Made by a program: the position numbers and the translations under genes. A model generated the notes under the pieces. That model searched no databases. It saw nothing but the letters and a program-made list of their open reading frames with translations, and was not told the DNA's origin. From a virus, in IMG/VR virus record IMGVR_UViG_3300041405_000395, positions 1-28,437 of that record: 28,437 nucleotides of DNA; one strand, 5' to 3'. Below, one piece after another: positions 1-28,437 of the stretch. The number at the start of each line of letters is the position of its first letter. The stretch's first letter is position 1.

Positions 1-654
1 GACACAAAAGACACTATTAAAAATACAAAAGAAAACACCCCCCTTACCCCCCAAGGGGGCGTTGCTGAGTCTGCTCAGGAATGTCTTGATTACTACAACG
101 AACTGACCTCAAGTCGGTGCTCGACAACAGCACCTTTCGAAAAGGCGCTTAGCACTGTGAAGGCCAAGGGAGTTTGCTTCTCTGCCGAAGAGATCAAGCT
201 GGTCACGCTGTGGGCCTTCAAGGTCTGGAAGCACAAACCATCCATCGGGAATATCTGCCGCATGACCCGCTTCGATACCTACCTGTCAGACGCCCTAATC
301 TGGCAAGAGGGTGCTGAACGAAATCCCGTTCCTTGCCCGCATGATGAGCTGGTGAAGCTCTGGAACAGTAAATTCCCTGAGCGATCTGTTGAGCTTCATG
401 AGTGGAACAAGTCCCGGCCTGCTTACCACGGCATGGAGCGCATATGGAACGGTAAAACGAACCAGGGGGCATGGCGGGAAGTGAAGCACATCGAGACTGT
501 CTTCAACCTGATCCGAAAATCATCATTGGTCGATGGCCTTCATGAAAAATACTGGCTAACCCTCGACTGGATTCTGGACAACAAAAACTGGGCGAAAGTT
601 TACGAGCAGGTGCGCCGTGAATACAAGGCCAAGAAACAGGGAGTGCCGGCATGA
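1..654 (+). CDS. Phage replication initiator, 3' part (5' truncated by window edge)
   Basis: The frame is open from base 1, so this is the last 217 residues of a longer gene. It begins with a polar, Thr/Lys-rich linker containing PLTPQGG, which is typical of the hinge in lambdoid replication proteins. A region resembling the conserved phage C-terminal domain (Phg_2220_C type) follows: a YYNELT start, then a Cys/Phe/Ala-rich helical stretch ending TRFDTYLSDALIWQEGA. A further 110 or so residues rich in Trp and Lys close the protein. The missing N-terminus would be expected to carry a winged-helix DNA-binding domain. Its last codon overlaps the helicase start in an ATGA junction, the usual initiator-helicase loader arrangement. 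By family it binds the phage origin and recruits the helicase. The exact subfamily cannot be fixed without the N-terminus. Confidence 0.75.
   Translation, partial: DTKDTIKNTKENTPLTPQGGVAESAQECLDYYNELTSSRCSTTAPFEKALSTVKAKGVCFSAEEIKLVTLWAFKVWKHKPSIGNICRMTRFDTYLSDALIWQEGAERNPVPCPHDELVKLWNSKFPERSVELHEWNKSRPAYHGMERIWNGKTNQGAWREVKHIETVFNLIRKSSLVDGLHEKYWLTLDWILDNKNWAKVYEQVRREYKAKKQGVPA
39..59 (+). other. C/G-tract stem-loop inside the replication initiator gene
   Basis: CCCCCTT at 39-45 and AAGGGGG at 53-59 are perfect complements around a 7-nt loop that is itself ACCCCCC. The element encodes the PLTPQGG hinge of the initiator. In lambda the origin lies inside the O gene hinge region, so this could mark or flank the origin, but no iteron repeats are visible in the sequence given. 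It may equally be constrained by the peptide it encodes. Confidence 0.35.
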
Positions 655-2027
655 ACAAGTATTCAGACATGTACGTAGAGCAAAGCGTTATCGGTTCGAT
701 CATGCTGGCCTCCTCGATGGAAGAGTTACGTGAAAGCGCAATGGATGCAATTGAGGGATTAACCAGCGATGACTTCACGAGCACGGCGCATCGGATTGCG
801 ATCAACGCCTTCAAGCGGCTGCTCCTCACTGGCACCCAAATCGACCTCTTAACACTGTCTGCTGAACTTGAACAGACGGGAGAGATAGAGCTGGCGGGCG
901 GGTTTGGATATCTGGCTGAGCTAACCAAAAACACTCCTGTAGCACGAAACCTTCCGGCATATGCCAGCAAGCTCAAGGAGCTGACACTGGGGCGTAAGGT
1001 GGTAGGCGCACTCAATACAGGACTGGATAAGCTGAATCAGCCTGGCATCGTTCCGCTGACCGATATCATCGGTGGCATTCAGTCGGATATTGGCGCTATC
1101 GAAACACAGCAGGAAGCTGGCACCCGGCACATCATGGATGGCATCAACATTTCGATTAACGAAATTGAGTCGATCATCAATGGCGATATCTGGAAGCACC
1201 GCACACAACTGGGCATGGAGACTATCGACAGCGCCTTTGGTGGTTTCAACAACACAGACTTCATCGTTGTTGGTGGCAGGCCTGGCATGGGCAAAACCAT
1301 GTTCAGCACCACGGTGACGGAATGTGTTGCACTTCATAGCAAAAAACCGGTTTTGTTCTTCAGCCTTGAAATGCCAATCGAGCAGATATCTCAGCGCATT
1401 GCCTACCACCGCGCAAGAATCAGCAAAGAGCAGCTCATCAACGAAGAGAACAAAAGCGTTTGTGATGCAGCATGGGCGAAGCTGAGCAATGCTCTCGGTG
1501 AGTTCCAGCAGGCTCCAATCCACATCAACGACAAAACATCGCTGAGTGTTCACCAGATTCGTGCTGAAGCCCGTCGTGTTCACAAACAGACCGGCGGGCT
1601 GGGCGTGATTATCGTGGATTACCTTCAGAAAATGAAAATGACCAACCCTGAGAACATGAACCAGTCAGTCGGGGAGATCGCAACCGGCCTGAAGAACCTG
1701 GCTAAAGAACTTCGCTGCCCGGTTATCGCACTTGCTCAGCTGAACCGTAACCTTGAGCAGCGTGCGAATAAGCGCCCTGTAAATGCTGACCTGCGTGAAT
1801 CAGGCGTTATCGAGCAGGAAGCGGATGTGATTTTCATGGTTTACAAGGATGAGAAATACAACCCGCAGACAGAGATGAAAGGCGTAACTGAAATCATCTG
1901 CACTAAGTCACGCCACGTTCCGGGTGCGGAAAAGGCCTATTACTTCAGTAGCGCGCTGTCTGGTCTGGACCCACTGGATATCCGCCAACTCCGCACAGAA
2001 GGATACGAACATGAACTCGAATGCTAA
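651..2027 (+). CDS. 12: DnaB-family replicative helicase (P22 gp12-like)
   Basis: This 458-residue protein has the DnaB architecture. The N-terminal helical domain (about 5-110) starts with EQSVIGSIM and a DFxxxxHRxI-like motif. A linker and then a RecA-like domain follow. Walker A is GGRPGMGKT at 208-216, Walker B is VIIVDYLQ at about 319-326, and ALAQLNR at 360-366 is the family's conserved H3-type motif. E388-Q389-E390-A391-D392 (IEQEADVI) is also diagnostic. The length is normal for the family. The start overlaps the upstream stop in ATGA, implying translational coupling. By family it unwinds the phage fork as a hexameric 5'-3' helicase and makes the phage less dependent on host DnaB loading. 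Confidence is high. Confidence 0.95.
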   Translation: MNKYSDMYVEQSVIGSIMLASSMEELRESAMDAIEGLTSDDFTSTAHRIAINAFKRLLLTGTQIDLLTLSAELEQTGEIELAGGFGYLAELTKNTPVARNLPAYASKLKELTLGRKVVGALNTGLDKLNQPGIVPLTDIIGGIQSDIGAIETQQEAGTRHIMDGINISINEIESIINGDIWKHRTQLGMETIDSAFGGFNNTDFIVVGGRPGMGKTMFSTTVTECVALHSKKPVLFFSLEMPIEQISQRIAYHRARISKEQLINEENKSVCDAAWAKLSNALGEFQQAPIHINDKTSLSVHQIRAEARRVHKQTGGLGVIIVDYLQKMKMTNPENMNQSVGEIATGLKNLAKELRCPVIALAQLNRNLEQRANKRPVNADLRESGVIEQEADVIFMVYKDEKYNPQTEMKGVTEIICTKSRHVPGAEKAYYFSSALSGLDPLDIRQLRTEGYEHELEC

Positions 2028-2202
2028 ATCAGAAGAGCGTATTGCCCTGGAAAATGCCTATGAGGCCCTGCTTGATGTGACTGCAACGTTGGGTGCTCTT
2101 AGCCCGATAAAAGACGAAGAGCAGGAATACAGCAGGCAGAAGGCTATACGCCGCGCCGCATCAGGTGCACTTCATGCCAAATCAACGCTGAGGGGGTTTT
2201 GA
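2011..2202 (+). CDS. Small phage protein, unknown function (nin region)
   Basis: This 63-residue ORF starts inside the last codons of the helicase gene (17-nt overlap). An upstream in-frame ATG at 1924 is buried in the helicase coding region and lacks a ribosome-binding site, whereas ATG 2011 has AAGGA (about 1999-2003) just upstream. The product is hydrophilic and predicted helical, with Ala/Glu-rich stretches (ALENAYEALLDVTATLGALSPIKDEEQEY). I see no domain. Its stop overlaps the next start in TGATG. It is probably a dispensable accessory early protein. Confidence 0.65.
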   Translation: MNSNAKSEERIALENAYEALLDVTATLGALSPIKDEEQEYSRQKAIRRAASGALHAKSTLRGF

Positions 2203-2537
2203 TGAAAAAGCTAACAGCTGAGAAGTGCTGCCAGCTACTGGATTCTCTCAACTCAAATGGCATGAGCATTCTTGAGGGCTATTACGTTGAGGCCCTTGAG
2301 ATTGCACTACCCATACTGGAGCAGCAGGAGCGGGGTGATGGCTGGATTGAGTGGGGCGGTGGCGATTGTCCAGTTGCTGATGACCAGCGTGTCCATGTTC
2401 AATTTAGGGATGGCGAGGTAATCAACACCGCTTCCGGCAATTGTATTCGCTGGAGTCATAAAGGCTATCCGCGCGACATCATCGCCTACCGCATCATCCC
2501 GGAGCAGCCCGCCAATCAGAACGGAGAAGCATTATGA
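2202..2537 (+). CDS. Conserved phage protein, unknown function
   Basis: This 111-residue protein starts at ATG 2202, which overlaps the previous stop (TGATG). A TTG one codon upstream is less likely. Residues from about 45 on read WIEWGGGDCPV...VHVQFRDG...WSHKG...DIIAYRI. That pattern is shared by many small proteins of lambdoid and P22-like early regions, as I recall them. It is predicted to be beta-rich. The first 40 residues are helical. No catalytic motif is visible. The C-terminus ends NQNGEAL, which shares DNA with the end of the next gene (a 16-bp repeat). It is an early-operon accessory gene of unknown role. Confidence 0.7.
   Translation: MKKLTAEKCCQLLDSLNSNGMSILEGYYVEALEIALPILEQQERGDGWIEWGGGDCPVADDQRVHVQFRDGEVINTASGNCIRWSHKGYPRDIIAYRIIPEQPANQNGEAL
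2512..2527 (+). repeat. 16-bp gene-junction repeat, copy 1
   Basis: CCAATCAGAACGGAGA spans the last codons of one gene and supplies the GGAGA ribosome-binding site for the start at 2534. An identical copy lies at 2718-2733, in the same position relative to the next gene junction. Confidence 0.7.
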
Positions 2538-2740
2538 AAAATTACGATCACATTGGCTGTCGAGTTCATCTTAACCCCAACGGTAGCGACCTGCGCTGTG
2601 GTGACAAACTCAACAAACGCAACTGGAATGCGAACGAGGGGGTCGTGCAACTTTGCGAAATATGCCGCCTTAAAAAGCAGAACAAGACCATGCTGGAAAT
2701 GCTGAACCGCAGGTACACCAATCAGAACGGAGAGCAGTGA
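2534..2740 (+). CDS. Small Cys-containing phage protein, unknown function
   Basis: A 68-residue basic protein that overlaps the previous stop by four bases (ATGA). It has a C-x2-C pair (CEIC, about residues 41-44) and two further Cys at about 9 and 22 (GCRVHL, LRCGDK), enough for one zinc site. The rest is charged and helical (LKKQNKTMLEMLNRR). It may be a small zinc-binding nucleic-acid or protein adaptor, but that is only inference. GGAGA in the junction repeat at 2523-2527 serves as its ribosome-binding site. I recognise no named family. Confidence 0.65.
   Translation: MKNYDHIGCRVHLNPNGSDLRCGDKLNKRNWNANEGVVQLCEICRLKKQNKTMLEMLNRRYTNQNGEQ
2718..2733 (+). repeat. 16-bp gene-junction repeat, copy 2
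   Basis: Exact second copy of CCAATCAGAACGGAGA, 206 bp after the first. It again encodes a C-terminal NQNGE and carries the GGAGA upstream of the following start at 2742. Confidence 0.7.
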
Positions 2741-2741
2741 T

Positions 2742-2837
2742 ATGGGTAAATCGAAAATTGCTGCAGCCATAACAACGATACTGGTTCTCGGCCTTTTCAA
2801 AAGAAAGCCACTCCCATCACCTCCGGAGGAAGCATGA
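2742..2837 (+). CDS. 31-residue membrane micropeptide
   Basis: A short ORF fills the space between two genes that would otherwise leave a gap. It starts at ATG 2742 one base after the previous stop, with GGAG at 2729-2732 upstream. It ends at TGA 2837, overlapping the next ATG (2834) in ATGA. The peptide is MGKSKIAAAITTILVLGLF followed by KRKPLPSPPEEA: one N-terminal hydrophobic segment (residues 6-19) flanked by Lys/Arg, then a short proline-rich tail. The tight coupling at both ends argues for translation. Function is unknown; a small inner-membrane peptide is the most I can say. Confidence 0.5.
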   Translation: MGKSKIAAAITTILVLGLFKRKPLPSPPEEA

Positions 2838-3142
2838 CAAACAACGACGATCTGGAAAGGGAGCGGTTTGATAAGTGGTTTATTCAGGAGTTTCCTGAAG
2901 TCACTAAGCAGATTGACCGTGGCAATGATGTTGCGCTGATCGCAGCTTCAACAGCATGGCACGCATGGTTGGCTTCACGACAATCAATTGAGCTTGATAT
3001 CGACTGGCCTGAGGCTAACGACGACTACTGGAAAGAAGGCGAAGAAGGAGCCTATGCCAGAGGTCATGAGGATGGGAAAGATAAGACTGCGCTGGCCGTC
3101 AGAAAAGGACTCGCCGACGCCGGAATAAAGGTGAACCCATGA
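2834..3142 (+). CDS. Hypothetical phage protein (nin region)
   Basis: This 102-residue acidic protein starts in an ATGA overlap with the micropeptide, with CGGAGGA just upstream (about 2823-2828). The N-terminal half, with RFDKWFIQEFPE and a Trp-rich AASTAWHAWLASRQSIEL segment, resembles the common early-phage motif in which W-x-AW-x-A-S-R-x3-EL recurs. The C-terminal half is a charged GxxxAYARGHEDGKDKTA helix. I see no catalytic motif. It is one of several coupled early genes and its role is unknown. Confidence 0.7.
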   Translation: MTNNDDLERERFDKWFIQEFPEVTKQIDRGNDVALIAASTAWHAWLASRQSIELDIDWPEANDDYWKEGEEGAYARGHEDGKDKTALAVRKGLADAGIKVNP

Positions 3143-3339
3143 ACAACGTAATCCGCTTAAAACGCTCTGAGCACGTCATATCAGACGCTGAACTGGATAA
3201 GCTGGCAAATGACCTTACTGTTATCGCCACGCGCTATGCGGGCTTTATGTCACTCCCTGCAGCTATCCGCAAAACCCTTAGCGACGCATTAAAGCGAGAT
3301 AAACGCGATGGAGAAACAAACCTACATCCTGCGGGATAA
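3139..3339 (+). CDS. Small basic phage protein upstream of ninB
   Basis: A 66-residue helical, basic protein (MNNVIRLKRSEHVISDAELDKLANDLTV...). The start overlaps the previous stop in ATGA, and the end overlaps ninB by 32 nt. A helix beginning SDAELDKLANDL and a second LPAAIRKTLSDALKR could form a small helical bundle. I see no recognisable domain. Position directly before ninB is its main context. Confidence 0.6.
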   Translation: MNNVIRLKRSEHVISDAELDKLANDLTVIATRYAGFMSLPAAIRKTLSDALKRDKRDGETNLHPAG

Positions 3340-3745
3340 CCGAATACGGCAAAACTGCCTAGAAGCCATCCAGCAGATATCAGCGAATAACCAGACCCCT
3401 CTTGTAGTGACCATCTCCGAACGAACCAGAACCCTCGAACAAAACGCTCTCTTATGGGCTTGCCTGCATGACGTATCAGAGCAGGTTGTATGGCATGGGC
3501 GGAAGCTGGCTCCGGAGAGCTGGAAGCACCTTTTTAGCGCGAGCTTAAACGGTCAGGAGGCGGTGCCGAATCTGGCAGGGAATGGCTTTGTAGTCCTCGG
3601 TAAATCAACAAGCAAAATGCGCGTCAGTGAGATGCGAGATTTAATTACCTTAATCCATGCCTTCGGTGCCGAGCAGAACGTCAGATTTAGCGACGAGTCA
3701 GCGCGAGCTGCTGAATGGGCAGGAAGATTCGGGAGTACACCATGA
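3308..3745 (+). CDS. ninB: NinB recombination mediator
   Basis: This 145-residue protein matches the NinB (Orf) family in length and pattern: YILRDNRIRQNCLEAIQQI, then PLVVTISERTRTLEQNALLWACLHDVSEQVVWHGRKLAPESWKHLF, then a C-terminal region ending in ARAAEWAGRFG. By family it is a dimeric single-stranded-DNA-binding protein that stands in for host RecFOR in phage recombination. The start lies inside the previous gene and the stop overlaps the next start (3742). It lies upstream of rusA, which fits a recombination module in the nin region. Confidence 0.9.
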   Translation: MEKQTYILRDNRIRQNCLEAIQQISANNQTPLVVTISERTRTLEQNALLWACLHDVSEQVVWHGRKLAPESWKHLFSASLNGQEAVPNLAGNGFVVLGKSTSKMRVSEMRDLITLIHAFGAEQNVRFSDESARAAEWAGRFGSTP

Positions 3746-4050
3746 GTAAAATCAAAGCAGCATTGCTGGGCATTCTCTCTGACGGGAAATGGCACCAGAC
3801 GTCAGAGCTTATAGGGCCGGTATGTAAGTCCTGCCGGACCAATCGGGCCAATGTGTCCAACACCCTCAGCACGCTCTGTGGCGGCCATCACGTTGTAAAG
3901 GAGCACATCACCGGCGCAAAACACAATTCATGTCGCTACAGGCTGGCAAACGAGCAGGCTGGATTTGGCGTCAGCCCGGTCATGGCAGATTTCAATCAGC
4001 TACTGAGAGCCGCAAGGGGGAATCATGGAAATGACATGGTTTTGCCATGA
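3742..4050 (+). CDS. Putative winged-helix small protein
   Basis: A 102-residue protein starting at ATG 3742, with GGGAG (3731-3735) upstream and an ATGA overlap with ninB. An in-frame ATG at 3715 would read through ninB without a good site. Residues 1-65 read as a helix-turn-helix layout: KIKAALLGILSDGKWHQTSELI, a Cys-containing turn, then TNRANVSNTLSTLCGGHHVVKEHI and a basic wing. A DNA-binding role is plausible but is inferred from the pattern only. The C-terminal 30 residues are unrelated linker-like sequence. Confidence 0.6.
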   Translation: MSKIKAALLGILSDGKWHQTSELIGPVCKSCRTNRANVSNTLSTLCGGHHVVKEHITGAKHNSCRYRLANEQAGFGVSPVMADFNQLLRAARGNHGNDMVLP

Positions 4051-4225
4051 CCCTGTAGACACTGAAACCGCTAACGAACTCCTTTCCCGCTACGCCTCTC
4101 GAAACATCAAAACTCAGAAGACCCTAGCAACCGACCCTCGCCTCTGGCTGGTCAGCGCGCTGCTGCCTGAGTTCCGGAACGAGCCAATACCGAGCAGGAA
4201 GTATAAAAACCCAATGTGGAGCTGA
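4025..4225 (+). CDS. Small nin-region protein, unknown function
   Basis: A 66-residue protein starting at ATG 4025 behind a strong AAGGGGG site (4014-4020), inside the 3' end of the previous gene (26-nt overlap). Sequence features are an N-terminal MTWFCHDP and a central DPRLWLVSALLPEF segment, followed by a basic Pro-rich tail. I cannot assign a family with certainty. Its place before ninX makes it a nin-region member of unknown role. Confidence 0.6.
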   Translation: MEMTWFCHDPVDTETANELLSRYASRNIKTQKTLATDPRLWLVSALLPEFRNEPIPSRKYKNPMWS

Positions 4226-4227
4226 AG

Positions 4228-4527
4228 ATGAATTACAGCGAATTGAGCGACGACAAAATTAACCTTCAGGTTTTCGAGCGCTTATTTGGAAATATAGGCG
4301 AAGACAGAGACATGCTTCGCGTCTGGCAGCAAGGGAAATTCCAGCCCTGTAACTCATGGGCTGATGCCGGGCCGATTATTGAAAAGGAGAATATCAGCTT
4401 AATTTTTGGGTTTGGTCACTGGGATGCTATGAGTCCCGATGGCGAGAGCCTGCAAGCGGAAGAGGTCAATCCATTGCGCGCCGCAATGATTGTCTTCCTC
4501 ATGATGCAGGAGTCACCCAATGCGTGA
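4228..4527 (+). CDS. ninX: NinX-family protein (DUF2591)
   Basis: This 99-residue protein starts at ATG 4228, with GGAG at 4218-4221. An upstream GTG at 4216 is less likely, because NinX proteins typically begin M-x-Y-S-x-L-S-D as here (MNYSELSDDKIN). The middle has the family's FQPCNSWADAGPII segment, and the C-terminus has NPLRAAMIVFLMMQ. NinX is conserved in lambdoid early regions, but its biochemical role is not known. The stop overlaps the next start region. Confidence 0.85.
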   Translation: MNYSELSDDKINLQVFERLFGNIGEDRDMLRVWQQGKFQPCNSWADAGPIIEKENISLIFGFGHWDAMSPDGESLQAEEVNPLRAAMIVFLMMQESPNA

Positions 4528-4795
4528 ACGCTGCTGCCGCTGTCACATAACACTCACCTCAGAAGACAAGTATCACTACTCCATTAGCTGCGAGCAGTGC
4601 GAATGCGATATCGAATGGGAGAACCATGAACGAGATAACCCAATCAAATCTTCCTACTGGCGATGGAGAGCAGTGTGCTTCTGCCTGCGCTTTCTGTTCT
4701 GCGGTGCTGCCAGAGTCGGTGGTTTATTGCTGCACAAGCTGCGAAATAAACCTGATGCAGGATCCCAATTACCGGATGTGCGGAGAGAGCCATGA
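4520..4795 (+). CDS. Cys-rich zinc-ribbon-like ORF overlapping ninF
   Basis: A 91-codon ORF starting in the last codons of ninX. Its first 40 residues (RCCRCHITLTSEDKYHYSISCEQCECDIEWE) contain C-x2-C and C-x2-C pairs that look like a real zinc ribbon, and nothing else explains bases 4528-4625. The second half, rich in Arg, Trp, Phe and Leu, lies over the NinF-like ORF in another frame. It could be either a genuine basic/hydrophobic tail or an accidental extension. The stop forms ATGA with the next gene at 4792. The N-terminal part is probably real; the full length is uncertain. Confidence 0.55.
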   Translation: MRERCCRCHITLTSEDKYHYSISCEQCECDIEWENHERDNPIKSSYWRWRAVCFCLRFLFCGAARVGGLLLHKLRNKPDAGSQLPDVRREP

Positions 4796-4799
4796 GTAA
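4626..4799 (+). CDS. ninF: NinF-like Cys-rich protein, nested in another frame
   Basis: A 57-residue ORF in a different frame, almost wholly inside the 4520-4795 ORF. Its core CAFCSAVLPESVVYCC, TSCEINLMQDPN and M closely follows the lambda NinF pattern CANCGQKLHVLEVHVC, EHCCAELMSDPN and M as I remember it: same Cys spacing and the same LM-x-DPN end. GGGAG at 4617-4621 precedes the ATG. The stop TAA runs 5 bases into the next start. NinF is a conserved lambdoid early protein of unknown function, probably binding zinc through the two C-x2-C pairs. The assignment rests on motif memory and could be confirmed by a profile search. Confidence 0.65.
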   Translation: MNEITQSNLPTGDGEQCASACAFCSAVLPESVVYCCTSCEINLMQDPNYRMCGESHE

Positions 4800-5082
4800 A
4801 TTACGCAACGAGGCGCGGGGCAGGGAATGCCAGATCAGGCTGCCGGGAATATGCAATGGCAATCCTGAAACAGTCGTACTCGCGCATTACCGCATGGTTG
4901 GTATCTGCGGAACCGGCATGAAGCCTGATGACCTTTTTGGCGCATGGGCTTGCTCAGGTTGTCACGATGAGATAGATCGGCGCACACGTCGCTGTGATGT
5001 CACCGAGGCGCGCATAGCCCATCTGGAAGGCGTTATTCGCACACAGGACGCTCTGTTGCGGGAAGGGAAGGTGAAGAGATGA
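4792..5082 (+). CDS. DUF1364 / YbcO-type putative nuclease
   Basis: This 96-residue protein begins MSKLRNEARGRECQIRLPGICNGNPETVVLAH and continues with GTGMKPDDLFGAWACSGCHDEIDRR. These are the hallmarks of the DUF1364 (YbcO) family found next to rusA in lambdoid phages. Conserved Cys (13, 21, 54, 57) and His (32, 58) suggest a zinc-bound HNH-like fold. By family it is treated as a structure-selective or endonuclease-like protein, but its activity is not well defined. The length is typical. It overlaps both upstream stops and the rusA start (ATGA at 5079), so it is co-translated with rusA. Confidence 0.85.
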   Translation: MSKLRNEARGRECQIRLPGICNGNPETVVLAHYRMVGICGTGMKPDDLFGAWACSGCHDEIDRRTRRCDVTEARIAHLEGVIRTQDALLREGKVKR

Positions 5083-5441
5083 ACGAATACCGAATAGAGC
5101 TACCGTGGCCGCCGGGAAATAATCACCTCTTCTCAGTATTTCGCGGCAGAAAAATCAAAAGCAAGAAAGGCAGGGAATATACCACCGCAGTAACCAGACA
5201 AATCACCGAAGCAAATCAGCAATACCAACTGGCCGGCAGGCTCAAAGTAAAAATCCTCGCATATCCACCTACACGCGCCCGGCGTGACCTGGACAACCTA
5301 TTCAAAGCACCCCTCGACTCACTCACCCAAGCAGGCGTCATAGCTGACGACAGCCTGATTGATGACGTGCGCATGGTTCGCTGTGAGGTGGTGAAGGGCG
5401 GCAGGCTGGAAATCATCATCACAGAGATGGAGGCGTCGTGA
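5079..5441 (+). CDS. rusA: RusA Holliday-junction resolvase
   Basis: A 120-residue protein with the full RusA pattern: LPWPPGNNHLFSVFRGRK at the N-terminus, YPPTRARRDLDNLFKAPLDSL in the middle and AGVIADDSLIDDVRM after it. Asp70, Asp72 and Asp91 fall at the same numbers as the catalytic carboxylates of E. coli RusA. The Lys/Arg-rich loop that contacts the junction is present. By family it is a metal-dependent dimer that cuts four-way junctions symmetrically, resolving recombination or replication intermediates before packaging. The start overlaps the upstream gene (ATGA). One base separates its stop from the HNH gene. Confidence 0.93.
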   Translation: MNEYRIELPWPPGNNHLFSVFRGRKIKSKKGREYTTAVTRQITEANQQYQLAGRLKVKILAYPPTRARRDLDNLFKAPLDSLTQAGVIADDSLIDDVRMVRCEVVKGGRLEIIITEMEAS

Positions 5442-5442
5442 A

Positions 5443-6075
5443 ATGAAAGTTTGCTCTGTACATGAATGTGAGCGAAAGCATGCTGCTCACGGACTATGCA
5501 GGATGCATTGGCAGCGCATGCGAAGTAGTGGCACTACTGAATTGAATAAGATCCCGTCAGGGGAGCTGACCCAATTAACGCTAAAGCAATTGCTTAACTA
5601 TGAGCCTGAGACCGGGATTTTCAGATGGAAAGTGAAAATAAAAGGGAATGTAAAGCCTGGGGATATTGCAGGATGCATCGATAGTCAGGGCTACAGGGTG
5701 ATTCGAATTTTTAACAAGAATCGAAAAGCTCATCGGCTTGCCTGGCTCTATATCTATGGAGAATACCCTTCAGTAATCGACCATATCGATCGCAATCGGT
5801 CGAACAATTTTATTTCCAACCTGCGCATAGCAACACGTCGAGAAAATACAGTTAATCGCTCATCCCTCAGCAAGTGCGCCTCTGGTTACACCGGTGTCCA
5901 TTGGCAAGCAAATGCGGGTAAGTGGGCGGCTTCAGTAACCATCAAGGGCAAGAGAATCTATTTAGGCATTTTCTCAGACCCATTTGATGCGGCTGAAGCG
6001 AGGAACCGCTACTGCAAAGAGAATTTAGGTGAATTTTATAATCCAGATTTAGTCAGGAGGAATAATGAGTCTTGA
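5443..6075 (+). CDS. HNH homing-type endonuclease with AP2 domain
   Basis: A 210-residue protein in three parts. Residues 1-28 carry Cys4, Cys9, Cys19 and His22, a small zinc knuckle. Residues about 40-135 form an HNH domain with AHRLAWLYIYGEYP, then the core IDHIDRNRSNNFISNLRIAT (D113, H114, N118, N122, N126). Residues 147-195 are an AP2-like DNA-binding domain (SGYTGVHW, KWAASVTIKGKRIYLGIFSDPFDAAEAR). This is the layout of free-standing phage HNH-AP2 endonucleases, which spread by cutting phage relatives that lack the gene. It is wedged between rusA and Q, starts one base after rusA, and its 3' end contains the Q ribosome-binding site. Its codon use looks more AT-rich than its neighbours, which fits a mobile gene. 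Confidence 0.9.
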   Translation: MKVCSVHECERKHAAHGLCRMHWQRMRSSGTTELNKIPSGELTQLTLKQLLNYEPETGIFRWKVKIKGNVKPGDIAGCIDSQGYRVIRIFNKNRKAHRLAWLYIYGEYPSVIDHIDRNRSNNFISNLRIATRRENTVNRSSLSKCASGYTGVHWQANAGKWAASVTIKGKRIYLGIFSDPFDAAEARNRYCKENLGEFYNPDLVRRNNES

Positions 6076-6832
6076 AGCGACAGTCAAATATCATTTTGCG
6101 AAGACAGCGAGCTTTGCCGGTATGCCGCCTGCAACAGCCTCAGATGCTTTATCTGGCACCGACTATATGGCAGCCATGGGAATGACACAGAGTCGTGCTC
6201 CGCTGGGTTACAGTGCGTTTATGGGTAAGGTTGGAGTAAGCGATAACGACGCCCGACGCGCCGTATCGTTATTAACTGAATATGCTTTGAGTACCTGCGA
6301 TAAGGTTGCCGCCTTACGCAAGCTAGACACTGATATTAAGCCAGCGGTTATGCAAACGCTCGCAACTTATGCCTACATGGATTATTGCCGCAGCGCTGCC
6401 AGCGTCAAGCCGTGCGAATGCTGCCAAGCGAAAGGGTTTATTGAGGCGGATGTGTTCACCATGAAGTCACCTCTATCAGGCGGATCATCCCGAAGCGTGA
6501 AAGAGGTTGTTCGCGTTATCTGCAAGACCTGCAGCGGGAAGGGTGTAGTCTCGTCATCATGCCGTGATTGCAGCGGACGTGGACGGGCGGTTGATCGCAA
6601 GCTTACTGAAGAGCAGGGCGTACCGGTCATGGGTGACTGTAAGCGATGCTATGGCCGCGGTTATGAGCGCGTTCCCGCTGTGGAGGCGTTTCGCAGCGTC
6701 TGCGAGATTACCGATGCAGTCAGCTTGGCTACGTGGGATCGAAGTGGAAAGCCGTTCTATGACCAACTAATCGGCAAGCTGGAGATTGAAGAATCGTGGG
6801 CTAACTCCGCCCTGAATAAGGTAACCGGATAG
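6065..6832 (+). CDS. Q: Late antiterminator Q (phage 82-type, DnaJ-like zinc fingers)
   Basis: This 255-residue protein matches the Q family of the phage 82 type. It carries four Cys pairs with DnaJ-like glycine-rich spacing: C117ECC120QAKG, C153KTCSGKG, C166RDCSGRG and C192KRCYGRG. A helical N-terminal region (TDYMAAMGM, LGYSAFM, DARRAVSLLTEYA) and a C-terminal helix (IGKLEIEESWANSALNKV) flank the zinc region. By family it binds DNA at the late promoter, joins the paused RNA polymerase and makes it terminator-resistant, switching on lysis and morphogenesis genes. ATG 6065 has AGGAGG (6055-6060) inside the HNH gene. It is followed by the 433-nt late leader. Confidence 0.92.
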   Translation: MSLEATVKYHFAKTASFAGMPPATASDALSGTDYMAAMGMTQSRAPLGYSAFMGKVGVSDNDARRAVSLLTEYALSTCDKVAALRKLDTDIKPAVMQTLATYAYMDYCRSAASVKPCECCQAKGFIEADVFTMKSPLSGGSSRSVKEVVRVICKTCSGKGVVSSSCRDCSGRGRAVDRKLTEEQGVPVMGDCKRCYGRGYERVPAVEAFRSVCEITDAVSLATWDRSGKPFYDQLIGKLEIEESWANSALNKVTG

Positions 6833-6841
6833 CGCAATCGG

Positions 6842-6878
6842 AAATAGCTCATTATTTTATCGTGGGCTATTTACTTTT
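6842..6878 (+). terminator. Possible terminator after Q
   Basis: AAATAGC (6842-6848) and GCTATTT (6866-6872) can form a 7-bp AT-rich stem with a 17-nt loop, followed by ACTTTT. It lies 10 bp after the Q stop, where an early-operon terminator would be expected. The stem is weak, so confidence is low. Confidence 0.3.
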
Positions 6879-6978
6879 CAGGAAGCTGGGGATATGATTC
6901 CTAACAGTTGAAGTTGCGCGCTGTTGTTTGACGCGTTAACCTGAAAGAGTCAGTTCCATCGATTTGTGATAGTCAAAG

Positions 6979-7014
6979 CGCCCTGCGGTCTCACCAGCTG
7001 CGAGGGCGTTTTTT
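6979..7014 (+). terminator. Intrinsic terminator in late leader, first
   Basis: CGCCCT (6979-6984) pairs with AGGGCG (7003-7008) around an 18-nt loop that can pair further. It is followed directly by TTTTTT (7009-7014). Its position upstream of all late genes fits either a leader terminator that Q overrides or an early-transcript stop. Confidence 0.6.
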
Positions 7015-7020
7015 ATTTCT

Positions 7021-7067
7021 ATACCCCACAGGGGATAAGATTCAGCGCATACCCTGTAGCGGATAAG
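7021..7067 (+). repeat. Pair of 19-bp direct repeats in late leader
   Basis: ATACCCCACAGGGGATAAG (7021-7039) and ATACCCTGTAGCGGATAAG (7049-7067) match at 15 of 19 positions, with 28 bp between their starts. Copy 1 contains a CCCC-ACA-GGGG palindrome. The repeats lie between the two leader terminators. They could be protein-binding sites of the late switch, but no function is proven. Confidence 0.5.
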
Positions 7068-7089
7068 TAACATCACTAAACTATTTCAG

Positions 7090-7117
7090 AAGGTCAGCCA
7101 TAGAGCTGGCCTTTTTT
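7090..7117 (+). terminator. Intrinsic terminator in late leader, second
   Basis: AAGGTCAGC (7090-7098) and GCTGGCCTT (7105-7113) form a 9-bp stem with one G-T pair and a 6-nt loop, followed by TTTTTT (7112-7117). This is the best-looking terminator of the leader and the likeliest equivalent of lambda tR', which Q-modified polymerase would read through. Confidence 0.75.
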
Positions 7118-7228
7118 CGTTTCAGCGCCCAAGGATTTCCCTCTGAGTTCTTCCTGTGTCTTTTCACTCGGGTGCTTTTTATTCTCACAGCATGAAGCCG
7201 GAATATCCGTGCTACGCCGGAGACGGCC

Positions 7229-7273
7229 ATGACAAATACACAAACAGTAGCCCGCGGGGTAGCTCATGGGTGA
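7229..7273 (+). CDS. Possible 14-residue leader peptide
   Basis: ATG 7229 has a good GGAGA site at 7219-7223 with 5-nt spacing. It opens a 14-codon frame that ends at TGA 7271-7273, overlapping the start of the first lysis gene (ATG 7266), which itself has only a weak site. Translation of this leader could feed ribosomes to the lysis gene. No homology supports it, so this is a tentative call. Confidence 0.3.
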   Translation: MTNTQTVARGVAHG

Positions 7274-7664
7274 AAGCAGCATAATCACAGGCGTGCTCGG
7301 CCTCTTATTTGGCGGCGGCGCAGTGGCAGTTCTCTGGAAACCATTAGCGGCCAGCCTTGTCTCTCTTGGCATAAGTAATCGCGCTGGCGGAGAGATAATC
7401 TCCAATTACAAAGAGCAGGTGCAGTTGCTGAAAGAGAGCAACGCCATTCTCCGCGAAGAAAACGACGAATTGCGGGAGCGTCATGACCGTAACTTACGCC
7501 GTATATCAACCCTTGAGACTGACCTGAAGCTGATTAAAAACGCCCTGAGCATCCTCCTTGCGATGTCTGAGGCCAGTACCGCTGTCGGAAATGAGCGATT
7601 CAGAACCGAGATAGACCGGCTGATTGCGAAAATGGAGACCCACAGCGATGACGAACAGCGCTAA
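7266..7664 (+). CDS. Single-TM coiled-coil protein, first gene of lysis cassette
   Basis: A 132-residue protein with one N-terminal hydrophobic glycine-rich segment (about 5-30, IITGVLGLLFGGGAVAVLW). A long charged heptad-like coil follows (about 47-100, KEQVQLLKESNAILREENDELRERHDRNLRRISTLETDLKLIKNALSILL). No catalytic residues are visible. Its place, first in the late operon and upstream of the endolysin, is where holins or lysis regulators sit. One TM plus a coil is unusual for a canonical S-type holin. It could be an atypical holin, an antiholin or a membrane scaffold; I cannot decide. It overlaps the next gene by 17 nt. Confidence 0.6.
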   Translation: MGESSIITGVLGLLFGGGAVAVLWKPLAASLVSLGISNRAGGEIISNYKEQVQLLKESNAILREENDELRERHDRNLRRISTLETDLKLIKNALSILLAMSEASTAVGNERFRTEIDRLIAKMETHSDDEQR

Positions 7665-7953
7665 ATATAATCACAAACGTAGCCTGATAGTCGGCTGCGT
7701 TCTCACCATGATGACACTCATCTGCATTGCAATGACCTGCCTGTTTGTTTACGTGACAAATGATGCAAACCGCCAGATTGAAAACATCCGCAATGATTAC
7801 CGCAAGGTTGCCGAGCGCCGCGATGCAAAGGTTGCCAGCCTGGCTAATCAGGTAGCATCCCTTCAGCAGCAGATGAGTTCATTACCAGATCGCACAGCCA
7901 ACAAGACTGCCGCACAGGTCAAGCAGGTAGTGAAGGAGGATGAGGGCAAATGA
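7648..7953 (+). CDS. Second single-TM coiled-coil protein of lysis cassette
   Basis: A 101-residue protein starting at ATG 7648. An upstream ATG at 7624 only adds eight residues lying inside the previous gene. It has a short positively charged N-terminus, one TM segment (about 12-36, SLIVGCVLTMMTLICIAMTCLFVYV), and a periplasm-sized coil (about 40-77, ANRQIENIRNDYRKVAERRDAKVASLANQVASLQQQM). That is the topology of an inner-membrane spanin, yet a clear Rz/Rz1 pair lies further downstream. It may be a holin accessory or a divergent spanin-like protein. The stop overlaps the endolysin start (ATGA). Confidence 0.6.
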   Translation: MTNSAKYNHKRSLIVGCVLTMMTLICIAMTCLFVYVTNDANRQIENIRNDYRKVAERRDAKVASLANQVASLQQQMSSLPDRTANKTAAQVKQVVKEDEGK

Positions 7954-8489
7954 CGAAAGGCGAAATCTTTAGCGCCATCCTCGGCAAAGAAGGGGGTTAC
8001 GTTAATAACCCGGCAGACAAAGGCGGTCCTACCAACTGGGGCATCACTCAGGCGGTTGCCAGAGCGCACGGTTACACCGGTGACATGAAAGACCTCACCC
8101 GATCTCAGGCTCTGAATATTCTTGAGTCAGATTACTGGGTAGGTCCGCGATTCGACCAGGTAGCCCAAGTCAATAATGCGATCGCTGTAGAGTTGACCGA
8201 CACCGGCGTAAACATGGGGCCATCGGTTGCCGCAAAGTTTCTTCAGCGGTCCCTGAACGTGTTCAACAATCAGGGCAAGCTTTATGCCGACATCGTGGCA
8301 GACGGTCAGATTGGGCCGCGCACTATCACTGCACTGCGATCATTCCTTTCGGCCCGCAGCCGGGATGGTGAGAAGGTGATGCTGAAAGCGCTGAACAGCC
8401 TGCAGGGCGCCCGATATATTGAGCTGGCAGAATCCAGAGTGGCTAACGAGACGTTCTCCTACGGCTGGTTTGAGAGGGTGGAAATCTGA
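7950..8489 (+). CDS. Endolysin, GH108 N-acetylmuramidase
   Basis: A 179-residue protein of the GH108 (N4-type) muramidase family. The N-terminal domain has KEGGYVNNPADKGGPTNWGIT (13-33), with Glu14 in the EGGY motif as the catalytic acid. LTRSQALNILESDYWVGPRFDQV and DTGVNMGPSVAAKFLQRSLN follow. The C-terminal part (VADGQIGPRTITALRSFL, ARYIELAESR, F-YGWFERV) matches the family's PG_binding_3-like domain. By family it cleaves the MurNAc-GlcNAc bond of peptidoglycan. No secretory signal peptide is seen, so it probably depends on a holin. It is flanked by overlapping membrane-protein genes, confirming a lysis cassette. Confidence 0.93.
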   Translation: MTKGEIFSAILGKEGGYVNNPADKGGPTNWGITQAVARAHGYTGDMKDLTRSQALNILESDYWVGPRFDQVAQVNNAIAVELTDTGVNMGPSVAAKFLQRSLNVFNNQGKLYADIVADGQIGPRTITALRSFLSARSRDGEKVMLKALNSLQGARYIELAESRVANETFSYGWFERVEI

Positions 8490-8743
8490 TGGACGCCTTA
8501 AGCATGCTGCGCGGTTCAAGTGGCAACATCTCGCTAAGCCGTACTCAGGCCATCCTCGGCTTTCTGGTGTGTAGCGGTATTCTTATCTGGCAGGCCTATA
8601 AAGGCGAGCTGAGCGAAGCAATCTTTATCGCTTACTTTGGTTTCTCTACGGCCGGCTATATCGGTGCGAAAAAAATCGCATCTGACAAAGACCTGAGCGA
8701 GCAGAAGTTGGATGCAGGCATCGATCCGGGAGCTAAGCCATGA
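8489..8743 (+). CDS. Two-TM holin candidate (DUF2644-like)
   Basis: An 84-residue protein with two predicted membrane segments (about 20-36, ILGFLVCSGILIWQAY, and 42-60, EAIFIAYFGFSTAGYIG). They are joined by a short KGELS turn, and the tail is charged and Asp/Lys-rich. The SLSRTQAI...E-F-AYFGFSTAGYIGAKK pattern resembles small phage membrane proteins of the DUF2644 kind. It is the only two-TM small protein in the cassette and so is the best candidate for a class II holin. It starts in TGATG with the endolysin stop and ends in ATGA with the Rz-like gene. Confidence 0.65.
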   Translation: MDALSMLRGSSGNISLSRTQAILGFLVCSGILIWQAYKGELSEAIFIAYFGFSTAGYIGAKKIASDKDLSEQKLDAGIDPGAKP

Positions 8744-9009
8744 GCATTGAATTCATTCTCGGCATTATCGGCGTCATTGCTGCTGCCATTATGACGGCGT
8801 TCGGCATTGGTCACTCTAAAGGCAAGGCGAAAGCAGAAGCCTCTGCAACTGAGCGAGAAACCAAAGCAGCCATCGCGTCAGAGCAGGCAGTATCTAAGCG
8901 CCAGCAAGAAACCATCAAAGGAGCTGCAGATGTACAGGAAACTGTTTCCCGCATGCCTGGCGGCGCTGTTGACGACGAGCTGCTCCGTGACTGGACCCGC
9001 AAGGACTGA
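8740..9009 (+). CDS. Rz: Inner-membrane spanin subunit (Rz-like)
   Basis: An 89-residue protein with one N-terminal TM segment (about 4-22, FILGIIGVIAAAIMTAFGIG). A Lys/Ala/Glu-rich helical periplasmic stretch follows, and the tail ETVSRMPGGAVDDELLRDWTRKD is a common ending of short i-spanins. An o-spanin lipoprotein gene starts inside its 3' end in another frame, the classic Rz/Rz1 nesting. By family the pair bridges inner and outer membranes and fuses them in the last step of lysis. Confidence 0.8.
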   Translation: MSIEFILGIIGVIAAAIMTAFGIGHSKGKAKAEASATERETKAAIASEQAVSKRQQETIKGAADVQETVSRMPGGAVDDELLRDWTRKD

Positions 9010-9151
9010 GGTAATCGATACAGCGTGCCTGTGGTCGAATCCCATCATCCTTACCAGAGCTGATGTCCTGGCTCTGGATGATGCAACCAAGCAGGCCATT
9101 CTGGTTCACAACAAAACGTGGAAAGCCAACTGCGGAACGGTGACCCAATGA
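8930..9151 (+). CDS. Rz1: Outer-membrane spanin lipoprotein (Rz1-like)
   Basis: A 73-residue lipoprotein starting at ATG 8930 behind AAAGGAG (about 8917-8923). An in-frame upstream start at 8807 lies in the Rz frame region and would bury the signal. The signal MYRKLFPACLAALLTTSC ends in a lipobox with acylated Cys18. The mature part is short and contains CLWSNPIILTRADVLALDDATKQAILVHNKTWKANC, a pattern shared by many phage o-spanins. It overlaps Rz by 80 nt in a different frame and extends 142 nt beyond it. The stop overlaps the next start (ATGA). Confidence 0.85.
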   Translation: MYRKLFPACLAALLTTSCSVTGPARTEVIDTACLWSNPIILTRADVLALDDATKQAILVHNKTWKANCGTVTQ

Positions 9152-9318
9152 GTGGCTACTCAATCTACAACATCCTCTCTGGTGCCTGCATAGGCGCACT
9201 GTTAATGACGTGGATAGGCTTCTGGATTCACCAGCGCCAGGACAAGCGGCACCGCAACGAATTAAGCAGGATGCAGCAGCAGATCATTACCGAAGTAAAG
9301 AACAGCCTCAGAAAGTGA
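9148..9318 (+). CDS. Small single-TM protein after Rz1
   Basis: A 56-residue protein starting at ATG 9148 in an ATGA overlap with Rz1. An in-frame ATG at 9118 is inside Rz1. It has one TM segment (about 6-27, IYNILSGACIGALLMTWIGFWI) and a basic helical tail (HQRQDKRHRNELSRMQQQIITEVKNSLRK). It is coupled to the spanin genes, so a lysis-related role is likely but unproven. Only 55 bp separate it from the next gene. Confidence 0.55.
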   Translation: MSGYSIYNILSGACIGALLMTWIGFWIHQRQDKRHRNELSRMQQQIITEVKNSLRK

Positions 9319-9373
9319 TCATCACTCAGCTTACCACTTCCGGTGGGCTGACTAATGGTTATAGGAGACTGTC

Positions 9374-9607
9374 ATGGCATCTAAAGACCTCACCCTGACA
9401 TCAGACTGGCAACAGATTACTGACGGAACGCAGGATGTTCAGTTGCAGGTAATGGGCGGCACCATCTGGCTGAGAGATTCCCCGAAGAAGCCAGCCGCAA
9501 ATGCTAAGGGGCACATCGTAAGCACGATGGAATGGATGGGTATTACTGCACCACAACAAATGTGGGCCCGCTCTCAGGGCGGCAATGCAACCATCATAGT
9601 GACGTGA
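9374..9607 (+). CDS. Small beta-rich protein, possible virion decoration protein
   Basis: A 77-residue protein behind a good AGGAG (9363-9367). The pattern LTLTSDWQQITDGTQDVQLQVMGGTIWLRDS...GHIVSTMEWMGITAPQQMWARSQGGNATIIVT is that of small all-beta proteins found among phage structural genes, as I recall them. The alternating hydrophobic strands and lack of helices fit a surface-bound decoration or fibre-base protein. It is the first gene of a four-gene accessory block between lysis and terminase. The function is inferred only from fold pattern and position. Confidence 0.5.
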   Translation: MASKDLTLTSDWQQITDGTQDVQLQVMGGTIWLRDSPKKPAANAKGHIVSTMEWMGITAPQQMWARSQGGNATIIVT

Positions 9608-9615
9608 GGTGAATC

Positions 9616-10896
9616 ATGGCTCTGTTTCCTCAGCGTGGCTTCACGCCAGTAAAGACTATCGTCACTGACCAGGTGAAAGCTACAGAGCTGACTATAGGCA
9701 AAGTGGTGACAAACTCACCTGACCAGCCTGCTGGCGCATCCATTACCGGAGATGCACCAAAGCAGTTTCTGAATCTGGCAATACCACAGGGACTGCCAGC
9801 CGAGACTCCGGCTCCGCCAACAATGCATGCAGGCACAGTCAAGTCCCTTCCTGCGGGCACCACTCCCACGGTAGAGATGGCCGGGAGTTACCCAAATTAC
9901 ACAGTTAATTTTGGATTTCCGGCGCCGGAAAACGGCAAAGACGCTGACCAATACCAACTTAGTATCGGCAAAGTGACTGCTTTACCATCTGACAGTCAGC
10001 CCACGGCAAGCATCACCGGTGAATATCCAAATCAGCTATTCAATGTCGGCATCCCCATCCCCAAAAATGGTGATGATGGGCGCAACGCAACACTGAAAGT
10101 TGGCAAAGTCACTACGCTGTCTTACGGAAACCCGGCAACAGTCGAGTTCACTGGTTCAGGGCCTGACCAGGTTGCAAACTTTGGCATCCCTGCAGGAAAG
10201 GATGCTCCAGAGCCAGCTCCGGTAGAGTTAACTGTAGGTACAGTCATCGCATTGCCCTCAACAAAGCAGCCCACAGTTGAGATAACCGGCAAGGCACCTA
10301 ATCAGGTTGTTAACTTTGGCATACCGGCCGGGCCGCCCGGCGAGTCTCCTCAACCGACAAGCTTCAAAATAGGCTCGGTAACAAACCTGCCAGCGGGCTC
10401 AGCGCCAACAGTGAAGATATCAGGGGCGGCACCAAGCCTGACTATCGACTTTGGCCTGCCATCCGGCGCACCTGGCGACAGCCCCTTGCCAAACAAGCTA
10501 ACCGTCGGTGCGGTAACACTGCTTTCTGCAGGCTCTAATCCCACAGTTAAGATAAGCGGGACTCCTCCAAATCAGACTGTCGATTTCGGCATCCCGGCTG
10601 GGGCGGCCGGTACAAATGCCACGCCTGTCTATTTCGAGACGATACCCGCAAAGGTAGTAACCTCAGGAACCGCCGTAAGCATCACGTTCGCAAAGAAATA
10701 TTCAACGCCACCCATTGTGACGCCTAACCCTGTATGGAATGGCGATCAGGTCGTAATGGGCCAGGCATCTGAAATCACCACCACTGGTTGCAAGGTTATC
10801 GTCAAGCAGTCTACAGGAACGCTGATACTGAACGGCAGCCCATTCGGTAACGCTCCGGTTAACACGACCGCATCCATGTTCGTAATCGGCAACTAA
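9616..10896 (+). CDS. Repeat-built fibre protein with C-terminal tip domain
   Basis: A 426-residue protein in three parts: an N-terminal 24-residue attachment region (MALFPQRGFTPVKTIVTDQV), seven repeats of exactly 45 residues (25-339), and a C-terminal tip of about 87 residues. The repeat consensus is L-x-[IV]-G-x-V-x2-L-P-x-G-x2-P-T-V-x-I-x-G-x2-P-N-Q-x-V-N-F-G-I-P-x-G. The Gly-x-Pro-rich joints have the character of collagen-like phage fibre repeats. The tip (VYFETIPAKVVTSGTAVSITFAKKY...GCKVIVKQSTGTLILNGSPF) looks like a beta-sandwich binding domain. Such repeats are known from phage fibre proteins, so a trimeric capsid or tail fibre is the likely product. P22 itself has no such gene here. 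A GAGGTGA site precedes the start. Confidence 0.75.
   Translation: MALFPQRGFTPVKTIVTDQVKATELTIGKVVTNSPDQPAGASITGDAPKQFLNLAIPQGLPAETPAPPTMHAGTVKSLPAGTTPTVEMAGSYPNYTVNFGFPAPENGKDADQYQLSIGKVTALPSDSQPTASITGEYPNQLFNVGIPIPKNGDDGRNATLKVGKVTTLSYGNPATVEFTGSGPDQVANFGIPAGKDAPEPAPVELTVGTVIALPSTKQPTVEITGKAPNQVVNFGIPAGPPGESPQPTSFKIGSVTNLPAGSAPTVKISGAAPSLTIDFGLPSGAPGDSPLPNKLTVGAVTLLSAGSNPTVKISGTPPNQTVDFGIPAGAAGTNATPVYFETIPAKVVTSGTAVSITFAKKYSTPPIVTPNPVWNGDQVVMGQASEITTTGCKVIVKQSTGTLILNGSPFGNAPVNTTASMFVIGN
9688..10632 (+). repeat. Seven tandem 135-bp coding repeats
   Basis: Repeat units begin at residues 25, 70, 115, 160, 205, 250 and 295 of the fibre protein, each exactly 45 codons long with no insertion or deletion. 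The units have drifted in sequence, but the motifs GxV, PTV, G-x2-P-N and NFGIP keep their places. Confidence 0.85.
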
Positions 10897-10908
10897 GAGG
10901 AAATAACC

Positions 10909-11175
10909 ATGTCGCTTAAACGCAACCAACTGCCTCGCTACCAGGGTAAAGACAACCAGGTACTGGCGCTCAAAATCAAAGAAGTGCGTCAGGATGTAGA
11001 TGGCGCTGGCTACATTGTGCCTGAAGATGATTTCTACCCTGAGTTTCAGGTGTCAGGTGAGTACATGAGTAAGTATCAGCCTAAAAAGGGCGGCTACTAC
11101 GTCGAGCTGATTGATGGAGATCCGATTTACATGGATGCCAAAGACTTCTCCAAGCAATACACACTGATGAAGTAA
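10909..11175 (+). CDS. Adaptor-like protein, paralogue of the next gene
   Basis: An 88-residue protein behind AGAGGA. It shares QLPxY...DNQ...ALKIKEVRQDVDGAGY..DDF......P..GGYYVE...G..IYMDAKDFSKQY with the first 80 residues of the next protein, including IK-x2-RQ-x-VDG, GGY and YM. The two are clearly tandem paralogues. It consists of the shared domain alone. It is probably a small virion protein linked to the fibre above it in the same block. The shared domain has no name I can give with certainty. Confidence 0.65.
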   Translation: MSLKRNQLPRYQGKDNQVLALKIKEVRQDVDGAGYIVPEDDFYPEFQVSGEYMSKYQPKKGGYYVELIDGDPIYMDAKDFSKQYTLMK

Positions 11176-11187
11176 CCAGGGGAAAAC

Positions 11188-11703
11188 ATGAAACGCCAAT
11201 GGCCTACCTACAGCGACACGGACAACAACTTTGTTTATGCGCTACCTATTAAGTCAATCAGGCAGACAGTAGACGGTTACGCCTACGCCAGCTTTGATGG
11301 TGACTTTGATGAGCAATACCTCTCACCGCAATTCATGGGCATTTTCCGTCCGGTAGTTGGCGGATACCTGTTTACCAGCGCATCAGGTGAACTGCTCTAC
11401 ATGAGCAAGACCAAGTTTGAAGCTCAGTACAGTGCAGCCGGTGCCGCCGCAACATGGGCGAGCATTACCGGAAAGCCAGCAACGTTTGCTCCAACTATCG
11501 GCACTACAGCGACTACAGCGATGGCTGGCAACAAGACGCCAACCTCAGCAGAGCGTGGTGGTGTACTGCAGCAGGCAGCAGAGACAGCTATCCCTGCCCA
11601 GACGGTAACTGATATCGCTACGGCACAGACGGCAGTGAACACGATCGTGACAAAGGTTAACAGCATCCTCACCAAGCTGAAGGCCGGTGGCGAGCTCGCG
11701 TAG
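11188..11703 (+). CDS. Head-fibre-like protein with paralogous N-terminal domain
   Basis: A 171-residue protein in two parts. Residues 1-80 are the paralogue of the preceding 88-residue protein. Residues 85-171 are an Ala/Thr-rich stretch (WASITGKPATFAPTIGTTATTAMAGNKT, then RGGVLQQAAETAI) ending in a helix AQTAVNTIVTKVNSILTKLKAGGELA. That ending matches the C-terminal style of phage head-fibre proteins (Phage_fiber_2 type), whose tails run GGV-x-QA-A...A...L..LN..L..L...G-L-A. The protein may anchor or form the base of a capsid fibre. It is the last gene before a hairpin and the terminase block. Confidence 0.65.
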   Translation: MKRQWPTYSDTDNNFVYALPIKSIRQTVDGYAYASFDGDFDEQYLSPQFMGIFRPVVGGYLFTSASGELLYMSKTKFEAQYSAAGAAATWASITGKPATFAPTIGTTATTAMAGNKTPTSAERGGVLQQAAETAIPAQTVTDIATAQTAVNTIVTKVNSILTKLKAGGELA

Positions 11704-11711
11704 TCATTACA

Positions 11712-11731
11712 GAGCATCTCAAGAGGTGCTC
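11712..11731 (+). other. Stem-loop between accessory block and terminase genes
   Basis: GAGCATCT and GGTGCTC-side bases pair over 8 bp, including one T-G pair, around a CAAG loop. No T-run follows, so it is not an intrinsic terminator. It may be an RNA-processing or stability element at the junction of the accessory block and the packaging genes. Confidence 0.45.
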
Positions 11732-11755
11732 GATAATGATAACAGGAGGCTAAAA

Positions 11756-11998
11756 ATGTCCGACTTAAACCTGCAAACATCGTTGACCGACCAGCAAAGA
11801 CTCCGCCTCGAACTCCTTGAGTTAGTGCAGTACGACACTGCCGCAGCTCAGGATGCCATCGCAGAGATTAAAGACGATCAGCTGAAGTTCGAACTCTTCA
11901 AGCGTCAGTACGCACTCGCACAGGGTGAACCTACTGCCGTATCCCGCACAACCAAAGCTATCCGGGGCATGAAAGAAGCTCTGGAGCTGTTCCAGTAA
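11756..11998 (+). CDS. Small conserved protein upstream of terminase
   Basis: An 80-residue helical acidic protein starting at ATG 11756, behind AGGAGG (about 11744-11749). An upstream in-frame ATG at 11687 lies inside the previous gene. The sequence has [29 protein letters not shown] and [36 protein letters not shown]. No TM or catalytic motif is seen. It precedes terS by 11 bp and might be an accessory packaging protein, but function is unknown. Confidence 0.6.
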
Positions 11999-12009
11999 GA
12001 GAGAAGCAT

Positions 12010-12498
12010 ATGGCAGCACCAAAGGGTAACCGATTCTGGGAGGCCCGCAGCAGTCACGGGCGCAGTCCTAAGTTTGAGTCACCCGAGCAACTATGGGCTG
12101 CCTGTTGCGAATACTTCCAGTGGGTAGAAGAACATCCACTGTGGGAGATGAAAGCATTTGCCTACCAAGGTGAAGTGACACAAACGCCTATTGCGAAGAT
12201 GCGGGCTATGACGCTCACCGGCTTAACTCTGTTTCTGGATATCACTTTAGAGACATGGCGAGTGTATCGCTCCAGAGAAGACTTATCTGAAGTCACCACG
12301 CGAGCAGAGCAAGTTATCTATGACCAGAAGTTCTCTGGCGCTGCGGCTGACCTGCTAAACGCCAATATCATCGCCCGCGACCTTGGGCTGAAAGAGCAAT
12401 CGCAAGTCGAAGACGTGACACCTGATAAGGGAGATCGTGATAAGCGACGCTCTCGCATTAAGGAGTTACTGAGCCGTGGTGGAAGAAGCGATTCTTGA
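12010..12498 (+). CDS. 3: Terminase small subunit (P22 gp3)
   Basis: This 162-residue protein has the same length as P22 gp3 and nearly the same sequence as I recall it: [38 protein letters not shown] at the start and [42 protein letters not shown] at the end. By family it forms a nonameric ring that recognises the pac site, delivers DNA to gp2 and starts headful packaging. The pac element itself lies inside this gene. Its 3' end overlaps the gp2 start by 23 nt. Confidence 0.97.
12277..12298 (+). promoter_or_regulatory. pac: Putative pac packaging-initiation site
   Basis: The sequence here begins GAAGACTTATCTGAAGTC and agrees with the P22 pac core, a 22-bp element inside gene 3, at about 18 of 22 positions as I remember it. 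It encodes EDLSEV in gp3, where P22 has the same peptide. In P22, gp3 recognises this asymmetric site and packaging proceeds rightward toward gene 2. The site was recalled, not searched, so the exact match count should be verified. Confidence 0.65.
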
Positions 12499-13975
12499 TG
12501 ACATGTCAGAAGAAGAGCAAATCGAGTTGCTTGAGCTTCTGGAGGCCGAAGAGCAGTACAGCAAGACGCACGCTCTCTACGAGTTCGTGCCATACACGAA
12601 ACAGAGAGAGTTCATTGATGCAGGCAGCGATTATACAGAACGCTGCTTCATGGCCGGCAACCAGTTAGGCAAGTCATTCACTGGTGGAGCAGAGGTTGCA
12701 TTCCACCTGACCGGAAGATACCCCGGCACCAAAGGCTATCCGCAGGATGCAGCCTGGCAGGGCGAGTGGGGTGGGAAACGCTTCGACTCCCCTGTTGTTT
12801 TCTGGGTAGGTGGCGAGACAAACGAAACCATCACCAAGACTACGCAGCGCATCCTGTGTGGTCGTATTGAAGAGAACGACGGTCCCGGATACGGCGCACT
12901 GCCTAAAGAAGACATCATCAGCTGGAAGAAGTCTCCGTTCGGACCAAACCTTGTCGATCACATTCTTATTCGTCATCACAATGAGGATGGCGTAGAGGAT
13001 GGCATGTCCATCTGCTACTTCAAGCCATACTCGCAAGGCCGTCAGCGCTGGCAGGGTGACACCATTCACGGCGTCTGGTTCGATGAGGAGCCACCTTACA
13101 GCATCTACGCTGAGGGCCTGACTCGTACGAACAAATACGGCCAGTTCTCGATTCTGACGTTTACACCGCTGATGGGCATGTCAGATGTCGTCATTAAGTT
13201 TCTGAAGAACCCCAGCAAAGCGCAGAAGGTAGTCAACATGACTATCTATGACGCCGACCATTACACGGAAGAGCAGAAAGAGCGGATCATCGCTTCCTAC
13301 CCTGAGCATGAGCGAGAGGCCCGAGCGCGCGGCATCCCAACCATGGGTAGTGGCCGCATATTCCAGATACCCGAAGAAACTATCAAGTGCCAACCATTCG
13401 AATGCCCGGACCACTTCTATGTCATCAACGGAATGGACTTCGGATGGGACCACCCACAGGCACAGATACAGCTCTGGTGGGATAAAGACGCTGACAAAAT
13501 CTACATCCCCCAAGTATGGAAGAAAGCAGAAAACACTGCTGTGCAGGCATGGGGTGCAGTCAAGGCGTGGAGCAAAGGCATACCCTGTGCGTGGCCGCAT
13601 GATGGTCACCAGCACGAGAAGGGTGGCGGCGAACAACTGAAGGGCCAGTACTCAGACGCAGGATTCCTGATGCTACCTGAGCACGCAACTTGGCCGGATG
13701 GTGGTAACGCGGTAGAGCCTGGGCTCATTGAGATGCGTGACATGATGCTCGATGGCCGCTTTCAGGTATTCAACACCTGCGAGCCTTTCTTCGATGAGTT
13801 CCGTCTCTATCACCGCGATGAAAACGGCAAGATCGTCAAGATTAACGATGACGTGCTCTCAGCCGTTCGTTACGCCTACATGATGCGCAGGTACGCAAGA
13901 TTGATGCGTGACATCAAGAAGCCCAAAGAAAAGAAATTACCGGCACCGATTCGCCCAATTACCCGGAGTAGATAA
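12476..13975 (+). CDS. 2: Terminase large subunit (P22 gp2)
   Basis: This 499-residue protein has the same length as P22 gp2. It starts at GTG 12476 (AAGGAG at 12460-12465), which aligns with the P22 start. The N-terminal ATPase has a Walker A-like [15 protein letters not shown], and VWFDEEPP as Walker B with catalytic Glu. [10 protein letters not shown] is the coupling motif. The C-terminal RNase H-like nuclease has GMDFGWDHP and downstream acidic residues ([31 protein letters not shown]). By family it translocates DNA into the procapsid and makes the headful cut. It overlaps gp3 and abuts the portal gene. Confidence 0.97.
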
Positions 13976-16158
13976 TGGCCGACGACAACGAAAAATTGCA
14001 GACCATTCTCAGGAAGTTCGACCGGGACTGGACAGCAAGCGATGAGGCCAGAACTGAAGCAACCAACGATCTGTTCTTCAGCCGCATCAGCCAGTGGGAT
14101 GACTGGCTAAACGAATACACTACGCTGCAGTACCGTGGTCAGTTCGACGTGGTGCGCCCGGTGGTCCGTAAGCTGGTCGCAGAGATGCGCCAGAACCCTG
14201 TCGATGTGCTGTTCAAGCCGAAAGATGGTGCTGACCCTAACGCAGCCGACATCCTGATGGGCATGTATCGCACCGACATGCGGCACAACACCGCGAAGAT
14301 TTCCGTCAACGTGGCCGTGCGTGAACAGATTGAGGCGGGTGTTGGTGCGTGGCGTCTGGTTACTGACTACGAAGACCAGGACCCGACCAGCAACAATCAG
14401 GTTATCCGTCGCGTCCCTATCCATGAGGCGTGCACCCACGTTGTGTGGGATGCCAACGCCAAGCAGATGGACAAGAGCGACGCTAAGCATTGCACAGTCA
14501 TCAGCGCCATGAGCAAAGACGGCTGGGAAGCGTTTGCTGAAGAGCACGACCTCGATGAAGAGGATTTGCCTGACTTCCAGTCGCCATCCTCTAACTGGGC
14601 GTTCCCGTGGTCTACCAACGATGTTTACTACATCGCTGAGTATTACGAGGTTGAAGAGAAGAAAGAGACGGTATTCATCTATCAGGACCCAATGACAGGT
14701 GAGCCGGTCAGCTGCTTCAAGCGAGACATCAAAGACGTCATCGATGAGCTGGCAGATAATGGCATGGAGAAGATTGGTGAGCGCAAAGTAACGCGCCGCC
14801 GTGTCTACAAAAGCCTGCTGACCAACACGATGATTCTGAAAGACCGAGAACTGATTGCGGGTGAGCACATCCCGATCGTACCCGTGTTCGGCGAGTGGTC
14901 CTTTGCTGGTGACAAAGAGGTATATGAGGGCGTTGTCAGGCTGACGAAAGATGGTCAGCGCCTGCGCAACATGATCATGTCCTTCAATGCCGATATTGTT
15001 GCCCGCTCACCGAAAAAGAAACCGTTCTTCTTCCCCGAGCAGATTGCTGGCTTCGAGCACATGTACAGCGGCACGGACGATTACCCGTACTACCTGATGA
15101 ACCGCACCGATGAGAACAACGGCGACCTGCCGCTGCAGCCTCTCGGTTACTACGAAAACCCTGAGGTGCCGCAAGCCAACGCCTACATGCTGGAAGCAGC
15201 TACCGGCGCGGTGAAGGAAGTGGCGACACTCGGGGTGGACGCAGAAGCAGCGGGCGGACAGGTGGCATTCGACACCATCAACCAGTTGAACATGCGCGCT
15301 GACCTTGAGACCTACGTGTTTCAGGACAACCTGGCTACGGCAATGCGCCGTGACGGGGAGATTTACGCGGCTATGGTCAATGACATCTACGACGTGCCAC
15401 GCAAAGTCTCAATGACGCTGGAAGATGGTAGTGAGAAAGAGGTTCAGTTGCTCAACCAGGTTGTGGACTTTCAGTCAGGTGATGTTGTCACGCTGAATGA
15501 TATCCGTGGCCGGTATGAGACTTACACCGATGTCGGCCCATCGTTCCAGTCGATGAAGAATCAGAACCGCTCAGAGCTCCTAGATCTGCTGTCGAAGGTT
15601 CCGCCAGGCACGCCGGAATACCAGATGCTCCTGCTTCAGTACTTCACCCTGCTTGATGGTAAGGGTGTCGAGATGATGCGCGAGTACGCCAACCGGCAGC
15701 TGGTCACCATGGGCCTCAAGAAACCTGAGACACCGGAAGAGCAGCAATGGGTATCCGACGCTCAGCAGCAGCAACAGAACACGCCAGACCCGGCAATGGT
15801 TCAGGCGCAGGGCGTTTATCTGCAGGGCCAGGCTGATCTGATGAAGGCGCAGAATGACCAGCAGTCACTCACCATTGAGGCCGCTAAGGTCGACGCTACC
15901 AGCCAGCTCAACGCGGCTAAGATAGCGGAAATCTTCAACGGCATGGACCTCGACAAGCAGAAGGCATTCCGTGAATACCTCGAGCTTATGGGTCACTTCC
16001 AGAAACAAACCAGTGATGACAGTCGCGCAAATGCAGAGCTCCTGCTGAAAGGTACGGGCCAACAGCATTCGCAGCGAATGGACATGACTAACTTCCTGCA
16101 ATCGCAGAGACAAAATTCACCTTCCGCCAATCCCGGCGAGATTCCTCGAACCATGTGA
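13975..16158 (+). CDS. 1: Portal protein (P22 gp1)
   Basis: A 727-residue protein, within two residues of P22 gp1 (725). Typical segments are [24 protein letters not shown] near the N-terminus, [19 protein letters not shown], and [37 protein letters not shown]. The C-terminal long helical barrel region (Gln-rich, about 600-700) matches the P22 barrel that reaches into the capsid. By family it forms the dodecameric vertex channel for packaging and ejection and senses headful. The ATG overlaps the gp2 stop by one base (TAATG). Its stop lies 14 bp before the scaffold start. Confidence 0.97.
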
Positions 16159-16172
16159 GAGAGTTAAACAAC

Positions 16173-17084
16173 ATGAGCGAAACCACCGAAATTCAGAACA
16201 CTGAAGGACAAACCCTGCCCGGCGATCACACTGCGGCATCAGTTGAAAGTCAGGTTGACGGTAATGCCACCGGCACCGAAGGGCAGGATGAGGGCTTTGA
16301 CATTGTCCTGAATGACGATGAGAACAAGCCGAAGCAGGACCACGAAACAAACGCGAAGTTTGCTGCTCGTCGCCTGGCACGTAAGCGCCAGCGTGAACTT
16401 GAACAGCAGATGGAGGCGGTGAGTCGTGGTGAGCTTCCGGAAACCCTGCGGGTTAATCCTGATTTACCCAAGCAACCGGACGTGAATGAGTTCCTGTCAG
16501 ACGATGCTTTAGCAAAGTATGACTACGACACAAGTCGCGCTCTGGCTGCTTTTAACGCGGCCAATACAGACTGGCTGATTAAGGCTCAGGACGCACGCAG
16601 TAATGCGGTAGCTGAGCAGGGTCGCAAGACACAGGATTACACCCGCAACTCCACGCAGGTTGTCGAGGCGGCGCGCAAGCACTATGACGCTGCAGAGAAG
16701 CTGAACCTCAGCGACTATCAGGAAACAGAAGAAGCTTTCAACGCGCTGGTGCCACCGGGTACTGACGTGGAAATTATGAACCTCTTCCCTGAGAAGTCGG
16801 CTGCGATCATCTATCACCTAGGTAAAAACCCGGAGAAGACCCGACAAATCCTGAGCATGAACTCACAGCAGGCGCTGATTGAAATCACGCGCCTCTCAGA
16901 CCGTTTAACTCTCAAGCCCCGCGGTAAGCAGCTGTCATCCGCCCCACCGGTCGACGAGCCGATTCAGGGCACCGTTGCTGCAGCCAATGTATCCGCTCTT
17001 CAGAAGAAGATGGATGAAGCCGCGCGACGTGGTGACACAGCGAAATATCGCGAACTTAAAGCACAGATTAAAGGAATCCGCTAA
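16173..17084 (+). CDS. 8: Scaffolding protein (P22 gp8)
   Basis: A 303-residue protein, the same length as P22 gp8. The start is ATG 16173 (MSETTEIQ), matching P22 METTEIQ-like ends. A GTG at 16155 would add six residues and is less likely. It has an acidic, disordered N-terminal half, a conserved centre with [34 protein letters not shown], and a basic C-terminal helix-turn-helix ([29 protein letters not shown]), the part that binds coat in P22. It is released after assembly. It overlaps the coat start by one base. Confidence 0.95.
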
Positions 17085-18388
17085 TGGCACTTAACGAAGG
17101 TCAGATGGTAACTCTCGCAGTAGACGAAGTTATCGAAACAATGCAGAACATCATGCCGATGGTTATGAAGGTGGATAAGTACACTCCGCCAGGCCGCGAA
17201 ATGCAGCGCGGTGATAACACCATCTGGATGCCAGTCGAACAGGAAGCGCCGACTCAGCGCGGCTGGGACCTGACCGACAAAGAAACCGACCTGCTCGAAC
17301 TGAACGTGAAGGTCACTCTGGATGAGCCGGATAATGACTTCTTCGACATCCGTGCCGATGATGTGCGTGATGAGTCAACCTACCGCCGCCGCATTGCAGC
17401 ATCCGCTAAAAAGCTGGCGAACAACGTGGAAGCTGAGATTGCCCGCACCGCAGCTGAAATGGGCTCACTGATTGTGACCAGCACCGGTCCGGTTGGCAGC
17501 GCTAACACCGGGTGGGACTTCATCTCTGAAGCGGAATCGCTGATGTTCTCGCGAGAGCTGAACCGTGATGCGGGCCTGTCGTTCTTCTTCAACGCCAATG
17601 ACTACCGCGGCGCGGGACGGGACCTGGCTGGCAAGGACTTCTACGGACGCATTCAGGATGACGCGTACACCAAAGGCGTGATTCAGAAGCAGGTCGCAGG
17701 CTTCAACGACGTGCTGCGCTCGCCAAAACTGCCGACGCTGGTTAAGTCTGATGCGACCGGCGTTACTGTCAGCGGCGCGCAGAAATTCAAGCCTCAGTCA
17801 TGGCGCCTGAACGAAGACAACAGCCGTGAGAACGTGGATAACCGCTTTGCGACCGTCAACGTCAGCTCCGGCACCGGCTTCAAGCGCGGCGACAAGATTT
17901 CATTCGCAGGCGTTAAGTTCCTCGCGCAGATGGCGAAGAACGTGCTGGTTCAGGATGCAACATTCTCTGTAGTGGCTGTTAACGGCAACGCCATCACGAT
18001 CACTCCGAAGCCTGTTGCGCTGGATGACACCAGCCTGACCGCTGCAGAGCGTGCATATGCCAACGTCAACACGTCACTGGCAGCTGGCGCGGCTATCAAT
18101 GTGCTGAACACTGATACCGTGGCAACCAACGTGTTCTGGGCTGATGACTCCATCCGCCTGGTATCGCAGCCAATCCCGCTGAACCACTCGCTGTTCGCTG
18201 GCATGAAGTCCGAAGCGTTCTCCATTCCTGGCACCGGACTCAATGGGGTGATTGCCTTCCAGGGTGATATCAGCACGCTGTCTGGCAAGTGCCGTATCGC
18301 GCTGTGGTACAAGTCCACCGCAGTACGTCCGGAAGCAATCGGTGTTGGCCTGGCGAATCAGGACGTTGCGACTGCCGTAGAAGGCTGA
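17084..18388 (+). CDS. 5: Major coat protein (P22 gp5)
   Basis: A 434-residue coat protein, four residues longer than P22 gp5 (430). It begins [21 protein letters not shown] and has [40 protein letters not shown], the E-loop and spine region of the HK97 fold. The inserted I-domain lies at about 230-340 ([15 protein letters not shown]...[30 protein letters not shown]). [15 protein letters not shown] and [30 protein letters not shown] complete it. By family it forms the T=7 shell. It starts in a one-base overlap with the scaffold gene (TAATG). A terminator-like hairpin follows its stop. Confidence 0.96.
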
Positions 18389-18392
18389 TGAT

Positions 18393-18414
18393 AAGGGGCT
18401 TCGGCCCCTTTCTT
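18393..18414 (+). terminator. Terminator-like hairpin after coat gene
   Basis: AAGGGGC (18393-18399), a TTCG tetraloop and GCCCCTT (18404-18410) form a 7-bp stem followed by TCTT. It lies five bases after the coat stop. The UUCG-type loop and GC stem are very stable. It may stop non-antiterminated transcripts or stabilise coat mRNA. Confidence 0.65.
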
Positions 18415-18427
18415 AATGGAGACGATC

Positions 18428-19015
18428 ATGAGCGTAATGCTTTATAAGTCAGGCCTCGGCACTAAGGTGTGGGGAAAAGAACTGCAATCGAAAGTCGTCA
18501 CTGATGGTGACGTCGAAGAATATCTGGCGGAAGGCTGGTTTAAGCATCCTCAGGATGTACCTGATGACCTGCCGATCCCCTATGGTGAATCAAATCCTGA
18601 CACTGTAGAGGATATGGGTGAGGTTTCTGACGGTTACCACACATTCAATGAGCTTTATGCTCACCGTGTTCGCCTTTTCTCTACCCTGATGCATGCCTTT
18701 CCTAAGCAGTCCTGGTGGAGTTTTCAGCACCATGATGGCGAGCAGTGGGAAGGGTGGGTTCTGGCTGGAATCGACACTCCTGAAGGCGCGGTAACGTACC
18801 ATCTGCCAGAGAGCGAAATCGAAAACCTTCCGCAGGGAACAGAGATTGAGTTCGGTAAAGAGTGGGATGGCCACACTGCTGATGATGTCCTGTCGCGCTT
18901 GCTCACATTGCGCCCTGAGGCGAAAAAGAAAGGTGGACGCAAGCCTAATCCAGAGCCAGAAGCTGAACCCGAACCTCATGCAGAGGTAAATGATGAACCT
19001 GACAACGAAGGGTGA
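18428..19015 (+). CDS. Two-part protein between coat and gp4
   Basis: A 195-residue protein starting at ATG 18428, with GGAG at 18418-18421 (an upstream ATG at 18416 lacks a site). Residues 1-60 ([38 protein letters not shown]) look like a small phage module. Residues 65-160 carry the motif [18 protein letters not shown], a Trp-rich middle with [27 protein letters not shown], and [17 protein letters not shown], which I know from many small phage proteins outside this operon. The tail is KKKGGRKP and Glu/Pro-rich. It appears to be a fusion of a capsid-operon gene with a stand-alone phage domain. Function is unknown. It overlaps gp4 by 23 nt. Confidence 0.65.
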
Positions 19016-19508
19016 TCTGGTAAATGCCGCGCTGCGTAAGCTCGGCATTGCTTCAGATGCAACCATTACTGACGTTGAACCGCAATCCACTCAGGACGCG
19101 GTCTCGGACCTCGAAATGATGATGGCGGAGTGGTATCAGGGCGGCGATGGCATTGATGCAGGCTATGTGTTTTCTGCTGACGATAGCTACCCCGAAACGG
19201 GTGACGCTCACGGGATGAAGCTACAGGCCGTTAGCGCCGTGGTTCATAACCTCGCCGTTCGCATTGCGCCTGATTACGCCATTGAGCCAATGAGCAAGCT
19301 GGTGATGTCAGCACGCAACGGTAAGGAGCTGCTGTACAAAGGCTCTGCCATTTCCCGCGCGGCGAAAGCAGGCAGGCTGGGCTACCCAAACAGAATGCCG
19401 ACCGGCTCAGGCAATCGCGGTTTAGCGCAAAACAGCTTTAACTATTTCCACCGACGGGACCCTGAAGATGCCGACGACTCAACTGCCATTGATGAAGGGG
19501 CTGGGTAA
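18993..19508 (+). CDS. 4: Head completion / tail adaptor protein (P22 gp4)
   Basis: A 171-residue protein homologous to P22 gp4 (166). It has [44 protein letters not shown], a middle with [21 protein letters not shown], and [10 protein letters not shown] near the end. Two ATGs stand in tandem. The second (18993) has better spacing to GAGG (18983-18986) and matches the P22 start. By family twelve copies bind the portal and begin neck closure. P22 gp4 also has muramidase activity. It overlaps gp10 by 41 nt in another frame, as in P22. Confidence 0.94.
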
Positions 19509-20889
19509 GAATTACGCCAGCGCCGATTACCTCGACCTGTTGCCAGTGAACATGCTGGCAACGCCGAAAGAGGTGCTGGACGCAAGCGGCTACCTTCGCT
19601 CATTTCCCGGCATCCAGAAAACGGCGAGCGTTCGCGGGACGTCAAGAGGTGTGATTTTTAATGCATATGAAGGCGTAGTGTATCGCGTGTGCGGAGAGAT
19701 GCTTTATAGAAATGGGTTGGAATATGCGGGCCTGATAGGCACTGGCAGAGTTAGTATGGCTTACAGTTATAACAGTCATGCAGTCTGCGCAGGCGGCCTT
19801 TATGTTCTTTATGGATATGATGGGGTTATCCGGCAGGTTGCTAACTGGGATCCGTCTACCGGTTACACGCAATACGACCTGGGTGCTACGTTAGATATTT
19901 GCCGTAACCGATCAAGATATGTGTGGAGCAAAGGTGGTTCCGATTCATTTTTTGTTAGCGACCTTGAAGACGAGTCAAAGCCAGATCGCTATAGCGCTGA
20001 GTATCGGGCTGAAAGTCAACCGGACGGGATTATCGGAATTGATAACTGGAGGGATTTTGTTGTCTGCTTCGGCACGACGACAATTGAGTATTTCTCATTA
20101 ACCGGAGCGAGTGGCGGCCCAGGAGTTTCCCTTTATCAATCTCAGCCTTCGCTCATGGTGCAGAAAGGCATCGCCGGAACATACTGCAAAACAAAGTTCG
20201 CGGATTCACATGCCATCATCAGCAACCCAGCTACTGGAGCGCCGTCTGTTTACCTCATTAACTCCGGATCTATACAGGGGATTGCAACTGCATCAATAGA
20301 GCGGATTCTGAACGGTTACACATCGGCAGAGCTTGCTACGGGCGTAATGGAGTCATTGAGATTCCTGGCTCACGAGCTTCTCATTATTCACCTGCCTAGG
20401 CATGTTCTTGTCTTCGACGGATCAGTTACACAGGGCGGGCTGCAATGGTCGGTGCTATCTACAGGGCTGTCTGGTGAGCCTCATCGGGCTATCGATTACA
20501 TCTATCAGGACAACTTCATATCCTGCGCGGATAAGCGTGAGGGCCTTCTTGGCGCTCTTCGTGACGGCATATCCTCTCAATATGACCAGCATCAGGAGCA
20601 TCTGCTTTACACCCCAATGTTCAGGGCTGGCGGTAGCCGAGTATTCGATTTTGAGCTGGAGTCATCAACAGGATCGCCACAGATTGCTGAAAAGATGTTT
20701 ATATCGGCAACTACCGATGGCATCAATTATGGTCGCGAGCAGATGCTCAGCTGGAATCAGCCGTTTAATTATGACCGGAGAGTGCTTTGGCGACGCATTG
20801 GAAGGGTAAGAAAGAATATCGGTTTCAAAATCCGCGTCATAGCTTCCTCACCAGTAACCCTATCCGGATGTCAGGTAAGGATTGAGTAA
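19468..20889 (+). CDS. 10: Tail hub / DNA stabilisation protein (P22 gp10)
   Basis: A 473-residue protein, close to P22 gp10 (472). It has [44 protein letters not shown] at the start. Repeating beta motifs ([41 protein letters not shown]) are consistent with its beta-propeller-like hub. By family a hexamer joins gp4 to the tailspike and needle. It starts inside gp4 and its stop overlaps the gp26 start by one base (TAATG). Confidence 0.95.
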
Positions 20890-21536
20890 TGGCGACACCA
20901 AAAAAGGTTCAGGTAACCGCAGGCAGAATCGATGCTACGGCCCTTCCTCCCGGACTCTCTACGACTTATCGCCTTTATATTCTTGCGCAGGGTTCAGACC
21001 TTCAGAACGTAGCTGATGCGTCGAACAATGCTGGCGATTTAGCCTATCAGGCCACAGTGAAGAATGACGAGCAGGATGAGGCGCTGGAAGACCATGAAGA
21101 GCGAATCAGTGGACTGCGCATTGAAGTAGACGATCACGAAATCCGCATCACTGGTAACACGCAGGCCATCAGCGCGCTTTCAGTGAGATTAACCAGTGCT
21201 GAAGCAGATCTGCTAAGCGCGGAGGCGTCAATAGCCAATATAGGCGCCGACTACGTATCAAAGTCAGCCACCGCAAGCCAGTCCCTTGCCTCGCCACTGA
21301 ATGTGACAACATCCTACTCCGTGGGTGGAACGAAGGTGATAGGCCCGCGCCGGACAGGCTGGACAACCTCTACAGGCAACGCTCACCGGGGGGCTTTTGA
21401 CGCCAATAAAGCTCAATCAATCAGCGCAACGTATAGCCAAACCGAGGTGGGTGCCATTATGAGCATTCTTTTTGAGGCCCGGCAGAGAATAAAAGCGCTA
21501 GAGGACGACTTACGTGCACACGGGCTGATTAACTGA
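20889..21536 (+). CDS. 26: Tail needle (P22 gp26), shortened shaft
   Basis: A 215-residue needle protein. The N-terminal part binds the hub (VTAGRIDATALPPGLSTTYRLYILAQGSDLQNVADASNNAG). The heptad shaft (KNDEQDEALEDHEERISGLRIEVDDHEIRITGNTQAISALSVRLTSAEADLLSAEASIANIGADYVSK) and tip (SQSLASPLNVTTSYSVGGTKVIGPRRTGW...LEDDLRAHGLIN) match P22 gp26. P22's is 233 residues, and the missing 18 fall in the coiled-coil part. By family the trimer plugs the channel and probes the outer membrane. The stop and next start share TGATG. Confidence 0.93.
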   Translation: MATPKKVQVTAGRIDATALPPGLSTTYRLYILAQGSDLQNVADASNNAGDLAYQATVKNDEQDEALEDHEERISGLRIEVDDHEIRITGNTQAISALSVRLTSAEADLLSAEASIANIGADYVSKSATASQSLASPLNVTTSYSVGGTKVIGPRRTGWTTSTGNAHRGAFDANKAQSISATYSQTEVGAIMSILFEARQRIKALEDDLRAHGLIN

Positions 21537-21928
21537 TGATACAGATTATCGATTCTGATGCCGGATCTCGCCTTATGAAGGAGTGGGGAGTCACTGAGTG
21601 GAGTGACCCCGGCGCGGAGTATGCCCTATGGAAGGACGCGTGCATATTCGCACTGGTTCAGCAGGATGGATTCATTGATATCCACATGGCGATGATGCCG
21701 GGCAGGCATAAAGAGTGCCGGGATGCTGGCGCAGATATCCTTTCCCTGATCGGGCATCTCAGGCTGCGCGCCATTATCCTTCCCGACCGGATAAAGGTCT
21801 GCAATTACGCGTCCAGAATGGGATTCACTGGCCGGAAAACTGAATACCTTCAAACCATAAACGGGAGCACTGCTCCCTTTTTTGTTATGTGGCGAGAGCC
21901 AGGAGAATACGATGGGCGGAGCAATTAG
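21536..21928 (+). CDS. GNAT-like DUF2824 protein at the P22 gene 14 position
   Basis: A 130-residue protein between gp26 and gp7, where P22 carries gene 14. It has MIQIIDSDAGSRLMKEWGVTEWSDPGAEYALWKDACIF, then DIHMAMMPGRHKECRDAGADILSLIG, and a C-terminal LRAIILPDRIKVCNYASRMGFTGRKTEYL. The order (H-MAM, then a helix ending before a strand, then N-x2-A-x3-GF) is that of acetyltransferase-fold DUF2824 phage proteins. It may be a head protein rather than an active enzyme; the acetyl-CoA P-loop is not clear. A terminator-like hairpin lies inside its 3' end. Confidence 0.65.
   Translation: MIQIIDSDAGSRLMKEWGVTEWSDPGAEYALWKDACIFALVQQDGFIDIHMAMMPGRHKECRDAGADILSLIGHLRLRAIILPDRIKVCNYASRMGFTGRKTEYLQTINGSTAPFFVMWREPGEYDGRSN
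21863..21883 (+). terminator. Terminator-like hairpin inside the gene-14-position gene
   Basis: GGGAGC (21863-21868), ACT and GCTCCC (21872-21877) form a 6-bp GC stem followed by TTTTTT (21878-21883). The element is within the coding region, 45 bp before its stop and 29 bp before the gp7 start. Confidence 0.6.
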
Positions 21929-22574
21929 CGGCGTAGGCAACGCAGTTTCAGGCGTTATTGGTGGCATTGGTGCTCAAAAAGCCGCAAAACAGCAGCAGAA
22001 GTACCAGGACAAAGCGATGAATCAGACCCGTGAGGGTTATGAGAACGCTGTTAACTGGGTATCACCCTATGAGAAGGCGGGGCAGTCTGCGCTGGGCGGG
22101 CTTCAGGCCATGGCCGGAGTTCCCATCGACCGAAATCAGCTGCTGACGAACTATTTCGCAAGCCCTGAATATCAGCAGATGGCAGACCAGGCTCGCTATC
22201 AGTCTCTGGCAGGCGCAGAGGCGACCGGCGGACTTGGTTCAACGGCGACATCAAATCAGCTTGCCAGCATCGCGCCAACTCTCGGTCAGAATTACCTTTC
22301 TGCTATGACCGACCAGCAACAGAACATGTACAGCCAGCTTATGAGCCTTGCGGGTTTGGGTGCTGAGTCAGCTAACGCGCTGGGTAATTACTCTATCGGG
22401 CAGGGCAATACCATGGCTGGCATGTATCAGCAGAAGGGCCAGATTATGGCGGGCAAGGCAGCATTGCCGTATCAGGTGGCAGCGAGCGCTAACTCAAGCA
22501 TGGCGAATGGCGCAGCCCAGGACGCTAACTCGTTTACCAGCATGTTCGGCGGCATGATGGGGGGATCATTCTGA
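21912..22574 (+). CDS. 7: Ejection protein (P22 gp7)
   Basis: A 220-residue protein starting at ATG 21912, with GGAG (about 21901-21904) upstream. The upstream ATG at 21882 is inside the previous gene and follows the hairpin. It has a Gly-rich hydrophobic N-terminus (MGGAISGVGNAVSGVIGGIGAQKAAKQQQKY). The gp7 hallmark QARYQSLAGAEATGGLGSTATSNQLASIAPTLGQNYLSAM (about 93-133) matches P22 gp7. The C-terminus is Gly/Ala/Met-rich. By family it is ejected with DNA and helps form a channel into the cell. The N-terminus differs from P22's. It overlaps gp20 by one base. Confidence 0.9.
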   Translation: MGGAISGVGNAVSGVIGGIGAQKAAKQQQKYQDKAMNQTREGYENAVNWVSPYEKAGQSALGGLQAMAGVPIDRNQLLTNYFASPEYQQMADQARYQSLAGAEATGGLGSTATSNQLASIAPTLGQNYLSAMTDQQQNMYSQLMSLAGLGAESANALGNYSIGQGNTMAGMYQQKGQIMAGKAALPYQVAASANSSMANGAAQDANSFTSMFGGMMGGSF

Positions 22575-23794
22575 TGGCTCAATTCGGAGGTATCGGCGGA
22601 CTCGGTGCGCCGATTAACTACTACAACATGATCCCCGACTTCCGTGGCGAGGCATTGCAGGAAACCCAGAACCAACTCGGGCAGGCTCAGCTTCAGCAAT
22701 ATGCGCAGCAGCAGCGACAACAGCAGGCGGCGGCAGCGCAGCAACAGGCATTTCAGGCTGAGCTACCAGCCGCGATTAACGACCCGGCAAAAATGCAGGC
22801 GCTGGCGGTTAAGTACCCCACGCAGATTGGCGCTATTCGCGATCAGCTGCAGTTTAAGGATGCACAGGATGTATCAGCAGTCAGCACCGCAACATCTGAC
22901 CTTCAGGCCGCCGCGCAGGTTGGACCGGAGGCAGTGGCACAGGCCCTGATGAAGCACGCGGGTACGGTTCAGCAGAAGGGGGCCACCCCTCAGCAGCTGA
23001 TGCAGATGTATGTCAGCGACCCGGCACAGTTCAGCAACTTCATCGGGACGGTAAAGCTCGGCGCACTGACTGCCAAAGACCAGTTTGGGGTACAGAACGA
23101 CCAGCAAAAACTCGCCCTTACCCAGCGCGGGCAGGATTTGTCGGCAGAGACGGCGCGCCGCGGTCAGGACATTACGGTTCGCGGGCAGAACATCTCTGCT
23201 CAGAACTCTGCATTTGACCGCCAGATTCGCATGGCTGAGCTTCAGGGTAAGGGGCTTGACCGGCAGATTGCCCGTGAAACTAACCTCGCCAGGCTTACCG
23301 ACCTGCAGCAAAAACAGGTCGAGGCGCAGCAAAAGGCCTCAGATGCAAAACAGGCTAAGGTGCAGCAGGCTCAGCAGACGTACGACACTTTCAATACAGC
23401 GCTCGGTACGATCGCCGACCTCAAGGCATCACCCGGCCTTGGTAAAGCTGTTGGCCTGAGTTCAGTATTCCCTACGCTTCCCGGCTCCGATGCAGCCAAC
23501 TTTGAAGCAACGCTTGATACTTTCAAGGCGCAGACGTTCCTGCCTATGGTTCAGTCCATGAAGGGCATGGGCGCGCTGTCTGATGCTGAAGGTAAAAAGC
23601 TCACTGATGCGGTCGGCGCGCTGAGTACGAAAATGAGCGAAACGGAATTCAACCGCTCACTCAATCGCATTGAAGGCCAGCTTCGCAGCAAGCTTGCTAA
23701 CGCGCAAAGAACATATGGCATACCACCTCAGACTGCTCAGCCGCAGGCACCTGCAGCGCAGGGTGGTGGATTCTCAAACCTATGGGGTGATTGA
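22574..23794 (+). CDS. 20: Ejection protein (P22 gp20)
   Basis: A 406-residue Gln/Ala-rich protein at the gene 20 position (P22 gp20 is 471). Residues 30-70 form a long poly-Gln/Ala helix (QAQLQQYAQQQRQQQAAAAQQQAFQ). Residues about 170-260 are a charged helical region (GQDLSAETARRGQDITVRGQNIS, ARETNLARLTDLQQKQVEAQQKASDAKQ). The C-terminus ends Pro/Gln-rich. It is shorter than P22's, with differing ends, but the Gln/Ala helices and order are as expected. By family it is ejected early and aids DNA entry. It overlaps gp16 by one base. Confidence 0.85.
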   Translation: MAQFGGIGGLGAPINYYNMIPDFRGEALQETQNQLGQAQLQQYAQQQRQQQAAAAQQQAFQAELPAAINDPAKMQALAVKYPTQIGAIRDQLQFKDAQDVSAVSTATSDLQAAAQVGPEAVAQALMKHAGTVQQKGATPQQLMQMYVSDPAQFSNFIGTVKLGALTAKDQFGVQNDQQKLALTQRGQDLSAETARRGQDITVRGQNISAQNSAFDRQIRMAELQGKGLDRQIARETNLARLTDLQQKQVEAQQKASDAKQAKVQQAQQTYDTFNTALGTIADLKASPGLGKAVGLSSVFPTLPGSDAANFEATLDTFKAQTFLPMVQSMKGMGALSDAEGKKLTDAVGALSTKMSETEFNRSLNRIEGQLRSKLANAQRTYGIPPQTAQPQAPAAQGGGFSNLWGD

Positions 23795-26151
23795 TGGCTA
23801 AGGCATGGAAAGAGGTGATCGCATCACCCCAGTATCAGGCGCTTTCACATGAGCAGAAGGCGGCGGCACAGAATCAGTATTTTGATGAGGTAGTCGCGCC
23901 ACAAGCTGGCCCGCAGGCAGATACTGCCCGGCAGCAGTTCTTTTCTGCTTACCCACCTGTTTCCACCCAGCAGCAGACTCAACCAGTCCAGTCTCAGAGT
24001 CAGCCAGGCAGCCCTATTGCTGAAGCAGGCAAGGGGCTTCTGCAGGCAGGCGTAAATGTTGCAAACATCCCGGCTGAGGTTCTGGACGCCGTTAAGAGCG
24101 CCGGCTCATGGGCCGCAGGCAAACTTGGGCTTGGTGATGGAACTTATCAGCCCACGCAGCGCGTTGAATTGCCGCAAAGCCTTCAGCCACAGGATGAGTA
24201 CGCGAAAATTGGCGCAGAGATTGGTCCTTACCTCATTCCTGGCGTCGGTGCGGAACGAACTGCTGCGGCTGTCGGGAGTGTGGCGGGCGCGGGGCGTGGT
24301 GAGCGCCTGGCTACACAGGCATCAAACATGCTGGCTGAAAACGTACCGGGGGTGCTGGCGCAGAATAGTGACAAGGAAGATGCCAGTTCACTCGCAGGCG
24401 ATCTGGCTTTAGGTGCGGCAGGAAGCGTGGCGGGCAGGGCTTTAGTGGCTGGCGGCAGTGCGGCAGTGCGCGGCGTGCGTAACGTCCTCGGCAAAGAGGC
24501 TGCAAATGCCTCACCGGCCGCAACTCAGCCTATCGCTCAGGCGGCAGCTACGCCGGAGGTCCAGAGTGCGCAGATGGCGCCTGAATACGCTCGCGCGGCC
24601 CAGTCAGGCAAAGAAGGCAGGATTGCTCAGGTAGTGAATGATATCCAGCCTGACCAGAAAGTTGTGGAGGCAATGCAGCGTCTGGACATCAATCCGGATG
24701 ACATGCTGGAGGCGTACACGTCCGGCAATGATGCATTCAAGGCTGTGCAGATCGGCCTCGCCTCTCAGGATGAATCAGCGCTGGCAGCCGTCAAGCGTGA
24801 CAGCCTTAGCCGCATATCTCAGCGCGCTGCAAAAATTATCGATGATGCGGGTTCAATGCCTGATCGGCTTGCGATGGATGATGCTTTCAAGACCAGATTT
24901 AACGCTGCTCGTGATTCCCTGAAGTCGCAGGAAGAGCAACTGTATAAGCCCGTTCAGGAAGCGATTCCGGCGCGCCAGACTGTTGATGCGGCCAATACAC
25001 GCGATTACCTCGATAACCTCGCTGATGACCTTGGCGGCTATCAGAACCTGTCACCTGTTGAGAAGCGCATCTATGAGTCGGTTTCTCCCACCTCTGATAA
25101 GTCCGGAGGAATGACGTACGCCCGGTTAAACCAGGCCAGAAGCATTGTTGGGGCCGAGTTACGGAAGTCAGGCACACCATTCGGCAGCGCTGAGGAAAGG
25201 AATCTAGCTCAGCTTTATAGCCAGCTCTCTAACGATCGCGATGCCGTTGCAAAGGCTGCCGGGTTCGGTGACCAGATTAAGCTCGCTAACGCGGTTACTG
25301 CTCAGCGCAAGATGATGGAGGAGAACGTTTACAGCCTCCTCGGTAAAGATCTGAGCGGTAACGTGACCGTTAAGGCGAAAAACGCACTGGATGGCTTGCA
25401 GAGCGGAAATACGCAGGCTTTCACCAAACTGATGCGTACAGTTCCCGATAAGGATACGCGAGCACAACTGGTGGCTACGGGCCTGAGGGATATGTTCCGG
25501 AAAGGAACTCAGACAGAAGTCGAAGATAATATTAAGGGGTTTGTAAAGTACTATGCGGCGTTAAAGCGCAATGGAACAGACCGGATTTTAAAGCAGGAAT
25601 TGCCTCCGCAAACCATACGCGAGCTTGAGGACTATTACACTCTGGCGCGCAACGTTACATCAGCCAACCGTTACTATCTCGCGACCGGCAAGTTGGGCTC
25701 TTTCCTTGAGAAGTTTGATAAGCCAGGTGGTTTTCTGGACAAGCTGGCGACGCACGGGAAGATGGCGACGATCGCCACGGTTCTCGGTCACGTCCCGGTG
25801 GCGGGCCCGGTCCTGAATACGGCCATTGCGGCGCAAATGGGGGCGAGGGCGGCCACCAGTAAATCCGGGTCCGCTGCAGTGCAGGAGATGATGGGCAGCT
25901 CTACCTTTAAAAACCTTGCGGCGGCAGCCAGGACAAAACCCGGCACCGCCGCGCAGGAGAAAATTGTGGAGTCTGCAGAGTCGAAGCTGAGCAAGTCTTC
26001 AGCATGGAAAGAGTTTTTCCGCACACTCCCTAAAGCGGAGAAGCAGAAAATTGCACGAGTAGGCATCATTGGCTGGCTGAGCGGTATGGCTGACAATGAT
26101 ACGGTCAGAAGCGCCGCCACAGACCAGCCAGTGCAAACCCCAGCGCAATAA
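23794..26151 (+). CDS. 16: Ejection / DNA-transfer protein (P22 gp16-position), enlarged
   Basis: A 785-residue protein starting at ATG 23794 (TTG 23791 is one codon up). It begins MAKAWKEVIASPQYQALSHEQKAAAQNQYFDEVVAPQ, the typical start of DNA-transfer proteins. P22 gp16 is 609 residues, so this is about 175 longer. Regions include a Gln-rich linker (about 55-75), amphipathic Gly/Ala stretches (about 85-200, e.g. GPYLIPGVGAERTAAAVGSVAGAG, LALGAAGSVAGRALVAGGSAAVRG) suited to membrane insertion, a long helical middle, and a late hydrophobic MATIATVLGHVPVAGPVLNTAIAAQMGARAA (about 655-685). By family it enters the cell first and is needed for DNA transit. Its 3' end overlaps a minus-strand gene by 47 bp. 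Confidence 0.82.
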   Translation: MAKAWKEVIASPQYQALSHEQKAAAQNQYFDEVVAPQAGPQADTARQQFFSAYPPVSTQQQTQPVQSQSQPGSPIAEAGKGLLQAGVNVANIPAEVLDAVKSAGSWAAGKLGLGDGTYQPTQRVELPQSLQPQDEYAKIGAEIGPYLIPGVGAERTAAAVGSVAGAGRGERLATQASNMLAENVPGVLAQNSDKEDASSLAGDLALGAAGSVAGRALVAGGSAAVRGVRNVLGKEAANASPAATQPIAQAAATPEVQSAQMAPEYARAAQSGKEGRIAQVVNDIQPDQKVVEAMQRLDINPDDMLEAYTSGNDAFKAVQIGLASQDESALAAVKRDSLSRISQRAAKIIDDAGSMPDRLAMDDAFKTRFNAARDSLKSQEEQLYKPVQEAIPARQTVDAANTRDYLDNLADDLGGYQNLSPVEKRIYESVSPTSDKSGGMTYARLNQARSIVGAELRKSGTPFGSAEERNLAQLYSQLSNDRDAVAKAAGFGDQIKLANAVTAQRKMMEENVYSLLGKDLSGNVTVKAKNALDGLQSGNTQAFTKLMRTVPDKDTRAQLVATGLRDMFRKGTQTEVEDNIKGFVKYYAALKRNGTDRILKQELPPQTIRELEDYYTLARNVTSANRYYLATGKLGSFLEKFDKPGGFLDKLATHGKMATIATVLGHVPVAGPVLNTAIAAQMGARAATSKSGSAAVQEMMGSSTFKNLAAAARTKPGTAAQEKIVESAESKLSKSSAWKEFFRTLPKAEKQKIARVGIIGWLSGMADNDTVRSAATDQPVQTPAQ

Positions 26152-26449
26152 CTAGGTAGGCTGCCATGAAGCACAGGACGATGCTCATGGCGCTTATTCT
26201 TCCCGGCAGTATGTAATCTGCTACTGCTGCTATCGCGACCCACGCAGCACACCCCAGCAACACCTTCACCAAAGAAGTGACGCCTCCCGATGGTATGACT
26301 TTGCTCAGCCATCGAATGCTCCTGCGCGCGCCTTTTATAGCCGCAAGGATAAGAAAAAAACCAACAAGCCAGTACAGAATCGGCGGCCACATTCGCGCCG
26401 CTATAACAACCATTGCCACAGCAACGGTTAGCTGAATAACCGGGTGCAT
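26105..26449 (-). CDS. Four-TM membrane protein at the immI/sieA position
   Basis: A 114-residue protein on the opposite strand from all neighbours. Four hydrophobic segments are visible at about 3-18, 22-38, 58-80 and 87-110. A basic loop (RRSIRWLSK, 42-50) and a basic C-terminus (WRRF) suggest N-in, C-in topology. The start has an excellent AAGGAG (26456-26461, minus strand) six bases before ATG. In P22 the space between genes 16 and 9 carries immI genes including sieA, a small inner-membrane protein that blocks DNA entry of related phages. By position and type this is a candidate superinfection-exclusion protein. I cannot confirm sequence homology to SieA and see no clear promoter. Its 3' end runs 47 bp into gp16. 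Confidence 0.7.
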
Positions 26450-26463
26450 TCCATCTCCTTATA

Positions 26464-26476
26464 AGCCTTTCAGGCT
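26464..26476 (+). other. Short inverted repeat before the tailspike gene
   Basis: AGCCT-TTC-AGGCT forms a 5-bp stem 11 bp upstream of the tailspike ATG and on the leader side of the minus-strand gene. It lies in a divergent gap of only 38 bp that must hold control signals for both genes. Possible operator or translational hairpin; weak evidence. Confidence 0.3.
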
Positions 26477-26487
26477 GGGGTAAAATA

Positions 26488-28437
26488 ATGTCAGATATTA
26501 CCGCGAACGTAGTGGTAAGCATGCCAAGCCAGTTATTCACTCTGGCGCGATCGTTTAAGGCGGCTTCAAACGGAAAAATCTATATAGGTCGGATTGATAC
26601 AGATCCCACCATTCCGTCAAATCAGATTCAGGTTTATGTTGAGAATGAAGATGGGTCGCTAATTCCAGTTACTCAGCCTATCATCATTAATGACGCAGGA
26701 TTCCCGGTTTACAGTGGTCAGATTGCTAAATTCATGACAGTAGAGGGCCACTCTATGGCTGTCTATGACGCATATGGAACTCAGCAATTCTACTTTCCAA
26801 ACGTGCTGAAATACAGCCCTGACCAGTTGAGAATGGAGCTGAATACCGAGGGTCAGCCAACGATAGTGGATGACTCGCGAGTTCGCGTCTTACAGCACTT
26901 TACAGGCGCGCAACCTCGATCTCTGGATAGCAAAAATTCTGAATATATCAGCCTTATGGACACAGCAGCAAAGGGTGACGGCGTAACTGATGACACTGAC
27001 GCACTAAATGCCGTTATTGCATCATTTGGCTCTTCCGGGGGCGAGATTAATGTTCCAATCAATCCTGACGGATCTCAAAAAAGGTTTTTGGTTGACTGGT
27101 CTCGTGTAGTAAATCCATTTGGCGTGAGGTTTACTGGTGAGGGCTCGATCGTCTCATCAGAGCCTGTGGGCGGACTTACACAGAGAAACCTTTATGGTGA
27201 TACATTCAGGATCAGCTACGGCCAGCAGTATCTTTATCGAATCTATGAGCGATTTCGGTTAGGCCAGCAGGCCCAGGTATTTTTATTTGGTGACAGCACG
27301 GTGCAGGGTGGCAATGGCGAGTTGCCGGAATTCTCCACGGGCCAGCTAGTATTCGAAATGTTTTCAGCTTCGGGGCTAAATGTAAACGTCATAAACAGAG
27401 GTGTTGCGGGAACATCTGTTTATCAGATGAACGCTATTCCAGACGTAAGCAACACCTCTGATTTGTTCGTAATCAAATATGGCATCAATGATCCGGGCAC
27501 ACCCGGAACAGGCGACCGTTTAACAAACTTTGCAACCGCATTACGGACCAAGCTTTCTGAAATTCGCAACAACTCGGGGATGAATACGCTGAGCATCATT
27601 CTGGTTGGCCCCAACTCGACAAATGACACTCAGCACAACCGAGACGCACTCTGGTATGAGAAGTTGCGCGGCATCTACATGCAGGCTGCAAAGGATTATA
27701 AGTGCGCTTACTTAGATACATACGGCTATATGTCAGACGTGAAGGGAACGGCCGGTTATGCTATGGACAACCCATTCGGTAATGGGCAGGGCGTTCACCC
27801 GATGAACACCATGCAGTGCTGGATTTGGGGCGCCTTTATCAATGAATTCTTTTCAGGAATTATGACTGAAAGGTTCAGGAGCAACCTTTTCCTAAACGTC
27901 CCATCTTCATCGGGCTCTCCATCAGCCGCACAGGCGCTATCTAGCTACCGGAAGGGTGAAACCTGGTACCGCGCAACCACCACAAATGGCTGGCCGCAGG
28001 ATGGAGCGCTGCTGATGTCTTATCAGGCTGACAATATCGCCCGACAGACTATAATCTCGTTTTCTAAGTCATCATCCAAATCTGTAAGCCGGACGTGGAA
28101 CACTGCGCAGGCCAAATGGAACAGCTGGACCGGAACGGCTATAGGCTTAACGCCGGTTAATGGATGGCAGGCCACATGGGTGCCAGAAGTAAGGGGTTCA
28201 GCGGATGGCCTGGTAACCATTAGCGCACTATTAGCCAGTGGAACAACTACAGCCGGAACAAACATGCTTAGCGGACTTCCTGCGGACATGTATCCTGCCG
28301 TTGAGAAGAGGTTTGCTCAGGCAAATAGTGACGGAACGCATGCCTGTGTATCAGTTAAGCCTACAGGCGAGATTGCCATTGTATCAGGGGTATCATCCGC
28401 AGGTATCCATATCAATATCAGTTACTATTCTAATTAA
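26488..28437 (+). CDS. Chimeric tailspike: P22 head-binding domain + SGNH hydrolase
   Basis: A 649-residue tailspike. Residues 1 to about 113 are the P22 gp9 head-binding domain ([31 protein letters not shown]... [22 protein letters not shown]). Residues about 155-175 hold a pectate-lyase-like [18 protein letters not shown] motif. Residues about 260-460 are an SGNH/GDSL hydrolase with G268-D269-S270 (nucleophile Ser), N303-R304-G305, G332-I333-N334 and H437 (GVHPMN). The usual Asp three residues before the His is Gln434. Residues about 485-550 resemble a pyocin-knob-type module ([37 protein letters not shown]). A beta-rich C-terminus follows. By family SGNH tailspikes remove acyl groups from O-antigen or capsule. 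The P22 endorhamnosidase is absent. The ribosome site is weak (GGGG, 26477-26480). Confidence 0.9.

Follow-up and report, generated by a model that had tools for sequence, protein, structure and literature searches.

Our analysis suggests that a four-gene cassette at the dec locus in a temperate phage of P22 type is likely a late-expressed capsid-surface module. The window that we analyzed, that is, the whole stretch of DNA under study, is an IMG/VR virus record (IMGVR_UViG_3300041405_000395) of 28,437 bp. The best evidence for a capsid role is that two of the cassette genes, C and B, track the type of coat protein that a phage encodes and not the type of its adjacent terminase. A preliminary description of this DNA had suggested that the four products could form a structure on the capsid surface or, alternatively, a second tail fiber. 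The capsid surface stands as the best reading. It is firmer for C and D because both are homologous to Dec, the experimentally proven decoration protein of phage L, while we infer the mounting of the fiber B and the role of its small neighbor A.

A four-gene cassette in the dec locus

The four genes are plus-strand open reading frames between the lysis and spanin block and the terminase genes, exactly where they had first been placed (9374-11703) and with the same flanks (Table 1). They are separated by gaps of 8 bp (A-B), 12 bp (B-C), and 12 bp (C-D), and plausible Shine-Dalgarno sequences are present. Where it could be computed, dN/dS against relatives was 0.04 to 0.12 for each of the genes (0.08 for B alone). 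Because these values reflect purifying selection, we regard A to D as real genes.

Table 1. Features of the cassette, its protein domains, and its surroundings (positions in the window)
Feature	Position	Strand	Remarks
Antiterminator Q	6065-6832		Upstream of the cassette
Lysozyme, GH108 type	7950-8489		Upstream of the cassette, among lysis genes
Gene A	9374-9607	+	77 aa; open frame with RBS-like sequence
Gene B	9616-10896	+	426-aa fiber
B, N-terminal conserved segment	9616-9684	+	About 22 residues, MALFPQRGFTPVKTIVTDQVKAT; candidate anchor
B, shaft	9688-10632	+	Exact 45-residue repeat in seven copies, spanning residues 25 to about 339
B, C-terminal tip domain	10633-10893	+	About 86 residues; conserved in 7 sequences; sub-threshold similarity to H-type lectins
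Gene C	10909-11175	+	88 aa; OB-only paralog of Dec
Gene D	11188-11703	+	171 aa; Dec OB-fold plus coiled tail
D, N-terminal Dec OB-fold domain	11188-11439	+	Residues 1-84; match to phage L Dec
D, C-terminal coiled tail, putatively head-fiber-like	11440-11703	+	Replaces the spike of Dec; phrog_1954, phrog_6994, and PDB hits
Coat protein, window type	17084-18388	+	PF11651, E=2e-156; its type predicts the presence of C and B

The surroundings are those of a P22-type late region. Spanin-like genes lie upstream of the cassette along with the antiterminator and lysozyme genes. On the 3' side are a DUF2560 gene, which separates D from gene 3, the gp3 and gp2 terminase genes, and the genes for the portal, the scaffold, and a P22-type coat that is 68% identical to the coat of phage L; gp4, gp10, the tail needle, and the injection proteins are also encoded downstream. 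In phage L, dec sits directly upstream of gene 3, which is the same slot that the cassette occupies. By analogy with phages L and P22, A to D are probably transcribed within a single late operon (PMC8022706). Promoter-like sites within the cassette were not above chance, and no terminator-like site was found on the plus strand from a hairpin at 7088-7115 to position 12600. Searches for Rfam and tRNA features likewise returned none.

Two diverged Dec-type proteins and their coat

Dec has been found in purified virions of phage L (PMC8022706). It binds as a trimer at the quasi-three-folds between hexons, with its OB domains as the legs of a tripod and its C-terminus as a spike (PMC6449081). Our results place the N-terminal domain of D with this protein (6e3c; AY795968; PMC6449081), with which it has the OB-fold in common. 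Specifically, residues 5-78 of D are 58% identical to Dec records of Salmonella phages and other P22-like phages, including L, and the D N-terminus matched both the structure of phage L Dec (PDB 6e3c, E=1e-26) and the head decoration family phrog_3018 (E=2e-12). The two proteins differ at their other end. Whereas Dec terminates in a tail-fiber-like beta spike, D appears to terminate in a head-fiber-like coil, which is stalk-like but belongs to a sequence family other than that of the Dec stalk. Among phrogs, the tail matched the "virion structural protein" family phrog_1954 (E=5e-12) and the "head fiber" family phrog_6994 (E=0.011). Against PDB, its profile had the head-fiber trimer gp21 of crAss001 as second match (E=0.075), the capsid fiber gp8.5 of phi29 as third (E=0.32), and the head fiber 3qc7 as fourth (E=1.5). 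These E values are weak, and it is the agreement in the kind of matches that supports, weakly to moderately, the head-fiber-like tail that had been noted on one of the two paralogs. The top PDB match of the same profile was a photosystem protein, which has the look of a chance match.

The fibers of phi29 and crAss001 (3qc7/6qvk; 7qof) are capsid-surface structures that are thought to bind cell surfaces (PMC10172136). The tail of D may resemble their C-terminal trimeric coil, going by these weak profile hits, but their capsid-binding N-termini consist of a beta-tulip or a short peptide, whereas that of D is an OB-fold; the beta-tulip base of the gp8.5 type is absent from D. When a homolog of the D tail from E. 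coli HL15 was used as the query against annotated phages, there was no match, and a search of the genome collection for D by peptide patterns found none. The only match among complete genomes of E. coli was a stretch of 195 bp in two duck strains, and it belongs to another Dec-type gene with a head-fiber tail in a P22-type prophage. We are highly confident that D decorates the capsid.

C is the second protein of this kind. It had been described, together with D, as one of two paralogous, adaptor-like proteins. The paralogy holds, with 37% identity between C and D over 82 residues (E=1e-14), but the notion of an unknown adaptor fold was given up in favor of the Dec OB-fold, to which C matches only weakly (6e3c, E=0.0096) and D strongly. 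C ends three residues past the aligned OB-fold and, unlike Dec, it is without a C-terminal trimeric stalk. Among its annotated relatives is a "Dec protein" of Pantoea phage PdC23, encoded beside the gene for the major capsid protein. In a tree of OB domains built from few columns and with some long branches, OB-only proteins were split from OB-plus-tail proteins with branch support of 98/97. We are confident that C, too, decorates the capsid.

The residues at the contact between Dec and the coat suggest that C and D do so in different ways. Binding of Dec depends most strongly on Y49 and K30 and is lowered by the substitution Y49E (PMC6449081). Among D proteins of the window type, position 49 is Y or F and position 30 is R or K (6/6), with E at position 73, and since these contact residues are kept, D likely binds in the way of Dec. 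The coat of phage L, which is also of P22 type, has E81/P82 at the contact site. Window-type coats keep P82 and carry an acidic residue, E or D, at position 81 (18/18), but the residue at 299 is missing from all of them, and position 322 is A. In contrast to D, every C protein carries Q, E, or D at Dec position 49 (12/12). They have D at position 71, again in 12/12, and an acidic residue at position 73 in just two of the 12. Because the contact residue Y49 is missing, we class C as a homolog of Dec and do not file it with the binding mode of Dec. With Dec's tyrosine absent from C and a Tyr or Phe kept in D, C probably differs from Dec in how or where it binds. The candidate sites would be those that are free of Dec in phage L, namely, the true three-folds and the quasi-three-folds between hexons and pentons. 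Phage L itself has one OB protein and no adjoining fiber gene, whereas the window has two OB proteins and a fiber.

Our survey of relatives reveals that the make-up of the cassette goes with the coat. The sample consisted of the best 80 loci by similarity to the window coat, picked without regard to the cassette. Contigs were counted when the OB gene, coat, and terminase were all readable, with duplicates removed, and coats at least 80% identical to that of the window were called window type. An OB-only gene was present in all 12 contigs with a window-type coat, compared with 1/32 of the others that had an OB gene (Fisher p=6e-10, a value that ignores common descent; the window-type coats are one clade). 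The same test on terminase type gave a weak association in the opposite direction (p=0.02). There were 13 further contigs in which the slot was visible and held no OB gene, and all 13 had other coats. Bacterial genomes followed the same pattern: C was found with both window-type coats (in Escherichia sp. ESNIH1 and Pantoea eucrina, where A, B, and D are absent), and an OB-only gene in 0/6 of the others with an OB gene. When contigs and bacterial genomes were pooled, the OB-only gene was found in 14/14 loci of window type versus 1/38 others. A search of plasmids gave no match.

We also calculated how well the identity of individual genes predicts the presence of C or B across the 72 contigs in which the slot was visible. 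For C, the area under the curve (AUC) was 1.00 with the coat and 0.92 with gp4, followed by the portal (0.67), scaffold (0.64), lysozyme (0.62), needle (0.62), gp10 (0.61), terL (0.38), and terS (0.37). For B, the values were 0.97 with the coat, 0.93 with gp4, 0.61 with the needle, 0.56 with gp10, and 0.40 with the adjacent terminase. The genes separating the cassette from the coat gene, namely, terS, terL, portal, and scaffold, had AUCs of 0.37 to 0.68 for C and B. Because these intervening genes do not predict C or B, physical linkage alone fails to explain the pattern. It can be explained by fit to the coat or, less likely, by fit to gp4, whose gene is close behind that of the coat. Since gp4 also predicts C and B, attachment may, if less probably, be near the portal vertex.

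The repeat fiber B and its probable partner A

The description of B as a fiber with a 45-residue repeat proved correct. At an offset of 45, the mean BLOSUM score of the protein against itself was 1.81, while offsets from 20 to 79 had a mean of -0.75 (sd 0.39), and 45 was the sole period that stood out. The relatives of B in L002 and L003 have five such repeats. In other relatives (L044/L057, L058, and L062), the shaft is collagen, with the start and tip of the protein unchanged (Pfam collagen E=1e-21 in L044). That trimeric shafts of two kinds have replaced each other strongly supports the view of B as a trimeric fiber. The N-terminal segment, which is kept in fibers of both shaft kinds, gave no match of its own against annotated phages.

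The tip of B is less readily placed. Its similarity to H-type lectins fell below threshold (PF09458, E=0.093, 13.3 bits against a curated cut-off of 24). A tip profile found nothing in PDB, and the AlphaFold model of the tip was poor (pLDDT 55). Its only annotated phage relative is the C-terminus of gp19 of Pantoea phage vB_PagM_AAM22 (MK798142), which is 49% identical to the tip; gp19 is annotated as a structural protein, contains collagen, and has its gene in the head-gene region. AAM22 gp19 has a collagen shaft in common with the relatives of B, but its N-terminus and the type of phage are unrelated. Collagen-like capsid spikes such as gp12 of SPP1 (PMC7602432) are likewise accessory fibers with a trimeric shaft made of repeats or collagen. 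We claim no sequence relation between gp12 and B; gp12 sits on the capsid, and B may do so as well. We are confident that B is a virion fiber, and we lean toward its being on the capsid rather than on the tail.

The small protein A had been called a beta protein, and its AlphaFold model is a confident all-beta prediction of eight strands (pLDDT 93). A matched phrog_4772 (E=5e-18). Foldseek returned borderline cupin-like matches (best E=3e-3, TM about 0.65), the better matches being unnamed small phage proteins; by sequence, A matched nothing in PDB and no cupins. Genes like A adjoin fiber-type genes of varied kinds. In the window, A is 5' of B. In N15-like prophages, an A-like gene lies between genes resembling side tail fibers and tail-fiber-assembly genes, while in Ackermannviridae a homolog directly precedes an Sf6-type knob protein. 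On a P22-type contig (L080), A occupies the same slot as in the window and directly follows a short collagen and Sf6-type needle-knob protein. Finally, in L036 and L038, A comes after an unrelated phrog_11600 ORF, and a similar C-terminus is found in L062.

Evidence from other phages bears on whether A is part of the virion. In Sajous1, gp120 is the product of a 77-aa gene that adjoins the gene for the trimeric knob gp119, and it matched the profile of A (E=1e-20). Both proteins were found in CsCl-purified virions, gp119 with 16 spectra and gp120 with 4 (PMC10892097, Table 6). Unlike the window, no Dec or repeat fiber was seen with the Sajous1 pair. The same gene pair is present in LIMEstone1, where the knob ORF169 was confirmed by mass spectrometry and the A homolog ORF168 was not. 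The evidence for A thus amounts to four spectra in a distant phage, and we regard its presence in the virion as somewhat probable. Because A occurs with several coat types, it is probably a partner of the fiber rather than a ligand of the coat; it is also missing beside many C genes.

The strongest competing explanation is that C and D decorate the capsid while B, together with A, forms a second tail or neck fiber that merely shares the locus. The labels in the databases point this way, given that B matched phrog_32311 plus phrogs of minor tail and tail proteins, and that the best annotated matches to its repeats are called minor tail proteins. The same can be said of the side-tail-fiber and knob genes beside which relatives of A are found, and of the ability of gp4 to predict B. 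Yet B is predicted by the coat and not by gp10 or the needle, and the sole annotated relative of its tip is in a cluster of head genes. Furthermore, the head-binding domain of the P22 tailspike (PF09008) had no match in B, and an ordinary P22-type tailspike head-binding domain was encoded elsewhere in the genome in 6/6 full-length relatives tested. The lack of this domain and the separate tailspikes of relatives also led us to reject, as first choice, a reading of B as the tail spike itself. Because B tracks the coat instead of gp10 or the needle, and because relatives have tailspikes of their own, a second tail fiber, the other structure that had been suggested at the outset, is the less likely one, and we regard it as unlikely overall.

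Modularity and a model of the capsid surface

The idea that the four proteins act together as one structure was not borne out. A, B, and D are each absent from some relatives and have been lost independently, which argues against a fixed four-part complex. The full set was found in the window and in L002/L055, L003, and L005/L069. A, B, and C occur together in L004/L067 and L058, and in L062 along with another fiber-like ORF, while L036 and L038 combine a fiber-like ORF with A and C. Other relatives have C and D (L014, L023/L056, and L041/L096), C alone (L143 and L144), or C with a remnant of B (L059 and L060). D-like genes without C go with phage-L-like coats in L016-L019 and were also found in L020, which has no coat on the contig. 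In L068, a deletion at an 8-bp direct repeat (GGTAATGC) has removed B except for its final residues, to which A is now fused in the same reading frame. C seems to be the constant part of the cassette because it stands alone in P. eucrina and Escherichia sp. ESNIH1. Among relatives, B was never found without C, which argues that it depends on C or on the coat that goes with C.

These combinations bear on a second alternative, in which C would regulate or antagonize D, such as by forming mixed OB trimers, instead of binding the capsid, and D would anchor B. C and D are adjacent paralogs, and C is without the trimerizing stalk. However, C occurs without D in seven relatives (L058, L059, L060, L062, L067, L143, and L144), and acting on D thus cannot be its main role. 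B also occurs without D (L004/L067, L058, and L062). We consider this alternative improbable. It is still harder to believe that the cassette consists of lysogenic-conversion genes (morons) that are expressed by the prophage and have their effect at the surface of the host, not in virions. High variability of the slot, as is seen in moron loci, fits this idea, but strand and operon position are those of the late gene dec, a promoter or terminator of its own is not above chance, and C and D are homologs of Dec.

Our preferred reading remains that of a module on the capsid surface. A trimer of D would bind the shell after packaging and expansion, much as Dec does, standing on its three OB domains as feet, with the tail forming a short coiled stalk. 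C, which has neither a stalk nor the contact tyrosine of Dec, would bind to this coat lattice too, but at a different class of sites, and may be the actual decoration protein that belongs to this type of coat. A trimer of B would be anchored by its short conserved N-terminus to the capsid surface, either on C or on the coat, while its tip would reach out to a glycan on the cell surface. As such, B could serve as an auxiliary factor for reversible attachment beside the normal tailspike, with A as its accessory. A more specific version of this model is a two-tier system, where C fills the sites that are free of Dec and docks an exchangeable capsid fiber, B, along with A. We offer that version tentatively, as a possibility that may well prove wrong.

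The preliminary description went too far in calling the whole a previously undescribed decoration system, since Dec-type decoration is known at this locus. What is new, as far as we have found, is an OB-only paralog that is matched to the coat, the fiber B with its partner A in the dec locus, and the natural recombinants among them. P22 ranks among the most thoroughly studied models of how capsids assemble and is widely used as a nanoparticle platform. For its relative L, it is an open question why Dec binds at certain three-fold sites of a T=7 shell and not at others that are nearly identical (PMC6449081). Two diverged OB proteins on one shell, with and without the key contact residue, along with the coat type that they go with and many recombinants, could show what decides the choice of site. 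A capsid location would make B, as far as we have found, the first fiber to be mounted on the head of a P22-type virion. Finally, if the two-tier system is true, then a P22-type phage would carry many long adhesive head fibers besides its tailspikes, and relatives with C, with C and D, with A, B, and C, and with all four genes, in two kinds of shaft, would represent a natural assembly series.

Flanking genes, terminase and coat

Downstream of the four-gene cassette (A, small all-beta protein; B, fibre; C and D, Dec paralogues), the DUF2560 gene, which overlaps D if read from its GTG, probably starts instead at the ATG at 11756, which is preceded by a strong AGGAGG in an arrangement like that of the related locus L014. 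In phage L, the position held in the window by the WDGH-domain gene is taken by Orf186.

Behind one type of cassette and coat, terminase modules are swapped between two highly divergent types that share 38-44% identity. The window's coat falls in a P22-type subgroup that lacks a close cultured member: its best match among those listed from 50,697 phage records was 68% identical, and coats 81-100% identical to it came from metagenomic or prophage contigs.

Table. Features of the window and of related loci (L-numbers)
Feature	Location	Remark
DUF2560 gene	11687-11998	GTG at 11687 overlaps D
Terminase, window type	12476-13975	
Terminase, second type	L003:4891-6339	
Coat	17084-18388	
WDGH-domain gene	18416-19015	PF25311, E=1e-39; between coat and gp4
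Fibre-like ORF upstream of A	L036:5454-6374	phrog_11600
Fibre-like ORF upstream of A	L038:2419-3372	phrog_11600
Fibre-like ORF upstream of A	L062:18-545	cut
B deletion	L068:2767-3030	in-frame, at 8-bp repeat
A-like and knob genes	L052:5971-6732	Ackermannviridae
A-like and knob genes	L135:1230-1991	Ackermannviridae
Collagen-knob and A-like genes	L080:3712-4511	P22-type contig
Dec variant	L118:3812-4438	

A-like genes beside knob proteins

The Ackermannviridae examined have a small A-like gene immediately upstream of an Sf6-type tail-needle-knob gene; virions of one such phage, Sajous1, contain the products of both (PMC10892097). The dec slot, between lysis genes and terminase, holds two genes in L080: one for a short collagen protein that carries an Sf6-type needle knob and, after it, an A-like one.

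Probable exchange within the dec slot

A further uncharacterised fibre-like ORF precedes A in L036 and L038, and the truncated ORF at this place in L062 has a similar C-terminus. It probably encodes one more of the fibres that can be exchanged in the slot. Elsewhere, B was lost by a natural deletion that fused A to the last residues of B. Finally, a further Dec variant (L118) joins a head-fibre-type linker to a Dec-like beta-spike end, which suggests that the OB foot can receive different stalks by exchange.
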